From contig NZ_NOYI01000009.1 in the NCBI RefSeq assembly GCF_002258785.1, forward strand, positions 62,001 to 126,000: a stretch of DNA of 64,000 nucleotides. Reading direction: 5' to 3'. Origin of the DNA: Rhodococcus sp. 06-235-1A. Lineage in GTDB: Bacteria > Actinomycetota > Actinomycetes > Mycobacteriales > Mycobacteriaceae. The position numbers and the translations under genes are program-made. The notes beneath the pieces were generated by a model that saw only the letters and a program-made list of their open reading frames with translations, did no database searches and was not told the DNA's origin. Below are positions 1 through 64,000 of the stretch, in pieces (position 1 is the stretch's first letter; each line of letters starts with the position of its first letter).

Positions 1-31
1 GCCGTCACTCGATCGTTGTACCGTCCAAGCC

Positions 32-88
32 ATGATGCACCTGCAGCCACTGACGACGACGCCGGTTTTCTTCCGGCGTCCGAAGTAG
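32..88 (+). CDS. threonine-rich leader peptide
   Basis: An 18-codon open frame encodes MMHLQPLTTTPVFFRRPK and stops with TAG 24 nt before the terminator stem. Three consecutive ACG threonine codons (53-61) sit just upstream of the first RNA stem, where a stalled ribosome would choose between alternative structures. No Shine-Dalgarno is visible, but the ATG is spaced from TACCGT (19-24) as expected for a leaderless mRNA. The gene downstream encodes a threonyl-tRNA synthetase, so the codon content matches the regulated function. The peptide probably has no role beyond being translated. Translation is inferred. Confidence 0.7.
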   Translation: MMHLQPLTTTPVFFRRPK

Positions 89-112
89 GCCTGCAAAGCC
101 CCTGTTTCGACG

Positions 113-139
113 AACCCCGGGAGTTGTTCCCGGGGTTTT
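113..139 (+). terminator. attenuator terminator hairpin
   Basis: AACCCCGGGA (113-122) and TCCCGGGGTT (128-137) form a perfect 10-bp stem with a 5-nt loop, followed by a short T run (TTTT counting the end of the stem). It lies between the leader peptide and the ThrRS gene, the place expected for conditional termination. Confidence 0.75.
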
Positions 140-186
140 GACGTTTCTGGGCACTTCTTCTGGGCCACAGCAGAAGTGGAGCACCC

Positions 187-1404
187 ATGAAGTTCGACCA
201 CAGCCAGCTCGGGCGCGAGTTGGATCTCTTTGCAACCAGCCCGGCCATCGGTGCCGGTCTACCCGTCTGGCTCCCAGACGGCGCAATCATCAGAGCGGAG
301 TTGGAGAAACTGGCGGCCGAGGAATCGGCTCGATCGGGATGTCTCGGCGTCTACACCCCCGTCCTGGCCAAACGCTCGCTGTTCGAGAGATCCGGGCACT
401 GGGACAAATTCTCGGCCGATATGTTCCCCCCGATGCGCATCGGGGGCGAGGAATACGTTCTGCGACCGGCCAATTGCCCTCATCACACCCAGGTCTTCGC
501 AGCACGCGGACGCAGCTTTCGTGACCTTCCGTTTCGAGTATCGGAGCTGGGGTCGATGTTCCGAAGCGAACTGTCCGGTGTACTGGGCGGATTGACCAGA
601 GTTCGGCAGATCTCACTCGACGATGCGCATGTGTTCTGCACCCCTGATCAGGTCGGAGACGAAGTCCGACTGGCTCTCGCCTCCATCGAAAGATGTTATC
701 GCGTAATGGGACTCGTTCCCTCGTTCAGGCTCTCGCTTCGGGGCAGGACTGGACGCTACCTGGGTGACGCCGCGCAGTGGAGTACCGCCGAGGGGCAGCT
801 ACGCGCGGCACTGGGTGATCGTGAGTTCACCGTCGGCTATGGAGATGCCGCCTTCTACGGGCCGAAAATAGATGTACAGGTCGCCGGTCATCAGGAGACT
901 GTGTCGACCGTGCAGGTCGATTTCAATCAGCCCGAGCGGTTCGGCCTCGACTACACCGGGTCCGACGGTGAGAAGCATCGACCGGTGATGATCCACCGCG
1001 GCGTGCTCGGTTCGATGGAGCGTCTGACCGCGATGCTGATCGATCGCCACGCAGGTCGAATGCCACCATGGCTCGCACCTCGGCAATTGGCGGTGATTCC
1101 GGTGAGCGCGTCGGATTCCCCGCCGGCGAACGCGCTGGTCGACCGACTGCACGACGCATCAGTACGTGCCGAGATTCTCGAGGACGGTTCCCTGGGCGCA
1201 CGTATCCGGAGTGCAAGACTGCATCGCGACTCCTACATCGCGGTCATCGGCGAACGAGAGCGAGACAGTGATGCGGTCTCGGTCTCGTATCCTGCACTGA
1301 ACGCGACAGCTGTACTCGGTAGGCACGTTTTCGTCGCGGCGGTACAGCACGACATACATTCTCGCGCTCTGCTTCCCACTGTCCCGGACACGGAGAATCA
1401 CTGA
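187..1404 (+). CDS. threonyl-tRNA synthetase-like protein without TGS and editing domains
   Basis: This 405-aa class II synthetase would charge tRNA-Thr in the cytoplasm. It starts directly in the catalytic core and lacks the N-terminal TGS and editing domains of the usual ~640-690 aa enzyme. The three zinc/threonine-binding ligands are present: Cys97 (RPANCPHH), His148 (LDDAHVFC) and His270 (VMIHRGVLGSMER). The motif FYGPKID (223-229) and a C-terminal anticodon-binding domain from about residue 297 are also visible. Start at the ATG 47 nt after the attenuator stem. The preceding Thr leader suggests induction when charged tRNA-Thr falls. It could be a backup enzyme or a ThrRS-inhibitor resistance copy; a full-length thrS is probably elsewhere. 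Family assignment is firm; the role is inference. Confidence 0.85.
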   Translation: MKFDHSQLGRELDLFATSPAIGAGLPVWLPDGAIIRAELEKLAAEESARSGCLGVYTPVLAKRSLFERSGHWDKFSADMFPPMRIGGEEYVLRPANCPHHTQVFAARGRSFRDLPFRVSELGSMFRSELSGVLGGLTRVRQISLDDAHVFCTPDQVGDEVRLALASIERCYRVMGLVPSFRLSLRGRTGRYLGDAAQWSTAEGQLRAALGDREFTVGYGDAAFYGPKIDVQVAGHQETVSTVQVDFNQPERFGLDYTGSDGEKHRPVMIHRGVLGSMERLTAMLIDRHAGRMPPWLAPRQLAVIPVSASDSPPANALVDRLHDASVRAEILEDGSLGARIRSARLHRDSYIAVIGERERDSDAVSVSYPALNATAVLGRHVFVAAVQHDIHSRALLPTVPDTENH

Positions 1405-1450
1405 CATTTGACACTGAAATCATTCGCCGAACGACGATAGCGTCGAGGAC

Positions 1451-2599
1451 ATGAGCAAGCTACGAATCCTCGCCGCCCTCACAGTCTCGACATCCCTGCT
1501 GGTCAGTGGGTGCTCGTCAACGGACGAACCGTCTACCGTCGAGCCGACCACCACGACGCCGTCGAGCGGGAACATCAGGACCGACGACGTCCAGGCTGCC
1601 CTGGACGCTCTGGTCGACGCCGGATCCGTGGCCGCTGTTGCGCAGGTACGCGACGGTGAGGATTCCTGGTCGGGAGCGGCCGGTCTGGTCGAGCGCGGGG
1701 GCACCGAGGCTGCGTCCGCCGACGACCCGGTCCGTATCGCCAGCGTCACCAAGGCAATGGTTGCCGCAGTGGTGCTGCAGCTCGTCGACGAGGGAAAGCT
1801 CGAGCTCGATCAGCCGGTAGACGAGCTGCTACCCGGCCTGCTGCCCAAGCCGGTCACCGTCCGTCAGTTGCTCGATCACACCAGTGGCGTGCCGGACTAC
1901 TTCACCGGATTCGACTCTGCGGAGCAGATTGCATCTCGCTCCGCCGATTCCATTACCGACGACGAGTTGATCTCACGGGCGTTGGCGATGCCCTGGACGA
2001 GTGAACCGGGCTCCGAATTCGTCTACTCCAACACCAACTACGTTCTTCTGGGCCGCATCGTGGCCGCCTTGGACGGACGAACCATCGGCCAGTCGTTGCA
2101 GGACAGAATCTTCGGCCCGTTGCAGATGACCGACTCCACCTACCCCACCGATTCGGCCATCGCCGACGACGCCCTGCACGGTTACACCCTCGAGAACGGG
2201 ACGTACACCGACGTAACCGATTACGACGCCAGCATCTGGTCGTCCGGTGCCGCAGTGGTCTCGACCGTCGGCGACATGAACGTCTTCTTCAAAACATTGT
2301 TCGACGGCACGTTGATCCCGCAGAACCTGATCGACGAGATGCAGGTCGTGACGCCATCCGCGTACGGACTCGGCCTGCTCCTGGGCGGAGACGCGTGCAA
2401 CCCGGGTTCGGGCGAGCTCGTGTTCGGCAACCGCGGCAACGGCTTCGGCTACCGCACCTACGCGTTCTCGAGCCCGGACGGGCAGCGTCAGGTATCGCTG
2501 GCCTGGACCGCAGCAGCTCCGAATCCGGCCGCCGACCCGCTGGAGCAGCCGGCCACCGAGGCATTGATCGCCGGACTGGCGTCGACCTGCCCGGCATAA
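1451..2599 (+). CDS. serine hydrolase lipoprotein, beta-lactamase / D,D-carboxypeptidase class C fold
   Basis: A 382-aa exported lipoprotein with a signal peptide ending in the lipobox LVSG-Cys21 and a Ser/Thr/Pro-rich linker to about residue 40. The penicillin-recognising fold is shown by SVTK (98-101, nucleophilic Ser98 and Lys101), HTSG (143-146), the YSN triad (192-194) and LHGY near 242-245. Family members are D-Ala-D-Ala carboxypeptidases, esterases or class C-like beta-lactamases; the substrate cannot be told here. TAGCGT (1438-1443) 7 nt before the ATG suggests a leaderless transcript. It converges with the aminotransferase gene, with 3 nt between the stop codons. Confidence 0.85.
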   Translation: MSKLRILAALTVSTSLLVSGCSSTDEPSTVEPTTTTPSSGNIRTDDVQAALDALVDAGSVAAVAQVRDGEDSWSGAAGLVERGGTEAASADDPVRIASVTKAMVAAVVLQLVDEGKLELDQPVDELLPGLLPKPVTVRQLLDHTSGVPDYFTGFDSAEQIASRSADSITDDELISRALAMPWTSEPGSEFVYSNTNYVLLGRIVAALDGRTIGQSLQDRIFGPLQMTDSTYPTDSAIADDALHGYTLENGTYTDVTDYDASIWSSGAAVVSTVGDMNVFFKTLFDGTLIPQNLIDEMQVVTPSAYGLGLLLGGDACNPGSGELVFGNRGNGFGYRTYAFSSPDGQRQVSLAWTAAAPNPAADPLEQPATEALIAGLASTCPA

Positions 2600-2602
2600 C
2601 AC

Positions 2603-3514
2603 CTACAAGACGGACACCCAGCCGTGTACCTCGTCGCTGGTGAGCGCGGCCTGGTGACGTTTACGGAGAGTCAGCGTCACTGGCCCGCTCTCCTTCGATC
2701 CGACTGCACGACCGTCGATTTCGTAGACCGGCGCGACCCCGGCCGACGTGCCACACACGAAGACCTCATCGGCGATGTACAGCTCGGTGAGGTCGACGGT
2801 GCGCTCCTGAACCGTCAGCCCTTCTTCGCGCGCCAGAGTCAGGATGGTTCGGCGGTTGATGCCGTCGAGAATGTCGCTGGTGACGTCGGGGGTGACGAGC
2901 ACTCCGTTCCGGACGAGGAAGATGTTCGCGGCACTGAGTTCGCAGACATGGCCGTTGATGTCGAGAAAGATGCAGTCATCGAAGCCGCTGTCGATCGCAT
3001 CCTGTTTGGCCAGAACGGAATTGACGTACGCTCCGTTCACCTTGGCACGCGAGGGAATGGCGTTGTCCGGGATTCGTCGCCACACACTCGTCTTCAAACG
3101 CATCCCGTTCTGCGGGACAATGGGATTGGCGTCGTACAGGAAGATGGACACCGTGGTGTGCAGTCCGCGCACCCGCGTTCCGGGAATCGACTCGTCCACG
3201 TGGACGGTAGCGCGAACGTAGACCTCGGTCGTCGGGGCATTGGCAGCGACCACGTCGCGCGTCACCTGTACGAATCGCTCGAACGTCCACTGCGAGGCGA
3301 ACGTGTCGATGCCGATGATCTTGCAGGATTCGACGAGCCGCTGATAGTGATCGAGCAACCGGAAGGCGGTACGTCGTTCACCGTCCACCTGCACGGGGAA
3401 CACCGTGTAGACACTGAGCCCGTACAGGACGGCCGAGGTCGCGACCCCGAGCGTCGCGTCCTGCGCGTCCACCAAGCGATCGCCGAAATACACCTTCGAG
3501 TGCGGAAGAGCCAT
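2603..3514 (-). CDS. class IV PLP aminotransferase (branched-chain aminotransferase-like)
   Basis: A 303-aa fold-type IV aminotransferase, related to IlvE, D-amino-acid aminotransferase and aminodeoxychorismate lyase. The Schiff-base Lys is likely Lys158 (SRAKVNGAYVNS) and the cofactor-binding Glu is Glu192 (CELSAANIF). Length fits the family. IlvE-like transamination of Leu, Ile and Val is the most likely activity, but substrate cannot be fixed from sequence alone. It is a single gene; TAGCAT on the minus strand (3521-3526) 6 nt before the ATG suggests a leaderless mRNA, divergent from the aldo/keto reductase. Confidence 0.8.
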   Translation of the reverse strand: MALPHSKVYFGDRLVDAQDATLGVATSAVLYGLSVYTVFPVQVDGERRTAFRLLDHYQRLVESCKIIGIDTFASQWTFERFVQVTRDVVAANAPTTEVYVRATVHVDESIPGTRVRGLHTTVSIFLYDANPIVPQNGMRLKTSVWRRIPDNAIPSRAKVNGAYVNSVLAKQDAIDSGFDDCIFLDINGHVCELSAANIFLVRNGVLVTPDVTSDILDGINRRTILTLAREEGLTVQERTVDLTELYIADEVFVCGTSAGVAPVYEIDGRAVGSKESGPVTLTLRKRHQAALTSDEVHGWVSVL

Positions 3515-3578
3515 GCGGCGATGCTAGTCGTCCGGTGAGTGCCAGCGACAACGCTTTTACTTCTCTATGGTCGAGTAC

Positions 3579-4553
3579 ATGAGCGAACGCACAGTACCGA
3601 CCCGAACTCTCTGGAGCGACGGCCCCGAGGTGGGTGCAATCGGCTTGGGATGCATGGGAATGACCTGGGCATACAAGGCCGACGACCGGACGGAGACCCC
3701 CGATCGCGTCATCGGGCACGCCTTGGACCTGGGTGTGAACTTCATCGACACGGCCGATGTGTACGGACCGTTCACCAACGAGGAGGTCGTAGGCAAGGCC
3801 ATCGCGACCAGGCGCGCCGAGGTAATTCTCGCGACCAAGGGTGGTCTCGTCTCTCACGTCGGCGACGCCGGAGAACCGGTCATTTCGGGCCCCAACGGCA
3901 AGCCGGGTCACCTGCGTTCGGCAATCGACGATTCGCTACGCCGCCTGGGCGTCGACCACATCGATCTGTACTACCTGCACCGTCCCGATCCCGAGGTGGA
4001 CGTCGAAGACAGCATCGGCGCGATGGCCGAGGCCGTGCAGGCCGGAAAGGTTCGCGCACTGGGTGTCTCGGAGTTCACCGTCGAGCAGCTCGATCGGGCC
4101 CAGCAGGTGCATCCGATTTCTGCGGTGCAGTCGGAGTTGTCCCTGTGGACGCGCGATCACCTCGCTACGTCGCTGAAGTGGACGCAAGACAACGGTGCAG
4201 CATTCGTGCCGTTCTCACCACTGGGCCGCGGCTTCCTGACCGGCAACTTCCGCGGAACTGCTCCCGCCGCCGACGATTTCCGAGCTCGACTCCCACGCTT
4301 CAGCCAGGACAACCTCGATGCAAACCTCGTGATCGTCGACGCCATCGCAGCCGTCGCCGACGAGCTCGGTGCAACACCGGCGCAGGTGGCCTTGGCGTGG
4401 GTTCTGGCGCAGGGTGAGCACGTGGTGCCGATCCCGGGTACCCGACGCACCTCACGTCTGGACGAAAACGCGGGCGCGGCCTCGCTCACCTTGAGCCCGG
4501 ACCACCTCGCTGTACTCGACTCTCTGCCGGCTCCCGCTGGTGGTCGCTATTGA
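3579..4553 (+). CDS. aldo/keto reductase
   Basis: A 324-aa NADPH-dependent aldo/keto reductase with a TIM barrel. The catalytic tetrad is Asp57 (FIDTAD), Tyr62 (DVYG), Lys87 (ATKGG) and His134 (YYLHR). The cofactor-binding C-terminal part includes VPIPGTRR. It resembles the cytosolic AKR13/YakC group that reduces small aldehydes and ketones; the substrate is unknown. The ATG at 3579 is chosen because TATGGT (3566-3571) lies 7 nt upstream, fitting leaderless initiation; an in-frame ATG 12 nt earlier is an alternative. Its end overlaps the next gene by 14 nt. Confidence 0.85.
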   Translation: MSERTVPTRTLWSDGPEVGAIGLGCMGMTWAYKADDRTETPDRVIGHALDLGVNFIDTADVYGPFTNEEVVGKAIATRRAEVILATKGGLVSHVGDAGEPVISGPNGKPGHLRSAIDDSLRRLGVDHIDLYYLHRPDPEVDVEDSIGAMAEAVQAGKVRALGVSEFTVEQLDRAQQVHPISAVQSELSLWTRDHLATSLKWTQDNGAAFVPFSPLGRGFLTGNFRGTAPAADDFRARLPRFSQDNLDANLVIVDAIAAVADELGATPAQVALAWVLAQGEHVVPIPGTRRTSRLDENAGAASLTLSPDHLAVLDSLPAPAGGRY

Positions 4554-4992
4554 GATCATTCGCGTCGACCCCGCCGCAGATCGGCCCCTCGCCGAGCAGA
4601 TCCGCACAGTGCAGAAGAGCTCGTATGCGGTCGAAGCGAGACTGATCGGCGACGACCGAATCCCGCTTCTGCACGAGTCGGTGGACGATCTGTGCGCTGC
4701 CCAGGTCCACTGGCTCGTCGCGCGAGAGGGTGACGAAATCCTCGGTGCCGCAGCGTGGTGCAATTCCGAAATCGACCGTCTGGTGGTGGCTCCACACGCA
4801 CATCGCCAGGGCATCGGACGAGCGCTGGTCGACGTGATGTTGGAATCGATTGTCGGACAACGCATACAGGTGGCTACCGGGCGAGACAATACCCCGGCAC
4901 GCAGACTGTACGAGTCGTTCGGCTTTGTGCACACCGAGAATCAGCAGGTCCTGCCGGGATTGTGGTTGGCCCGCTACGAACTCGTCCGCTGA
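4540..4992 (+). CDS. GNAT family N-acetyltransferase
   Basis: A 150-aa acetyltransferase. The acetyl-CoA loop is RLVVAPHAHRQGIGRAL (about 79-95, Q/RxxGxG/A motif), followed by the typical ARRLYESFGF segment (about 121-130). The substrate is not predictable. The GTG start lies inside the end of the aldo/keto reductase gene, so the two are probably co-transcribed and translationally coupled. Its 3' end overlaps the convergent PLDc_N gene by 19 nt. Confidence 0.8.
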   Translation: MVAIEIIRVDPAADRPLAEQIRTVQKSSYAVEARLIGDDRIPLLHESVDDLCAAQVHWLVAREGDEILGAAAWCNSEIDRLVVAPHAHRQGIGRALVDVMLESIVGQRIQVATGRDNTPARRLYESFGFVHTENQQVLPGLWLARYELVR

Positions 4993-5216
4993 TCGGTATC
5001 GGAGATTCGTGGCCGAGCGACGAACCAGATCAACGCACCGATGATCGGCATGAGCAATACGAGCAGACACCACCAGAATGCGGCACCGCGCCGGCGGTGG
5101 GACGTGCGCACGATCGATACCCACGCAACGCCAACGAGCAGCAGCCACAACACGATCGCGGCCATCCAGACGAGATCGAACGCCAACGGCAGAGTGGGGT
5201 TGTTGTCACCGTCCAT
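4974..5216 (-). CDS. small membrane protein, PLDc_N-like
   Basis: An 80-aa protein with two hydrophobic segments (about 11-35 and 46-66) separated by a basic turn (RTSHRRRG), ending LMPIIGALIWFVARP. This is the pattern of the phospholipase D N-terminal (PLDc_N) domain found as stand-alone small proteins in actinobacteria, with no enzyme domain attached. AAGGGG about 6 nt before the ATG is a good ribosome site. Function unknown; a similar small protein lies at 7513-7710. Confidence 0.7.
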   Translation of the reverse strand: MDGDNNPTLPLAFDLVWMAAIVLWLLLVGVAWVSIVRTSHRRRGAAFWWCLLVLLMPIIGALIWFVARPRISDTDQRTSS

Positions 5217-5401
5217 CGCATGCCCCTTCGCGTCGAAGGACTACCTTATCGTTCTTGCCCGGACGTGATTGCGAAATGCGCACCCGAAGAGCAGTGTTGT
5301 CCTCGAACAACCGGGGGTTTGTAGCGGATCCATGCGCAATCTGTGCACCGCACATCGGTCACCCTCTGAACCTACCGCGCGGCAGCAGTACCCTTGCGCA
5401 C

Positions 5402-5425
5402 ATGAACTCGTTGAAAGGCGCATGA
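5402..5425 (+). CDS. possible leaderless mini-ORF overlapping the next start
   Basis: Seven codons (MNSLKGA) end in a TGA that overlaps the ATG of the next gene as ATGA. TACCCT (5389-5394) is 7 nt upstream of its ATG, the spacing seen at many other starts in this window. The AAAGG inside it is a likely ribosome site for the following gene. Whether it is translated is unknown. Confidence 0.35.
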   Translation: MNSLKGA

Positions 5426-6954
5426 GCGACCATCGCACGCTTGTCGTGCATATCTCGTCATCGGTGATCGGCGACGGTGAGATCGCCGCGCCGCGAGTGG
5501 GCGCGGTTCTGACCGGCCCACTCCGTTTCGTGGAGCTGCCCGATACCGAACCGGATATCGTCACGATCAAGGCAATTCTCGAACCCTCCGGTAATCAACC
5601 GATCTTGCAACAGACGGGCCAGAACTCCTCGCGGCGCTGGGAGTGGACCGGGTTGTTGCGCGGCGAGGGCTGGACTGCGTCGTGGCGTGGGTTCATCCCC
5701 CGCACAGGTCGAGTCGAGCTGACCGGACGCTTCCTCGGCGTCTTCGGCTATGACACCGAGGGACGCTTCCGCGGTCGAGTGACCCGCGCTCAGCTGGTGT
5801 CGGAGCGCTATCACTTCGTCCCCGGCGAGGGGTGGGAGATAGCTCCCGGCCAATGCTCCACACGCGACGTGGTGGAGGTCGAACGGTTCTTCGGTCACGA
5901 ACCCATGCCGGACGACAACAGCCTCACCGTCGATCAGGAGAACAACGTCATGGTTACTCTCGATCTCGACGATGTACCGCCTCTGCCGACTCGCCCGAGC
6001 ATCGTGCCGGGAGACGTAGCCGCTGCCGGCGGCGTCACCTGGGTTCTGGACGCCGAATTGCCGCTGGTCGTCGGCATCGATACGAAGGGGGTTGTCGCCG
6101 AGCATGTTCTGCCGGCCAAAGTCGGTGGCACCCGTTCCATTTGGGCCACCGATACGGGGTGCTGGGTCGGCGGAGTGGATGGAATGTTCTGGATTCCCCG
6201 CGGTCAAGAAGCGGTTCGGATCGATTCCCTGCCCGCGCACGTCGGAGCCGTCAACGACGACCGGTTGCTGGTCTGCACCGGCGACCCTACGTGGCGCATG
6301 TACACACCCGGAAGCGGGTCCACCGACGTTACGGCAATCGACGGTTACGTCAATTCGATTGCTGCGGAACGTGATGCCTGGATCGTGTGCGTTCAACCAC
6401 GCGGAGAGTCGGTGGCCCGTCTGGTGCGGGTGACGAGTGCAGGACAGTCGACGATCGGACCCATCATTCCGCAGTTGCCACGCGGACATGGAAATCCCTT
6501 TCTTGCAGGCGATCCCGTTCGCTTGATTCGAGGTGTCGATGTCGCCGTCGTGGAACCCGATCTCGGCATTCGCGACGACGGGGAGCAATTGCGCCGCAGT
6601 CAGTTCCACGGTGGTCAGCTGGGCGGGTTCGCATGGACAATCGGACATCCGCCCGATGGCACCTCGTCGACGGGTTGGTGGCCGCTCCCTGGCCCGGTGC
6701 ACTACGAACGAACCGAACAGTTCTGGTTGTTCACCGTTTACGACGCGACGACTCTCACGCCGCTGACGAGTGCCCCCGTATTTGCAACCAGACCGAACGT
6801 CGCAGCCGACGACACCGGTCGGATCCTGGTCATCGCGCGTGGAGTCCGCGTAGTTCGACACGACGATCCGGTGCTGACGCAGCCCTCGAGAGTGGATGTT
6901 GCTCGGATGCTGACGGATTCGAGAGAAGGAGTTGACCGGACAAACCCGACGTAG
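5422..6954 (+). CDS. hypothetical protein, possible beta-propeller-like
   Basis: A 510-aa protein that I do not recognise. There is no signal peptide or membrane segment. Residues 1-150 contain Trp- and Gly-rich strands (WEWTGLLRGEGWTASWRGF). From about residue 170 onwards, repeated hydrophobic strands with Trp/Gly pairs (VTWVLDAELP, SIWATDTGCWVGGVDGMFW) and Asp-Asp turns suggest a beta-propeller-like fold. The ATG at 5422 is chosen because AAAGG lies about 5 nt upstream; the open frame extends back to 5269 without ribosome-site support. It is followed after 17 nt by a small membrane protein gene. Function unknown. Confidence 0.6.
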   Translation: MSDHRTLVVHISSSVIGDGEIAAPRVGAVLTGPLRFVELPDTEPDIVTIKAILEPSGNQPILQQTGQNSSRRWEWTGLLRGEGWTASWRGFIPRTGRVELTGRFLGVFGYDTEGRFRGRVTRAQLVSERYHFVPGEGWEIAPGQCSTRDVVEVERFFGHEPMPDDNSLTVDQENNVMVTLDLDDVPPLPTRPSIVPGDVAAAGGVTWVLDAELPLVVGIDTKGVVAEHVLPAKVGGTRSIWATDTGCWVGGVDGMFWIPRGQEAVRIDSLPAHVGAVNDDRLLVCTGDPTWRMYTPGSGSTDVTAIDGYVNSIAAERDAWIVCVQPRGESVARLVRVTSAGQSTIGPIIPQLPRGHGNPFLAGDPVRLIRGVDVAVVEPDLGIRDDGEQLRRSQFHGGQLGGFAWTIGHPPDGTSSTGWWPLPGPVHYERTEQFWLFTVYDATTLTPLTSAPVFATRPNVAADDTGRILVIARGVRVVRHDDPVLTQPSRVDVARMLTDSREGVDRTNPT

Positions 6955-6971
6955 CTCGCTACGATTCGCCG

Positions 6972-7430
6972 ATGAATGTCACAGTGATTGTATTGCTCGG
7001 CATCGTGGGCGTCGTGCTCCTTGTCGTGGGCATTGTGGTGCTCGCCAAGGTGATGGTGAATCGACTGTCTTCGTCGTCGCAATCGGCCATCGAGGAGCAG
7101 TTCGTGGATTCCAGCATCGTGAAGTCGGATCCCATGGCGAATTTCTTCGGCCTCGGATCGAAGGGCGGCGCCCAGGTCCGCGGAAACGGCGCGCTCGTTC
7201 TGACCGACAGCGAATTGTGGTTCCGACGCATCGGCAGCGCCACTGCGCTTCGAATACCGTTGCAGGACATAAGCGGTGTGGACGTGACCAGATCGCATGC
7301 CGGCAAGACGGTCGGCCGAAGCCTGCTCCGCGTTCAGTTTCGGATGGCAACAGTCACGGACTCAGTGGCATGGCTCGTCGAGAATCCAGAGTCCTGGGTG
7401 CATGCCATCAACGGGGACAAGACGCCGTAG
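6972..7430 (+). CDS. hypothetical membrane-anchored protein
   Basis: A 152-aa protein with one N-terminal membrane helix (about 3-27) followed by a cytoplasmic domain of short beta-strands (GALVLTDSELWFRRIG, IPLQDISGVDV) resembling small PH-like/GRAM-like domains of actinobacterial membrane proteins. I do not recognise a specific family. TACGAT (6960-6965) lies 6 nt before the ATG, so it probably has its own leaderless promoter although it follows the previous gene closely. Confidence 0.6.
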   Translation: MNVTVIVLLGIVGVVLLVVGIVVLAKVMVNRLSSSSQSAIEEQFVDSSIVKSDPMANFFGLGSKGGAQVRGNGALVLTDSELWFRRIGSATALRIPLQDISGVDVTRSHAGKTVGRSLLRVQFRMATVTDSVAWLVENPESWVHAINGDKTP

Positions 7431-7512
7431 ACGTTCGAACATCGAACTCTGCAGCCAGTATCGGAAGAGGTAGATCGAATTACGCAGTGCCGGCTGAGCT
7501 ACTGTCGAAGTT

Positions 7513-7710
7513 ATGGCATCTGCCGGTGGCGCGGTCGCCCTCACCCTGTTCGCTCTTGCCCTCGCTTCGATCGTGCGCGACCCCGGTACGGGTTGCGTTG
7601 CCAAGCTGGCATGGGTAGTCGTTGCGTTGACTCTGCCCATTGTCGGTCCGATCCTGTGGTTCGCAGTCGGCAAGCGTTATCGCCACGGACTGAACGGCGG
7701 CAACCGATAA
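7513..7710 (+). CDS. small membrane protein, PLDc_N-like
   Basis: A 65-aa protein with two hydrophobic helices (about 5-22 and 31-50) ending in LPIVGPILWFAVGKRYR, the typical end of the PLDc_N hairpin. TACTGT (7500-7505) 7 nt before the ATG supports leaderless initiation. Function unknown; same family as 4974-5216. Confidence 0.65.
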   Translation: MASAGGAVALTLFALALASIVRDPGTGCVAKLAWVVVALTLPIVGPILWFAVGKRYRHGLNGGNR

Positions 7711-7714
7711 CAGG

Positions 7715-8071
7715 TCAGTACCCAGTTGCATTTCGCAGGTCGATGTTCACCAGATGGCTGACTTGATCGCGGAGCCACTCGACGGTCTGCTGACCGGGCG
7801 CGGGCGTGTGGGCCAACAGCGTCCAGCGAATCCGCGTCTCCGGGCGTAAATCGAACTGCAACAGGATGTCTGGAAGTTGCGGCCACGGTGAGCTCCAGAC
7901 GACGCGGTCGAACTCGCTGCTCTCGACAATCCGGGGTAGCGTCGCATCCTCGAACATGATCGGCCAGGCGAATCCTCTGTTCAACGGATGCAGATCGGGA
8001 CGCATCAACGCTTTCCAGACGACGCTTACCGGCGGCGACAACACCGCAGTACGGCTGCCGAGAACGATCAT
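7715..8071 (-). CDS. SRPBCC family protein
   Basis: A 118-aa protein with features of the START/Bet v1-like SRPBCC fold: an N-terminal strand then PVSVVWKALMRPD, central strands (RIVESSEFDRVVWSSP), paired strands (ILLQFDLRPETRIRWTLLAHT) and a C-terminal helix (VEWLRDQVSHLVNIDL). Such proteins bind small hydrophobic ligands; the ligand here is unknown. The minus-strand TAGGGT (8078-8083) is 6 nt before the ATG, consistent with a leaderless mRNA. Its end is 4 nt from the convergent small membrane gene. Confidence 0.6.
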   Translation of the reverse strand: MIVLGSRTAVLSPPVSVVWKALMRPDLHPLNRGFAWPIMFEDATLPRIVESSEFDRVVWSSPWPQLPDILLQFDLRPETRIRWTLLAHTPAPGQQTVEWLRDQVSHLVNIDLRNATGY

Positions 8072-8117
8072 GCGCCCACCCTACGCGGCGCAACCCGGCA
8101 CCGATACCGTAGATGCG

Positions 8118-9383
8118 CTACGCCCGGCCGAAGGCCAGTGCGACATTGTGGCCCCCGAATCCGAACGAGTTGTTGATCGCATAATCGACGGCTCCGTATC
8201 GCGGATTCCCATGCACCACATCCAATCCGATTTCCGGGTCGGGTGTGTCGTAGTTCAACGTCGGCGGCACCACACCATCGCGGATACTGAGCACCGTCAG
8301 GATCGACTCGAGTGCTCCTACTGCACCGATGGAGTGGCCCAATGCGGACTTCGGGGCGTAGACGGATGCGTGATCACCGATCGCTGTTCGGATGGCCTTG
8401 GCCTCGGCGAGATCACCGATCGGAGTGGACGTCGCATGGGCGTTGACGTGTGAGATCTCGCGACGCGTCAGCCCGGCCGTTGCAAGCGCACGCTCGATCG
8501 CCCGTGCCGCACCTGCACCGTTGGGGTCGGGTGGAACCAGACTGTATGCATCGGAGGTGACGCCGGCCCCGAGTAGTCGAGCATGAATCTGTGCGCCCCT
8601 GGCCCTGGCATGGTCTTCGGTCTCGATCACCATGAGTGCGCCGGCTTCGCCGAATACGAATCCATCACGATCCTTGTCGAACGGGCGAGGGGCACTGCTG
8701 GGATGGCTGTTTCGCGTACTCATTGCCCGCGTCATCGAGAATGCAGCTATCGGCACCGGAGCAATGTGCCCCTCGACGCCTCCCGTAACGACGATGTCCG
8801 CGTCCCCCGTGACGATCATTCGCCACGCGTTGGCCACGGCCTCGGATCCCGACGAGCACGCAGAAACCGGCGTCGACACCCCGGCCCGTGCACCGAGTTC
8901 CAGACCCACGCACGCAGCCGGTCCATTCGGCATGATCATCTGCACCGCCAGCGGCGACACCCGGCGATATCCACCGGTCTTCAACTTGTCCACCGCGTCG
9001 ATCAGTGCATCTCCGCCGCCGAGCCCGGTTCCGATCGAGACCCCGAGTCTGTCGCCGTCGACCTCGGGTTTGCCTGCGTTGCTCCACACTTGACGTCCGA
9101 GCACCGTCGCCATCCGTTGAACGTAGGAGAGCCTGCGCATCTCCACTCGACCGAGTAGCGACTCCGGCGGCACTTTCAGACAACCGCCTATCCGCACCGG
9201 TAGATCGAACTCGTCGACGAACGGGGCGTCGAGCGCACCGATACCGCTGGCACCGGCCAGCAACCCCGCCCAGGTTTCATCGATGTCCCCGGCGATCGAC
9301 GTGGTAGCCGCCAACGAGGTCACCACGACGTCGGGAAAACATCCGTTGGCCGAGAACGGATTACGTGCTCCTGCGAATTTCAT
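8118..9383 (-). CDS. beta-ketoacyl-ACP synthase II, KasA/KasB-like
   Basis: A 421-aa thiolase-fold ketosynthase that condenses acyl-ACP with malonyl-ACP in fatty or mycolic acid synthesis. The active site is Cys176 (VSACSSGS), His316 ([11 protein letters not shown]), Lys345 and His350 ([12 protein letters not shown]). Ordering and length match KasA/KasB/FabF. It is not in a fas-II cluster here, so it may be an accessory paralogue. A TTGACG box (9415-9420), 18-nt spacer and TAGGCA box (9391-9396) on the minus strand lie before the ATG. It is divergent from a TetR regulator that may control it. Confidence 0.85.
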
Positions 9384-9452
9384 GCCCCTATGCCTACCGG
9401 CAGCCGGGTACCCCCGTCAAGCAATAAATGAAATAATCGCTACACTAATTCT

Positions 9453-10046
9453 GTGGCACGCACCCAAGACCTTGTTCGACGCTCCGAGCTCCTCGCCGGC
9501 GTCGTGGAGTACATCGCGGACCGAGGTCTGGCAGGACTGTCGCTGCGGCCCGTCGCCGACTACCTCGATACGAGCTCGCGCATGCTGATTCACTACTTCG
9601 GGACCAAAGAGGCGATGCTCGTCGCCGCACTCGAAACCCAGCGGCCCGTGGTCTCGGCGATGTTCGCCGACATCGACGACGTCGAACTCCTTCGTGAGAG
9701 GCTTTGGGAGGCTTGGGAATCGAACTCTGAAGGGGCCTCGTCTCGCAGTACTCGGGTCGTTCTCCAGGTCCTTGCGGAGGCAGGCATCCAAGGCGGGCCC
9801 TTCTTGGAGTACGCCCAGTCGGCGACGGCCGACATCGTCCGAGAGCTTGCCGGATCTCTCCGGACGATCGACCCGTCACACACCGACCCGGAAGCCGTGG
9901 CGACCATTCTGGTGTCGGGTGTCCGCGGTCTGCTCGTCGACCGTTTGGTCACCGGCGATCACGATCGAGTGGACCGAAGCGCGCGGATGCTGATCGAACA
10001 GACATTGCCGAGTGGGTCGGGCGACGCAGCTCGCGAGACAGGGTAG
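9453..10046 (+). CDS. TetR family transcriptional regulator
   Basis: A 197-aa regulator. The N-terminal helix-turn-helix spans about residues 10-55 (ELLAGVVEYIADRGLAGLSLRPVA, then LIHYFGTKEAML), followed by a helical ligand-binding domain. The ligand is unknown. The GTG start is 6 nt after TACACT (9441-9446), pointing to a leaderless transcript. It is divergent from the ketosynthase gene with a 69-nt shared promoter region, so it may repress that gene and itself; no clear palindrome could be picked out in the gap. Confidence 0.8.
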   Translation: MARTQDLVRRSELLAGVVEYIADRGLAGLSLRPVADYLDTSSRMLIHYFGTKEAMLVAALETQRPVVSAMFADIDDVELLRERLWEAWESNSEGASSRSTRVVLQVLAEAGIQGGPFLEYAQSATADIVRELAGSLRTIDPSHTDPEAVATILVSGVRGLLVDRLVTGDHDRVDRSARMLIEQTLPSGSGDAARETG

Positions 10047-10134
10047 GTCGTCCGGCGGCGAGAGCAACAGGCTTCTGCACGACCGGCAAGTATCCGGCTG
10101 CGGGCAGAGCTGTGCCCCGACGTGGTGCGGACCG

Positions 10135-11949
10135 TCACGCGGGTTGTCGTGGTTCCTCGTCGCCGGTGTCGTCGTGCTGTTCGGGCGGGTACAGCACTTC
10201 CTCGGGATGGTGGGCGTGATTGATCAGCCCACGCCGGCGTGGGTCCATTCCGGTGGGTGGATGCCAGAGGGTGCGGCCCGGATATCGATGTCCTGCTGTG
10301 GTTTTGGTGGTCGCCCATTTTCCTGGTCCGGTGCCGACGAGGGCGTGGTGCATGTCGCAGCCGAAGGTCAGGGAGTCGATGTCGGTGGGTCCGCCGGTGG
10401 TCCAGTCATCGAGGTGGTGGGCTTGGCACCACGTCGCGGGACGGGTACAGGAGGGGAAGCTGCAGCCACGATCTCGGGCGATGAGCACGATGCGTTGGTC
10501 TGCGGAGGCGATCCGTTTGGATCGGCCGAGGTAGAGGGCTCTGCCGTTGTCGTCGAAGATGGTCAGGTAGTGGTGGGCGTGGGAAGCCATACGGATCGCA
10601 TCGCGGATGGACACGCGGGATCCGGTGGCGGTCATGGCGTAACCGGATCCGGCGTTCAGATCCTTCAGGGTCATGGTGACGATGGCGGTGACGGGCAGGC
10701 CCCGGTGGGTGCCGAGGGTCCCGGATGCGAGGGTTTGCCGCAGTGCCATTTTCAGGGCGTCGTGGCGGCGTTCGTTCTGGGTGCGTCGATCCCGCGCAGC
10801 GGCAGCGTCGCGTGCTGCGGTGTCCGGTGAGGTGGTATCCGGTGGTTCGTCGTCGACGCCGGTAGCTGATCCGCAGTGACCGCCGGGTTCAGCAGCGCCT
10901 ACAGCGCCGTCGGAGCCGTCGGGCCCTGTGCCGCAACCACAGTCGATACCGTCGCTGCAGTCGTCGTCACCGCAGGCATCGTCATCGTTGCAGTCCGTTC
11001 CATCCCACAGGCCTGCATCGCTGGAGCCGGCATCGTCGGGCGTCGGCCTGGGCTGCGGTGGGGCTGCAGCATCCTTACCGGAGGGCTTGTCGCTGTCGTT
11101 GTCGTCGCCGGTCTGGTCGCTACGTTCATCCCCGTGGACGACCGATGTCGGGTCGGCTGGATTGTTCACTCCCGGTTTCGCGGCTTTGGAGAACAGGGCT
11201 TCGAGGTAGGCGCGTAGTTCGGAATCGACGCAGAAGTTCCCTTCCGACATCCCGTCGGCACCCTGCTCACCGAGGTAGAAGAACGCATCCCGCCGCTTCT
11301 TCGGCTTGGGCTTTCCGTTCTCGTCCTCGTCCTCGTCGTAATCACCGTCGGGGCTGAGGATCGAATCCAAATGAGCCACCAACGGCGCGAAGTCGTCGGG
11401 CCGCCTCGTCGAGGCGTAGCCCACCAATTGCTGTTCGGCGAGATCCCGCGTCTGCGGATCGACACTCGTCGGCAAGTGCTTGAAGAATTCGCGGATCATC
11501 TGCACATGCTTGGCATCGAGCAACCCCGCCCGCAATGCTTTTGCGGTGTGCGGCAGCAACGGCGGCAGAACCTCACCGGACAGGGCGGTGCGATCACCCA
11601 ACTCCGCTGCCAGGCGCACTCGCGCACCGGCGGTTCGTGGGGTGATGCGGAGCATCCACGCCACCGAGCACGGCACCGACCCCGGATACACATCGAGGCC
11701 GTGCTGCGCGATCAACTCGTTCAGCCAGGTATACGAATACGCCGTCACCGATCGGGTGAGTGTTTCCATGCGTTGGATCACCGCACGCCGGTCGGCGTTC
11801 GTCCACGACACCGACCCCTGTTCGGCCAACTCCGCGACCGCGGACTCGACACGATCGATCAACATCGACAGGTCGGGATCGGACACCTCAGGGGGAGGCG
11901 GCACCGTCTCGATGCCGTCCACCCCTGATCCGCCGTCCCCCGAAAGCAT
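10135..11949 (-). CDS. DUF222 / 13E12-type protein with C-terminal HNH endonuclease
   Basis: A 604-aa member of the multicopy actinobacterial 13E12 family. Residues ~20-260 are a helical DUF222 region. Residues ~275-385 are a low-complexity Asp/Pro/Gly/Cys-rich linker (SDGIDCGCGTGPDGSDG). The C-terminal HNH domain shows GCSFPSCTRPATWCQAHHL and CDMHH, so nuclease residues appear intact. The biological role of the family is poorly known; members are often near repeats or mobile DNA. TAGATT on the minus strand (11956-11961) lies 6 nt before the ATG. The linker is unusually long and acidic. Confidence 0.8.
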   Translation of the reverse strand: MLSGDGGSGVDGIETVPPPPEVSDPDLSMLIDRVESAVAELAEQGSVSWTNADRRAVIQRMETLTRSVTAYSYTWLNELIAQHGLDVYPGSVPCSVAWMLRITPRTAGARVRLAAELGDRTALSGEVLPPLLPHTAKALRAGLLDAKHVQMIREFFKHLPTSVDPQTRDLAEQQLVGYASTRRPDDFAPLVAHLDSILSPDGDYDEDEDENGKPKPKKRRDAFFYLGEQGADGMSEGNFCVDSELRAYLEALFSKAAKPGVNNPADPTSVVHGDERSDQTGDDNDSDKPSGKDAAAPPQPRPTPDDAGSSDAGLWDGTDCNDDDACGDDDCSDGIDCGCGTGPDGSDGAVGAAEPGGHCGSATGVDDEPPDTTSPDTAARDAAAARDRRTQNERRHDALKMALRQTLASGTLGTHRGLPVTAIVTMTLKDLNAGSGYAMTATGSRVSIRDAIRMASHAHHYLTIFDDNGRALYLGRSKRIASADQRIVLIARDRGCSFPSCTRPATWCQAHHLDDWTTGGPTDIDSLTFGCDMHHALVGTGPGKWATTKTTAGHRYPGRTLWHPPTGMDPRRRGLINHAHHPEEVLYPPEQHDDTGDEEPRQPA

Positions 11950-12116
11950 GAACAGAATCTATCGCGACCCACCGACACACTTTCGAACACACGTTCCCAA
12001 CGGACTGTCACGCCACCGCGACTAGTCCGATCCACCGGGTTGGTCGGTAGCGTCGTGGCAACGCATCAAATCGCGCTCAGGCTCAGAAAGCTCGGTATCG
12101 ACAGGGAGGGCACACC

Positions 12117-12701
12117 ATGACCGTGCGACCGTCCGACGATGCAAATGCCGCCGATTGGCTCGTCCACGCTGACCGCGATTGGTGGGACCTTGTCACCAGG
12201 GGCCCACTGGGGTACGAGAGCTACGCGCGGTTACGGTTCATCCCAGATCCGACACACCCGGCTCAACGCGAGGGCGAGGCTGACGTTCCATACGACGAGC
12301 GCTCGGAGACAGACCAATTGGCGATAGTCGTCGAGACACTGGCGAAGCACACGGCGACACCGCTGGACTGCTACTTCTGTGTGTGGGAGGGATGGGGCGG
12401 TCCAACGGTTCGGGGTGCCGCACGAATCAACCTTCCCGAACGGGGAGCATTCCTGTTCCGGGGACCTGCGCTGGACCTGCTCAACTGGGAGCAGGCGCTC
12501 GATCCCCCGGGTTCCGAGAGTCTGCCGATTCCCTCGTTCGCCTGGCCCGCCGACCGCGCCTGGTGCATCGCCAACGACGTCGACCCCCACTTCGCCACCA
12601 TTGGTGCCAGCTCATCGGCAATCCAGGACGTTCTCGCCGACCGTCGCGTCGACACGGTCATCGACGACCCCGACAGCCCACAACCCTGGTACAGCCATTG
12701 A
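12117..12701 (+). CDS. hypothetical protein, first of two tandem paralogues
   Basis: A 194-aa acidic, Trp-rich soluble protein of unknown function. Markers shared with the next gene are an N-terminal YARLRFIPDP segment, the CYFCVWEGWGG segment (about 88-98) and WPADRAWCIANDVD followed by an IGASSSAI turn near the C-terminus. A strong ribosome site (AGGGAGGG, 12103-12110) precedes the ATG. Its TGA overlaps the TTG start of the second paralogue. I do not recognise the family. Acidic tandem paralogues can be immunity or accessory proteins, but nothing here proves that. Confidence 0.65.
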   Translation: MTVRPSDDANAADWLVHADRDWWDLVTRGPLGYESYARLRFIPDPTHPAQREGEADVPYDERSETDQLAIVVETLAKHTATPLDCYFCVWEGWGGPTVRGAARINLPERGAFLFRGPALDLLNWEQALDPPGSESLPIPSFAWPADRAWCIANDVDPHFATIGASSSAIQDVLADRRVDTVIDDPDSPQPWYSH

Positions 12702-13267
12702 ATTCCGACGGCACAGATTGGTCGAACGACGATCTGCAGCAGGATGTCTCGGACGCAAGGTGGGTGAACGATGGTCTGAAGGTCGTCCCCCAAACTACGG
12801 TGGGCTCGCTGGTCCCCACAATGTTCGACGCCTATGCCCGCGTCCAGTACCCGCTACGCAACTCCGGACACGTTGCACGCTGGCATGTTCAGCTGACAGC
12901 CATCATCGAGGTACTCGCTCGAAGCACAAATACACCGAACGAATGCTGGTTCGCCGTCTGGGAGGGCAACACCGCACTCGACGACATTCGCGATCGGGCA
13001 CCGACCGCGGACATCGCCGGCTACAACTATTTCTTGCTGAAGGGATCGGTCTCACGCGCAGCGGACACCCTCGGAGGATTGTCGCCGAATCTCTGGTGGC
13101 CCGCCGACCACGCATGGTGCGTGGCCCAGCACTTCGACTTCCCGTGTGCGTATCTCGGAGGCAGCGCAGATACGGTCACCGACATTCTGGCGCTCACCGA
13201 GCTCGAATCCTCGCCAGTCCGCTTCGACCAGATCGTCACTGCGAACTACGACGAGCGAAACGACTGA
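12698..13267 (+). CDS. hypothetical protein, second of two tandem paralogues
   Basis: A 189-aa protein alignable by eye to its upstream neighbour: YARVQYP for YARLRFIP, CWFAVWEGNTA for CYFCVWEGWGG, and WPADHAWCVAQHFD for WPADRAWCIANDVD, then LGGSADTVTDIL for IGASSSAIQDVL. The start is taken as TTG in the overlap TTGA with the upstream stop, since no ATG or GTG with a ribosome site lies nearby; translation is probably coupled. The pair looks like a tandem duplication that has diverged strongly. Function unknown. The 3' end overlaps the convergent gene by 22 nt. Confidence 0.6.
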   Translation: MNSDGTDWSNDDLQQDVSDARWVNDGLKVVPQTTVGSLVPTMFDAYARVQYPLRNSGHVARWHVQLTAIIEVLARSTNTPNECWFAVWEGNTALDDIRDRAPTADIAGYNYFLLKGSVSRAADTLGGLSPNLWWPADHAWCVAQHFDFPCAYLGGSADTVTDILALTELESSPVRFDQIVTANYDERND

Positions 13268-13770
13268 GTCGCCTCGACCCCTGACGCAACGGTCTCGACA
13301 ACCGATGCCTTCCATCGAATCCCGAATCCCGCAGGTACTGAATCCCGTTGGTGATACTCCAGCGGACCGGAGGGCACCACACTGAACACGCCTGGGTGAC
13401 GTGTCGCGATCCAGGCCTCCTGTTGCACGAGAACGCCCGCCCGATCCAGGACGCGGAGACTGCCCCGCGGTTTCGAGCGAAAGTCCAACCACAGGTATCT
13501 GTCCCAGACCAGGCAACCGTGGAGAATCACATCACCGACCAGGCGACCGTCACCCATCATCGTGCTGAACCCGTTCCCGAGGTGCGCTACCCACTCCGTT
13601 CGCCCATCCGCGGTCACAGCGTCGACCCGCGCGGCAACTTCGGTGCACACCTCCGCGGGCAGTTCCATCTGCTCTCGTGACGCCCAGTACGTCGTAGGTG
13701 TGAACACCGCGCCCACCGCGGGCTCGTCAGGCCACGGTTCCATGTCCTCGAGCATCCACAGTTGCGACAT
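13246..13770 (-). CDS. hypothetical protein
   Basis: A 174-aa soluble protein without signal peptide or membrane segment, rich in Trp and aromatic strands (HGCLVWDRYLWLDFRS). I do not recognise it. The gene order suggests it could be transcribed with, or independently of, the formamidase gene upstream on the same strand, which ends 15 nt before its ATG region. No function can be assigned. Confidence 0.55.
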   Translation of the reverse strand: MSQLWMLEDMEPWPDEPAVGAVFTPTTYWASREQMELPAEVCTEVAARVDAVTADGRTEWVAHLGNGFSTMMGDGRLVGDVILHGCLVWDRYLWLDFRSKPRGSLRVLDRAGVLVQQEAWIATRHPGVFSVVPSGPLEYHQRDSVPAGFGIRWKASVVETVASGVEATQSFRSS

Positions 13771-13785
13771 ATCAGGCGAAGTCGA

Positions 13786-15039
13786 TCAGAACTGCGCTCT
13801 CGGCGCTCCCATTCCCGGGTCGATTTGGAACGGTCCGCTGGCGGACGGCGCTATGGGAAAGTCGAAGATCGCGGTGGGGATGTACACGGTGGCACAGGAG
13901 TTCGGGATATCCACCACGCCCGACAGCCGTCCTTCGATCGGAGCCGATCCCAGCAACAGGTATGCCTGCTCGGGGCTGTAGCCGAACTTGGTGAGGTAAT
14001 CGATCGCGTGCATACAGGCGTTCTGGTAAGACAAGTCGGAATCCAGGTACTTCTGCTCGCCGTCGACGGTCACCGAAATACCCGAGAACGCAATCCATTC
14101 CGAGTACTGCGGTGCGGTGTTGCCGGGCATGAAGATCGCGTTTTCGCTCACCCCGTAGGTCTCCATGCCGCCCTTGATCAGGTCGACGTGCAGGTCCATG
14201 AAGCCGCCCATTTCGATGGCTCCGCAGAACGTGATCTCTCCGTCTCCCTGTGAGAAGTGCAAGTCTCCGAACGACAACTTCGCCCCCGGCACGAACACCG
14301 GGTAGAAGACGCGGGTGCCCTTGGTCAGATTCTTGATGTCCTGATTTCCACCGTTCTCGCGCGGCGGTGCCGTGCGCGCGGCTTCACCTGCGACACGGGA
14401 GAATTCGTCACCGCTCAGGGAACCGAGGATCGCACCGTCGAGTTCGGGTGCCAGAGCCAGCGGCGGAACACGGTTGGGATCCGTTGCGATCAGCGCACCT
14501 TCGCGGGCGTTCCACTTCGCCAACAATTGCGCCGAGGGCGCGGTCCCCATCAAACCGGGATGGGTGATGCCGGTGTACTTCACGTGCGGAACGTGGCGAG
14601 AGGTGGTGGTCTGCCCGGAAAAATCCCAGATCGCCTTGTACGCGTCGGGGAATCGATCGGTGAGGAACCCACCGCCGTTCTCCTTGGCGAAAATCCCCGT
14701 GTATCCCCATCCCTGACCGGCCAGCGGACCCGAATCCTCTTGCGGTATCGGTCCCACGTCGAGGATGTCGACGATCAGCAAGTCACCGGGCTCGGCTCCC
14801 TCGATGTGGAACGGCCCGGACAGCGTGTGCACATTGTTGAGCGGCGCATTGAGGATGTCCTCGGCCGAATCGTCGTTGTGGATGGCCCCGTCGAACCATT
14901 CGCGACAGTGCGCTCGAAAAGACGTGCCGGGTTTGACCGTGACCGCCGCCGGAATGTCGGGATGCCATCGGTTGTGGCCGACGATCTCCTGTTCGGTGAA
15001 ACTCTTCGTCGAGTCGAGCGGAAACAGCAGTTCGGGCAC
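13786..15039 (-). CDS. fmdA: formamidase / acetamidase family amidase
   Basis: A 417-aa member of the FmdA/AmdA family, which hydrolyses formamide or short amides to ammonia and the acid. Family features are HNRWHPDIPA, the REWFDGAIHNDDSAEDI segment, GPFHIEGAEPGDLLIVDI and the metal-site region GDLHFSQGDGEITFCGAIE. Length agrees with characterised formamidases (~410 aa). GGAGG precedes the GTG start by 6 nt. It diverges from a gene for an FmdB-type zinc ribbon, the regulator-like partner commonly found next to fmdA, which supports formamidase over acetamidase. Confidence 0.85.
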   Translation of the reverse strand: MPELLFPLDSTKSFTEQEIVGHNRWHPDIPAAVTVKPGTSFRAHCREWFDGAIHNDDSAEDILNAPLNNVHTLSGPFHIEGAEPGDLLIVDILDVGPIPQEDSGPLAGQGWGYTGIFAKENGGGFLTDRFPDAYKAIWDFSGQTTTSRHVPHVKYTGITHPGLMGTAPSAQLLAKWNAREGALIATDPNRVPPLALAPELDGAILGSLSGDEFSRVAGEAARTAPPRENGGNQDIKNLTKGTRVFYPVFVPGAKLSFGDLHFSQGDGEITFCGAIEMGGFMDLHVDLIKGGMETYGVSENAIFMPGNTAPQYSEWIAFSGISVTVDGEQKYLDSDLSYQNACMHAIDYLTKFGYSPEQAYLLLGSAPIEGRLSGVVDIPNSCATVYIPTAIFDFPIAPSASGPFQIDPGMGAPRAQF

Positions 15040-15178
15040 GAGGCACCTCCGGTTGCGCGGATTCTCCTGCCTCGATCATTGCACCGTCGTGGCGCATCCG
15101 GCCGTGTATGGCATGTAAATCTTCTATGACGTTGTGCCATAACGCTGCTGACGGCCATCTGCCGCTACGCTCGGAAGC

Positions 15179-15466
15179 GTGCCCACCTACAGCTTCCGCT
15201 GCGCACGGCGTTGCGCCCCCGTCGAGCAAAGATTCACCATGGCCGACGTTCCCGGCGAGGTGCCGTGCCCGGAGTGCGGCGGGGCAGCTGCACGACTGAT
15301 CTCCTCTCCTGCCCTCGGCCTTGGAAACAGCGCTGCAATGAAGGCACACGACGCTTCGCGCGCCACCGCGGACACACCGACCGTCGTATCGTCTCTGCCG
15401 CCATCCGGCAGATCCGCAACGAGGACGACGTCCAACCCACTGCACCGCCGCCTGCCCCGCCCCTGA
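15179..15466 (+). CDS. fmdB: FmdB-family zinc-ribbon protein
   Basis: A 95-aa protein with the FmdB/CxxC_CXXC zinc ribbon in its first 40 residues: Cys8, Cys12, Cys30 and Cys33 (PTYSFRCARRC then PCPECGG), followed by a disordered Ser/Arg-rich tail. Such proteins are presumed regulators of amidase genes, but the biochemical role is not established. The GTG start is 7 nt after TACGCT (15166-15171), pointing to a leaderless mRNA. It is divergent from fmdA across a 139-nt gap. Confidence 0.75.
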   Translation: MPTYSFRCARRCAPVEQRFTMADVPGEVPCPECGGAAARLISSPALGLGNSAAMKAHDASRATADTPTVVSSLPPSGRSATRTTSNPLHRRLPRP

Positions 15467-15508
15467 CGCCCGCGTTTCCCTTGCGCGCCGACGGGGAAGT
15501 CCGACGGC

Positions 15509-16729
15509 ATGTCCGAGTTGCCCCCTCCCCCGTCCATTGCCGACGGCGCCGCCACCGATGACGTCGTCGCCTGGGTTGCCGAGCACCTGGGCGATCTGAC
15601 GCGCGAGGGATCGGACGGGGTTGCCGCCGGCGGTATTCGTGGTGGGCAGTCGGCTGCCGACGTCGCACTGGCCGGGCTGGACATCACCGGCTATGCCCGC
15701 GACCGCAGCACCGTCCTTCCGGTAAATCGCCGCGGCGCGAGCCGCATGTCGCCGTACATCCGCCACGGCTTGCTGACGCTGCGAGAAGTCTGGGACTCGG
15801 TATCCGACGCGCCCTCACGCGACCGTTCTCGGTACCGCGACGAGCTCATGTGGCAGGAGTACGCCCGCCATCTCTACGCACGAGTCGGCACCGATCTGGG
15901 GCGTTCGCTACGGCGTGAGCAACCGCGGCAGCAGGGATGGACCGCCCAGCCCTGGGCCGAGGAGATGAACTGCATGTCGTCCGTGGTGGGTGAATTGCAC
16001 GACGACGGTTGGCTGGTCAACCAGACTCGTATGTGGCTCGCCTCCCAGTGGGCGGTCCGCGCCGGAGCGACGTGGCGCGACGGTGAGGACGAGATGTTCG
16101 CCCACCTACTCGATGGCTCCCGTGCCGCGAACCGCCTCGGCTGGCAGTGGACCGTCGGCACCGGAAGTGGGAAGGTATACGGCTTCAGTCGATGGCAGGT
16201 GAACAAGCGCGCCCCATCGCTGTGCCGCAACTGCGCGCTGAAAGACGCGTGCCCCATCGAGAATTGGCCCGACGACGATCTCGGACCGGCGGTCGACGGC
16301 CCCGATCTCAACAAGGCACCGGTACCCGCGGGCCCCGAGCACATGGAAGGCGATGGTGCAGAACAGGTGTGGTTGACCGCCGAATCGCTCGGCACCGCAG
16401 ACCCCGCTATGGCTGCGAATCCTGAGCGACCGGCCGTCTTCGTATTCGACGAACCACTGCTGCGAAAGCTGCGACTGTCCGGCAAGCGGCTGGTCTTTCT
16501 CGCCGAGACGCTCGGCGAGATCGCGTCGACCCGCCCACTGGAGGTGCGTCTCGGCAGGGTCTCCGACGAGCTCTCCGGACGGTCTCTGGCCGCCACCTGG
16601 GCACCCGTTCCCGGCTTCTCCCGCATCGCCGACGCCATCGCCCCGGTCGAGTTGCATCCCTGGCCCTGGCTGACGCGTCCCACCACGTCCTCGGTCCGTT
16701 CGTTCAGTGCGTGGCGGCGGAGTCATTGA
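15509..16729 (+). CDS. photolyase/cryptochrome-like FAD-binding protein with rearranged domains and four conserved Cys
   Basis: A 406-aa protein. Residues ~75-235 match the helical FAD-binding half of DNA photolyases (RMSPYIRHGLLTLREVW, RDELMWQEYARHL, NQTRMWLASQW, GSRAANRLGWQW). Cys155 (MNCMSS) together with Cys239, Cys242 and Cys248 (LCRNC then DACP) are placed much like the [4Fe-4S] ligands of bacterial FeS-photolyases. The alpha/beta domain that normally comes first is not at the N-terminus; residues ~308-380 (AVFVFDEPLLRKLRLSGKR) resemble it instead. DNA repair or light sensing is possible but unproven. It follows the FmdB gene by 42 nt. Confidence 0.7.
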   Translation: MSELPPPPSIADGAATDDVVAWVAEHLGDLTREGSDGVAAGGIRGGQSAADVALAGLDITGYARDRSTVLPVNRRGASRMSPYIRHGLLTLREVWDSVSDAPSRDRSRYRDELMWQEYARHLYARVGTDLGRSLRREQPRQQGWTAQPWAEEMNCMSSVVGELHDDGWLVNQTRMWLASQWAVRAGATWRDGEDEMFAHLLDGSRAANRLGWQWTVGTGSGKVYGFSRWQVNKRAPSLCRNCALKDACPIENWPDDDLGPAVDGPDLNKAPVPAGPEHMEGDGAEQVWLTAESLGTADPAMAANPERPAVFVFDEPLLRKLRLSGKRLVFLAETLGEIASTRPLEVRLGRVSDELSGRSLAATWAPVPGFSRIADAIAPVELHPWPWLTRPTTSSVRSFSAWRRSH

Positions 16730-16759
16730 ACTGCAGTCATCGAACAGCAGTCATCGACC
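16721..16759 (+). repeat. 14-bp tandem repeat, about 2.8 copies
   Basis: Units AGTCATTGAACTGC, AGTCATCGAACAGC and AGTCATCGACC follow each other with a 14-bp period. The first unit contains the stop codon of the photolyase-like gene. Probably a slippage product. Confidence 0.7.
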
Positions 16760-16763
16760 GGAA

Positions 16764-17537
16764 CTATCTGCGCTGCACCGAGATCCGGCCTTCCTCACTG
16801 GTGATCGACACCGATCTCGGCGAATTCGGATCGTCGATCACGTCGGTCTCGACGTCCCCCTTCTCCGACGATGCATCGACGTCGTAGAATTCGGCAGCCG
16901 GAAGCTGGATCGTGCTGTCTCCCATCGTGTTCTGCACGAGCACCGAATCCGGTGGAACTCGCGAGTCCACAACGACCTGACCGAATGTCGTGTCGACCTC
17001 GATCGCGGACACAGCCGCATCGGCGATGTCCACATCACCGAATCGCGTGGTCACATCCAGGGTTCCCGAGGCACCACGAGCGATCACCGCCCCGGACGTG
17101 GTTGTCACCGACGTCTGCGCATCCACATTCGAGAGAACGACATCGCCCGCCATTCCGTTGATATCGAGCATCGACCCGGCGGGAATCCGAAGCTCGACAT
17201 CGACGTCGCAGCTGCCACGATCTCGGTACGAACATTCCACCGCGATCTTCGATCCGTCGTCGCTGATGTCGACCGTCGGGACATCTCCCCGGTATGACCC
17301 GTCGGCCCGTACGTGCAGCTCGGAATCGGGGCTCATCGACACCGTCACATGGGCATATCTCGTCGTGAACGCCAGATTGTTCCCGGTCACGGCGTGGTCT
17401 TCGGTGTAGTCGAAAGTCTGCATCTTCGGCATGGTGAAGCCGTATGCGATCGCTGCCGTCGTAGCTGCACCTGCGGTGCCCACGACCACCACGGCAACCG
17501 ACACTGCAACGGTGTTGCGCCACAACGCTTTCTTCAT
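16764..17537 (-). CDS. DUF4097 (LiaF-like/adhesin-like) membrane-anchored protein
   Basis: A 257-aa protein with one N-terminal membrane helix (about 9-33) and an extracytoplasmic domain of repeating short strands (SNVDAQTSVTTTSGAVIAR, LDVTTRFGDVDIADA, IEVDTTFGQVVVD), the right-handed beta-solenoid pattern of DUF4097. Such proteins accompany envelope-stress kinases of the LiaS type. Its ATG overlaps the response-regulator stop (ATGA), so kinase, regulator and this protein form one operon and may share an envelope-sensing role. Confidence 0.75.
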   Translation of the reverse strand: MKKALWRNTVAVSVAVVVVGTAGAATTAAIAYGFTMPKMQTFDYTEDHAVTGNNLAFTTRYAHVTVSMSPDSELHVRADGSYRGDVPTVDISDDGSKIAVECSYRDRGSCDVDVELRIPAGSMLDINGMAGDVVLSNVDAQTSVTTTSGAVIARGASGTLDVTTRFGDVDIADAAVSAIEVDTTFGQVVVDSRVPPDSVLVQNTMGDSTIQLPAAEFYDVDASSEKGDVETDVIDDPNSPRSVSITSEEGRISVQRR

Positions 17538-18190
17538 CGAATTGCTCCCAGGTATCGTAGAACGGCCATGACGCGGCGATGATCAGCGCTGTCTCCGAGC
17601 AGACCGAGCTTGCCGAAGATGTTTCCGATGTGCTTCTCCACGGCCGCCTGACCGACCACCAGCGTGGCCGCGATGCCGGCGTTGGACTTACCCTCGGCCA
17701 TGGCCGTCAACACTTCTCGTTCTCGCGGGGTCAAGGAGTCGAGTGGATCCGATCGCGGTGCGCGAGCCAGAATCTGCTGTACCACCTCGGGATCGATGAC
17801 GGTGCCGCCGTCGGCAACGGTCTGCACGGCGTCGGCGAAGTCGTCCACATCGGCGACCCGATCTTTCAACAGGTACCCGACGCCGTCGGTACTCTGCCGA
17901 ATCAGCTCGGCCGCATAGCGCTCCTCCACATACTGCGAGAGCACGAGAACACCCACGGCCGGCCATCGTTGGCGAATGACCAATGCCGCGCGCAGACCTT
18001 CGTCCAGAAAGGTGGGCGGCATCCGTACATCGATCACGCACACATCGGGAAGTGGGTCGGCCGCAGACATCGACGCGAGCAACTCCGACGCATCGCCCAC
18101 CTTGCCGATCACCTCGGCTCCACTGTCGGTCAACAATCGGGCGACACCCTCTCGCAACAGCACCGAATCGTCGGCGATGATCACTCGCAC
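17534..18190 (-). CDS. NarL/LuxR-type response regulator
   Basis: A 218-aa two-component regulator. The receiver domain covers about 1-120 with the acidic pocket (ADDS), phosphoacceptor Asp54 (VIDVRMPPT) and Lys (LLKDR). The C-terminal LuxR helix-turn-helix starts at DSLTPREREVLTAMAEGKSN. The GTG at 18190 is chosen because it overlaps the kinase stop and begins exactly at the conserved RVIIADD; the frame runs further upstream without support. Partner of the adjacent kinase. Confidence 0.85.
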   Translation of the reverse strand: MRVIIADDSVLLREGVARLLTDSGAEVIGKVGDASELLASMSAADPLPDVCVIDVRMPPTFLDEGLRAALVIRQRWPAVGVLVLSQYVEERYAAELIRQSTDGVGYLLKDRVADVDDFADAVQTVADGGTVIDPEVVQQILARAPRSDPLDSLTPREREVLTAMAEGKSNAGIAATLVVGQAAVEKHIGNIFGKLGLLGDSADHRRVMAVLRYLGAIR

Positions 18191-19455
18191 GGGATGCTCA
18201 CCTCCAGACTCGTCGGGCCGCCGGTCGGTGAAGTGACCGACAATGTGCCGTCGATTCCGCTGAGCCGGTCCGCGAGACCGGCCAGGCCTCCGTTCGGAGC
18301 GATATGCGCACCGCCGCACCCATCGTCAACCACCTTCACATGCACCGCGGACTCGTTCCTCGTGACATCGACTCGAACGCGACCGGCGCTCGCATGTTTA
18401 CTGACGTTGGTCAAGGCCTCCGAGACGACGAAGTAGACGGTCGCTTCGGCGGTGGAATCCGGGCGCTGCGACCCGGACAGAGCAGGGTCCACCTCGATCG
18501 TCACCGGCACCGAACACAGGGCCGCGACGGACGACAGCGCCGCATCCAGTCCTCGGTCGGTCAGGATCGGCGGATGCAAACCACGGGTGAGGGTTCGTAT
18601 CTCGCCGATCGCATTCTTGGCTTCCCGGTGAGCGTCGTCCAGCAGTTCTCTCAGCACCGCATCGTCGGCCGCAGAGACGCGCGACTTCGCCTGCCCCAGC
18701 GAAATCGCCACCGAGACCAATCGCTGTTGGGCCCCGTCGTGCAGATCGCGTTCGATGCGTCGGCGCTCGGCGTCTGCGGCGTCGACGACCCGTGCCCGAC
18801 TCACCGTCAGCTCGTCCACCCTCCTACTCGATTCGGACTGTCCGAGAAGCGCTGTGGCACTCCACCAGTCGAGTCTCGCCAAGCCGGTCACCAGCAACGG
18901 CAATCCCACGACGAAAGTGGCCAGGGCAGCGACGCCGACCAGCGCGACGAGTGGGTAGCCCACCCGATCCCCGATTTCGAGCTGATTGCCGACCGGGTTC
19001 GTCACGATCCACGCGACCGGAGCCGCACCGAGAACGGGCAGAACCAGAAAGAGCGCGGGCAGCAGGAACACCAGGACTGCCGAGACTGGAATGCGAACAA
19101 GCCAGTAGAACAACGACTTCCACAGTCCGACGTCGCGGACGCACCAGACGAGCTTGCGCCAGCTGGTGGGATAGACGGTCACCGCAGGTCCCGCGATGGC
19201 GATACCGCTGGTGAAACCGATTCCGGCTCTGGCGGCGATGTCCATCCACCGAAGCACCACGATCGTCACCGCGAAGACCAGCACTCCGCTCAGCGCAAAC
19301 GGGAGTGCGCAGACAGCGAGCACCAGCAGGCCGAGGATCATCCAGCCGCCGAGGCCGGCGAGCGTCGACGCAAGCAGCGACGCCACCGCCAACCACCAGT
19401 TCGGTGATATCCAGGCCCTGAGCGGATTCAGGGGAATCGGTAGTGCCTCGTTCAT
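18181..19455 (-). CDS. sensor histidine kinase, LiaS/DesK type
   Basis: A 424-aa membrane kinase. Residues 1-195 hold several membrane helices of the actinobacterial 'Sensor' type, with no large external domain. The dimerisation/phosphoacceptor helix has His239 (RRIERDLHDGAQQRL, HisKA_3), and the ATP domain shows VSEALTNVSKHA and VVDDGCGGA. It should phosphorylate the overlapping downstream regulator. The ATG at 19455 is preferred over an upstream in-frame ATG because TAGGCT on the minus strand (19463-19468) lies 7 nt before it. Signal unknown; envelope stress is likely from the DUF4097 partner. Confidence 0.85.
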   Translation of the reverse strand: MNEALPIPLNPLRAWISPNWWLAVASLLASTLAGLGGWMILGLLVLAVCALPFALSGVLVFAVTIVVLRWMDIAARAGIGFTSGIAIAGPAVTVYPTSWRKLVWCVRDVGLWKSLFYWLVRIPVSAVLVFLLPALFLVLPVLGAAPVAWIVTNPVGNQLEIGDRVGYPLVALVGVAALATFVVGLPLLVTGLARLDWWSATALLGQSESSRRVDELTVSRARVVDAADAERRRIERDLHDGAQQRLVSVAISLGQAKSRVSAADDAVLRELLDDAHREAKNAIGEIRTLTRGLHPPILTDRGLDAALSSVAALCSVPVTIEVDPALSGSQRPDSTAEATVYFVVSEALTNVSKHASAGRVRVDVTRNESAVHVKVVDDGCGGAHIAPNGGLAGLADRLSGIDGTLSVTSPTGGPTSLEVSIPCE

Positions 19456-19590
19456 GCGGATCAGCCTAAGTGGGCGCTCGTCGACCTGTCCCCACTGTGA
19501 ACCCACGACTCATGGTAGGGCGCGCACTACCATCGATCGGTGGGACGACCGTGGTGATTCCCGCTCCGCGGGCGAGAATATTCGACGGGT

Positions 19591-20223
19591 ATGAACCTCA
19601 ACCTATTCGACGTCGATCGCCTCTCGGCCGTGCCTGTCTGGGTCGTCCTCGCAGGTGTCGTGGTGTTGCTGGCCTTCGAATCCGGCTCTCTGCTCGGTCT
19701 TTTCACGCCCGGGAACAGTGTGCCGATCACGCTGGGCGTACTGACGTCCATCGGCGTCGTACCGTGGTTTCCCGCTGTCGTCACCGCGGCGGTGGCGTCG
19801 AGCATGGGGGCGCAGTGGGCGCTGTGGCGTAGTCGCCGCAGCGAGACGATTCTCGGGTCGGGCCGGATCGAAGCCGTCCTACCGCGCACGGTGCTCCGGG
19901 TAGTTCTCGGAGTGACTGCGTCGGCGCAATCACGACCACGCGCAGTGGCGGCAGCAGGGCACCTCGTCGGAGGCATCCGCACCATCGCCCCTCGTCTCGT
20001 CGCTGCCACCACCCTGCGGCGGCGTGAATACGCGGTGATCAGTCTCGTCGCGGCCGGGGTCTGGGCCACCGCTCTGGTGAGTGTCGGCGCGTGGCTGGGT
20101 GACCACACTGCCATCCGGACCCCTCTGGGATACGCCTGGATTCCGGCCGTGACGGTCGTGGTTGTCACCCAGCTCAGGCGTCGAACACGCTGGTCTTCTC
20201 CCGAACTTGTCGGAGCCCGGTGA
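19591..20223 (+). CDS. DedA/VTT-like integral membrane protein
   Basis: A 210-aa protein with about five hydrophobic segments. FESGSLLGLFTPGNSVPITLG near the N-terminus and GHLVGGIRTIAPRLVAATTLRRREY in the middle match the re-entrant loop and Gly-x-Arg motif of DedA/SNARE-associated proteins. Members are thought to flip or transport phospholipids, notably undecaprenyl phosphate or PE, across the membrane; the substrate here is unknown. Single gene, divergent from the kinase operon. Confidence 0.65.
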   Translation: MNLNLFDVDRLSAVPVWVVLAGVVVLLAFESGSLLGLFTPGNSVPITLGVLTSIGVVPWFPAVVTAAVASSMGAQWALWRSRRSETILGSGRIEAVLPRTVLRVVLGVTASAQSRPRAVAAAGHLVGGIRTIAPRLVAATTLRRREYAVISLVAAGVWATALVSVGAWLGDHTAIRTPLGYAWIPAVTVVVVTQLRRRTRWSSPELVGAR

Positions 20224-20261
20224 TATCAAGGACGTAGGAGAAACGACAGAAGGGAATTCGC

Positions 20262-20444
20262 GTGTCCACCAGCTTCGATACTTGCCACGGCACACTCGTG
20301 ATCCACGCGGTCGGCGGTGCGGAGTGCACGGAGCCGGACTGCGTGGACCTCGAGTACGTCCGTCACTTCCTGGTGCTCGAGTGCGAGGAGGTCACCGGCG
20401 GCTGCCAGTGCACCGCACTCGTGGAGTTTGCTCAGGCGTCCTGA
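20262..20444 (+). CDS. small cysteine-rich protein
   Basis: A 60-aa soluble protein with six Cys (8, 22, 27, 41, 48, 50), including C-x-C (GGCQCTAL), and several acidic residues. AGAAGGG 6-7 nt before the GTG is a good ribosome site, so it is likely a real gene. The arrangement could bind a metal, but I recognise no named zinc-ribbon family. Its end overlaps the convergent MerR gene by 13 nt. Confidence 0.55.
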   Translation: MSTSFDTCHGTLVIHAVGGAECTEPDCVDLEYVRHFLVLECEEVTGGCQCTALVEFAQAS

Positions 20445-21259
20445 CGTCGGACCACCGGCTGCTGGAGTTCGGTGACCCAGTTCTCCTGCGGCTGCGGCTC
20501 CGGGTAGAACTCCCGGCAGACGCCCGAGAGCTCGTAGCCGTTGGTGTCGATCCACGCCATGAACTGCTCCCAGGTCTCGCCGATCGTGGCCATCGACCCG
20601 TGGTGGACTGTGGTCACCGCCAGCTCGACCGGCGGCAGTTCGCGAACCTCGTACCCCTCGGCCGCGCTGACCTTCGGTCCCACCTCGAACGCGGCGTGCA
20701 CGGTGATGCCGGTGCCCTCTCCATCGTCGACGGCCTCGTAACTGGCGATCGACGACGGCCCGAACTCGACGCCGTCCCGTCCCAGAAACTCGGCGAGTCG
20801 CGCGTACATCGGGCCGATGACCGGGCCGATGTTCTGCGGACCGAAACCGGCGGCGGTCTCGGTGACGGCGGCAATGCGGGTGGCCGGCAACGACTTGGTA
20901 TCCACGGTGATCATCGAGCTGTCTCCCTCTGTGTAGTGGAGGCGCGCATCGAGTCGGCGTAGGCGGGCGGCGTCGAGATCGAGTCGACGGGCGACGTCGT
21001 CGCGTTTGGCCTCGAGCATCTCGCGCAACCGGTCTTCACCGACCTGGGCGTGCACGATCTGTTTCACCTCGTCGAGCCGAAAACCGAGATCCTTGAACAT
21101 CAGAATGCGACCCAGAACCTCGAACTGCCTACCGTCGTACGAGCGATAGCCGGTGAACGGATCCACCCGCGCCGGCGTCAACAACCCGATCTCGTCGTAA
21201 TGCCGAAGCATGCGAACCGAGACCCGGCCGATCGATGCGAACTCTCCGATGCTGAACAT
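20432..21259 (-). CDS. MerR family regulator with GyrI-like effector domain
   Basis: A 275-aa regulator. Residues 1-70 are the winged helix of MerR proteins (MFSIGEFASIGRVSVRMLRHYDEIGLL, split by me as FSIGEF and RMLRHYDEIGLL for the two key helices), followed by a coiled coil (about 75-105) and a GyrI-like/AraC effector-binding domain (about 118-270, ending GVCREFYPEPQP). This layout is that of drug-sensing regulators such as BmrR and TipA. Its own promoter carries a 19-bp-spaced operator, so it probably autoregulates; no drug exporter is adjacent. Confidence 0.85.
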   Translation of the reverse strand: MFSIGEFASIGRVSVRMLRHYDEIGLLTPARVDPFTGYRSYDGRQFEVLGRILMFKDLGFRLDEVKQIVHAQVGEDRLREMLEAKRDDVARRLDLDAARLRRLDARLHYTEGDSSMITVDTKSLPATRIAAVTETAAGFGPQNIGPVIGPMYARLAEFLGRDGVEFGPSSIASYEAVDDGEGTGITVHAAFEVGPKVSAAEGYEVRELPPVELAVTTVHHGSMATIGETWEQFMAWIDTNGYELSGVCREFYPEPQPQENWVTELQQPVVRRQDA

Positions 21260-21269
21260 GATTCTGAAG

Positions 21270-21300
21270 AGAATCCCCTCTCACACTGTGTGAGGGTCAA
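21270..21300 (-). promoter_or_regulatory. MerR-type promoter/operator
   Basis: On the minus strand a -35 box TTGACC (21295-21300) and a -10-like GATTCT (21270-21275) are separated by exactly 19 bp. The spacer contains the perfect dyad CTCACAC-A-GTGTGAG (21280-21294). A 19-bp spacer with a central dyad is the hallmark of MerR-activated promoters. It lies just upstream of the MerR gene. Confidence 0.8.
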
Positions 21301-21472
21301 GTGTCGCGCGCCGACCGCTCTCGATCCAGCCAGAACAGCTGCCGATCGGCGCAGAATCAGCCGTTGAGCAATTCTGGTTTACTGCAGCGTCGACCCAGTC
21401 GTGGTCGGCCCGGCAGTGAGCGGCCAGCGGTAGACAGATCAGGCGGTTCGTCGAATATCGAAGCGCTGAGAC

Positions 21473-21952
21473 TCAGAGCGCGACCCTGATCCGATATCTG
21501 ACCGTCGGTCCGTGGCGGTCGAGGAGCTCACCACCGGCCCCTTCGAGCGTCGCAACCGACGCACGATTATCGACCTCGCACACCGCCGTGAGTTCCGAGA
21601 ACCCAATCTCTGCGGCAACTTTCAGCATGTCGGCGAGCGCTCGCGTGGCAACTCCGCGGCCACGGTCGGACGGTCGCACCCCGTAGCCGAGGTGGCCCAA
21701 CCGCTCGATCTCCGCAGCGCTGCCGTGCCGCACAGCGATTCCGCCCACTAATCGGCGACCCTCCACGATCCAGCGGTAAGTGCACAGGCTGTCGCGTCGC
21801 AGCCGATCGACCCAGTCCGAGAAGCCCTGTGCGGAATCGACATCATCGTCAGCGGTCAACCCGAAACCGTCCTCATGAAACCCAGGTCCCCACTCGGCAT
21901 GCGCATCCCGCCATGCAGCGGCGAGATCAGCGGAGGGAACGACAAGGTCCAC
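21473..21952 (-). CDS. GNAT family N-acetyltransferase
   Basis: A 159-aa acetyltransferase with the RimJ-like acetyl-CoA segment LGYGVRPSDRGRGVATRALADML (motif GVRPSDRGRGVA about 90-101) and the late AVCEVDNRASVATLEGAGGEL strand-helix. The substrate is not predictable; YnaD/RimJ-like proteins modify small molecules or protein N-termini. The GTG start is 6 nt after minus-strand TACCGT (21959-21964), suggesting a leaderless mRNA. The 170 nt to the MerR promoter region upstream of 21300 show nothing recognisable. Confidence 0.75.
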   Translation of the reverse strand: MDLVVPSADLAAAWRDAHAEWGPGFHEDGFGLTADDDVDSAQGFSDWVDRLRRDSLCTYRWIVEGRRLVGGIAVRHGSAAEIERLGHLGYGVRPSDRGRGVATRALADMLKVAAEIGFSELTAVCEVDNRASVATLEGAGGELLDRHGPTVRYRIRVAL

Positions 21953-21973
21953 CGGCAGACGGTAGCACCGGTT

Positions 21974-23071
21974 TCAGGAAATCCCCGTCGGATAGTGCAG
22001 CGCCAATCCCGTCTCTCCGACTCCGAGTTCGAGGATCGCCCATTGACGTGGGTCGATAGCCAAGAGGCCGTGGTTGGACACGATCAACGAGGTTCCTCGG
22101 AACGCAACCGACGCGGGGGTCGAGTACGGGATGGATCGAGTGATGCTCTCGACGGGCGTGGGCAAGGACGCCACCACCGAACGTGTGTCGGGATCGACCA
22201 CCTCGACGGCGTTGTACAGCGGATTCGCAATCGGGAGGTAGATGCGCCCGCTGGACCCGATGGCCAAACCGTCACCCTGACTCGCGACCGCCACTGTCTC
22301 GAGAGCGCCCGGCCTACCGTCCGGCGTCACCGAAAGTCGATGAACGACACCACGACCGAACGATTCGACACTCGGCACCAGGGACATGGTCACCACGAAA
22401 TTGAGCCGTCCGGCGGCGTCGAACTGCATGCCGTTGACACCGTAGATCGAGGCGAATTCCGCATTCTGATACCAGATCTCGGCCGTGCCACCGCCGGCAG
22501 GCACCTTCCAGATGGTGGCCTGATTCAGGTCGCTCACGTACATGGTTCCGTCCGGCGCGAAGGTCGCCCAGTTCGGCCAGGCCGGTCGATCGACGGATGC
22601 AGGCTCGCACGGATTGCCCGCGGCCCCCGCGCAGGCGGGGAGGTCGGCGAATGTCGCGTAGACCGTCTGCGTTCCGGTCGCCGGATCGATGCGCACTGCC
22701 CGCGCCCCCGAGTAGTCGAGGGCGTAGACCCGACCGTCGCCGTCGAGCGCAATACCGTTGACGCCATGCTGGGCGGGTACGTGATCCGCCAGGGAATACG
22801 TCTCGAGCAGGCTACCGTCGGCGGCCCAATGCCATACGTCCGCAGACGAATTGGGGCGGTTCGACCCCGACCAGATGCTGCCGTCCTCGGGATCGACCGC
22901 CATTCCTTCGGGTTGCCCGGGCAGCGGAACCACAGCGATATCCCTGGTCTGCCCGTAGTCGAGGGAACCGTCCAGCGGTTCGGCAGCCACCTCGGGCGCG
23001 GTCACGACCGCGCCCGAGATCCAGCTTGCCATCAACGTCAAAACGAGAAACCCGATCCGACGTCCGTTCAT
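21974..23071 (-). CDS. secreted SMP-30/ScyD-like beta-propeller protein
   Basis: A 365-aa protein with a signal peptide (about 1-31, cleavage after VAA) and a six-bladed propeller built of repeats such as PEGMAVDPEDGSIWSG, VNGIALDGDGRVYALD and TFAPDGTMYVSD. The pattern fits the SMP-30/gluconolaconase/streptogramin-lyase-like and ScyD/ScyE families; several members bind calcium or sugars, but the activity here is unknown. The ATG overlaps the upstream gene's stop (ATGA), so both secreted proteins are one operon. The open frame extends upstream to 23605 but the signal peptide fixes this start. Confidence 0.7.
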   Translation of the reverse strand: MNGRRIGFLVLTLMASWISGAVVTAPEVAAEPLDGSLDYGQTRDIAVVPLPGQPEGMAVDPEDGSIWSGSNRPNSSADVWHWAADGSLLETYSLADHVPAQHGVNGIALDGDGRVYALDYSGARAVRIDPATGTQTVYATFADLPACAGAAGNPCEPASVDRPAWPNWATFAPDGTMYVSDLNQATIWKVPAGGGTAEIWYQNAEFASIYGVNGMQFDAAGRLNFVVTMSLVPSVESFGRGVVHRLSVTPDGRPGALETVAVASQGDGLAIGSSGRIYLPIANPLYNAVEVVDPDTRSVVASLPTPVESITRSIPYSTPASVAFRGTSLIVSNHGLLAIDPRQWAILELGVGETGLALHYPTGIS

Positions 23072-24192
23072 CGAGGGGTGATGGAACCGAGGAACGAAGT
23101 GGTCCAGATTGCCGAATTCGCAGATCCCGCTGGATCGTTCGTCGGGACCAGACCGTTCAGCGTCACCTGTCCACCGGTCAGGCCGCGACCGAGCTGCGGT
23201 GGCAGAGTGAAGCCACAGGACTGCTGCACGGTATCTGCTCCGACTGCCAGATCGGTACGCCGGCATTGCCCGGTCGAGGTTGCCGTGAGCGCGGGTGTGA
23301 CGCCGAGGCTCGTGATACTCAGCGACGCGCCGAAGTCCGGTGACGACGGGTTCTGGTAACAGATCGACGCGTTGGCGGCAACGTCCTCGGACGGCTCGGT
23401 CGATGCCGCTCCGGTGGCCGGGTCCACCGAGACGGAGTGGATCTCCGTAGTGCGCACTCCACCCGGGCATGCCGGGGTGGAACCGGTCGAAATCGAATTG
23501 ACCTCGCGGCCGACGCTGTACTTCACCGAGCCGGTCGGCTGCGGAGTGCCTGGTACGGGCTCGGCCACCGGAGCAGTCCCCTCGCCCAGTGTGTACAGAG
23601 TCCACAGCGAGCCGGTTCGACCGTCCGGCAACCGAAGCGGATTGGCGACCGAGTTGCTGGTCGCGACCCCGTCGGTGACCCCGGAGTCATTGGGCTGCAC
23701 TCGCAGAACACAATCGACGGCGCCGCGCCCCGGCGAGCCGATCATGAACTCGAGCCCGCAGGGACCGTTCATCGACAACCTGCCCAGGCCCGGAGCGGTC
23801 AGCACCCCCCACTGGTCGAGAAACGCCTGGCCGTCGACCGTCGGGCCGTCGCACACGTAGATCGGTCCGACGTTCTGGGCGGTGGGATCGAGCAGGAAAC
23901 CCGTCGACGGATCGTTGGTGAAGGTGTACATCCGCGCGTCGAGCCGCTCGACCACGGTCAGCGAGCGCGGGGATCCGAAGTAGTCGTTGCACGCGGAATT
24001 GTCGGCTTCGGTGGGTCGCTGCCCGCTGTCGACGGTGCGGTAGACACTGAAGCTACCGGGTCCGTTCTCGATCGAGCCGAGGATCGTTGCGGGGGCCGGA
24101 GCCGGGCCGGGCGCAGCGTTCGCCGCGATCGTCGGGCACATGGCCACGACCGCCGCCGCCACTACAGCAACCTGTACTCCACGACTCTTCAC
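23068..24192 (-). CDS. secreted hypothetical protein
   Basis: A 374-aa protein with a clear signal peptide (about 1-26, ANA before APGPAPAPA) and a Pro/Ala linker. The mature part has nine or more Cys (for example NSACNDYF, IYVCDGP, GPCGLEF, AVDCVL), suggesting disulfides, and an overall acidic Thr/Ser/Gly-rich composition. I do not recognise a family. It is translationally coupled to the downstream propeller protein, so the two may act together outside the cell. Confidence 0.55.
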   Translation of the reverse strand: MKSRGVQVAVVAAAVVAMCPTIAANAAPGPAPAPATILGSIENGPGSFSVYRTVDSGQRPTEADNSACNDYFGSPRSLTVVERLDARMYTFTNDPSTGFLLDPTAQNVGPIYVCDGPTVDGQAFLDQWGVLTAPGLGRLSMNGPCGLEFMIGSPGRGAVDCVLRVQPNDSGVTDGVATSNSVANPLRLPDGRTGSLWTLYTLGEGTAPVAEPVPGTPQPTGSVKYSVGREVNSISTGSTPACPGGVRTTEIHSVSVDPATGAASTEPSEDVAANASICYQNPSSPDFGASLSITSLGVTPALTATSTGQCRRTDLAVGADTVQQSCGFTLPPQLGRGLTGGQVTLNGLVPTNDPAGSANSAIWTTSFLGSITPR

Positions 24193-24446
24193 GACATATC
24201 CCCCGAAAAATTCGGACCAGGCTTTGCGCCCGGTCTACGGCAACCCCAGCGGAGACCGTATCGCAACAGACGTTGAGAAACCAGCCCCGTGATGTCCGAA
24301 CGACACGATCGCGGGACACTCCCCCAGAACTGTCCAACCAACCGTCGAGATGCTGGTAATCGAAAGTTTGACGACCCTGGGAAAAGATCGTTTCAGCAGC
24401 TATCGTTCGTGCCGGTAGGCCTCCCTCGACCCAAGAAGGACACCGC

Positions 24447-25097
24447 ATGAAGAAACGTTTGCTCGCATATTCCATTGCAGCGCTAGCTATTTCGGCGTCG
24501 ACGGTGGCACTTCCGGCGGGCGTGGCCTCCGCTGCGCCATGTTCGGACGTCGATATCTCCTTCGCTCGCGGTACCGGCGAGCTCCCCGGACTCGGCATCA
24601 CCGGCACACCGTTCGTCAACAGCCTCAAATCTCAGCTGTCGGACCGCTCGGTGAGCACCTACGCCGTCGACTACTCCGCAGACTTCACCCAGGCGAGCGC
24701 GGGCCCCGGATCCCGTGACCTCGTCGCACACTTGAATTCCGTTGCTGCATCCTGCCCTTCGACGAAGTTCGTGATCGGTGGATATTCACAAGGAGCCACC
24801 GTGGTGACCAACGCCGTCGGCCTGCGCACCCCCAGCAGTTTCACCGGTGCCGTCATTCCCGCCGCCCTGGCCTCCCGGGTCGAAGCAGTCGTGGTGTTCG
24901 GCAACCCGTTCGGCCTGTTCGGGCGGAAGATCGAAACATCCAGCAGCACATACGGTTCACGAACGACGAGCTTCTGCAACTTCGGCGATCCGGTATGCCA
25001 GATCGGCGGATTCAACGCCTTCGCGCACCTTCAGTACGGTACGAACGGATCCACCACTCAGGGCGCACAGTTCGCTGCCACTCTGGTTCGTTCCTGA
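24447..25097 (+). CDS. secreted cutinase family hydrolase
   Basis: A 216-aa alpha/beta hydrolase secreted by a signal peptide (about 1-30, ASA-AP). Catalytic residues are Ser114 (GGYSQGA), Asp181 (NFGDPVCQ) and His194 (AFAHLQY). Cys32/Cys103 and Cys177/Cys184 match the two family disulfides. Actinobacterial cutinase-like proteins hydrolyse esters, triglycerides or phospholipids rather than plant cutin; the substrate is not determined here. AAGAAGGA precedes the ATG by about 5 nt. Confidence 0.9.
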   Translation: MKKRLLAYSIAALAISASTVALPAGVASAAPCSDVDISFARGTGELPGLGITGTPFVNSLKSQLSDRSVSTYAVDYSADFTQASAGPGSRDLVAHLNSVAASCPSTKFVIGGYSQGATVVTNAVGLRTPSSFTGAVIPAALASRVEAVVVFGNPFGLFGRKIETSSSTYGSRTTSFCNFGDPVCQIGGFNAFAHLQYGTNGSTTQGAQFAATLVRS

Positions 25098-25104
25098 TTC
25101 GAGC

Positions 25105-26196
<1,092 letters not shown>

Positions 26197-26217
26197 GGGA
26201 GTGCTCCTTTGTAGAGG

Positions 26218-27384
26218 TTAGAAGAATCGATGTGCGGAGCCGGCGGGCTCGGCAATGAGAAAGGTGGGTTCCGGCAATCCGGATCGTGTTGCACTGGAGG
26301 TGATCTCATTCGCAACGGTCTCGACGAGATCCGAGGGAACCAGCGCGATGGCAGAGCCGCCGAAACCACCGCCGGTCATCCGAGCTCCGTGCGCGCCTGC
26401 ACGCAGAGCCGCGTCGACAGCGCTGTCGAGTTCGGGTGAACTGACCTCGTAGTCGTCTCGCAACGACACGTGCGACGCCGTCATCAACGCACCGAGTTCG
26501 GCACCTGCGGCACCCTGGTCCAAGAGTTCGGCAGCTTGCTCGACTCGACCGATCTCGCTGATGATGTGGCGAACTCGCGCGATCAAGGTCTCGCCGGACA
26601 GCTTGTCGACGGCCTTGTCGAGATCGAGACCGCGCAGTGTCGTGACCCCCAATTCGGCGTATGCGGTGTCCAACGCCTCCCGCCGAGCGCCGTACTGACC
26701 GTCGACCAGACGATGCGGGGCGTTGGTGTCGATCACCAGCAGCCGCGAGCCGGACCCGCCCAGATCGAGGGGAATCTGACGCGTCGAACCGTCGAGACAG
26801 TCGAGCAGTAGGGCATGTCCCGGTTCCGCCGACATCGCGATGTTCTGATCCATGCCACCGGTCGACGCGCCGGCGATCTCGTTCTCGGCGCGAATACTGG
26901 CCTCGATCAGCACCTTCCGGTCGAGGCGAAGACCGAACAGGTCGTCGAGCGCCAAGGCGAACGAGCACTCGAGGGCCGCCGAGCTCGACAAGCCCGAACC
27001 CACCGGCACCGAGGAGTGCACGGCTACATCGACTCCGCCGACTCCGTGCTCCTGGAGCGCCCAGGACACACCCGCCACATAGGCGGCCCAGCCCGCCGGG
27101 GCACCAGGGCCGATGTCGCCGAGCTCACCGATCCACGACTCGTCGGTGTGCGTCGAGACGGCACGCATCGTGGTGTCCTCGCGGCGGCGTACAGCGACGG
27201 CAGTGGCGTACGGCAGCGCGAAGGGCAATACCAATCCGCCTGCATAATCGATGTGCTCACCGATCAGGTTGACGCGGCCCGGAGCGATCCAAACGCCGTC
27301 GGGTTCACCGCCGAACGCGCTGCGGAACAGCGCAGCTGCACCGTCGGCGAGATCCACATCGGCAACGACGTCGAGCCAGTTCAC
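26218..27384 (-). CDS. galK: galactokinase
   Basis: A 388-aa GHMP kinase that phosphorylates galactose at C1 (Leloir pathway). The galactokinase signature GRVNLIGEHIDYAGG lies near 37-51, the ATP-binding VPVGSGLSSSAALE near 126-139, and the third GHMP motif MTGGGFGGSAIAL near the end. The ATG overlaps the galT stop (ATGA), indicating coupling. Regulation is expected through the DeoR gene of the same operon. Confidence 0.95.
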   Translation of the reverse strand: MNWLDVVADVDLADGAAALFRSAFGGEPDGVWIAPGRVNLIGEHIDYAGGLVLPFALPYATAVAVRRREDTTMRAVSTHTDESWIGELGDIGPGAPAGWAAYVAGVSWALQEHGVGGVDVAVHSSVPVGSGLSSSAALECSFALALDDLFGLRLDRKVLIEASIRAENEIAGASTGGMDQNIAMSAEPGHALLLDCLDGSTRQIPLDLGGSGSRLLVIDTNAPHRLVDGQYGARREALDTAYAELGVTTLRGLDLDKAVDKLSGETLIARVRHIISEIGRVEQAAELLDQGAAGAELGALMTASHVSLRDDYEVSSPELDSAVDAALRAGAHGARMTGGGFGGSAIALVPSDLVETVANEITSSATRSGLPEPTFLIAEPAGSAHRFF

Positions 27385-28526
27385 GTCAGCACCTCGCGCA
27401 GCCTATCGGCGATCCGCTCGGGCGTGGTGTCGTTGATCCAGGCACCCATCGCCGATTCGGATCCGGCCAGGAACTTCATCCGGCCCGGTGAGCGCATCAT
27501 CGAAAACAGTTGCAGGTGTAGCCGACCCAGCTCGCGATCCACTCCGACGGGGGCCTGATGCCAGGCCGCGATGTACGGCACCTCCGCGACACCCTCGAAG
27601 AACGCATCGACGGCGCGCAGCAGGTCTCGATAGACCCCGGCCAGTTCGTCCCGCTCGGCACCGTTCAACTCGGCGAGGTCCGCAACGTCGCGGCGCGGAG
27701 CGAGGTGAACCTCTACCGGCCACCGCGATGCTGCAGGAACGTACGCAACCCAGTGCTCGGCGTCGACGACGATGCGTCGACCCGAACGGAGCTCGGCGGC
27801 GAGCACATCGGCCAGCAGCACTCGGCCCGTTCGCTCGAAGTGCTTGCGAGACTGACGGATCAGCGCATCGGCGCGCGGCGGAAGGTACGGGTAGGCGTAG
27901 ATCTGACCGTGCGGGTGCGTCAGGGTGACGCCTATTTCCTTGCCCCGGTTCTCGAAGCAGAACACCTGCTGAACACCGGGGATCGCCGACAGGGCAGCGG
28001 TGCGATCGGCCCAGACGTCGATGATGGTGCGGACGCGCGAGAGCTCCAGTGACACGAAGGACGCATCGGGGTCACTGGCGAAGCAGATCACCTCGCACCG
28101 CCCGGTGCCGGGGGCCATCGGCCACAGTGCCTCGCCGTCCACCTCGCTCGGAAGTGATTGCTGCGCTGCCGTTTCGGACAGGGACGGGAACCGGTTCTCG
28201 AACACCACCACGTCGTAGTCGGCGGCCGGAATCTCGGTGGCCGGACGGTCCGGTCGGCTCGGCGCCAGCGGTGACGCGTCGGCCGGGGGTAGGAACGTGC
28301 GGTCCATCCGCTGTGCGGCGATGACGATCCATTCACCGGTGAGTACGTCGAATCGCATCTGCGACTCCGACATCGACGGCAACAGGGCTCGCGTATCGAC
28401 CAGGTCGCGGGTGTCTCCCCCGGAGACGTAGGGCTCGGTGTCGTCGTAGTAGATCAGCTCACGGCCGTCGGCCAAAGTGGTCGATGTCTTGCGCATCGAG
28501 TGCGTCGTGGCGTCATGCGCGGTCAT
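27381..28526 (-). CDS. galT: galactose-1-phosphate uridylyltransferase
   Basis: A 381-aa HIT-superfamily enzyme exchanging UMP between UDP-glucose and galactose-1-phosphate. The catalytic His-Pro-His is in THPHGQIYAYPY, and the N-terminal FDVLTGEWIVIAAQRMDR and VFENRFPSL segments are typical. GAGGAA about 10 nt before the ATG at 28526 supports this start, which overlaps the regulator gene by 14 nt; an in-frame ATG at 28496 is an alternative. It passes galactose-1-P on from GalK; a galE is not in the window. Confidence 0.95.
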   Translation of the reverse strand: MTAHDATTHSMRKTSTTLADGRELIYYDDTEPYVSGGDTRDLVDTRALLPSMSESQMRFDVLTGEWIVIAAQRMDRTFLPPADASPLAPSRPDRPATEIPAADYDVVVFENRFPSLSETAAQQSLPSEVDGEALWPMAPGTGRCEVICFASDPDASFVSLELSRVRTIIDVWADRTAALSAIPGVQQVFCFENRGKEIGVTLTHPHGQIYAYPYLPPRADALIRQSRKHFERTGRVLLADVLAAELRSGRRIVVDAEHWVAYVPAASRWPVEVHLAPRRDVADLAELNGAERDELAGVYRDLLRAVDAFFEGVAEVPYIAAWHQAPVGVDRELGRLHLQLFSMMRSPGRMKFLAGSESAMGAWINDTTPERIADRLREVLT

Positions 28527-29331
28527 CGAGTGCTCGTTCCTCGTTCGTGTCGGCGGATTGCTCTCCGGCGATCACCACGTCGTCGACCGCCTCGGACAAC
28601 GCTTCGTGAGCGCCGGGGTCGAGTCCGGCATCGGTGACGAACACGTCGACGCGAGAGAGCGGGATGGTGTTGGCGAGCGCGCGAACACCCCATTTGGTGT
28701 GGTCGGCCAGCACGATGACGCGTCGGGACGATGCGACAAGTGCCTGATTGGTCTGTGCTTCCATGAGATTGGGGCAGGTGAGCCCGGATTCGATGTCCAC
28801 CCCGTGTGTTCCGAGGAACAGCATGTCCAGGTGGATACTCTGCAGTGCACTGACCGTGAGTGGTCCGACGAGCGCATAGGACGGCGTTCGCTGCCCACCG
28901 GTGAGCAGCACGGTCTGATCCGACCGGCCACCGGTGTGGAAGACATCGGCGACGGGCAGGGAGTTGGTGACGACGGTGATGTCAGGAACGTCGAGCAGTT
29001 CCTGCGCGAGTGCGTGCGTCGTGGTGCCACCGGAGATGCCGATGGATGTCCCGGGCCGCACGAATCGTGCAGCGGCACGGGCGATGGCGGCCTTGGCATC
29101 TCGATCGAGTTCGGACTTGGCCGAGAACCCCGGCTCGAACACACTCGCCGATCGCGGCAGCGTCACGCCGCCGTGCACCCGCTCGACCAGACCACGAGCG
29201 ACGAGCTCGTTGACGTCGCGCCGAATGGTCATGTCCGACACCGACAGTGCGGCACCGAGATCTGCGACCTTGACCGCACCCTCGGCCGTGACCTGGTCCA
29301 GGATCTTCTGCTGACGCTGGTGGGCGAGCAT
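28513..29331 (-). CDS. DeoR family regulator of the galactoside operon
   Basis: A 272-aa DeoR-type repressor. The helix-turn-helix is at about 5-57 (HQRQQKILDQVTAEG, VSDMTIRRDVNELVARGL), and the sugar-phosphate isomerase-like sensor domain contains GISGGTTTHAL and LTGGQ. Such proteins sense phosphorylated sugars. Its ATG shares one base with the beta-galactosidase stop (TGATG). It probably represses both divergent galactoside operons across the 31371-31576 region, inferred from context. Confidence 0.85.
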   Translation of the reverse strand: MLAHQRQQKILDQVTAEGAVKVADLGAALSVSDMTIRRDVNELVARGLVERVHGGVTLPRSASVFEPGFSAKSELDRDAKAAIARAAARFVRPGTSIGISGGTTTHALAQELLDVPDITVVTNSLPVADVFHTGGRSDQTVLLTGGQRTPSYALVGPLTVSALQSIHLDMLFLGTHGVDIESGLTCPNLMEAQTNQALVASSRRVIVLADHTKWGVRALANTIPLSRVDVFVTDAGLDPGAHEALSEAVDDVVIAGEQSADTNEERALDDRA

Positions 29332-31364
29332 CAGCGGTTCTCGGCGATCACAGCACTGCCGCCTGCGGCCACGATGAGTTCGCCGTCGATCTGTGCGCCG
29401 CTGACCAGATCGGTACCCGAGGCAGGCACGCTGACCTTGTCGGTTCCGTGGTTGAGGACGAACAGCCAGGACTGCTCCCCCGCCGACCGTCGGACGATCT
29501 CCACATCCGATCCGAGATCGCGTCGGGTGTCGATACCGGCTGCGGCGCAGAGCTTGTCGGCGAGCGTCGCCCAGCCTGCCGCGTCGGGAACGGTGGCCGC
29601 GTACCAGGCCGCACCGGTGCCGACGGTGTTCTTGGTCAGCGCGGGAACGCCGCGCAGATGCCCCTGGGTATGGCGCGCCAGCACATCGACGTCCTCGGTC
29701 GTGGTGAGGTATTCGCTCCAGATCTCACCGAGAGTCTCGTCGTCGAGAGTCAGCGTCTCGCCGTCTGCGAGTGGGAAGAACTCTTCGACGCGAACGCCGA
29801 GCAGCTCGCGAAATGCGCCCGGGTAGCCACCGAGTCGCACGTGGTCGTCCTCGTCGGCGATTCCCGAGAAAGCGGTGACGAGTACCTGCGCGCCGCCGTC
29901 GGCCGCGTCGGCTATCCGCGCTGCGGTCTCGTCGCTGCACAGGTACAGAGCAGGCACGACGACGACGTCGTAGCCACTGAGGTCCGTCGACGACGGAACG
30001 ACGTCGCAGGTCACGCCTGCGGAGGTGAATCCGTGATGGACGCGTCGGGCAATCTCCATGGGCTGCATGGCCATCGACGGATGGCCCTCCTGCTCGCACG
30101 CCCATTGCGAGGCCCAGTCGAAGAGCACGGCGACCCGAGCATCGACGGTGCTTCCTGCCACCGGAGCCATACGACGCAGAGCCGCGCCGAGCTCGACGAC
30201 CTCGCGCCAGCGAGCGGAGTCCTCGCCTGCGTGCGGCACCAGAGCCGAATGGAACTTCTCTGCCCCGGCCTTGGAGGCGCGGAACTGGAAGTAGGCGATA
30301 CCGTCTGCCCCGCGGGCCATGTGGGCCAGTGAGTTTCGCATCATCTCGCCGGGGACCTTGGCGCGGTTGATGTGCTGCCAGTTGACGGCGCTGGTGGAAT
30401 GCTCCATCAACAACCAGGGTCGACGGCCGGCGACACCGCGAGTGAGGTCGGCCGAGAACGAGAGCTTGTGATGCGCTGCGCCGTCGCCGGTCTCGGGGCC
30501 GACGAGGTAGTGGTCGGTGGAGACGATGTCCTGCTCCGGGGCCCAGGACGCATAGTCCATGTTGCCTGCGAGCGCGGGGCCCTGGCCCATGCCCACCATG
30601 AAGTTCGTGGTGACCGGCACGTCCGGGGTGATCCGGTTCAGCACGGCCTTCTCGGCGCGGTACTGCTCGAGGAGGGCGTCAGAGCAGAAACGGCGCCAGT
30701 CGAGTTGGTGCGTGGGATTGCCGAACGTGGTGCTCACCGACGGGGGAACGATCTCGTCCCAGTCGCTGTAGCGCTGGCTCCAGAAGTCGGTGCCCCAGGC
30801 GGTATTGAGGGTCTCGAGGTCGATGTACCTGGCGCTGAGCCATTCTCGGAACGCATGCGCGCTGTCGTCGGAATAGCACAGGGCGTTGTGGCAGCCGAGT
30901 TCGTTGGAGACGTGCCACATCGCGAGCGCGGGGTGCTCGCCGTAGCGGTGCGCCATCTTCTCGACCAGCGTGAGTGAATGTTCGCGGTACACAGCGGAAC
31001 TGGGGCTCCACGTCTGTCGGCTGCCGATGGCGTAGCGGTAGCCGCGCTCGTCCACCGGGCGCATCTGCGGGTACGCAGTGGCCAACCACGGCGGGGGCGA
31101 CGCGGTGGCGGTGGCCAGGTCGACGCGAATGTCGCCCTCGTGCATCAGGTCCATGACGCGGTCGAGCCACTCGAAGTCCCACGTCGTCGCGGTCGGCTGC
31201 AGGCGCGCCCAGGAGAAGACGCCGACGGTCACGAAGTCGACGCCGGCCTCGTGCATCAGCTCGACGTCGCGTCGCCACACGTCCTCGGGCCACTGCTCGG
31301 GGTTGTAGTCGCCGCCGAAGGAGATTCCCTGGGTCGGCCAGGTGCTGCGTCGCGCTGTGTCCAT
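29331..31364 (-). CDS. beta-galactosidase, glycoside hydrolase family 42
   Basis: A 677-aa GH42 enzyme hydrolysing beta-D-galactosides. The N-terminal strand GISFGGDYNPEQWPEDVW is diagnostic; acid/base Glu155 (HVSNELGCHN) and nucleophile Glu321 (LLMEHSTSAVNW) are present. A trimerisation domain (about 395-600) and a short C-terminal beta domain follow. No signal peptide, so it acts on imported oligosaccharides. The ATG at 31364 is chosen since CATATT (31371-31376) ends 6 nt upstream; an in-frame GTG two codons earlier abuts that box. First gene of the minus-strand operon. Confidence 0.95.
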   Translation of the reverse strand: MDTARRSTWPTQGISFGGDYNPEQWPEDVWRRDVELMHEAGVDFVTVGVFSWARLQPTATTWDFEWLDRVMDLMHEGDIRVDLATATASPPPWLATAYPQMRPVDERGYRYAIGSRQTWSPSSAVYREHSLTLVEKMAHRYGEHPALAMWHVSNELGCHNALCYSDDSAHAFREWLSARYIDLETLNTAWGTDFWSQRYSDWDEIVPPSVSTTFGNPTHQLDWRRFCSDALLEQYRAEKAVLNRITPDVPVTTNFMVGMGQGPALAGNMDYASWAPEQDIVSTDHYLVGPETGDGAAHHKLSFSADLTRGVAGRRPWLLMEHSTSAVNWQHINRAKVPGEMMRNSLAHMARGADGIAYFQFRASKAGAEKFHSALVPHAGEDSARWREVVELGAALRRMAPVAGSTVDARVAVLFDWASQWACEQEGHPSMAMQPMEIARRVHHGFTSAGVTCDVVPSSTDLSGYDVVVVPALYLCSDETAARIADAADGGAQVLVTAFSGIADEDDHVRLGGYPGAFRELLGVRVEEFFPLADGETLTLDDETLGEIWSEYLTTTEDVDVLARHTQGHLRGVPALTKNTVGTGAAWYAATVPDAAGWATLADKLCAAAGIDTRRDLGSDVEIVRRSAGEQSWLFVLNHGTDKVSVPASGTDLVSGAQIDGELIVAAGGSAVIAENR

Positions 31365-31370
31365 GCTCAC

Positions 31371-31399
31371 AATATGAACGAGGCTTTCTCAGATGTCAA
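31371..31399 (-). promoter_or_regulatory. sigma-70-type promoter of the beta-galactosidase operon
   Basis: TTGACA (31394-31399), a 17-nt spacer and CATATT (31371-31376) on the minus strand, with the ATG 6 nt further on. ATGTTCATTC/ATGTTGACATC direct repeats overlap the -35 box (minus strand, 31391-31411) and CGTTCAT lies in the spacer; these may be DeoR-regulator sites. On the plus strand TTGACA at 31449-31454 may serve the divergent importer genes, with no convincing -10. Confidence 0.65.
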
Positions 31400-31576
31400 C
31401 ATGAATGAACATTTTCGTACTGATGCAGGTGAACGGGCCTCAAGGAGCTTGACAGACGCCGTATCGTCGTGTTTCTGTAACCTGCATCACCCCGAATGGT
31501 CAGCCGAACACCGCAGAACGCACAGCGGCCATGTTCACTTCTGATCGTTATCGATACTTCTCGTCGAAGGACTTCC

Positions 31577-32872
31577 ATGAACCCACACGAGTGGCCGCGC
31601 ACGTGGCAGCCGTCCCGACGCGACTTCCTCAGGTCAGCGCTCGTCGCCGCGGGTGCGATCACCGCAGGTGGCGCGCTGTCGGCATGCTCGAACAGCGTCG
31701 ATCCGAACGTCACCACGCTCGGGTCACGCCTGTCCGACCCCAACTCCAAGCTTGGTGTCGAGGACTTCGTCGCGATGTACCGACAGCAGACCGGGCGTCA
31801 GCTCGCCGTGAACACTGTCGATTCGACGTCCTTCCAGGAGAACGTCAACAACTACCTTCAGGGCACGCCCGACGACGTCGTCACCTGGATGGGTGGGTAT
31901 CGGGTGAAGTACTTCGCCGAGAAGGGTCTGGTGGAGGACCTGTCGCCGATCTGGGCGAACCACGGCGGCGGCTTCAACGAGAGCTTCCGCGAGAACTCGA
32001 CCGGCATGGACGGCAAGCAGTACCTGATCCCGTTCTTCTACTACCCGTGGGCGGTGTTCTACCGGCCGAGCCTCTGGGCCGAGCGTGGGTACGAGCCCCC
32101 GGCGACCTACGACCAGTGGGTGGCGCTGAGCAAGCAGATGCAGGCCGACGGCCTCACCCCGATCGGCTTCGGTGCCCGCGACGGATGGCCACCGTTCGGA
32201 ACGTTCGACTACCTGAATCTGCGGCTCAACGGCGTCGAGTTCCACCGAACCCTGCTCGCCGGGGACGTGAGCTGGACCGACAATCGCGTGCGTTCGGTGT
32301 TCGACACCTGGCGTGAACTACTGCCGTTCCACCAGCCACAGCCACTGGGCCGCAAGATCGCCGATGCGCAGATGGCACTGCTGAACAAGAGCGTCGGGTC
32401 ACTCGTCGCCGGCATGTTCGTCGCCCAGAGCTTCCCCGCCGGTGCCGAACGCGACGATCTGGATTTCTTCACCTTCCCCGAACTCGACTCCGCCGTCGGA
32501 ACATCCACGGTCGAGGCCCCCATGGACGGGTTCATGATGCGCACCGATCCGCGCAACCGTCCGGGGGCCGAGGACTTCCTCACCTACATGACGGGGCCCG
32601 ACCCTGCCGTCGCCTACGCGAAGCAGGATCCGCAGGCCATTCCCGCTCACCGTGATGCCGACCTGTCGAGCTTCCCTGCGCTGGTACGCAAATCGGCTGA
32701 TCTGGTGCAGAACGCCGAGGAGATCACCCAGTTCTTCGACCGCGACACCCGTCCCGATTTCGCGTCCATCGTCATGATTCCGGCCCTGCAGCAGTTCATC
32801 GGCAACCCCAACGATGTCGACGGCCTGGTACGCAGTATCGAGCGCCAGAAATCGGCGGTGTTCGGAACATGA
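31577..32872 (+). CDS. galactoside ABC transporter substrate-binding lipoprotein (Tat signal)
   Basis: A 431-aa extracellular solute-binding protein of family 1. The signal has a twin-arginine motif SRRDFLR (13-19) and lipobox LSAC with Cys37, so it is probably exported folded by Tat and lipid-anchored. Mature regions such as VVTWMGGYRVKYFAEKGLV and IPFFYYPWAVFYRPSLW are typical of oligosaccharide binders. GAAGGA (31566-31571) is 5 nt before the ATG; the open frame runs further upstream. With the two permeases and the MsmK-type ATPase it forms a sugar importer, presumably for galactosides. Confidence 0.9.
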   Translation: MNPHEWPRTWQPSRRDFLRSALVAAGAITAGGALSACSNSVDPNVTTLGSRLSDPNSKLGVEDFVAMYRQQTGRQLAVNTVDSTSFQENVNNYLQGTPDDVVTWMGGYRVKYFAEKGLVEDLSPIWANHGGGFNESFRENSTGMDGKQYLIPFFYYPWAVFYRPSLWAERGYEPPATYDQWVALSKQMQADGLTPIGFGARDGWPPFGTFDYLNLRLNGVEFHRTLLAGDVSWTDNRVRSVFDTWRELLPFHQPQPLGRKIADAQMALLNKSVGSLVAGMFVAQSFPAGAERDDLDFFTFPELDSAVGTSTVEAPMDGFMMRTDPRNRPGAEDFLTYMTGPDPAVAYAKQDPQAIPAHRDADLSSFPALVRKSADLVQNAEEITQFFDRDTRPDFASIVMIPALQQFIGNPNDVDGLVRSIERQKSAVFGT

Positions 32873-32930
32873 TCGTGCGCAGTGCGATTCGACCCTCACC
32901 ATCCACTCGACATCGAGATCAGGTAATGCC

Positions 32931-33830
32931 ATGACCGCACCCGAACGGGTCAAGTCGCCGAAGATTCGGCGCAGTGTTCGCGAGAAGTGGACCATCGCGC
33001 TCATGCTCGGAGTCCCCGCGCTGATCGTCATCGGTCTCGTCTGGATTCCGACGATCTTCACGGTGATCCTGTCGTTCGCCCGCTGGGACGGCATCGGCGG
33101 CACGTCGAGCATCGAGTGGATCGGCACGAGGAACTACGTCGATGCAGTCGAGGCGTACCCACCGTTCCAACAGGCCCTGCACAACAACGTGCTCTGGCTG
33201 GTCTTCCTGTTCCTCGTCCCCACCGTCATCGGCATCCTGCTGGCGATCCTTCTGGACAAGAACCTCAAGGGATCTCGGCTCTACCAGAGCATCTTCTACA
33301 TACCCGTGGTGCTGTCGATGGCCCTCATCGGCTTCATCTGGCAGCTCATCTACTCCACCGAGGGCGGTGTTCTCAACAGCCTGCTGGGTACCGACGTCGA
33401 TTGGCTCGGCGACCCGGACATCAACATCTGGGCCGTGATGGTCGCCGCAGGGTGGCGTCACACCGGCTACATCATGCTGTTGTACTTGGCCGGCCTCAAG
33501 GCCATCGATCCGTCCGTCCGTGAAGCTGCGGTGATGGACGGCGCTGGGCCGATCCGCACGTTCTTCAGCGTCATCTTCCCGCTGATGAAGAACACCAATC
33601 TGCTCATCGTCGTCATCACTGTCATCGAGGCACTACGCGCCTTCGACCTGGTCTGGGTGATCAACAGGGGCAGAAACGGATTGGAACTGATATCGGCGTT
33701 GGTCACGGCCAACGTCGTCGGCGAAGCAGGCCGCATCGGCTTCGGCTCGGCCCTCGCGACCGTCATGCTTCTCATCTCTCTCGTCTTCATCGCCCTGTAC
33801 CTCGCCATCGTTCTTCGGAGCAAAGACTGA
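32931..33830 (+). CDS. sugar ABC transporter permease (MalF/UgpA-like)
   Basis: A 299-aa inner-membrane permease with six predicted helices and the ATPase-contacting EAA loop REAAVMDGAGPIRTFFSVIFPLM (EAA motif about 207-220). It pairs with the overlapping downstream permease. The ATG at 32931 is chosen from alignment of the charged N-terminus before the first helix; the frame extends upstream into the gap after the binding-protein gene. Substrate inferred from the flanking galactosidase genes. Confidence 0.9.
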   Translation: MTAPERVKSPKIRRSVREKWTIALMLGVPALIVIGLVWIPTIFTVILSFARWDGIGGTSSIEWIGTRNYVDAVEAYPPFQQALHNNVLWLVFLFLVPTVIGILLAILLDKNLKGSRLYQSIFYIPVVLSMALIGFIWQLIYSTEGGVLNSLLGTDVDWLGDPDINIWAVMVAAGWRHTGYIMLLYLAGLKAIDPSVREAAVMDGAGPIRTFFSVIFPLMKNTNLLIVVITVIEALRAFDLVWVINRGRNGLELISALVTANVVGEAGRIGFGSALATVMLLISLVFIALYLAIVLRSKD

Positions 33831-34759
33831 TGACCACTTCACTCACCCGCACAGCACCTCCCGAGCGCGATCCGTTGACCCGCAACCGCGCCGCCGTCGC
33901 CAACCGTCGGCGTGCAGGCACCGCCCAGATCGCGATCTACGTACTGCTGACCGTCATGGCGCTCGTCTGGATGTTCCCGCTCGTGTGGGCGGTGTACAAC
34001 TCGTTCCGCGATTACGACTACGTGTTGCTCAACGGATACCTGTCCGTCGGCGGCTATACATTCAGCAACTACATCGACTCGTGGCAGATCGGCGGAATCC
34101 CGCACTACTTCTTCAACTCGCTGATCATCACCGTGCCATCGGTACTGCTCATCCTGTTCTTCGGCTCGATGGCGGCGTTCATCCTGGCCAGATTCAGCTG
34201 GAAGTTCAACATCTTCATGCTCGCTGTGTTCATCGCAGGCAACCTGCTGCCCCAGCAGACGCTGCTCACGCCACTCTTCCGTCTGTACAACGCAATTCCC
34301 GTTCCGTACTGGATGAGTTCCTCAGGTTCGCTGTACGACAGCTACTGGGGTCTGATCATCGTGCACGTCGCGTTCCAGACCGGATTCTGTGTGTTCGTGC
34401 TGAGCAACTACATGAAGACCGTTCCGCACGAACTGCTCGAGGCCGCCACCGTCGACGGAGCGAGCTTGTTCCGCCAGTACTGGCAGGTGGTGATGCCGCT
34501 GTGCCGTCCCGCGCTCGCGGCTCTCGCGACACTGATGGTGACGTGGATCTACAACGACTTCTTCTGGGCTCTTGCCCTGATGGTCAGCGGAGACAAGCTC
34601 CCGGTGACGACGGCGCTGCAGAATCTGCAGGGTAGTTTCTTCACCGACACCAACCTGCTGGCCGCGGGCTCGGTACTGGTGGCACTACCGACCGTGCTCG
34701 TTTTCGTTGCGCTGCAACGCCATTTCGTGTCCGGTCTGACGATGGGTGCCAACAAGTGA
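33830..34759 (+). CDS. sugar ABC transporter permease (MalG/UgpE-like)
   Basis: A 309-aa inner-membrane permease with six helices; the EAA loop is LLEAATVDGASLFRQYWQVV (about 202-221). Its ATG shares a base with the preceding stop (TGATG), and its own stop overlaps the alpha-galactosidase GTG (GTGA). Such tight packing shows one operon: binding protein, two permeases, alpha-galactosidase. Confidence 0.9.
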   Translation: MTTSLTRTAPPERDPLTRNRAAVANRRRAGTAQIAIYVLLTVMALVWMFPLVWAVYNSFRDYDYVLLNGYLSVGGYTFSNYIDSWQIGGIPHYFFNSLIITVPSVLLILFFGSMAAFILARFSWKFNIFMLAVFIAGNLLPQQTLLTPLFRLYNAIPVPYWMSSSGSLYDSYWGLIIVHVAFQTGFCVFVLSNYMKTVPHELLEAATVDGASLFRQYWQVVMPLCRPALAALATLMVTWIYNDFFWALALMVSGDKLPVTTALQNLQGSFFTDTNLLAAGSVLVALPTVLVFVALQRHFVSGLTMGANK

Positions 34760-36888
34760 GTTTTTCCGTCCTTCGCCGTGACGGTGTCATGGTGATCCTC
34801 GGCCCGTCGTCCACCGCCGTTCCGGCTGTGCTGCACTGGGGTACCGATCTGGGCGAGCTGTCCGAGAACGACCTCACCGAGCTACGAAGGGCCGCAATCC
34901 CCGCTGTCCCGCACTCGAGTGTGGATGTACCCCGGTGGCTCACCCTCGCACCCGGCGGCGACGACGCCTGGCAGGGAACACCGGCTCTGGCATTGCACCG
35001 CTCCGGCACCGTGCAGTACCCCCGCTGGGCGGACGTGCAGATTGCCTCTACCGAATTCGGTTGTGTTGTAGACGCTTCCGATGGTGAGTTGGGTATCTCG
35101 TGGTCGATCGAGTTGTCGCTCGAGGTCGGTGGATCACTGCGTGTTCGCCAGAACGTGCGAAACGTCTCCGGCGGACCCTTGACCGTCGACGGCGTCGTGA
35201 CGCTGATGCCGTTGCCGGACACTGCAACCGAACTACTCGACCTGACGGGACGGCATTGCCGCGAACGTACCCCGCAGCGACGACGGTTCGATCACGGCTC
35301 GACCGTGCGCGCCTCACGCCGCGGACGCACCGGGCACGACGCCACCCTGGTTCTCACCGCAGGTAGTGAAGGCTTCGGCTTTCGTAGCGGCGAGGTGTGG
35401 GGTGCGCATGTCGCCTGGAGCGGCGATCACCTGCATCTGGCCGAGCGGCTTCCCGAGCGGGCCGGTCAGGCCTCCGGTGTGCTGGGTGGCGGTGAACTGC
35501 TCGCGCCCGGTGAGGTGGTACTGGAGACCGGGGAAACCTACTCCACGCCCTGGGTGCATTTCATGTATTCTGCTGCAGGACTGGATGGTTCGGCGCAGTC
35601 GCTGCACCGATGGATGCGATCCCGACCCGCACATCCCACCTCGCCTCGACCGGTGGTGTTGAACGTCTGGGAAGGCGTCTACTTCGACCACGATCTCGCA
35701 CGGCTTCGCGGCATCGCGGACGTCGCCGCGCGTGTGGGCGTCGAACGATTCGTTCTCGACGACGGCTGGTTCCGCCACCGGCGAGACGATCGAGCGGGCC
35801 TCGGCGACTGGCAGGTGGACGAGGGCGTCTGGCCCGACGGGCTGGCCCCGCTGTTCGATCACGTCCGCGCGCTCGGCATGAGCCCTGGCCTGTGGTTCGA
35901 GCCCGAGATGGTGAATCTCGACTCCGATATTGCTCGGGCGCATCCGGACTGGCTGCTGGCGGCGCCGGGGCGGATCCCGCTGGAGTGGCGTCATCAGCAC
36001 GTGCTGGATCTGACCCGCGGCGAGGTGTTCGACTACCTGCTCACCTCGATCGATGCGGTACTCACCACCGAGCGGCCGGACTACGTGAAGTGGGACCACA
36101 ACCGAGACCTGATGCTGGCGGTCGACTCCGACGGACGCGCTGCGGTGCATGCCCAGACATCGGCGTTCTATCGGTTGTTGGACGCGTTGCGTTCCCGGCA
36201 TCCCCGCGTCGAATTCGAGTCCTGCGCATCCGGCGGGGCGCGCGTCGACCTCGAGGTACTCGAACACACCGACCGGGTATGGGCGTCCGACACCAACGAT
36301 CCGCTCGAACGCCAACGCCTGCAACGGTGGACGACGCAGCTGTTGCCGCCGGAGCTGATCGGCTCGCACGTCGGGCCCCAGATCGCACATACGTCGGGCC
36401 GGTGGTCCACTCTTCAGTTCCGTTGCTTGACATCACTGTTCGGTCATGCGGGGTTGGAGATGGATGTCACCGAGCTCTCGTCCGAGGACCACGAGTACCT
36501 GGCAGCGTGGACCGGCTTGTACAAGGAATTGCGCGGCCTGCTCCACACCGGAGACGTGGTACGCGCCGACCATCCCGACCCGAGCGTCTGGGTGCACGGC
36601 GTCGTGGCAGCGGACTGCTCGGAGGCCGCGTATTCGATAGTGCGGATGGATACCTCGGCCGAGGACCGCACCGATCGAGTCCGACTTCCCGGCCTCGATC
36701 CGACCGTGCGCTACCGCGTCGAATTCGTTCATGCACTGAGTGATTCCGGCAACGGGATCGAGCTACCACCGTGGATCGCCGACGGCGGAGTGGTCGAGCT
36801 GTCGGGGTCGATGTTGGCTTGGGCAGGTGTGGCACTACCGGTGCTGTACCCGCAGACCGGGGTGTTGCTCAGGGTGCGGGCCGTCTGA
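34756..36888 (+). CDS. alpha-galactosidase, glycoside hydrolase family 36
   Basis: A 710-aa GH36 enzyme hydrolysing alpha-galactosides such as melibiose or raffinose. It has an N-terminal beta-supersandwich (~1-290), a TIM barrel with FVLDDGWFRHRRDD and PGLWFEPEMV, nucleophile Asp447 (YVKWDHNRDL), acid/base Asp512 (WASDTNDPLER) and a C-terminal beta domain. No signal peptide, so it acts in the cytoplasm after import. Coupled to the permease gene through the GTGA overlap. Its stop lies 6 nt from that of the convergent reverse transcriptase. Confidence 0.93.
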   Translation: MSFSVLRRDGVMVILGPSSTAVPAVLHWGTDLGELSENDLTELRRAAIPAVPHSSVDVPRWLTLAPGGDDAWQGTPALALHRSGTVQYPRWADVQIASTEFGCVVDASDGELGISWSIELSLEVGGSLRVRQNVRNVSGGPLTVDGVVTLMPLPDTATELLDLTGRHCRERTPQRRRFDHGSTVRASRRGRTGHDATLVLTAGSEGFGFRSGEVWGAHVAWSGDHLHLAERLPERAGQASGVLGGGELLAPGEVVLETGETYSTPWVHFMYSAAGLDGSAQSLHRWMRSRPAHPTSPRPVVLNVWEGVYFDHDLARLRGIADVAARVGVERFVLDDGWFRHRRDDRAGLGDWQVDEGVWPDGLAPLFDHVRALGMSPGLWFEPEMVNLDSDIARAHPDWLLAAPGRIPLEWRHQHVLDLTRGEVFDYLLTSIDAVLTTERPDYVKWDHNRDLMLAVDSDGRAAVHAQTSAFYRLLDALRSRHPRVEFESCASGGARVDLEVLEHTDRVWASDTNDPLERQRLQRWTTQLLPPELIGSHVGPQIAHTSGRWSTLQFRCLTSLFGHAGLEMDVTELSSEDHEYLAAWTGLYKELRGLLHTGDVVRADHPDPSVWVHGVVAADCSEAAYSIVRMDTSAEDRTDRVRLPGLDPTVRYRVEFVHALSDSGNGIELPPWIADGGVVELSGSMLAWAGVALPVLYPQTGVLLRVRAV

Positions 36889-36894
36889 GGCTGC

Positions 36895-38154
36895 TCAATC
36901 CCAGTTCACCTGCGACGCCATGCTCAGTAGCTTCGCTCGACGCGTTTCGTTCGTCTCGCCGATTCGGGCGATGCGTCCGTATACATGAGCTCGGAAGTCG
37001 TTGAGGCCGTTGTGATTCTGCGCAGCGGGTCCGGTGGAGAGACAATTGTGCAACAGTGCCCTGAGAGAGTCGTACTCCTCTCGGGGCACTGCAGGCCACG
37101 AGTTGACGACGAGCCCGGTGAGCTGCTGTCGCTGATGAGCGCGCCTGACCCTGGTCTTGTCGGGATGAATCGTGAATCCTTCGTCGTGAGCGATCTGGGA
37201 GATCAGCCACAGCAGTCGGTCGACATCGAGGTCTGCACCACCGGAGAACGCCAGATCGTCGGCGTATCGGCTGTAGCGGGCACCTACGGATCGGGCCAGA
37301 CCGGTGGCTCGGATATCGAGTTGTCGCGCAGCCAGATTCGCCAAGGCGGGTGACGTGGGGGCGCCCTGCGGCAGATGTGTGGCACGAAGCCTGGCAGCGG
37401 TAGGACGATCCATTCCGGTCAGTTCGGATGCCGGGGTGACCGTCGTGCAGAGGGCTGCGAGAGTCTTCGCAACCGTCCGCGGATAGCCCACGGCCTCGAA
37501 GATCGCGGCCACTCTGTCGAACCCGATGGACGGGAAGAAGCGTCGGAGATCCACCGAGATGACCACGTCGCGTTCGGAATGCGGTATCGCGAACGTCCGG
37601 GGGCTGCGTGCCTTCCGGAAGCCGTGTGCGGCCGGGTGAGCAGGGATTCGATCGAGGATGCGCCGCAGTATCTTTCGTTGGATCTCACGCAAACGCGGTT
37701 TCGGCACCTCCAGCAATCTGATGCCCTGACGCTTGTCGAGTCGCGCAGATCGATAGTGCTGCAGCGGGAACGGCGCGGTGCGCAGCCTGCCCTGCAGATC
37801 GGCGAACCATTCGATTTCCGAGATCGTCAAGTCCAGCGACCGCGCCAATTGGCCGGTGGTCTCGTACCGAGGTACCTCGAATCGCCAGGGTTTGTCTCCG
37901 CTGAGCTTCGCGGGTCGCTGCGAGGACACCGAGGGCTCCGCGATGAACGGGAGATCGCGCAGCAGAACGAAGATCGACGCCTCACCGAAGGGCGGGCCGG
38001 GATACAGATTGATGATGCGATCCGCCAACCACGACGCCTTGGCGGGCACGAGACGTGCGAACGCCACCTCCAGCCCCGAGCGCGTCCATTCGGCATCGGC
38101 GGCCAACCGCGCCAGAGTCGCGGCCGCCTGTGGGGTCAATTCGCGTTCGGTCAC
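36895..38154 (-). CDS. retron-type reverse transcriptase
   Basis: A 419-aa reverse transcriptase. Fingers/palm motifs in order are EVPKPRLREIQRKILRRIL (about 149-167), AHGFRKARS (176-184), FAIPH (188-192, a degenerate NAxxH), VDLRRFFPSI (201-210), LPQGAPTSP (261-269), catalytic YADD (297-300) and LTGLVVN (345-351, the retron VTG motif), then a thumb (RALLHNC, FRAHVYGRIA). Residues 1-95 are an extra helical N-terminal region absent from short retron RTs of ~320 aa. No maturase or DGR features are seen. The GTG start is preceded by a structured region that could be the msr-msd RNA. No effector gene is adjacent. Confidence 0.88.
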   Translation of the reverse strand: MTERELTPQAAATLARLAADAEWTRSGLEVAFARLVPAKASWLADRIINLYPGPPFGEASIFVLLRDLPFIAEPSVSSQRPAKLSGDKPWRFEVPRYETTGQLARSLDLTISEIEWFADLQGRLRTAPFPLQHYRSARLDKRQGIRLLEVPKPRLREIQRKILRRILDRIPAHPAAHGFRKARSPRTFAIPHSERDVVISVDLRRFFPSIGFDRVAAIFEAVGYPRTVAKTLAALCTTVTPASELTGMDRPTAARLRATHLPQGAPTSPALANLAARQLDIRATGLARSVGARYSRYADDLAFSGGADLDVDRLLWLISQIAHDEGFTIHPDKTRVRRAHQRQQLTGLVVNSWPAVPREEYDSLRALLHNCLSTGPAAQNHNGLNDFRAHVYGRIARIGETNETRRAKLLSMASQVNWD

Positions 38155-38172
38155 AGGCGGCTACCGATCGAG

Positions 38173-38713
<541 letters not shown>

Positions 38714-38715
38714 TC

Positions 38716-38727
38716 ACCCCCAGGGGT
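38716..38727. promoter_or_regulatory. candidate DUF156-repressor operator
   Basis: ACCCC-CA-GGGGT dyad, 36 bp upstream of the repressor ATG, has the C-run/G-run symmetry of CsoR/CstR operators. Position suggests autoregulation. Confidence 0.5.
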
Positions 38728-38747
38728 AGTGGCGGTCGTGGGCAGTC

Positions 38748-41159
38748 TCAGCCGCCCGAGACTCCGGTCCGCGCTCGAAGTCCGCGTCGAACCACCACAG
38801 CGGTGGCCGCCGTGGCGAGAACCAGGCATCCCCCAACCACCTCGAGCACTGTCGACCACTCGATGTGCAGGCCCACCTCGGTTTCCGTCACCTGTGACAG
38901 GCCGGCGGCCATGGCCAACAGTGGAGGTACGGTGACGATCAGACCGAGCGCAGCGCCGATCAGAACAACCGCAGCAGTCTCGCCGACGGCCGTCGACATC
39001 AGCTGTCGGTCGGTGCCACCGGACAGCTTCAGCACAACGGTGTCGGGCCTGCGTCGATGCGCCGACATCGCCATGCTGTTGACCACCGCAAGCCCGCTGT
39101 AACCGACGGCCATCGTGATAAGCACGGCTGCAAGCCAATTGGTGAGGCGTGCGTCGACCATATAGTCGTCCAACGCGAAACTGTAGGCGTCCTCGACCCT
39201 GGCACCTGCGGTCAGGTGTGTCGGTGCGCGGTCGGCCGGGACGAACACGGCGTCGGTCAAGGCCGACGGATCATGCTCGCGTACCAGGTCTCGGGGCAGC
39301 ACGAACTGTCCACGAGCGGGGTCGAGCGGGAGCACCTGCGACACCACCACGCTCTCGGATCGCCCGTCTGCGAATGTCACCGACATCGTCTCGCCGCCCT
39401 GCACAGCGAGCAGGCTCGCGGTCGACTCGTCCAGTACTGCCGTACCCGGGGCGGCGTACCGCTCGTCGAGGCTGCCCACGGCGTCGACGACGGTGACGCC
39501 GCCCTGCGCTCCAGGAACGAACACACGGGTAGGTAGTCCAGCGCGAGTTCCTATGGGTCCGGCACCTGTTTCGGCGACCACCTGATCACTCAGACCCGCG
39601 GTTCCATCGGGTGTCACGAGCGCAAGGCCGTGCAATTGCTCGGCCTGCTCGGCCGGGTACGCGGCGGCCATGGTCTGCACAATTCCGCTCAGCAACACCG
39701 CGAAGCCGACGGCAGCGATGACGGGCGCGGCCGTAGCGGCCGCACGCCTAGTCCCCGTGCTCAATTCTGCCCTGACGAGCATCGTTGCCGCCGACGAAGA
39801 TCGACTCGCGAGCAGCCGAACGACCGTATCGGCGATCGGTCCGATCACCACCGGTGCGAGCAACGCCGCAGCGAGGATCAGCAGCATGGCTGCACCGACG
39901 GCAACGTTGACTCTGCTGTCCGTTGCCGCGGTGGCTGTCAGAACCGTCGCACCCAGACCACCGGTGAGCGCGACGAGTGCAGCGATCCAGCGCAGTGGCG
40001 TCATCGGACGTCGTTCCACAGCGGCCTCGAGCAGTGCCTCCATCGGAGCGACTCGGGTCGCCGATCCAGCGGCCGCCCACGCACCGATCACCGCCACGCA
40101 GACTCCGACTCCCACGGCCACCAGCAAGGGCCACGCCGAGATCTGGAGACGGAAGTGCGGTGGTTGGACGTCGAGGTTCAACAGCAGTATCCGCAGGGCG
40201 GGAGCTGCCACTGTGCCGATGGCAGCACCGACCAGACCACCGATGAGACCGATTGCGGCGGCCTCACCGAGCACCATGCACCGAACTTGCCCCGTTGCAG
40301 CACCGACGATCCGAAGCAGGCCCATCTCCCGTCGGCGTTCGGCCGTGGTGAGCGCGAAAGTCGATCCGACGACGAAAATCGTCGTGAACAGGCCGATCGT
40401 GGACATCGCGATGATGAGCTGGTTGCCCAGATTTCGCCTGTGTGAGACGAATTCGGGCTCCAACGCGGCGCGATCGGCACCGGTGGCAACCCGACCTCGA
40501 TCACCGAGTCGTTCTGCGGCCGCCCTCGCGAGTTCGTCGATGCCTGCATCGAGGGACGCTACGATGCCGATCGCTCGAACACCGGGATCGAGCTGGGCCG
40601 CAACACCGTCCGTGAAGTAGATTGCCGGGCCGTCCAGTGTTCCCGACACCGTGAAACTCGTTGCTCCCGCTGCGAGGTTGATCGAGACCGAGTCGCCGGC
40701 CGTGAGGCCGAGGGAACTCGGGACAACGACATCATCGGATCGTGCCGGTGCTGCACCTGATATCAACCGATAGGGCGTCAACTGCGCACTCGACCAACCG
40801 TGCCCGGCGTCCTGTGCTCCCTCGTCCTCGACCGGCACGCCGTCGATGAAAGGCTGTGCATAGAACGACCTGTCCGTGACGACAGCCTCCGCTCCTGGCA
40901 CTGCGCTGAGATCGGCAGCAATCTGTCGGGCTCGGTTCGCGCTCCACGGAACGAAGTCCGCCGTGTTGCCGAATTCGTTGTCGGCTTGCATGGGCAGAAC
41001 GAGTACTGCAGCACCCTCCAGCCGCGGCTGCACCACCGGCCGGGAGGAGTCGTAGACGATGAGCGTCGCACTGATCACCGCGACTCCGAAGGTCGTGGCC
41101 AGCAACGCAGCCAGGAAGCTTCTCCACTGCGTGCGGAGGTTCGCCGCTGCGAGCATCAC
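38748..41159 (-). CDS. ABC transporter permease, FtsX/MacB-like
   Basis: An 803-aa membrane protein with an N-terminal helix, a large external domain (about 45-245), a first FtsX core of three to four helices (about 255-375), a second set near 400-500, another external domain and a C-terminal FtsX core (about 680-795). This double-FtsX layout is typical of actinobacterial exporters of lipoproteins or peptides, or of antibiotic-resistance pumps. Its ATG overlaps the ATPase stop, so the two form one complex. Substrate unknown. Confidence 0.85.
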   Translation of the reverse strand: MMLAAANLRTQWRSFLAALLATTFGVAVISATLIVYDSSRPVVQPRLEGAAVLVLPMQADNEFGNTADFVPWSANRARQIAADLSAVPGAEAVVTDRSFYAQPFIDGVPVEDEGAQDAGHGWSSAQLTPYRLISGAAPARSDDVVVPSSLGLTAGDSVSINLAAGATSFTVSGTLDGPAIYFTDGVAAQLDPGVRAIGIVASLDAGIDELARAAAERLGDRGRVATGADRAALEPEFVSHRRNLGNQLIIAMSTIGLFTTIFVVGSTFALTTAERRREMGLLRIVGAATGQVRCMVLGEAAAIGLIGGLVGAAIGTVAAPALRILLLNLDVQPPHFRLQISAWPLLVAVGVGVCVAVIGAWAAAGSATRVAPMEALLEAAVERRPMTPLRWIAALVALTGGLGATVLTATAATDSRVNVAVGAAMLLILAAALLAPVVIGPIADTVVRLLASRSSSAATMLVRAELSTGTRRAAATAAPVIAAVGFAVLLSGIVQTMAAAYPAEQAEQLHGLALVTPDGTAGLSDQVVAETGAGPIGTRAGLPTRVFVPGAQGGVTVVDAVGSLDERYAAPGTAVLDESTASLLAVQGGETMSVTFADGRSESVVVSQVLPLDPARGQFVLPRDLVREHDPSALTDAVFVPADRAPTHLTAGARVEDAYSFALDDYMVDARLTNWLAAVLITMAVGYSGLAVVNSMAMSAHRRRPDTVVLKLSGGTDRQLMSTAVGETAAVVLIGAALGLIVTVPPLLAMAAGLSQVTETEVGLHIEWSTVLEVVGGCLVLATAATAVVVRRGLRARTGVSGG

Positions 41160-41908
41160 GATTCCAGTCCGGCCATCCGTGCCGCGATCAGGGCGGAGTT
41201 GTCCGGCCGTCCGCGTTCGATCTCCAGCGAGTCGACGATTCGGCCGTCTTCGAGAAAGATCGCTGCGTCGGCGTAGGAGGCCGCGAGTGGATCGTGCGTG
41301 ACCATCAACGTGGTCTGCTCATGATCGTCGACGAGCGTACGCAACAGGGACAGAACATCTTTGGACGCACGAGAGTCCAGCGCACCGGTCGGCTCGTCCG
41401 CGAACAGAACGTCCGGCCGAGTGATGAGCGCGCGCGCCAAGGCGACGCGTTGCTGCTGACCGCCCGATAGTTCCGCGGGACGATGCGACGCGCGATCCGC
41501 GAGCCCCACCGCTGCCAGCGCTGCTGCGATCTCGCGCGCCGGTACCCGACGCCCGGCGAACCGCGCAGGTAGCTCGACATTCTGCGAGGCAGTCAACGAA
41601 CCCACCAGATTGAACGCTTGAAAGACGAAACCCACGTGACGGCGGCGCAATTCGGTGCGTGCCGTCTCGTCCAATCGAGCGATGTCGGAGCCCGCAATAG
41701 TGACGGTGCCACCGGTCGGGCGTTCGAGACCTGCGGCGCAGTGCAGCAAAGTCGACTTACCCGAGCCCGACGGGCCCATGATCGCCGTGAAACTGCCCCG
41801 CCCGAAGTCCATCGACACCCCGTCGAGAGCGGTCACCGCACGCTGCCCCTCGCCGTGCACCTTCCGTACCCCGTCGAGTCGAACCGCAACTGCACTGTTT
41901 CGAATCAT
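41156..41908 (-). CDS. ABC transporter ATPase, LolD/MacB-like
   Basis: A 250-aa ATPase with Walker A GPSGSGKST (about 42-50), signature LSGGQQQRVALARAL, Walker B VLFADEPTGALD and the LolD-type segment HVGFVFQAFNLVGSLTA. It partners the FtsX permease downstream. The ATG at 41908 starts at the conserved N-terminal strand; the frame continues upstream without support. The 260-nt region to the divergent lipoprotein gene contains part of a dispersed dyad repeat. Confidence 0.88.
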   Translation of the reverse strand: MIRNSAVAVRLDGVRKVHGEGQRAVTALDGVSMDFGRGSFTAIMGPSGSGKSTLLHCAAGLERPTGGTVTIAGSDIARLDETARTELRRRHVGFVFQAFNLVGSLTASQNVELPARFAGRRVPAREIAAALAAVGLADRASHRPAELSGGQQQRVALARALITRPDVLFADEPTGALDSRASKDVLSLLRTLVDDHEQTTLMVTHDPLAASYADAAIFLEDGRIVDSLEIERGRPDNSALIAARMAGLES

Positions 41909-42021
41909 GCAGTCATCGAACCTTTTGCGTCGACACCACACAGTGACGCACGCACTACCCAATATTCGGGGGCCAGCCCTACCGTCCACGACGCGCGAGG
42001 TACCTACGATGGCGGCACTGC

Positions 42022-42089
42022 GATCCACGCCCGGGATTGTCAAGGAAGCCCCGTCGGCGGTGCGTGGATCCCCACGAAGGGCGTGAATC
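42022..42089. repeat. dyad repeat element, copy 1
   Basis: GATCCACGC (42022-42030) and GCGTGGATC (42062-42070) form a perfect 9-bp inverted repeat. The right part, 42057-42089 (GGCGGTG, GGATCCCC, CGAAGGGCGTGAATC), closely matches 43704-43735, with a 3-nt gap. Confidence 0.55.
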
Positions 42090-42168
42090 CCAGCTCGACC
42101 GTCCCGGGAACCGATGACAGCTGGCCTGCGTCCAAGGAGATGGGACTTTCGCGAGAACAGGTGAGGCA

Positions 42169-42717
42169 ATGCGTGGAGCACGTCGATGGATGCCGGCAGC
42201 ATTGGTGCTTGTGCTGCTCACTGGCTGCTCAGGCGCCACTGCAGGTCAGGCGTCACCCGGGGTCCAGACCACCACCGCCGCGGCACCAGCTACGCCATGG
42301 GATCCCTGCACCATCCCCGACGAGGCCATCGAGCGAGCGGGATTGAACGTCGCCACCAAGGAGTCGGGAGTGTTCGGCCGGGATCAAAACGGATTCAAGA
42401 TCTGTGGCTGGGAGAGCCAGCCATCGGATAGCAAGTACTACTTCTCGATATTCGTCGGATTGGAAGGTATCGACTACATCGACGATCCGAGCAAGTTCGA
42501 CCGACTCCAGTCCGTCCGAGTGGGAACACGCGACGCCACTCAATATCAGCAGGTCGGTGCAGATGCGTCCCTCAATTGTGGCGCTGCCTTCACTGCTGGG
42601 ACAGAACTGATCATGACGACATTGAACACGAGCGCATTGGTCGATCTCGTACCGTACGACCCTTGCACTGAACTCAGCGAACTCACCGCCAGCCTCGATT
42701 CCGAGCTACCCGACTAG
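42169..42717 (+). CDS. DUF3558-type lipoprotein
   Basis: A 182-aa lipoprotein with a signal peptide ending LLTG-Cys20. The mature domain begins PWDPCTIPDEAIERAGLN and contains FKICGWES and a late CTELSELTASL, matching the actinobacterial DUF3558 family; four Cys probably form two disulfides. The family's function is unknown. A 128-aa gene follows after 26 nt and is likely co-transcribed, a pairing common in Nocardiaceae as far as I recall. Confidence 0.8.
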   Translation: MRGARRWMPAALVLVLLTGCSGATAGQASPGVQTTTAAAPATPWDPCTIPDEAIERAGLNVATKESGVFGRDQNGFKICGWESQPSDSKYYFSIFVGLEGIDYIDDPSKFDRLQSVRVGTRDATQYQQVGADASLNCGAAFTAGTELIMTTLNTSALVDLVPYDPCTELSELTASLDSELPD

Positions 42718-42743
42718 ACCTGCAATCCGAGGATGTTCAGACT

Positions 42744-43130
42744 ATGACCGACGCCGATCCGAACCTCATCGCCCACTGGCAGGGCCTCAACGCTCAAGCG
42801 GAAGCCGGGATGATCACCATTCCAGCCGATGTGGCCGCGAAATGCGACGCCGCTTGCGTCACTTACCTCGAGCATCTCGACAAGATGAAGATCGACGCGA
42901 AAAAGCTGGCCGTAGTCGCTTCCTGGGGTGACTTACCGTCCGCGCAGGCGCTACGTGACAAGTTCCTCGCGAAAGCCACCGGCACCGATCGCTCTCTCGA
43001 CGTGATTCTTCAGCAGCACATCGACGTTATCGAGTCGATGCGGATGCTCTTTCGGCGCTACTTCCACGAGACCGAGGCTGCCGACACCCAGACGTCTGCG
43101 AACATCACCGCACTCACTCCGGGAAGCTAG
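42744..43130 (+). CDS. hypothetical helical protein downstream of DUF3558 lipoprotein
   Basis: A 128-aa mostly alpha-helical protein without signal peptide. Features are an N-terminal HWQGLNAQAEAG, two Cys close together (AKCDAACVTYLEHLDKM) and a long C-terminal helix (VILQQHIDVIESMRMLFRRYFHETE). The size and helical hairpin recall WXG100/ESX-like substrates, but the W-x-G motif is not clear, so this is only a possibility. GAGGA precedes the ATG. It converges with an acetyltransferase gene, overlapping by 4 nt. Confidence 0.55.
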   Translation: MTDADPNLIAHWQGLNAQAEAGMITIPADVAAKCDAACVTYLEHLDKMKIDAKKLAVVASWGDLPSAQALRDKFLAKATGTDRSLDVILQQHIDVIESMRMLFRRYFHETEAADTQTSANITALTPGS

Positions 43131-43642
43131 CACCGCAACGCTTTTCGATGGACTTCGACCTCGCGTTTGTCGTTGTCCAGTCGCCGTTCGACCGGCAGAT
43201 AGCCGTGTGAACGCCACCATCCGATGCTCTCGACCATGCTCACCATCGGACCCACGAACACATGGGTACACCCCTGTGCCGCAAGAATGCGCTCGAGCTG
43301 CGCCAGCACGGGATTCGCCACACGATCGTGGCCCTCGTCGGCGTCGACGATCAGACTCCCCACCCACGGTTGACCTTCGCGGGGATGCGGAACCAGCAAC
43401 GTCACCACTCCCACCATTCGTTCTGCGACACGAATCGCCAAACAATGCGAATTCTCCATCACCGTGTTGTGCCACAAGAACTTCTCGACATCCTCCGTGG
43501 TGAATGCGGTGACACCGGTGTGCAACGTACTCGCGTCGAGGAACTCGGGGTTGCTGTTGAACACCGCCAGGAAGTCCTCAGGACCATCGCCGCCCTCTAC
43601 CTCGCGGACCGTATACGAACCCGCGTCGAATCCGATTTCCAT
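43127..43642 (-). CDS. GNAT family N-acetyltransferase
   Basis: A 171-aa acetyltransferase. The core shows LAIRVAERMVGVVTLLVPHP, GSLIVDADEGHDRVANPVLAQLER in place of the usual glycine-rich loop, and VESIGWWRSHGYLPVERRL. The acetyl-CoA loop is weaker than in most members. The ATG at 43642 is chosen because TATCGT on the minus strand (43649-43654) lies 6 nt upstream. Substrate unknown. Confidence 0.65.
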   Translation of the reverse strand: MEIGFDAGSYTVREVEGGDGPEDFLAVFNSNPEFLDASTLHTGVTAFTTEDVEKFLWHNTVMENSHCLAIRVAERMVGVVTLLVPHPREGQPWVGSLIVDADEGHDRVANPVLAQLERILAAQGCTHVFVGPMVSMVESIGWWRSHGYLPVERRLDNDKREVEVHRKALRC

Positions 43643-43671
43643 CACGCCACGATAAGTCCACTACCCAATCC

Positions 43672-43735
43672 ACGCCCTTCATCGTCATTCACGCCCGCTC
43701 CAGGCGGTGTGAATCCCCGCGAAGGGCGTCAATCT
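43672..43735. repeat. dyad repeat element, copy 2
   Basis: Nested inverted repeats ACGCCCTTC (43672-43680) with GAAGGGCGT (43721-43729) and ATTCAC (43687-43692) with GTGAAT (43709-43714). The right part matches copy 1 at 42057-42089. It lies in the gap between divergent genes, so it is not a simple terminator. Confidence 0.6.
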
Positions 43736-43922
43736 CGGCATCGGGGCACTCACGTGACACCTGGTCCATAGATGCACATGACAGTTGTCAGCAGTTCGTC
43801 ATGACGGCGAAAACGACGTGCCATTTCGCGTTGACCTGCGCTTTCTCCGAGGTGAAGAGTCCGATGTGTCGCCGAAGTACACGACCGAAGACGCACTGAC
43901 GACAGAGCGAAGGGAATTGCAG

Positions 43923-44870
43923 ATGATCACGCAGAATTCGACTCGCACCGAGGCGGTGGGTACCGAGACAGCACTCGCGGTACACGCCACCGGTGTCCAC
44001 AAGTCGTTCAGCGACTCCACGGGCTCGAAGTTCCGCGCCGTTCGCGAGTTGAACCTCTCGATTCCCCGCGGGCAGGTTGTGGCGTTTCTCGGGCCTAACG
44101 GCGCAGGCAAGAGCACGACCATCGACATGATCCTCGGACTCACCGAACCGGACGGCGGCACCATCGAGGTGCTCGGCACCGACCCGCTGACCGCCGCGTC
44201 GACAGGACGCAGCGCAGCGGTACTGCAGTCCGGTGGACTGTTGCCGGACGTCACCGTCGGCGCACTGGTCGCGATGATGGGCTCGCTGTACATCGGGGCC
44301 GATCCTGCCGCCGCGATCGCACGCGCCGGACTCGGTGAACTGGTGAATCGACGCGTATCGAAATGCTCTGGTGGCGAACAGCAGAAGGTGCGGTTCGCTC
44401 TCGCGCTCCTGTCCGACCCCGAACTGCTGCTGCTCGACGAACCGACCGCCGGTATGGATGTCACTGCACGCAAGCACTTCTGGCAGGCGATGCACGCACA
44501 GGCAGCCAACGGCACCACCGTCATGTTCGCAACCCACTACCTCGAAGAGGCACAGGACTTCGCCGATCGCATCGTCGTCATCGTCGACGGAGCCCTCGTC
44601 GCCGACGGCACGGTTGCCCAGATCAAGGCCACCGTCTCAAATCGGACCGTCGACGCCAACCTGCCACGCTCCGAGGCCGAATTCGTTGCAGGGCAGACCG
44701 GCTCGCGGCTGCAGGAACTCGCCAACGGCCGGTTCCGCTTCGTGTGCACCGATACCGATCCCGTGGTGCGCGCACTGAGCACGTCGACCTCCGCGACAGA
44801 TATCGCGATCGTGTCGGCCTCACTCGACGAAGCGTTCTCCGCGCTGACCGACCGCACCCCCCAGAACTGA
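43923..44870 (+). CDS. ABC-2 type exporter ATPase
   Basis: A 315-aa ATPase with Walker A GPNGAGKSTT (about 57-66), a degenerate signature CSGGEQQKVRFALAL, Walker B LLLLDEPTAGMD and a C-terminal DrrA-like extension. It should drive the six-helix permease encoded 9 nt downstream. AAGGGA lies 7 nt before the ATG at 43923; the frame continues upstream to 43785. A small dyad TGACA-GT-TGTCA (43779-43790) lies in the promoter region. The following two-component genes probably control this exporter. Confidence 0.88.
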   Translation: MITQNSTRTEAVGTETALAVHATGVHKSFSDSTGSKFRAVRELNLSIPRGQVVAFLGPNGAGKSTTIDMILGLTEPDGGTIEVLGTDPLTAASTGRSAAVLQSGGLLPDVTVGALVAMMGSLYIGADPAAAIARAGLGELVNRRVSKCSGGEQQKVRFALALLSDPELLLLDEPTAGMDVTARKHFWQAMHAQAANGTTVMFATHYLEEAQDFADRIVVIVDGALVADGTVAQIKATVSNRTVDANLPRSEAEFVAGQTGSRLQELANGRFRFVCTDTDPVVRALSTSTSATDIAIVSASLDEAFSALTDRTPQN

Positions 44871-44879
44871 GGACATCCG

Positions 44880-45662
44880 ATGACCACCACAACCTCACTA
44901 CGCCCCCGCCGCGGCCTGCACCACACCTTCGTACTGCACGACATCCGCAGGCAGATCACCCCACAGAATCTGATCTTCACCGTCGCGCTGCCCGCCGTGC
45001 TCTACCTCGCCCTGTTCCGCGTCGTCGAGCCCAGCGCCGGAGTCGACCTGCCGCACGGCAACTTTCAGGCCTGGATGATTATCGGAATCGCCGTCTACGG
45101 TGCGTCTATCGGCACCATCTCGCGGGCCGCGGGCATCTCGAACGAGAAGGCCAACGGTTGGCTGCGGACAATTCGCCTGTCGCCCTTGGGTGCCGGCGGC
45201 TACGTCGCATCGCGCATCATTGCCTGCCAGGTGTACGCGGCCATCCCGGTCATCGTGGTCGGCATCCTCGGAGCACTCACCGGAGCCCGCGCCGACGCGA
45301 TCGTCTGGATCACCGGCCTCGTCGTGGCCTGGATCGGATCTGCCATCTTTTCCGCTCTCGGCCTCGTGCTGGGAATGCTGCTGCCACCCGAGGTGGTCAC
45401 CCACGTTCCCGGCGTCGTCATGACCGGCCTCGCCTTCCTGGGCAACATCTTCATCCCGCTCTCGGGTGGCATGCTCGCCGTCGCACAGGTGACACCGCTT
45501 TACGGTGTCGCGACACTGGCCCGCTACGCGCTGACCGACGGCTACAACCTCGACGGATCCCACGCCTCGCTCGCAGGTGCCCTCATCAACGTCGCAGCCT
45601 GGTTTTTCGGATTCTCCTTCGCCGCCGTCCGCCGATTCGCTGGGGCGACCGGACGCCAGTGA
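44880..45662 (+). CDS. ABC-2 type exporter permease
   Basis: A 260-aa membrane protein with six predicted helices and the ABC-2 features of an N-terminal amphipathic start, SNEKANGWLRTIRLSPLG after helix 2, and a C-terminal NIFIPLSGGMLAVAQVTPLYGVA segment. It pairs with the ATPase just upstream. The arrangement ATPase, permease, kinase, regulator is common for drug, lipid or peptide exporters responding to their substrate (YvfRSTU/DesKR-like). Substrate unknown. Confidence 0.85.
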   Translation: MTTTTSLRPRRGLHHTFVLHDIRRQITPQNLIFTVALPAVLYLALFRVVEPSAGVDLPHGNFQAWMIIGIAVYGASIGTISRAAGISNEKANGWLRTIRLSPLGAGGYVASRIIACQVYAAIPVIVVGILGALTGARADAIVWITGLVVAWIGSAIFSALGLVLGMLLPPEVVTHVPGVVMTGLAFLGNIFIPLSGGMLAVAQVTPLYGVATLARYALTDGYNLDGSHASLAGALINVAAWFFGFSFAAVRRFAGATGRQ

Positions 45663-45676
45663 CATACAGGTCACGG

Positions 45677-45707
45677 TTGCCCTGCGCGGAGGCGTCGTCG
45701 ATAGTGT
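45677..45707 (+). promoter_or_regulatory. possible promoter of the kinase-regulator pair
   Basis: TTGCCC (45677-45682) and TAGTGT (45702-45707) with a 19-nt spacer. A GTGAC-atacag-GTCAC dyad (45659-45674) lies just upstream and could be a regulator site. Confidence 0.35.
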
Positions 45708-45737
45708 GTGGGTTCCTCACCGGAGAAAGTGACAGCA

Positions 45738-46883
45738 GTGACCTTGCAGAAAATCGATGCCCGACGCGACGAGCGGTTCCCCAGCGCGTTGGTCGCGTTC
45801 ATTGCGAGTTGGTTCGTCGTCGCGTTGTTCACATTCATCGCTCTCACCACCGTGTTCGATCATCGACAGATCATCGGATACTGGCTTGCTCTCCTCGCCG
45901 CAGCGATGGTCGTCTTCATTGCGGTGATCCTGGTGCTGACGCAACGCATGTCGGTACTGGGACGCGTCGATTCCCGGCTGACGGTGGCGGCATGGATCGC
46001 AATTCCGCTCGGCATCGTCCTCGTCCCGCTTTCCGAGGTATGGGAGATGAGCGCGATGTCGGTCGCGATCGCGGCGACCTTGGTACGTGGACGTTGGGCA
46101 CCAGCCGTCGTCGGCGGTGTGTTCGTCATTGCGACCGTTGTCACTGTCGGCGTGGACCGCGCTGACCCCCTACAGGCGTTCGGAATCACGTTGTTCAACA
46201 CGTGTACGACTGTGGTGCTGATCGTACTCACCGAGCTTGCACTGGCACTCGATGCTTTGCGGGCGTCTCGTGAACAGGTCGCACGACTGCTGGTCGACGC
46301 TGAGCGCCATAGGATTTCGCGGGATTTGCATGACGTCATCGGCCGAACTCTCGTGACCGCGCAGCTACGCAACCAGGCTGCACTGCAGATGTTCGAGAAC
46401 CAGCCGGAGAAGGCCCGCGAACAGCTCGGGCATGTGCACGACGTTCTCAACAGTGGTCAGGCCGATCTCAGGAGGATTACCAGCGGACCCATCCTCGACG
46501 ACTTCGTGTCGGAGCTGGCAGCCGTCGAAGCGATGTGTGCCCGGTTGGGCATCGACTGCCTCACCTCGGTGGAAGCCCCGCCGGGCAGCGACGTGGACCG
46601 CATCTTCGCCGCCGTCGTACGCGAATCGTCCACCAACATGCTCAAGCATGCTCACCCACGCAGGTGCACCGTTCGAGTCACCGCCGAGAAGGACTGCGAC
46701 GTCTTCGAGTTCACCAACGACGGCGTCACCCGTGAGGAGACCGACGCAGGTACGGGAACCGGGATTGCCGCACTGACCCGTCAGGTCGAGGACGTGGGAG
46801 GCAGATTCACAGCCGGTAAGACGCCGTCGGGCACCGAGTTTCGAGTCGTGGCAATAATCCCGCGGAAGGGGGCCGATGCATGA
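45738..46883 (+). CDS. sensor histidine kinase, DesK type
   Basis: A 381-aa kinase with five to six membrane helices in residues ~18-170, phosphoacceptor His198 (RHRISRDLHDVIGRTL, HisKA_3) and an ATP domain with VVRESSTNMLKHAHP and TGTGIAALTRQVEDVGG. It likely phosphorylates the regulator encoded next, whose ATG overlaps its stop (ATGA). The GTG at 45738 has GGAGAAAG about 8 nt upstream; GTGs at 45708 and 45729 are in-frame alternatives. Located directly after an ABC-2 exporter. Confidence 0.8.
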   Translation: MTLQKIDARRDERFPSALVAFIASWFVVALFTFIALTTVFDHRQIIGYWLALLAAAMVVFIAVILVLTQRMSVLGRVDSRLTVAAWIAIPLGIVLVPLSEVWEMSAMSVAIAATLVRGRWAPAVVGGVFVIATVVTVGVDRADPLQAFGITLFNTCTTVVLIVLTELALALDALRASREQVARLLVDAERHRISRDLHDVIGRTLVTAQLRNQAALQMFENQPEKAREQLGHVHDVLNSGQADLRRITSGPILDDFVSELAAVEAMCARLGIDCLTSVEAPPGSDVDRIFAAVVRESSTNMLKHAHPRRCTVRVTAEKDCDVFEFTNDGVTREETDAGTGTGIAALTRQVEDVGGRFTAGKTPSGTEFRVVAIIPRKGADA

Positions 46884-47488
46884 CGATCACCGTGTTGCTT
46901 GCCGAGGACGTCGCTCTATTGGCCGAAGCCTTCGAGGTGTTGTTGTCCACCGACCCGGACATCGAGGTGGTCGGACGAGTGTCCCGAGGCGACGAGGTCT
47001 GCGAGGCCACCACCAGGCTCCGGCCCGACGTCATTCTGATGGACATCGATATGCCCGGGATGACGGGTATCCAGGCGACAGCGGCCCTTCGAGCTGCGGA
47101 CAACCGCACACCAGTTCTATTGCTGACCGCCTTACCCGGCAGCGGACATGTGCACGATGCCTTGGCCGCTGGAGCGAATGGGTATCTCCTCAAGAGCACG
47201 GACGCGGTGCACCTTTTTGCCGGCATCAAAGCTGTGCATTCCAAGCACACCGTAATCGATCCCGCGCTTGCCGCCGAAGCATTGCGCGCCGGGCCGAATC
47301 CCTTGCGAGAGCGCGAACTCGACGTGTTGCGGCTCGTCGATCAAGGGTTGTCCACCAAGCAGATCGGCGGACGCTTGTTCCTCAGCCCCGGAACCGTACG
47401 CAACTATCTCTCGAGCACCATCACCAAGTTGGACGCAAGCAGTCGTCTCGAGGCAATCAAGTCCGCACGTGAGAACGGGTGGCTGTAG
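46880..47488 (+). CDS. NarL/LuxR-type response regulator, DesR-like
   Basis: A 202-aa regulator with receiver Asp55 (VILMDIDMPGM), Lys in GYLLKST and a C-terminal LuxR helix-turn-helix (NPLRERELDVLRLVDQGLS, FLSPGTVRNYLSSTITKL split across the recognition helix). It is coupled to the kinase by an ATGA overlap and most likely regulates the exporter genes upstream. One nt separates its stop from the convergent SDR gene. Confidence 0.88.
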   Translation: MTITVLLAEDVALLAEAFEVLLSTDPDIEVVGRVSRGDEVCEATTRLRPDVILMDIDMPGMTGIQATAALRAADNRTPVLLLTALPGSGHVHDALAAGANGYLLKSTDAVHLFAGIKAVHSKHTVIDPALAAEALRAGPNPLRERELDVLRLVDQGLSTKQIGGRLFLSPGTVRNYLSSTITKLDASSRLEAIKSARENGWL

Positions 47489-47489
47489 G

Positions 47490-48317
47490 TCAGCCCCCGT
47501 GCGCCTCGACGGCCACGGGCTGCCATTCGCGCCAGTTGGCCAGTCGCGACTCGTAGTCCTTCGTCGCGATCTGCAGCGGAGCCTCGCCGAAAAAGACTCG
47601 CAATGGCGGCTTTTCGGCATCGATAACCTTCAGCAGTGCCGACCGTGTTGCGCTCGGATCGCCAGGAGTTGCCTGCCGGGCACTGCGCAGTTTCGCGGCC
47701 TTGTCACGAATCGCGTCGTACGCGGCGATGTCGGTGGACTTCTTCGCGGACGGGCCGGACCAGTCGGTGGAGAACCCACCCGGCTCGATCAGCGTCACAT
47801 GGATACCGAAGTCCTCGACCTCCTGGGCCAAAGCCTGACTGAATCCCTCGAGGGCCCACTTGGAGGCGTGGTACGCACCGACATTCGGGAATGCGGAGAT
47901 TCCGCCGATGGACGACACCTGCAAGATGTGGCCACTGCCCTGCTCACGCATGAATGGCAGCGCCGCCTGCGTGACCCACAGCGCACCGAAGACGTTGGTC
48001 TCGATCTGCGCGCGGGCGTCCTCCTCCGAGAGTTCCTCGATCATGCCGAACTGGCCGTAGCCGGCGTTGTTGATGACGATGTCGAGTGAGCCGAACTTGT
48101 CGTGGGCCTGCTGCACTGCCGCGAAGTCTGCGGCGCGGTCGTTCACGTCCAGTTCGATCGGCAGAATCGCATCGCCGTACTGCTCGACGAGATCCTTCAA
48201 GGTGTCTGTGTTGCGGGCGGTTGCCGCCACGCGGTCGCCGCGCTCGAGGGCTGCGATCGCCCACTCGCGTCCGAACCCCTTGGACGTACCGGTGATGAAC
48301 CATGTCTTCGCTGCCAT
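47490..48317 (-). CDS. short-chain dehydrogenase/reductase
   Basis: A 275-aa classical SDR. The cofactor loop is TGTSKGFG (about 9-16), followed by NNAGYG, the catalytic Ser in VSSIGG and the YHASK catalytic pair. The absence of an acidic residue right after strand 2 (ARN) suggests NADP. Family members of this size act on ketones, sugars or lipids; the substrate is unknown. GAAGGGA about 8 nt upstream supports the ATG at 48317; the frame extends further to 48479. Confidence 0.85.
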   Translation of the reverse strand: MAAKTWFITGTSKGFGREWAIAALERGDRVAATARNTDTLKDLVEQYGDAILPIELDVNDRAADFAAVQQAHDKFGSLDIVINNAGYGQFGMIEELSEEDARAQIETNVFGALWVTQAALPFMREQGSGHILQVSSIGGISAFPNVGAYHASKWALEGFSQALAQEVEDFGIHVTLIEPGGFSTDWSGPSAKKSTDIAAYDAIRDKAAKLRSARQATPGDPSATRSALLKVIDAEKPPLRVFFGEAPLQIATKDYESRLANWREWQPVAVEAHGG

Positions 48318-48482
48318 GAAACTCGTCCCTTCGCTACACGGACAAAAGTAGGGACGACGTCCGCTGCAAACGCCTCTCGGCGAGTGGTCGCTCGTAGCGA
48401 CAAATGGGGTGAGGCCCGGGGCTTGCCAAGCGAACGCCGTCAGGGGTTCCAACGAGGCACCCCCGCCGACTATTCCCACCCG

Positions 48483-49040
48483 TCAGCTGTGTTCGGTGAT
48501 CATCACCGCCATGGTGTTCGGCTCCAACGCCTCGAAGATGTGTGGCACATCGCCGGGGTAGGCGACGTAGTCTCCCGGGGCCAGTTCGACGGCCTCACCC
48601 GTCGGACCCACCAGGGCTCGTCCTGCGCTGAGCACCACATGCTCGACGACATTCGGCGAGTGCGGGTCCGAGCGCCTCGGTTCGCCGACATCCGCGCTGA
48701 TCAGATAGATGTCCCGCCGAGCGTTCGGCGGAGACGACGCCAGCAGCGTCGCCGTGTAGTCCGCCCTGTCCGACGCGAATCTCGGCCCCTCTCCCGCACG
48801 GATCAGGCGGACCGACTGCTTCGCGGGCTCGACCAGTCTGGAGAACGGCACGCCCAGGGTGACGCTGAGCGCCCAGAGGGTTTCGAGACTCGGATTGCCG
48901 GTGCCCGATTCCAGTTGCGACAGAGTCGATTTGGCAATACCAGCTCGGCGGGCAACTTCGGCGAGGGACAGGCCGACGCGTCGCCTCTCCTGCTGCAGAG
49001 CAGCAGCGATGGCCGCGATCGGTGGGCCGGTATCCGCCAT
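48483..49040 (-). CDS. XRE family regulator with cupin domain
   Basis: A 185-aa regulator. The helix-turn-helix spans about 12-68 (LSLAEVARRAGIAKSTLSQL) and a cupin sensor follows (about 105-182, HVVLSAGRALVGPTG and YVAYPGDVPHIFEA). GGAG lies 6 nt before the ATG. It is divergent from azlCD across a 66-nt gap, so it probably controls export of branched-chain or related amino acids; the effector is unknown. Confidence 0.85.
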   Translation of the reverse strand: MADTGPPIAAIAAALQQERRRVGLSLAEVARRAGIAKSTLSQLESGTGNPSLETLWALSVTLGVPFSRLVEPAKQSVRLIRAGEGPRFASDRADYTATLLASSPPNARRDIYLISADVGEPRRSDPHSPNVVEHVVLSAGRALVGPTGEAVELAPGDYVAYPGDVPHIFEALEPNTMAVMITEHS

Positions 49041-49070
49041 TCGTTCACTCCATCGGTACGTGCGTTTGAT

Positions 49071-49099
49071 TTGACGAACAGCCTAACATCGTCCACTAT
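49071..49099 (+). promoter_or_regulatory. promoter of azlCD
   Basis: TTGACG (49071-49076), a 17-nt spacer and CACTAT (49094-49099), with the azlC ATG 7 nt later, consistent with a leaderless transcript. Confidence 0.55.
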
Positions 49100-49106
49100 A
49101 ACGACC

Positions 49107-49805
49107 ATGCGTTCGACATGGCGAACCCTCCAGGGGGTCAATCTCCGCGACATCGCACTGGTCTGCCTGGCCGACGCCTTGGTCGGGGCATCGTTCGGTG
49201 CCATCTCGGTAGCCGCGGGCCTGCCCCTGTGGTTGCCGGTCGTGATGTCACTGGTGGTCTTCGCGGGCTCCTCCCAGTTCATCTTCGTCGGCATCATGGC
49301 GGCCGGCGGCAATCCCGTTGCCGCAGTGGCCAGCGCCTTGCTCGCCAACACCCGACTGGTTCCGCTCGGCTTCTCCATCGGGGAGGTGTTTCGGAACGTC
49401 TCCCCACTGAAGCGGCTACTCGGAACCCACCTCATCACCGACGAGGCGGTGGCCTTCAGTGTTGCCGAGAAGGACGAAGGCAACCGTCGAACAGCGTTTT
49501 GGCTGTGCGGGATCGGACTGTTCGTCACGTGGAACATCGGCGTCCTGATCGGCACCCTGGGCGGTGGAGCGATCACCGATACCGCCGCACTCGGTCTCGA
49601 CGCCGCATTCCCGGCGATTCTGCTGGGACTGATCATGCCCGCCCTCCGAGACAGAGCCACTCGCAACGCAGCCCTTCTCGGAGCGGGTATCGCCCTCGTC
49701 GCGTCGATGTTCTTGCCGAGTGGGCTGCCCGTGCTTCTTGCTCTGGTCGCGGTCGTCCCGGCCATGCTGTCCAATACTCCTGCCGCAAGGAAGGAATCTG
49801 CATGA
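49107..49805 (+). CDS. azlC: AzlC family amino-acid exporter subunit
   Basis: A 232-aa membrane protein with about six helices. LVGASFGAISVAAGLPLWLP and VFAGSSQFIFVGIMAAGGNP are the characteristic AzlC motifs. AzlC and AzlD/BrnE-type subunits together export branched-chain amino acids or methionine. The ATG at 49107 follows the promoter by 7 nt; the open frame extends far upstream but out of the family. Coupled to azlD by an ATGA overlap. Confidence 0.9.
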   Translation: MRSTWRTLQGVNLRDIALVCLADALVGASFGAISVAAGLPLWLPVVMSLVVFAGSSQFIFVGIMAAGGNPVAAVASALLANTRLVPLGFSIGEVFRNVSPLKRLLGTHLITDEAVAFSVAEKDEGNRRTAFWLCGIGLFVTWNIGVLIGTLGGGAITDTAALGLDAAFPAILLGLIMPALRDRATRNAALLGAGIALVASMFLPSGLPVLLALVAVVPAMLSNTPAARKESA

Positions 49806-50113
49806 GCCTCACGATTCCCCTCATCGCCCTGATCATCGGCACCTACGGGCTCCGCATCGCGGGACCCGCCCTGCGCACTCGAATCACCATTTCCGCGCGA
49901 ATCGACAATGTGATGACCACTGCCGTCGCCGTCATCTTCGTGGCACTGGTCGCCACATCGACGCTCCTTGTCGGCAGGGACTTCGCTGGATTCGCACTAC
50001 CTGCAGGCGTCGCCGTAGCTGCCCTGCTCGCCTGGCGACGGGCACCGTTCGTCGTGATCGTCATCGCGGCGGCCGCAACAACAGCAGCCCTCCGCTGGTT
50101 CGGAATCAACTGA
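49802..50113 (+). CDS. azlD: AzlD family amino-acid exporter subunit
   Basis: A 103-aa membrane protein with three to four helices, starting IALIIGTYGLRIAGPAL and ending LLAWRRAPFVVIVIAAAATTAALRWFG, as in the small AzlD/BrnE subunits. AAGGAA precedes the ATG, which overlaps the azlC stop. Expected to work only with AzlC. Confidence 0.88.
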   Translation: MSLTIPLIALIIGTYGLRIAGPALRTRITISARIDNVMTTAVAVIFVALVATSTLLVGRDFAGFALPAGVAVAALLAWRRAPFVVIVIAAAATTAALRWFGIN

Positions 50114-50188
50114 CCATCCGCACACGAGCCACATCCGCCGACACACCCGAATCCGCCTCGCGCGCTCCTCGACACCACACACCCGAGT

Positions 50189-50242
50189 CCACTCGATGTG
50201 ACATCGACCCCCGAAAAGGCCACCAGATGTCACATCGAGTGG
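50189..50242. repeat. 17-bp perfect inverted repeat, possible terminator
   Basis: CCACTCGATGTGACATC (50189-50205) and GATGTCACATCGAGTGG (50226-50242) are exact reverse complements around a 20-nt loop. Each arm contains the smaller palindrome GATGT-G/C-ACATC. It lies between azlD and the Rieske gene and could end the azl transcript, although no T run follows. Confidence 0.8.
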
Positions 50243-50303
50243 AGCGGAACGGGAACAATGGGGAAGGAACACGGGAAAACGACTGTCGACTTTGGGAGCA
50301 GCA

Positions 50304-51323
50304 ATGACCGCGCTGGATGCAGTACGACGACGGTGGCCGAAGACGATGCCTCTGCAGCCGTTGCCGTCGGAGTCGTGGGCCAAGCAGGAGCCCACCTGGA
50401 AGGGCGCGAATCCCCAGGTCATCGAGTCTGCTCTCAAGCGTGCGAAGACGCGCACCTCGGGCAACTGGTTCGTGTTCGCCGCCAGTCGCGACGTCAAGGC
50501 CGACAAGCCGTTCGGTCGCTATGTGGGCACCACCGAACTGGTTGCCTGGCGTGACTCTGCGGGCAAGGTGCACATCGGCCCCGGCGCGTGTCCGCATCTC
50601 GGTGCCGCGTTGGACACGGCGAAGATCGAGTGCGATGCGTTGGTGTGTCGTTGGCACGGTCTTGCGCTCGGGCCGAAGGGCAAGGCCGGTTGGCGTCCGG
50701 TTCCCGCATTCGACGACGGGGTTCTGGTGTGGGTTCGGCTCGACGAGCTCGGCGGTGAGGAGCCGACGCCCGTTCCCGTGGTCCCGATTCGTCCGCCCGC
50801 ATCGACCGCCATCGCCGGGGTGGTCACTCTCGTCGGCAAGTGCGAGCCCGACGACATCATCGCCAATCGTCTCGATCCCTGGCACGGCGCGTGGTTCCAC
50901 CCGTACTCCTTCGCACGCCTGAAGGTGGTCAGTGCGCCCACCGAGATCGACGTGCCCGACGAGGACGATCGCTTTCTCGTCGACGTGACCTTCCGAGTCA
51001 GCCGTGGCGTCGGAGTTCCGGTGCGGGCCGAATTCGTCTGCCCGGGCCCCCGCACCATCGTCATGCGCATCCTCGACGGCGAAGGAGCGGGCAGCGTCGT
51101 CGAGACGCACGCAACCCCACTCTCGCCCGCGCCCGACGGGACCCCGCGCACCGCCGTCATCGAAGCGACCATCGCCAGCTCCGATCGCCCGGGATTCCAG
51201 ATGGCACGCAAGGTATCCGGGTTGCTACGGCCGGCGATGAATTTCACCGCCGCACGCTTGTGGAAGGACGATCTGGATTACGCCGAACGCCGTTACGAAC
51301 TGCGCTCGACGGGGCGGGCCTGA
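50304..51323 (+). CDS. DUF5914 Rieske iron-sulfur protein
   Basis: A 339-aa protein with an N-terminal Rieske domain: Cys96-x-His98 (GACPHLGA) and Cys115-x2-His118 (VCRWHGLA) would hold a [2Fe-2S] cluster. The remainder (from about 165) is a SRPBCC-like domain of the DUF5914 type, e.g. DPWHGAWFHPYSFARLKVV. DUF5914 proteins are, as far as I know, often found with carotenoid genes in actinobacteria; a CrtU-like gene lies 2-5 kb away. GGGAG lies about 6 nt before the ATG. Its end overlaps the convergent SRPBCC gene. Confidence 0.75.
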   Translation: MTALDAVRRRWPKTMPLQPLPSESWAKQEPTWKGANPQVIESALKRAKTRTSGNWFVFAASRDVKADKPFGRYVGTTELVAWRDSAGKVHIGPGACPHLGAALDTAKIECDALVCRWHGLALGPKGKAGWRPVPAFDDGVLVWVRLDELGGEEPTPVPVVPIRPPASTAIAGVVTLVGKCEPDDIIANRLDPWHGAWFHPYSFARLKVVSAPTEIDVPDEDDRFLVDVTFRVSRGVGVPVRAEFVCPGPRTIVMRILDGEGAGSVVETHATPLSPAPDGTPRTAVIEATIASSDRPGFQMARKVSGLLRPAMNFTAARLWKDDLDYAERRYELRSTGRA

Positions 51324-51787
51324 CCCTCGACGAACTCAGCGAGTTGACCTATGACGGTTCCCCAACCGTCGTGGAATCCGTACTCCTCGTGCATTTTTCG
51401 GTCTTCTTCGTTGCGATGCATCACGTGCGCGTGATACTCCGTTCCGTCGGAGTGGTCGGAGAAAGTGATCACCGCGGTCATGAAGAGCTGCGGTGCCGGG
51501 CGCCAACCTTCGACGAGGGAGTTGGTGAACACGATGCGCTCACCGTCGTCCACGGCAAGAAAACAACCGTCGATATGGGGCTCGTACGGACCGCCGGATT
51601 CGCTGATCAGCGTGCGGAAAGCACCACCGGGCTTCGGATCCCAGGCAGCGACTCGACACAGCGCGGGCTCTGGAATCCACCACTTCTCGAATTTGGACGA
51701 GTCCACCCAGGCGTCCCATACGGCGGCGCGCGGAGCCTTGATGATGCGGGAGATGGTCAGGTCAAGAGCAGGATCGATCGATGTCAT
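51293..51787 (-). CDS. SRPBCC / AHSA1 domain protein
   Basis: A 164-aa Bet v1-like protein of the Aha1/YndB type: RIIKAPRAAVWDAWVDSSKFEKWW at the start, then PGGAFRTLISESGG, and a C-terminal helix HDGWGTVIGQLAEFVE. It is encoded in an operon with an ArsR-type repressor (4-nt overlap), a frequent pairing in which the SRPBCC protein may bind the signal ligand. Function otherwise unknown. Confidence 0.8.
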   Translation of the reverse strand: MTSIDPALDLTISRIIKAPRAAVWDAWVDSSKFEKWWIPEPALCRVAAWDPKPGGAFRTLISESGGPYEPHIDGCFLAVDDGERIVFTNSLVEGWRPAPQLFMTAVITFSDHSDGTEYHAHVMHRNEEDRKMHEEYGFHDGWGTVIGQLAEFVEGQARPVERSS

Positions 51788-52128
51788 TGCGCTTCACTTA
51801 CTTTCGAGGTATCGGTGACGAAGTGTTCGAGGCGATCGGTGCGAGATTCCCAGACGGCCCGCTGTTCCAGGAGCCAGTGACCGGCCACGTCCAAGTTGGC
51901 TCGCTCGATCGTGCACGCACGGACGCGGCCGACCTTGCGGGTACTGATCCAGCCACTGCGCTCGAGCAGGTGAATGTGTTTCATGAAGGACGGCAGGGTC
52001 ATGTCGAACGGTTCGGCGAGCTCTCCCACGGTTGCCGGTCCCGACCCGAGCCGACCCAGAACCGCGCGCCGAGTCGGATCGGCCAGCGCCTGGAACACGT
52101 CGTCGAGAACCGTCGAATACTGAGCCAT
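51784..52128 (-). CDS. ArsR family transcriptional regulator
   Basis: A 114-aa winged-helix repressor: VFQALADPTRRAVLGRLGSG (about 10-29) and the recognition region LAEPFDMTLPSFMKHIHLLERSGW. The metal-binding ELCVCDL motif of true arsenic sensors is absent, so it is the SRPBCC-linked type. TAGTGT on the minus strand (52134-52139) lies 5 nt before the ATG, suggesting leaderless expression; the next three codons upstream include an alternative GTG at 52137. Confidence 0.85.
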   Translation of the reverse strand: MAQYSTVLDDVFQALADPTRRAVLGRLGSGPATVGELAEPFDMTLPSFMKHIHLLERSGWISTRKVGRVRACTIERANLDVAGHWLLEQRAVWESRTDRLEHFVTDTSKVSEAQ

Positions 52129-52256
52129 AGGGCACACTATCCCTGGCGCATCACTTAGCGCAAGAGCAAAGTAACAAACCGCTGCCTTCTGCAGCGACCC
52201 TCACTGCAGCGCAGCACTATTGGTGCTGAAAAATTTCTGAGAACCTCCGAATTCTT

Positions 52257-52285
52257 CTTGGCACTCGCAGGGGGAGAGTGCTAAT
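52257..52285 (+). promoter_or_regulatory. heat-shock promoter with CIRCE operator
   Basis: TTGGCACTC-N9-GAGTGCTAA (52258-52284) matches the HrcA operator CIRCE (TTAGCACTC-N9-GAGTGCTAA) with one mismatch. It overlaps a plausible promoter, CTTGGC (52257-52262), 17-nt spacer, GCTAAT (52280-52285). It lies 70 nt before the Hsp20 start. Confidence 0.85.
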
Positions 52286-52354
52286 TTCTGTTCTGCACAG
52301 TCAAGAGCGACTCGCCACAGGGGCGAGTGCATCTGGGTACAGGAGGTGGTTGCT

Positions 52355-52804
52355 GTGCTTCGTTTCGATCCGTTCCGTGATGTCGAATCCCTCACCTCGG
52401 CGATGCTGGGTGCCTCGTCCGGTTCGGACCGCGCCCCGCGGTTCATGCCGATGGACCTGTACAAGGTCGATGATCACTACGTGCTCAGTGCCGACCTCCC
52501 CGGTGTCGACCCCGGATCGATCGACGTCGACGTCGATCGGGGCACCCTTACACTCACCGCTCATCGATCTACTCCGGAAAGCACTGGCGTGCAGTGGATT
52601 ACCTCGGAGCGCTTCGCCGGCACGTTCAGGCGCCAGGTTGCGCTGGGAGACGGCGTCGATACCGAGCGCATCTCCGCGTCCTACGACAATGGCGTTCTGT
52701 CGGTCACGATCCCACTCGCGGAGCGTGCGAAGCCGCGAAAGATCGACATCGCTCGCACCGAGTCGACAGGCGAGCAGAAGTCCATCGAACACGAACCGGC
52801 CTGA
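52355..52804 (+). CDS. small heat-shock protein, Hsp20/alpha-crystallin
   Basis: A 149-aa chaperone that keeps unfolding proteins soluble. The alpha-crystallin domain covers about 37-130 (YVLSADLPGVDPGSIDVDVD, then RQVALGDGVDTERISASYDNGVL and VTIPLAE), followed by a short tail. The GTG at 52355 is chosen as AGGAGG (52341-52346) is 8 nt upstream; a GTG at 52346 overlaps that site. The upstream CIRCE element predicts HrcA control. Confidence 0.9.
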   Translation: MLRFDPFRDVESLTSAMLGASSGSDRAPRFMPMDLYKVDDHYVLSADLPGVDPGSIDVDVDRGTLTLTAHRSTPESTGVQWITSERFAGTFRRQVALGDGVDTERISASYDNGVLSVTIPLAERAKPRKIDIARTESTGEQKSIEHEPA

Positions 52805-52838
52805 ACCGACCACGACACGGCAGTGGGGGTGATGTGCA

Positions 52839-53012
52839 ATGGAATCCGATGCAGTGGTGTGGGCGGAATCGACCGACCGTGAGCAGTGGTGGCGCACGGT
52901 GGTGGGCACCGAGACGAGCATGAGGGAATGTTCGACGGCCGATGTGCTCGATCAGTGTCGAGCCGAGCCTCTCGACGACGATCTCTACCCGCACGTACAG
53001 CACGCAGCCTGA
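52839..53012 (+). CDS. small hypothetical protein downstream of hsp20
   Basis: A 57-aa acidic protein (begins MESDAVVWAESTDREQWW, ends PLDDDLYPHVQHAA) of unknown function. GGGGGTGA lies about 8 nt before the ATG, and a strong terminator follows the stop directly. Position 34 nt after hsp20 suggests the same transcript and heat-shock control. No family recognised. Confidence 0.5.
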   Translation: MESDAVVWAESTDREQWWRTVVGTETSMRECSTADVLDQCRAEPLDDDLYPHVQHAA

Positions 53013-53056
53013 TGAGAAGGGCCGGCACCGAACACTCCGTGCCGGCCCTTCTCATC
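53011..53056. terminator. bidirectional terminator
   Basis: GATGAGAAGGGCCGGCAC (53011-53028) pairs perfectly with GTGCCGGCCCTTCTCATC (53039-53056): 18 bp with a 10-nt loop. It lies between two convergent genes. Confidence 0.85.
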
Positions 53057-53063
53057 GGAACAT

Positions 53064-53531
53064 CTACAGGGACAACGAAAAGAAGGTGCTCGACGGATCC
53101 AGCACATAGTCCGCGAAGGGCGGGCACTCGACGAATCCGTGGCGCACATACAGCCTGCGGGCGGCAGCGAAATAGTCCTGGGTTCCCGTTTCCAGGCTCA
53201 CCCGCACGTACCCGCGACGACGCGCATCGTCGAGCACGTGCACGAGCAGACTCGACGCCACTCCGCGTCCCCGCGCCTCCGCCGACGTGCGCATCGACTT
53301 CAACTCGCCGTGCTCAGGGTCGAGTTCCTTCAGCGCTGCAATGCCCCAGAGCGTGTTCACATCCCATACTGTCCACACCGTGACATCCGGTCCGCTCAGA
53401 CCGGAGAGATCGAGGGCGTGCACACTCTCGGCAGGCGAGGTGGCGTGCATGTCCTCGAGATGCTCGGTGAGCAGTGCATGCACTTGCGGACGCGACAGAT
53501 CGTCGACCTCGATCCGCAGCTCCGACGTCAC
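53064..53531 (-). CDS. GNAT family N-acetyltransferase
   Basis: A 155-aa acetyltransferase with ELKSMRTSAEARGRGVASSLLVHVL (acetyl-CoA loop ARGRGVASS about 86-94) and ARRLYVRHGFVECPPFADY, the YsnE/PA4866-like subgroup. The GTG overlaps the stop of the CrtU-like gene upstream, so it is the last gene of that operon. Substrate unknown. Confidence 0.8.
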   Translation of the reverse strand: MTSELRIEVDDLSRPQVHALLTEHLEDMHATSPAESVHALDLSGLSGPDVTVWTVWDVNTLWGIAALKELDPEHGELKSMRTSAEARGRGVASSLLVHVLDDARRRGYVRVSLETGTQDYFAAARRLYVRHGFVECPPFADYVLDPSSTFFSLSL

Positions 53532-55045
53532 CGGTTCACAAGTTTTTCGATGGCATCGAACATCTTGAATCGTCCACTCGTGGGCACAGTTTCGATGTCG
53601 TGGCCAGCGATACCCCAGCTCGCAAGAAGGGTGTTCGCAGCCTGCAACCCGGTGGTGGCCGCACGTTCCATCAACGCCACCGGCAGATCGATGCGGATGC
53701 CGTCACCCGCGAGTACCAGCGCAGGTTCGGGAGTGCGGACCGTAGGCCGTTCGGCGAAAGCGCCGAGGCCGAACATCGGGCAGTCGTCCCGCCATTCGGA
53801 CCGCTCGGCAACCACCTTTGCTGCGGCCGTTTCCGGATAGATCTCGTGCATCCTGTCCATCAGCTGCTGCCGCGTGACCTCCTCGGATTCCTCGGCGGCG
53901 TAAGCGTGCAGTTCGACGACGGAGCCGCCGGTGCGGGCAGCCCATTGCGCGGCCTCGTCCTCGAAACGTTCGAGCACACTGATGTTGTCGATCGGGGGCA
54001 TTCCGCCGGTGCCGATGAAGGCAGGTCGATCTGCGTTGACGGCCTTGCTCAACCACACTCGGTGCACCAGAAACGGTGGTGTGTTCTGCAGCGCAGCAAC
54101 CTGTTCCCGCCACGCGGACGTCCCGAGCTCGGGTGACTGCACGAGCACGCTCTGCAATCCGGCGATGTCAGCGGCGAGAACCACAGCGTCGGCATCGATG
54201 ATTCCGCCTGCATCGACGCGGAACTTACGCAGCCCGCCGCGGGTGATCTCACCGCACGGGGTGGAAGTCCTGATCTCGACACCGAGTCCGGTGAGGTACT
54301 CCCCCAGCGGGTTCCACAGCGCCTGCGGATACGGGTCGCGTGGAACGTCGAAGATCAACCCCTCGGAGGAGCCTAGGAAGTAGATGTGGAACATCATCGC
54401 CAGCTCCGCAGCGGACATCTTCTCGGGGTCGGCGAAGAAGCTTCGAGAGAACACACCGAAGGCGAGGTGCCGCGCCGCCTCTGGAAAGTTGATGTTGCGC
54501 AGGAATTCTGCGGCCGGGGTGGTGTCGAGCTCGTCGAACGTCTTGGGCACGCTCACCGTCATCAGCGGCAGTGCCGCGATGCCGTTGAGGTCGGTCAGGT
54601 CCTTCCACCGGAACGTCGGACTGCGCTTGACGAACGCGAAGGCGTTGAGCGGCGGCGTATCGGGTAGACCCTTGAATCCGTCGATTCGGCCGTCGCCGTC
54701 TATCAACGGGTAGTCGTCCACCGGACGCAACCGGGCCAACGCGGGATCTGTGCGGCGCAACAGGTTTCGTAGGTTGTAATACTGCCGAAAGAACGCGTGG
54801 AAGCCGCGGCTCATGGTCGCGGGCGACCCGTCCTCCAGCGTCGTGTCCCACCCGCCGACGCGGCCACCGAGGTAGCTCTCGCGCTCGACCACGTGCACCT
54901 TCACACCACGTTCGGCCAGAGCTGTCGCGGCACTCAGCCCGGCGATGCCACCACCGACCACCACCACATGCGGCACGTCCGCCAGCTGACCCGCATCCGA
55001 GTATCCCTGCGGCGCAGAATGTGTGACCCTTTTCGAATCGGTCAA
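53528..55045 (-). CDS. crtU: FAD-dependent carotenoid desaturase/methyltransferase-like, CrtU family
   Basis: A 505-aa flavoprotein of the phytoene-desaturase superfamily. The FAD-binding VVVGGGIAGLSAATALAERG starts near residue 27, followed by ERESYLGGRVGGW. The SRGFHAFFRQYYNLRNLLRR segment and length fit CrtU, which in actinobacteria aromatises beta-carotene rings to isorenieratene. GGAGGA about 6 nt before the TTG, which overlaps the methyltransferase stop, defines the start; the frame extends upstream to 55237. CrtE, CrtB, CrtI and the cyclase are not in this window, so the pigment role is inferred. Confidence 0.7.
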   Translation of the reverse strand: MTDSKRVTHSAPQGYSDAGQLADVPHVVVVGGGIAGLSAATALAERGVKVHVVERESYLGGRVGGWDTTLEDGSPATMSRGFHAFFRQYYNLRNLLRRTDPALARLRPVDDYPLIDGDGRIDGFKGLPDTPPLNAFAFVKRSPTFRWKDLTDLNGIAALPLMTVSVPKTFDELDTTPAAEFLRNINFPEAARHLAFGVFSRSFFADPEKMSAAELAMMFHIYFLGSSEGLIFDVPRDPYPQALWNPLGEYLTGLGVEIRTSTPCGEITRGGLRKFRVDAGGIIDADAVVLAADIAGLQSVLVQSPELGTSAWREQVAALQNTPPFLVHRVWLSKAVNADRPAFIGTGGMPPIDNISVLERFEDEAAQWAARTGGSVVELHAYAAEESEEVTRQQLMDRMHEIYPETAAAKVVAERSEWRDDCPMFGLGAFAERPTVRTPEPALVLAGDGIRIDLPVALMERAATTGLQAANTLLASWGIAGHDIETVPTSGRFKMFDAIEKLVNR

Positions 55046-55779
55046 CGCTCTTCCTCCGTGGGACGAGAGCCGAGGAACGTGTGCACCACACCGTTCTGCC
55101 ATCCGGTCATCGTCTCTCTGGCGATGCCGGTATAGCCGGCGCGCTGCATCCGCCGCATGAAGGCCGACGCGCCGTCGAACGTCACAACGCTTCGCCACAG
55201 GTGCCGGTACAGCGTGGCGTCGCGTGTCGCCAGCCACCCGAGCGGAATGATGATTCCCCAGCTCACCACGTTCCAGGAGATCCTGGCCCGGAGCGAATCG
55301 TGTACCGAGTACTCGTGGAACGCGATGGTCGATCCCGGACGCAGCAGCGACAGAAGCGATTTGAGCTCGGTGTCCGGTTCGTCGACGTTCCTGATGAGGT
55401 ACGCGGCCAGGATTGCGTCGAACGGTCCGTCGACCCCGTTGACCGCCAGGTCCTCGACACGCGAGTGCACGAACGTCACGTTCGACGGCCAGTCCTTGCT
55501 GCGGGCCACGTCGAGCATTTCGGCGGACGCATCGGCGGCGACGATCTGGGCATGCGGCGCGGCTTCGAGCAGTGCGGCAGTGGATGCACCTGTGCCGCAG
55601 CCGATGTCGAGAAGGCGGAGGCCGGCACCGAGATCAGGGATCCGCAGGCGTTGAGCCGACTTGAGCAGGTGGTCGTGATAGCCGGGGTTCGCTCCGACGA
55701 GTCGGTCGTACGCCTTTGCGCCGACATCGAATGCTCCGGGGACTTCGTTGCGCGGCAGTCCGCTCTTACCGACCTTCAC
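55042..55779 (-). CDS. SAM-dependent methyltransferase, CrtT/UbiE-like
   Basis: A 245-aa class I methyltransferase with motif I LLDIGCGTGASTAAL (about 57-71), VAADASAEML and a UbiE-like middle (DAILAAYLIRNVDEPD), ending RAGYTGIARETMTGWQNGVVH. It is translationally coupled to the CrtU-like gene (TTGA) and to the S4 gene upstream. CrtT methyltransferases sit beside crtU in Streptomyces, which suggests a carotenoid or quinone substrate; this is inference. Confidence 0.75.
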   Translation of the reverse strand: MKVGKSGLPRNEVPGAFDVGAKAYDRLVGANPGYHDHLLKSAQRLRIPDLGAGLRLLDIGCGTGASTAALLEAAPHAQIVAADASAEMLDVARSKDWPSNVTFVHSRVEDLAVNGVDGPFDAILAAYLIRNVDEPDTELKSLLSLLRPGSTIAFHEYSVHDSLRARISWNVVSWGIIIPLGWLATRDATLYRHLWRSVVTFDGASAFMRRMQRAGYTGIARETMTGWQNGVVHTFLGSRPTEEER

Positions 55780-56009
55780 AGTGCCTCTTCCTTGCTCACG
55801 CGGGCAGAAGGCCCGCCCTGGACCGATACGACGTCACCGTGGTGCAACTGCCGTCCGCGCCGCACGTCCACATCCCCGTTGACACTGACCAAACCGTCGG
55901 CGATCACGCCCTTCGCCTCGGCACCGGACTCGATGAGGTTGGCGAGCTTGAGGAATTGACCCAATCTGATCGATTCGTCGCGAATGGGGACATCGTGTGC
56001 GTCGGACAT
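55776..56009 (-). CDS. S4-domain RNA-binding protein
   Basis: A 77-aa protein consisting of a single S4 domain: IRLGQFLKLANLIESGAEAKGVIADGLVSVNG (helix pair and loop, about 10-41) and RRGRQLHHGDVV. YaaA/YbcJ-type stand-alone S4 proteins bind structured RNA, often ribosomal; the target is unknown. The ATG at 56009 starts at the conserved N-terminus; the frame continues to a GTG at 56048. First gene of the operon with the methyltransferase and CrtU-like genes. Confidence 0.8.
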   Translation of the reverse strand: MSDAHDVPIRDESIRLGQFLKLANLIESGAEAKGVIADGLVSVNGDVDVRRGRQLHHGDVVSVQGGPSARVSKEEAL

Positions 56010-56052
56010 GGCTCCATCCTGTACTAGCAAGCCGTTCGCTGCTACCAACCAG

Positions 56053-58239
56053 TCACATCGACGAACGGAACCGGCGCAATCGCAGGCTGTTGCTCACCAC
56101 GAATACCGAGGACAGTGCCATCGCGGCACCGGCGAGCATCGGGTTGAGCAGGCCGGCAGCGGCCAGCGGCACAGCCGCGACGTTGTAGGCGAAGGCCCAG
56201 AACAGGTTGCCCTTGATGGTGCTCAGCGTGCGTCGTGAGAGCCGAATGGCGTCTCCCACGGCCCGCAGATCACCGCGCACCAAGGTGAGATCACTGGCCT
56301 CGATCGCCACATCGGTGCCGGTCCCCATCGCGAGGCCCAGGTCGGCCATGGCCAGCGCGGCCGCGTCGTTGACGCCGTCGCCGACCATCGCGACGACCTT
56401 GCCCGACGCCTGCAGTTCACGAACGGCTTCGACCTTGCCCGACGGCAGAACGCCCGCGATGACCTGGTCGATTCCCACCTCGGTCGCGATCGTGCGCGCG
56501 GCGGCCTCATTGTCGCCGGTCAGCATGACGGGAGTCAGGCCGAGTGCCCGCAGTTCCGCGACGGCCTGCTTCGAGGTCGGCTTGACCGAGTCGGCGACCA
56601 CCAGCACTCCGCGGGCCCTGCCGTCCCAGCCGACGGCGACTGCAGTGCGTCCTTCACGTTCGGCGGTCTCGAAGGCGTCCGCCAATTCTGTCGGCAGGGG
56701 CATCGACCAGTCGGCCAACAACGAGCGACGCCCGATGACCGCGGCACGACCGCCCACGACGCCCTGCACCCCGAGGCCTTCGACGTTGGTGAATTCTTCG
56801 ACCGCCATGGACCGGGTCGAACCCGCGATGGCACGGGCGATGGGGTGCTCCGAACCCGATTCCAACGCTGCCGCCACGGCACGGACCACGTCCTCGTCCT
56901 CGCCGTCGGCCACGTGCACCGAGTGCAGTGTCATCTCGCCGGTGGTGACGGTTCCCGTCTTGTCCAGCACGACGGTATCCACTCGGCGGGTGGATTCGAG
57001 AATCTCCGGGCCCTTGATCAGGATGCCGAGTTGCGCAGCCCGGCCGGTGCCGACCATCAGCGCAGTGGGCGTGGCCAATCCGAGTGCGCAAGGGCACGCG
57101 ATGATGAGCACCGCAACCGCAGCCGTGAACGCACCTGCTGCGGAACTGCCCGCACCGAGCCAGAATCCGAGTGTGGCGACCGAGATCGCGATGACGATCG
57201 GCACGAAGATGCCGGAGATGCGATCGGCCAAACGCTGTGCCTGCGCCTTACCCGTCTGCGCGTCCTCGACCGCCTTCGCCATCTGCGCCAACTGGGTATC
57301 TGCGCCGATTCGGCTTGCCCGCACTGCGATTCGGCCACCGACGTTGACCGTTGCACCGACCACGGCGTCGCCGACGCCGACTTCCTCGGGCACGGACTCA
57401 CCCGTCAGCATCGATCGGTCGACGGCGGAGGACCCACTCTCGACGATGCCGTCGGTGGCCACCTTCTCACCCGGGCGGACGACGAACAGATCGCCGACGG
57501 CCAACTGCTCGATCGGAATCTGTTGTTCTTCATCACCTTTCAGAACCGAGACCGTCTTGGCACCGAGGTCCATCAGCGCACGCAACGCTGCCCCGGCCTG
57601 ACGCTTGGATCGACTTTCGAACCAGCGGCCGGCGAGAATGAACGTGGTCACGCCCGCCGCGGCCTCGAGGTAGATGTTGTTCGCCCCGTCGGTCCGCGCG
57701 ATCGTGAACTCGAAGGGGTGCGTCATACCGGGTGTTCCTGCGGTTCCGAAGAACAGTGCGTACAACGACCATCCCAGCGCAGCAAGGGTTCCCATGCTGA
57801 CGAGGGTGTCCATGGTCGAGGTGCCGTGCCGCAGGTTGGTCCACGCGGCGCGATGGAACGGCCATGCCCCCCACACGACGACGGGCGCAGCGAGAGTCAA
57901 CGAGAGCCACTGCCAGTTGGTGAACTGCAACGCCGGAATCATCGCCATCGCGATCACCGGCACGCTGAGCACCGCCGACACGATCAGCCGCTGTTTCAGT
58001 GGGTCGGTGGGAAGCTCGGCGGCAGGCTCGGCGGCAGGCACAGTGGCGGTGTATCCGGCGGCTTCGACGGCCGCGATCAAATCCTCGGTGGCCACGCCGT
58101 CACTGGTGACGCGTGCCTTCTCGGTGGCGTAGTTGACCGTCGCCGAGACCCCGTCGAGCTTGTTGAGCTTGCGTTCGATGCGGTTGGCGCACGACGCACA
58201 GGTCATGCCACCCAGGATCAGTTCGGTTTCCTGGCTCAT
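56053..58239 (-). CDS. copA: copper-exporting P1B-type ATPase
   Basis: A 728-aa heavy-metal ATPase that exports Cu(I). The N-terminal metal-binding domain has GGMTCASC (Cys14, Cys17). Transport-site CPC ([13 protein letters not shown]), phosphorylation DKTGT, TGES, MLTGDN and [10 protein letters not shown] are all present, with eight predicted helices. The ATG overlaps the stop of the His-rich partner gene upstream (ATGA). The operon promoter carries a CsoR-type operator at 59131-59144, so copper induction is expected. Confidence 0.93.
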
Positions 58240-59120
58240 GCCTGCCCCTCCCGTACTTCGATGGTGAATTCGGCCGTGTGCACGACGCCTGCGTGCTGGA
58301 AGTCCAGATAGAGCGCATATGTTCCCGCGGTCGGTGCATCGACGGTGAAGTCGACCGTCGGACCGGGCGGCCCGTCCTCGGGGTGTACGTGCAGGTAGGC
58401 CAGGTCGTCGGCCCGCAGTGCCACCAGATGTCCGTAGGCACCGAGGTACGGCTCGAGGTCGGTGACCTCGCGGCCGTCCTGCTCGATCGTCAGGGAGACG
58501 GTCGAGTTCGTGCCCGCGGTCACCGCACCGGCGAGCGTCACGGTGTAACCGTCGACCCTCGATGTCACATTCGGTGGACTCAGGGGCTGCGGCCGATAGT
58601 CGCCGGGCACGGTCAGCTCTGCCCCCAGGGTGATGTTCTCTCCACCGGCCGGAGTGAAGTCCGCGAACAGACGGTACGGCCCGGGCCGGGTGAGATCGAG
58701 AGCCGTCGACCACGTCCCCGACGCGTCACGCGTCGGATGTACGTGCTGAAAGTCCGTCAGATCGCGACGCACGACGACGAGGTGCAGTTGCTTGGTGTGC
58801 ATGTCGTCGTAGTCGGTCAGAACAGCCCCGTCCGGTCCCCGGATCGTGAAAGCGACCGGTACGGCCGGGCCGGACTCCACGACGGATCGATCGAGCCCGA
58901 GGGTGTAGCCGTCCTGGGTGGCCTGTAGCCCGGCCGGAATCGAGGTCGACTCGGGTGCTTCGTGCGAATCGTGACCGGTGTGCGGGGCCGCGGTGGCGGC
59001 CGGGGCGTCGGGCCCGATCGTGTCTCCGACGAACAGGGCAGCAAGGAACAGAAATGCGATCCCTACGAAGAACCCGACGAGTTTGGTGGGGGCGTCGAGT
59101 TCCTGCCGTCCTGAGTTCAT
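58236..59120 (-). CDS. membrane-anchored His-rich protein of the copper operon
   Basis: A 294-aa protein with one N-terminal helix (about 13-34) and an extracytoplasmic part. Two similar beta-sandwich modules appear, one with [23 protein letters not shown] (about 107-129) and one with [22 protein letters not shown] (about 229-250), each carrying several His and the first a Met. A His-rich linker (PHTGHDSHE) follows the helix. This pattern suggests metal binding, probably delivering copper to or receiving it from CopA, with which it is coupled. I know no precise family name; YtkA/CopC-like folds are possible. Confidence 0.7.
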
Positions 59121-59126
59121 AGGCCT

Positions 59127-59144
59127 ACCCTACCCCCCCAGGGT
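59127..59144 (-). promoter_or_regulatory. CsoR-type operator over the copper operon promoter
   Basis: TACCC-CCCA-GGGTA (59131-59144) has the dyad and C/G-run pattern of CsoR operators. It overlaps the minus-strand -10 box TAGGGT (59127-59132), which lies 6 nt before the ATG, so bound repressor would block the promoter. Confidence 0.7.
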
Positions 59145-59146
59145 AT

Positions 59147-59659
59147 CTAAGCGGTAGGTTCGAGTTGCATCTTGTAGCCGACGTGCGAGTCGACGAAGCC
59201 GAGACGGGTGTAGAAGCGATGCGCGTCCGTGCGACTGACGTCGGAGGTCAGCTGCACCAGGGCGCATCCCTGCCGCGCGGCCTCGTCGATCGCCCACCTG
59301 ATCAGCACACCGCCCAGTCCCCGGCTGCGCCACCGACCGTCCACTCGAACTGCCTCGATCTGCGCCCGCAACGCGCCCCCTCGCGCCAGCCCGGGAATGA
59401 GGGTCAGCTGCAGCGTTGCCACCACCGCGTCACCGTGCACCGCGACTACCTGCAGGTTCCGTGGGTCCGATGAGATGTGCTCGAGCGCAGCGCGATACCG
59501 ATCCATGTCGTCGGCCGACTCGCGCACTGCGCCCAACGGGTCGTCGACCAGCAGCGCCACGATCGAATCCAGGTCCGACGCCACAGCCTCGCGCAGAACG
59601 CAGGTCGATCCATCGATCAGGTCGAATTCCATCGATGTCATTCGGGGGTGAATTGCCAT
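59147..59659 (-). CDS. GNAT family N-acetyltransferase
   Basis: A 170-aa acetyltransferase with IEAVRVDGRWRSRGLGGVLIRWAID (loop RWRSRGLGG about 112-120) and SRTDAHRFYTRLGFVDSHVGYKM near the end. The substrate is unknown. The ATG at 59659 is preferred because minus-strand TACCGT (59667-59672) lies 7 nt upstream; internal ATGs 7 and 10 codons on are alternatives. It ends just upstream of the copper operon promoter and is transcribed towards it. Confidence 0.78.
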   Translation of the reverse strand: MAIHPRMTSMEFDLIDGSTCVLREAVASDLDSIVALLVDDPLGAVRESADDMDRYRAALEHISSDPRNLQVVAVHGDAVVATLQLTLIPGLARGGALRAQIEAVRVDGRWRSRGLGGVLIRWAIDEAARQGCALVQLTSDVSRTDAHRFYTRLGFVDSHVGYKMQLEPTA

Positions 59660-59778
59660 GCGCACGACGGTAAATGATGCGCTTTGTAACGCGAACGATC
59701 CGATGGACGAAATGTCGGGTAACCCACTGGCAACTGCAGTGGGGATCGGTTCGGGCGGACATGATGGGGATCGCAAAC

Positions 59779-61464
59779 ATGAATGTTGGCAAGTCGAAGC
59801 GAGTGCGCGTTGCATTGAGCGCGTTCGCAATCGGAGCACTCGGTGCCGGAGTGGTGATCGCCGCGCCGTGGTCCACGTCCTCCACGAGTACAGAAGCCTC
59901 CATCGAATTGGTGTCGACCGCGACGTGTTACGACATGGTCAGCATCGCGATCGGCGGCCGCGGCGACACTCCTCGCGAAGGCGTCAAGTGGCTCACCACC
60001 CCCGACGGCGAGCGGCTCCCCGCAGCGATGTCGGGTGACTACTCCAGCGACTGGATCGACCAGGCCGTGCGTGCGCCCAACAACGGCAACGTGGTTCCGG
60101 ACTCCTACGCCGCGGTGTACGTCGAATACCCAGCCGACCTGGCGAGTTACGAGAACGCCGTCCAGACCGGTGTGACGAACTCACAGACAATCATGAAGTC
60201 GATCACGGCGTCCTGCCCCAAGACCCGCTTCGCCATCGTCGGCTACAGCGAAGGCGCGGACGTGGCTCGCCGAACCGCCATGGAGGTCGGCAACCAGGTT
60301 GCCGGAGCCGACGGCAAGTACGGAATCGTCGATCCCTCGCAGGTCGTGGGAGTCGTCATCTTCGCCGACGCGGGACGCGTCTCGGGAGAAGGCCCGTTCC
60401 CCGGCGCCGAGAACCCGTTCAGCAACCCGGACGGCTTCGACACCAAGTACCAGAACGGCAACAACGCAATTCCCGGCCAGGGCGCACTGCCCGGCACGTC
60501 CGGCGGGTTCGGAGCACTCGACGGCCGAGTGGCGTCCTTCTGCTCCGACGGCGACCTCACCTGTGCACTGCCGGAGAACACGTCGCTGATTCATCTTGCC
60601 GCCAACATCGGTCGTCAGGTCAATGCCGACGCACTGCAGAACGAGCAGCTCACCCCCGCCACCGGTGCAGATCTGGCACTGGCCCTGGGACGCATCGCAG
60701 TCAACGCCTTCAACGACATCGCCTCGCAGCCCAATTGGATGCAGAGCGACGAGACATTCCTCGACGTGCTGATCAAGGTGTCCGAGCCGAACTACAAGCC
60801 CGGCACCGTCACCACTCCCGTCGCGGCCAAGGTCGACGGCGAGCAGGAGCCGATCGAAACCGGCCAGATGGTCGACCTGGCATACCTGCCGCAGAAGATC
60901 TTCCGCGAGATCACCGGATTCATCGCCTCCAACCAGAACACCGTTCCGGTGATCATGAACGACCCGTACGGCCTCACCTTGGGCCCCGGATCGGGACACC
61001 ACTTCGATTACTGGCGTGACGCCGACGCGGCCAACGGCAAGCCCTTGACCTCGGTGCAGTACGCCGCGGCCTGGTTGACCCAGCTGGCGGAAGAGGCCAA
61101 CAGGGGCGAGCCGATCAAGTCCGCAGCGGTTCAGGAGAAGGCGGGACGTGCGGCGATCGAAACGATCGTGGCACCCGCGACCACCTCGGCAACGGCAACT
61201 CCGAAGGCTACGACGACCGCCCCGGCAACCTCGACACCCGTCGTGACCACCACGGTTCCGGTTGTGCCTGCACCCGCGGCAGAAGCACCGGCACCGGCAC
61301 CGGCGTCCGAGCCGGTCGTAACCCCCGAGTGCACCGTCCCCGTCGAGGGTGAGACGCCCGTCGAGGGTGCACCGCCGCTCTGTGTCACCCCGACCGAGAC
61401 ACCCGCTGCAGTAGCACCCGAGACTGCGGTTCCGACCACGACGGCGGCGGTTCCTGCTCCCTAG
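59779..61464 (+). CDS. secreted cutinase-like / PE-PPE-type hydrolase with Pro-Thr-rich tail
   Basis: A 561-aa exported protein. A signal-anchor (about 8-30) precedes an alpha/beta hydrolase domain with nucleophile Ser157 (VGYSEGAD) and a conserved Cys pair (Cys50, Cys146), as in the cutinase/PE-PPE esterase group. A C-terminal region from about 465 is rich in Thr, Pro and Ala (TATPKATTTAPATSTPVVTT), typical of cell-wall-spanning or glycosylated tails. The ATG at 59779 is chosen before the basic start of the signal; GGGGAT lies about 8 nt upstream. In-frame ATGs at 59761 and 59764 are alternatives. Substrate unknown. Confidence 0.75.
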   Translation: MNVGKSKRVRVALSAFAIGALGAGVVIAAPWSTSSTSTEASIELVSTATCYDMVSIAIGGRGDTPREGVKWLTTPDGERLPAAMSGDYSSDWIDQAVRAPNNGNVVPDSYAAVYVEYPADLASYENAVQTGVTNSQTIMKSITASCPKTRFAIVGYSEGADVARRTAMEVGNQVAGADGKYGIVDPSQVVGVVIFADAGRVSGEGPFPGAENPFSNPDGFDTKYQNGNNAIPGQGALPGTSGGFGALDGRVASFCSDGDLTCALPENTSLIHLAANIGRQVNADALQNEQLTPATGADLALALGRIAVNAFNDIASQPNWMQSDETFLDVLIKVSEPNYKPGTVTTPVAAKVDGEQEPIETGQMVDLAYLPQKIFREITGFIASNQNTVPVIMNDPYGLTLGPGSGHHFDYWRDADAANGKPLTSVQYAAAWLTQLAEEANRGEPIKSAAVQEKAGRAAIETIVAPATTSATATPKATTTAPATSTPVVTTTVPVVPAPAAEAPAPAPASEPVVTPECTVPVEGETPVEGAPPLCVTPTETPAAVAPETAVPTTTAAVPAP

Positions 61465-61470
61465 GTGAAC

Positions 61471-61498
61471 GGAACCTCGTTCTCCGCTACGAGGTTCC
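61471..61498. terminator. bidirectional terminator
   Basis: GGAACCTCGT (61471-61480) and ACGAGGTTCC (61489-61498) form a perfect 10-bp stem with an 8-nt loop between the two convergent genes; the right arm overlaps the last codons of the minus-strand gene. Confidence 0.75.
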
Positions 61499-62731
61499 GC
61501 TCACGACGGCGGGCCGACGCATCAGCAGGGCGCAGGCACCCGTCATCACCGCAACAACCACGAGCCCGGCCACCGACAACACCAGGTGGTCGGGCTCGGT
61601 CGTGGTCGTGAAGACTGCGCGGTCGTATGCCGAGGCAGTCTGAAAGCTTGCGGAATACACCGTCACCGGCAGGGTCATCGTGAACAGCGCGGGCAACGAG
61701 AGTGCCAGTGAACCCGGTGAGGTCGTCAGAGCGGACACCACCACGAACGCGGCGACGAACGGCAGAATGAATTCAGTTCCTGTCGGCACCTCGAAGTAAC
61801 CCTCGACAACGGCCGCAACAGCGATCAGGAGCAGCCCGCCCAGTCCGATGTACAGCTGCGGCCACCGGAACCCGATCCCTGCTCCGACGATCAGCAGGCC
61901 CACACTCAGAGCCAGCTGTGCACTGTCTTCAGCGGCCAGGCCGAACGAGCCGAGCGCAGACGCCGACAGTGCGACGAGCACCAGCAGCACGCGGCCGTCG
62001 CGCCCGGGGATCAGGAACGAGGCCAGCAATGCAATTGCTGTCACGCCGGCGAGGCTGCCGAGCCAGACCTCGCTCCCGGCGTTGTGACTGGCGGCAATCC
62101 AGCTCAGGACTCCCGCCGCGACCGGCAATGGAATGCCGACCAACAGAATTCGCCGGGTCTCGTACGGCTGTAGTTCCTCGTGGCGGTGCGCCAGGAACAG
62201 AGCAACCGCGGTGCCCGACGCGACGATCACCATCACTATCGCCCGCTGTGGGCTCACGTCGTCCTCGGCACCGACCACATCCCAGACGAACACGGGACCG
62301 TCGTTCGCCTCCAACAACGCATCCAGTGCGCCACCGAGCAGACCGGCCCCGAGGACGGCAACTGCCAACGCGGCCTGTGCACCTCGATGCCGCCCGGCCA
62401 ACACCGCAGCCGCGGCGAGCAATGCACCGGTGGCCAGTGCGCCGGCCCACTGGCCGAGCAATCCGGTCACCATTCCGACGGTCTGGAACACGACGACGAG
62501 CACCGATGCGATCGCCACAACGATCGAGGCGCGCGCGCTCGCACGCGCCAGCGCGACCGAGGCCACGCAGGCAGAAATCGCAACGACGGTCAGCCCGTTG
62601 ACAATTGCCCAGAACGAACGGAGTTCCGCGGTGCTGCTCAACAGAGAGTCGAACGGGCCGATGTCACTGATGGCATAGCCGACGACAAAACCGGCCAGGA
62701 GCATCGACAGTACTTTCATACTGCCGATCAT
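61487..62731 (-). CDS. integral membrane protein of unknown function
   Basis: A 414-aa protein with about eleven to twelve hydrophobic helices throughout and very few charged residues except in short loops (AGRHRGAQ, AHRHEELQPYETRR, IPGRDGR). No transporter signature could be recognised. It lies 4 nt after the end of the aldehyde dehydrogenase gene on the same strand, so it may be co-transcribed with it. Confidence 0.6.
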   Translation of the reverse strand: MIGSMKVLSMLLAGFVVGYAISDIGPFDSLLSSTAELRSFWAIVNGLTVVAISACVASVALARASARASIVVAIASVLVVVFQTVGMVTGLLGQWAGALATGALLAAAAVLAGRHRGAQAALAVAVLGAGLLGGALDALLEANDGPVFVWDVVGAEDDVSPQRAIVMVIVASGTAVALFLAHRHEELQPYETRRILLVGIPLPVAAGVLSWIAASHNAGSEVWLGSLAGVTAIALLASFLIPGRDGRVLLVLVALSASALGSFGLAAEDSAQLALSVGLLIVGAGIGFRWPQLYIGLGGLLLIAVAAVVEGYFEVPTGTEFILPFVAAFVVVSALTTSPGSLALSLPALFTMTLPVTVYSASFQTASAYDRAVFTTTTEPDHLVLSVAGLVVVAVMTGACALLMRRPAVVSGTS

Positions 62732-62735
62732 GCCG

Positions 62736-64000
62736 TCAGCCGAATTTCACTCCCTGCGCCAGGGGCAGTTCGTTGGAGTAGTTGACGGTGTTGGTTGCGC
62801 GGCGCATGTAGGCCTTCCATGCATCGGAACCGGATTCGCGTCCGCCGCCGGTTTCCTTCTCTCCGCCGAAGGCTCCGCCGATCTCTGCGCCGGAGGGTCC
62901 GATGTTGACGTTCGCGATGCCGCAGTCCGAGCCGGCTGCGGACAGGAAACGCTCCGCTTCACGCAGGTCGGTGGTGAAAATCGACGACGAAAGACCCTGC
63001 GGCACATCGTTGTGCAAGGCAATTGCCTCGTCGAGGGTCTCGTACGTCAGTATGTACAGGATGGGCGCGAACGTCTCGTGCTTGACGATGTCGGTCTGCG
63101 CGGGCATCGTCACGATCGCGGGCTGAACGTAGAACGAGTATTCGTCGACCACGTTCACTCGCTCCCCGCCGACCACGATCGATCCGCCGTCGGATACCGC
63201 GGCTTCGAGCGCCTTCTGATACCCCGCGAACGCACCGGCATCGATGAGCGGACCCACCAGAGTGTCTGTTGCCAAGGGGGATCCGATCGACAGCGTCTGG
63301 TACGCCGCGACCAGCTTGCCGACCAACTCGTCCGCGACCGAGGAATGCACGATGACGCGTCGCAGCGAGGTGCAGCGCTGACCGGCCGTTCCGGCGGCCG
63401 AGAACACCAACCCACGCGTCGTCAGATCGAGATCGGCCGACGGCGTCACGATCGCCGCGTTGTTGCCCCCGAGTTCGAGCAACACTCGGCCGAATCGTTC
63501 GGCAACTCGCGGTGCCACCGCTCGGCCCATCCTGGTCGAGCCGGTTGCCGAGACCAGTGCGACGCGTGAATCGTCCACCAGCGCTTCGCCGGACGCGCGA
63601 TCACCGATCACCAGCTGCGCGATCTTGGGATCCACTCCGGCAGCGGCGGCGGCACGCTCGAACAGCGCCTGCACTCCGACGGCCGTCAAAGGAGTCTTCT
63701 CCGACGGCTTCCAGATGACGGTATCGCCTGCGACGAGCGCAAGAGCAATATTCCAACTCCACACCGCTACAGGGAAATTGAAGGCTGTGATGACGCCGAC
63801 GACCCCGAGCGGGTGCCACTGCTCCATCATGCGATGCCCGGGCCGCTCGGTGGCAATGGTGTTGCCGTAGAGCTGACGCGAGAGTCCGACGGCGAAGTCG
63901 CAGATGTCGATCATCTCCTGCACCTCACCGAGGCCCTCGGAGACGATCTTTCCGGCCTCGATGGACACCAGCGCGCCCAGGTCCTCCTTGTGCACACGTA
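62736..64000 (-). CDS. aldehyde dehydrogenase, ALDH7/AASADH-like (partial)
   Basis: The C-terminal ~420 residues of an aldehyde dehydrogenase; the N-terminus lies beyond the window edge, as the frame stays open upstream of HKEDLGALVSIEAGKI. NAD-binding and catalytic elements are FNFPVAVWSWN, WKPSEKTPLTA, VSATGSTRMGR, the general base Glu in LLELGGNNAAIV and catalytic Cys in GTAGQRCTSLRR. The ELGGNNA and GQRCTSLRR signatures fit the ALDH7 group (alpha-aminoadipic semialdehyde / piperideine-6-carboxylate dehydrogenase), suggesting lysine catabolism. The genes that would confirm this are outside the window. Confidence 0.85.
   Translation of the reverse strand, partial: RVHKEDLGALVSIEAGKIVSEGLGEVQEMIDICDFAVGLSRQLYGNTIATERPGHRMMEQWHPLGVVGVITAFNFPVAVWSWNIALALVAGDTVIWKPSEKTPLTAVGVQALFERAAAAAGVDPKIAQLVIGDRASGEALVDDSRVALVSATGSTRMGRAVAPRVAERFGRVLLELGGNNAAIVTPSADLDLTTRGLVFSAAGTAGQRCTSLRRVIVHSSVADELVGKLVAAYQTLSIGSPLATDTLVGPLIDAGAFAGYQKALEAAVSDGGSIVVGGERVNVVDEYSFYVQPAIVTMPAQTDIVKHETFAPILYILTYETLDEAIALHNDVPQGLSSSIFTTDLREAERFLSAAGSDCGIANVNIGPSGAEIGGAFGGEKETGGGRESGSDAWKAYMRRATNTVNYSNELPLAQGVKFG

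Follow-up and report, generated by a model that had tools for sequence, protein, structure and literature searches.

The locus considered here raises the question of how the expression of a second threonyl-tRNA synthetase (ThrRS) gene is controlled in a genome that also has a separate full-length thrS. The gene lies at the beginning of the window, i.e. the whole stretch of 64,000 nt that was analysed (G000:C32:62001-126000); the closest named loci of this genome are those of Rhodococcus sp. IEGM 1381 and Leaf278, with ThrRS identities of 89% and 86%, respectively, in the named-genome search. A sequence-only reading had proposed a ribosome-mediated threonine attenuator in front of the gene. Conservation and folding in different ribosome states both agree with this assignment, and positions 19-186 very probably constitute a transcription attenuator of this type, which senses charged tRNA-Thr and controls an auxiliary, short ThrRS.

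The gene product is a ThrRS according to TIGR00418 (396 bits, cutoff 384), as had been supposed; what had been overlooked is that it is a short paralogue, of 405 aa, beside the full-length enzyme of 708 aa. Domain searches reveal only the class II catalytic core and the anticodon-binding domain, with no match for the TGS and editing domains. A long ThrRS is also encoded in each of the eight short-ThrRS genomes inspected. In a tree of 172 ThrRS the short enzymes group together (support 0.972), with no other ThrRS inside the clade and none of them outside it, and the three zinc ligands are all kept in 94 of 94 aligned sequences. The Thr content of the short genes is low, 2.33% of codons over the 94 loci and 4.35% in the flanking ORFs; in the window gene it is 3.70%. 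The gene at 1451-2599, on the same strand and 46 nt past the ThrRS stop, encodes a serine hydrolase of the beta-lactamase fold (Pfam PF00144) whose start resembles that of a lipoprotein; the gene may be co-transcribed, and it seems to lie downstream in the close relatives L086 and L088 too.

The features of the locus are collected in Table 1. The leader, the three stems and the terminator all read in the window at the positions that had been assigned to them. A -35-like TTGCCA is present just outside the window, upstream of the -10 box. Positions 1-186 fold better than shuffled sequences (z -3.1; 1 of 200 shuffles as good). A generic terminator scan did not list the hairpin at 113-137 and listed one site inside the gene instead.

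Table 1. Predicted attenuator elements and the ThrRS gene that follows them (window positions)
Feature	Position	Strand	Remarks
-10 box TACCGT	19..24	+	7 nt upstream of the leader ATG; start predicted to be leaderless
Leader ORF MMHLQPLTTTPVFFRRPK*	32..88	+	ATG at 32, TAG at 86-88, 18 codons; second ATG at 35
Three Thr sensor codons, ACG ACG ACG	53..61	+	
Segment 1	58..65	+	Pairs with 73-80 (1:2 stem); 60-65/73-78 is CGCCGG/CCGGCG, 8 bp as 58-65/73-80 in the fold
Segment 2	70..80	+	73-80 with segment 1; 70-76 with 117-123 (antiterminator 2:3, CTTCCGG/CCGGGAG)
Segment 3	113..123	+	113-122 is the terminator 5' arm; 117-123 pairs with segment 2
Segment 4	128..139	+	Terminator 3' arm at 128-137, overlapping the TTTT run at 136-139; 3:4 arms 113-122/128-137 are AACCCCGGGA/TCCCGGGGTT
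Segment 5	152..163	+	152-158 with 172-178; 117-123 is a possible partner of 157-163 (weak in the window)
Segment 6	172..181	+	3' arm of the hairpin adjoining the ribosome-binding site; SD-like GGAG at 178-181
Short ThrRS gene	187..1404	+	405 aa; catalytic core and anticodon-binding domain; 1 ACG among 15 Thr codons

The comparison is based on 94 short-ThrRS loci. In a search of 301 genomes of the family the short frame is the best match in 30; from the 31st match on, the frames listed are long and at most 45% identical. The named-genome search gave ten orthologues; four of these have, over the compared stretch, the same sequence as loci already in the family set and were dropped, and six were kept (two from Microbacterium and one each from Nocardioides, Intrasporangium, Antribacter and Kribbella). 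A search of 394 genomes of the class found a short ThrRS in 61 at E up to 1e-95, missing at least one; 58 of these genomes were fetched, leaving out the own genome, one already in the set and one whose match begins at contig base 52. The short enzyme is patchily distributed: it occurs in 6 of 30 genomes of the genus, in 30 of 301 of the family and in 61 of 394 of the class.

A leader is present in 93 of the 94 loci; in L172 the contig ends 103 nt upstream of the gene. The run of Thr codons, whose conservation in orthologues had been proposed as a check, is kept, with TTTP in 91 of 93 leaders, ATTP in L102 and ITTP in L110; the leader of L175 falls outside the search pattern and was identified by eye. 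In the first alignment the last two Thr codons and the Pro codon read ACG ACG CCG in 36 of 36 rows. Over the 93 leaders the second Thr codon is always ACG, while the first, which lies outside stem 1, is ACG in 84, ACC in 6 and ACT in 1, with Ala and Ile found once each; the third Thr codon and the Pro codon are fixed by the search pattern, and their constancy over the 93 leaders is not counted. The second Thr codon lies partly, and the third together with Pro wholly, inside stem 1, so the choice of ACG and CCG at these positions may be structural. An in-frame stop follows 8-14 codons after the second Thr codon in all 93 leaders. No such leader was found in 700 nt before the match start of any of nine long thrS (eight genomes also with a short one), and by eye none is seen upstream of the long thrS of the own genome. 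Chance can be excluded, because the leader is conserved in all loci with enough upstream sequence and is found before none of the nine long genes; the 93 loci are related, and the tests carry no tree correction.

The start of the leader has features of its own. A TANNNT box ends 6, 7, 8 or 10 nt before the in-frame start in 93 of 93 loci, against 3 of 753 control ATG or GTG codons taken further upstream (spacings of 4-10 nt were allowed in leaders and controls, and among several possible starts the one with a box was chosen); an SD-like motif precedes the start in 1 of 93. The leader peptide had been described as leaderless, and these predicted starts are in line with this. To judge from the spacing of the -10 box, the RNA would begin at or next to the leader ATG, and the ribosome would load on a leaderless message.

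The distribution of the element was followed with an RNA model, R1, built on stem 1:2 only from 36 loci, which include the own genome and one other genome of the class. In the MAFFT alignments A1 and A2 the terminator arms of different clades fell into different registers; A2 was dropped, and R1 is based on A1. In the own genome R1 has one strong site, and its second match is weak (E 0.65). At E up to 0.01 it matches 66 of the 394 class genomes, among which are 59 of the 61 with a short ThrRS; in the other two the contigs end 51 and 103 nt upstream of the gene. The remaining seven matched genomes comprise one missed short ThrRS, two full-length thrS, one contig edge and three cases without leader. 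An attenuator at other genes was considered and rejected: the matches in G559, G322 and G489 have neither Thr leader nor ThrRS in the fetched stretch and look like chance, as do the second matches in G560 and G382, where the fetched stretch also holds neither. In L203 (G516:C18:1-600) a Thr attenuator near the contig end is followed by an ATG, with no ThrRS similarity in the roughly 100 nt left.

The two full-length genes belong to one actinobacterial family, and in 150 genomes of this family R1 gave matches in 71 at E up to 0.001. Eighteen of these, taken from the weaker matches, were fetched: 13 lie before a full-length thrS, 3 before a short ThrRS and 2 without ThrRS in reach. Fifteen attenuated full-length genes were thus inspected, including the two from the class search (L196, L197, L234-L237, L239-L243, L245-L247, L249); by eye, the leader of L241 has T-R-T-P in place of TTTP. 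Plasmids carry the short enzyme as well: 16 records match it, five of them not actinobacterial, and the leader is present in all five copies whose upstream region was inspected. One copy (L252) is on the pSCAT megaplasmid of Streptantibioticus cattleyicolor, a fluorothreonine producer; its short ThrRS has a Thr leader, in which CGCCGAGG is seen by eye in place of CGCCGG, and may matter for a toxic Thr analogue.

The three helices 1:2, 2:3 and 3:4 are mutually exclusive and are placed so that a stalled ribosome would free segment 2. In 90 loci the best 2:3 duplex is 4 to 11 bp long, and a GC-rich terminator hairpin was found by script and judged right in the same number of the 93 (in the other three, omitted from the 2:3 count, the script had misplaced the terminator). 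A TTTT tract is present in the window; most relatives have no clear U run. Covariation, which the sequence-only reading had suggested looking for in all three stems, is found in part. Stem 1:2 is invariant in the 36 aligned rows and thus provides no such evidence, and 3:4 covaries weakly; for 2:3 covariation is moderate, as the pairing extends beyond the CCGG core by 2.04 bp with the own partner and by 1.55 bp with permuted partners (p 0.0012, 25 classes, no tree correction).

Folding of the window with assumed ribosome footprints comes out as expected as long as arm 4 has not emerged. When the RNA is folded to position 127, before arm 4, stem 1:2 forms with P 1.0 if no ribosome is present; with a ribosome on the first or second Thr codon 2:3 forms at P 0.99, on the third at 0.57, and with a ribosome at the stop codon neither helix is formed. 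With arm 4 present, 3:4 wins at equilibrium in all five ribosome states (P 0.98); hence, antitermination must be kinetic.

The following sequence of events can thus be proposed. With ample Thr-tRNA the ribosome would reach the stop codon and cover segment 2, so that 3:4 would form and terminate transcription; if the leader is not translated, 1:2 would form, leading again to 3:4. When the Thr-tRNA that reads ACG is short, the ribosome would stall on the three Thr codons and mask segment 1; 2:3 could then form before arm 4 is made, and RNA polymerase would continue into thrS. The isoacceptor sensed is most likely the one reading ACG. Since thrS is almost devoid of ACG, it would be translatable during the very shortage that induces it.

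A further level of control may be added to this scheme. The pairings 3:5 and 5:6 have a strand in common, close to the ribosome-binding site of ThrRS, which suggests a second, translational layer: in many relatives segment 5 has two alternative partners, the apical part of segment 3 and the ribosome-binding site, and the site might be freed after antitermination. Helix 5:6 would hide the site unless apical segment 3 captures segment 5; as this part of segment 3 would be free only if the terminator is unformed, readthrough and translation would be coupled. Such a two-level switch extends the attenuator model and is not exclusive of it, and we hold it as a tentative idea, with the balance somewhat against it. 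It was assessed on an alignment of 62 rows (61 distinct), drawn from 59 of the 94 loci plus three plasmid copies, with the clade of the window left out. For helix 3:5, 94.9% of 487 cells are paired, double changes number 30, and the covariation is 0.283, compared with 0.194 in shuffles (none of 500 reaches it); for 5:6, 80.3% of 603 cells are paired, again with 30 double changes (a level attained by 0 of 500 shuffles), and the covariation score is 0.200 vs 0.165 in shuffles (1 of 500). These values are inflated by the kinship of the rows. With permuted partners as controls, which include the 15 full-length thrS loci, the own duplexes are stronger for both 3:5 (-17.9 vs -13.45, sd 0.44, 41 classes) and 5:6 (-17.95 vs -15.08, sd 0.28, 100 classes), with 0 of 5000 permutations as good in either case. 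Words common to segment 3 and the SD strand are also longer than in permuted pairs (4.51 vs 4.10, p 0.0008). In three Streptomyces plasmid copies the common forms GCGAG in segment 3 and CTCGC in segment 5 are changed together to GCAAG and CTTGC, and GCAAG recurs in the ribosome-binding strand of two of them. GGAGCGA is common to segment 3 and the SD strand in the full-length thrS loci L237 and L245. Against the switch, equilibrium folding leaves the SD no more open when 2:3 is forced (mean openness 0.25, and 0.27 without forcing; more than 0.1 higher in 6 of 90 loci), SD openness is hardly below that of shuffles (0.30), and for 3:5 the 5% level of the shuffles is missed by 23 of 90 loci. In the window itself 3:5 is weak, with p 0.69, and p 0.28 or 0.035 depending on the stretch taken.

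The genes under the attenuator avoid the codon used in the leader. In the short ThrRS genes ACG accounts for 12 of 892 Thr codons, compared to 895 of 2431 in the long flanking ORFs, chosen by length alone; 85 of 94 short genes have no ACG at all, and its share is below that of the own flanks in 88 of the 89 genes with at least 10 Thr codons in the flanks. The window gene has 1 ACG in 15, and the other long ORFs of the window 297 in 956 (binomial P 0.03). Avoidance extends to the attenuated full-length thrS, with 6 ACG among 349 Thr codons and none in 10 of 15 genes, whereas ten unattenuated long thrS have 80 of 326; one of these ten comes from the attenuated full-length family (L180, 5 ACG in 23 Thr codons). 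The attenuator cassette is thus found on at least two kinds of thrS gene, both avoiding ACG. Codon bias due to high expression is not favoured as the cause, because the G-ending codons of Pro, Ala, Ser, Val, Gly and Arg in the short genes are at or above the flanking level. Compared with the unattenuated long thrS, the G-ending codons of Pro are slightly lower in the short genes (57.8 vs 60.2%), and those of Ser are lower in the full-length attenuated genes (31.7 vs 41.1%); the other codon boxes are not lower.

The controlled genes use ACC and ACT, which are both read by the GGU anticodon; among the 47 tRNA matches of the own genome, the anticodons CGU, GGU and UGU are each represented by one tRNA-Thr gene. 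Avoidance of ACG would allow translation of thrS during shortage of the tRNA that the leader senses. According to the theory, as given in the available part of PMC1183508, a leader preferentially contains the codon of the isoacceptor that starvation affects most. A joint reading, in which the leader senses the charging of tRNA-Thr(CGU), thrS is purged of ACG and the ribosome-binding site is freed only in antiterminated RNA through competition of 3:5 with 5:6, appears rather doubtful when taken as a whole.

Other explanations of the locus have to be weighed against the attenuator. T-box control in Firmicutes and operator autoregulation in E. coli are known for thrS, and one of these could act here, with the Thr ORF being incidental; yet no Rfam family, T-box included, matches positions 1-3000 of the window at E up to 1, apart from a miRNA model below cutoff in a downstream gene, and the ORF, the position of its stop and the -10 box are all conserved, which leaves this reading with hardly any likelihood. 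It is scarcely more credible, and still highly improbable, that the elements act only as RNA and that the ORF is an accident of the conserved ACGACGACGCCGG stem. Stem 1 does lie within the Thr and Pro codons and does not vary in any of the 36 aligned rows, which favours that reading, but the first Thr codon, outside the stem, still encodes Thr in 91 of 93 leaders, with the synonymous ACC or ACT in 7; the in-frame stop is kept within its 8-14 codons past the second Thr codon in all 93; and avoidance of ACG in the regulated genes is most simply explained by a translated sensor.

A different alternative leaves the attenuator mechanism as it is and concerns its natural signal. Instead of amino acid shortage, this could be a natural product that inhibits the housekeeping ThrRS; the short enzyme would then be an inducible, inhibitor-insensitive spare. 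The trpRS1 of Streptomyces coelicolor is said to be such an inducible spare synthetase against indolmycin. The accessory distribution in genus, family and class and the plasmid copies speak for this possibility, which we nevertheless consider unlikely rather than likely. Changes conferring borrelidin resistance fall at L489 of E. coli ThrRS, according to the part of PMC4389257 at hand. In the alignment the equivalent position is occupied by Gln in 90 of the 94 short enzymes, and the long enzymes encoded alongside them have Leu there in 6 of 8 cases (eight of ten long enzymes are covered; two were dropped because of a stop just after the match start). However, Gln is also found there in 17 of 70 other ThrRS, including 15 of 15 rows that are actinobacterial by title, and thus cannot serve as a marker of resistance; the second contact residue, H309, is conserved in all 94 short enzymes, and no obvious inhibitor cluster is seen among the annotated genes within 4-5 kb on four plasmids. 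An inducible spare enzyme, which might be directed against ThrRS inhibitors, would agree with the patchy spread and the plasmid copies. A separate observation concerns L185 (G624:C6:207202-209184). This second full-length ThrRS carries Tyr, His, Tyr and Thr where the human enzyme has H391, F539, Q566 and L567; this is the pattern of the borrelidin producer S. parvulus in the same source (PMC4389257), and the L185 genome may make borrelidin or resist it.

Threonine attenuation of a ThrRS gene, as the preferred reading of the locus, has relatives among known systems. The auxiliary trpRS1 of S. coelicolor was reportedly placed under an attenuator by Vecchione and Sello in 2010; it too is a spare aminoacyl-tRNA synthetase gene of an actinobacterium behind a leader peptide, but it concerns Trp and an antibiotic-resistant enzyme, whereas here the amino acid is Thr, and any resistance of the enzyme would be hypothetical. 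The polycysteine attenuators of mycobacteria, reportedly described by Canestrari in 2020, share with the present leader a leaderless regulatory ORF in actinobacteria and differ in sensing cysteine and not threonine. In the E. coli thr operon the leader contains Thr codons and termination is mediated by the ribosome; that attenuator controls biosynthesis and uses ACC, whereas here a ThrRS gene is controlled and the codons are nearly all ACG. Eight ACC codons are counted in this E. coli leader by PMC1183508.

Leader-peptide attenuators before synthetase genes of actinobacteria were also reported, for trpS and leuS of Streptomyces and of the classical kind, by Seliverstov in 2005, whose text, in the part available, describes no conserved RNA structure for the threonine operons of actinobacteria (PMC1262725). 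The sequence-only reading had supposed that a leader of this kind before a ThrRS gene was without precedent in actinobacteria, and this does not hold: in the available part of PMC8079986, a thrL before thrS (SLIV_19410) is listed for S. lividans TK24, leaderless by RNA-seq and with termination given as 'not clear'. Its 18-codon leader, MKRVRPFLETTPGFVPAR, contains Thr and has TTP and VPAR, as do many of the leaders compared here, those on Streptomyces plasmids included (PMC8079986). It differs in having two Thr codons and in coming from one species, and the antiterminator, the second layer, codon avoidance and the spread of the element do not figure in the same part of that account (PMC8079986). 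Nor was any account of these four found in the literature searched, which was mostly open-access, so this absence is weak evidence. What appears to be new is the presence of the same attenuator before the full-length thrS of one family (15 loci) and before plasmid thrS copies, the avoidance of ACG in the genes under its control, and the covarying helices 3:5 and 5:6.

Thus, what had been a single line in a transcriptome table becomes a widespread actinobacterial regulatory family with a clear design. The avoidance of ACG in the controlled genes provides a natural test for the theory of selective loss of charge among isoacceptors in starvation, and the strand common to the terminator and the ribosome-binding site suggests how the attenuator could silence leaky transcripts. 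The short ThrRS, including the copies found on plasmids, are candidates for an inducible back-up against Thr shortage or ThrRS inhibitors.
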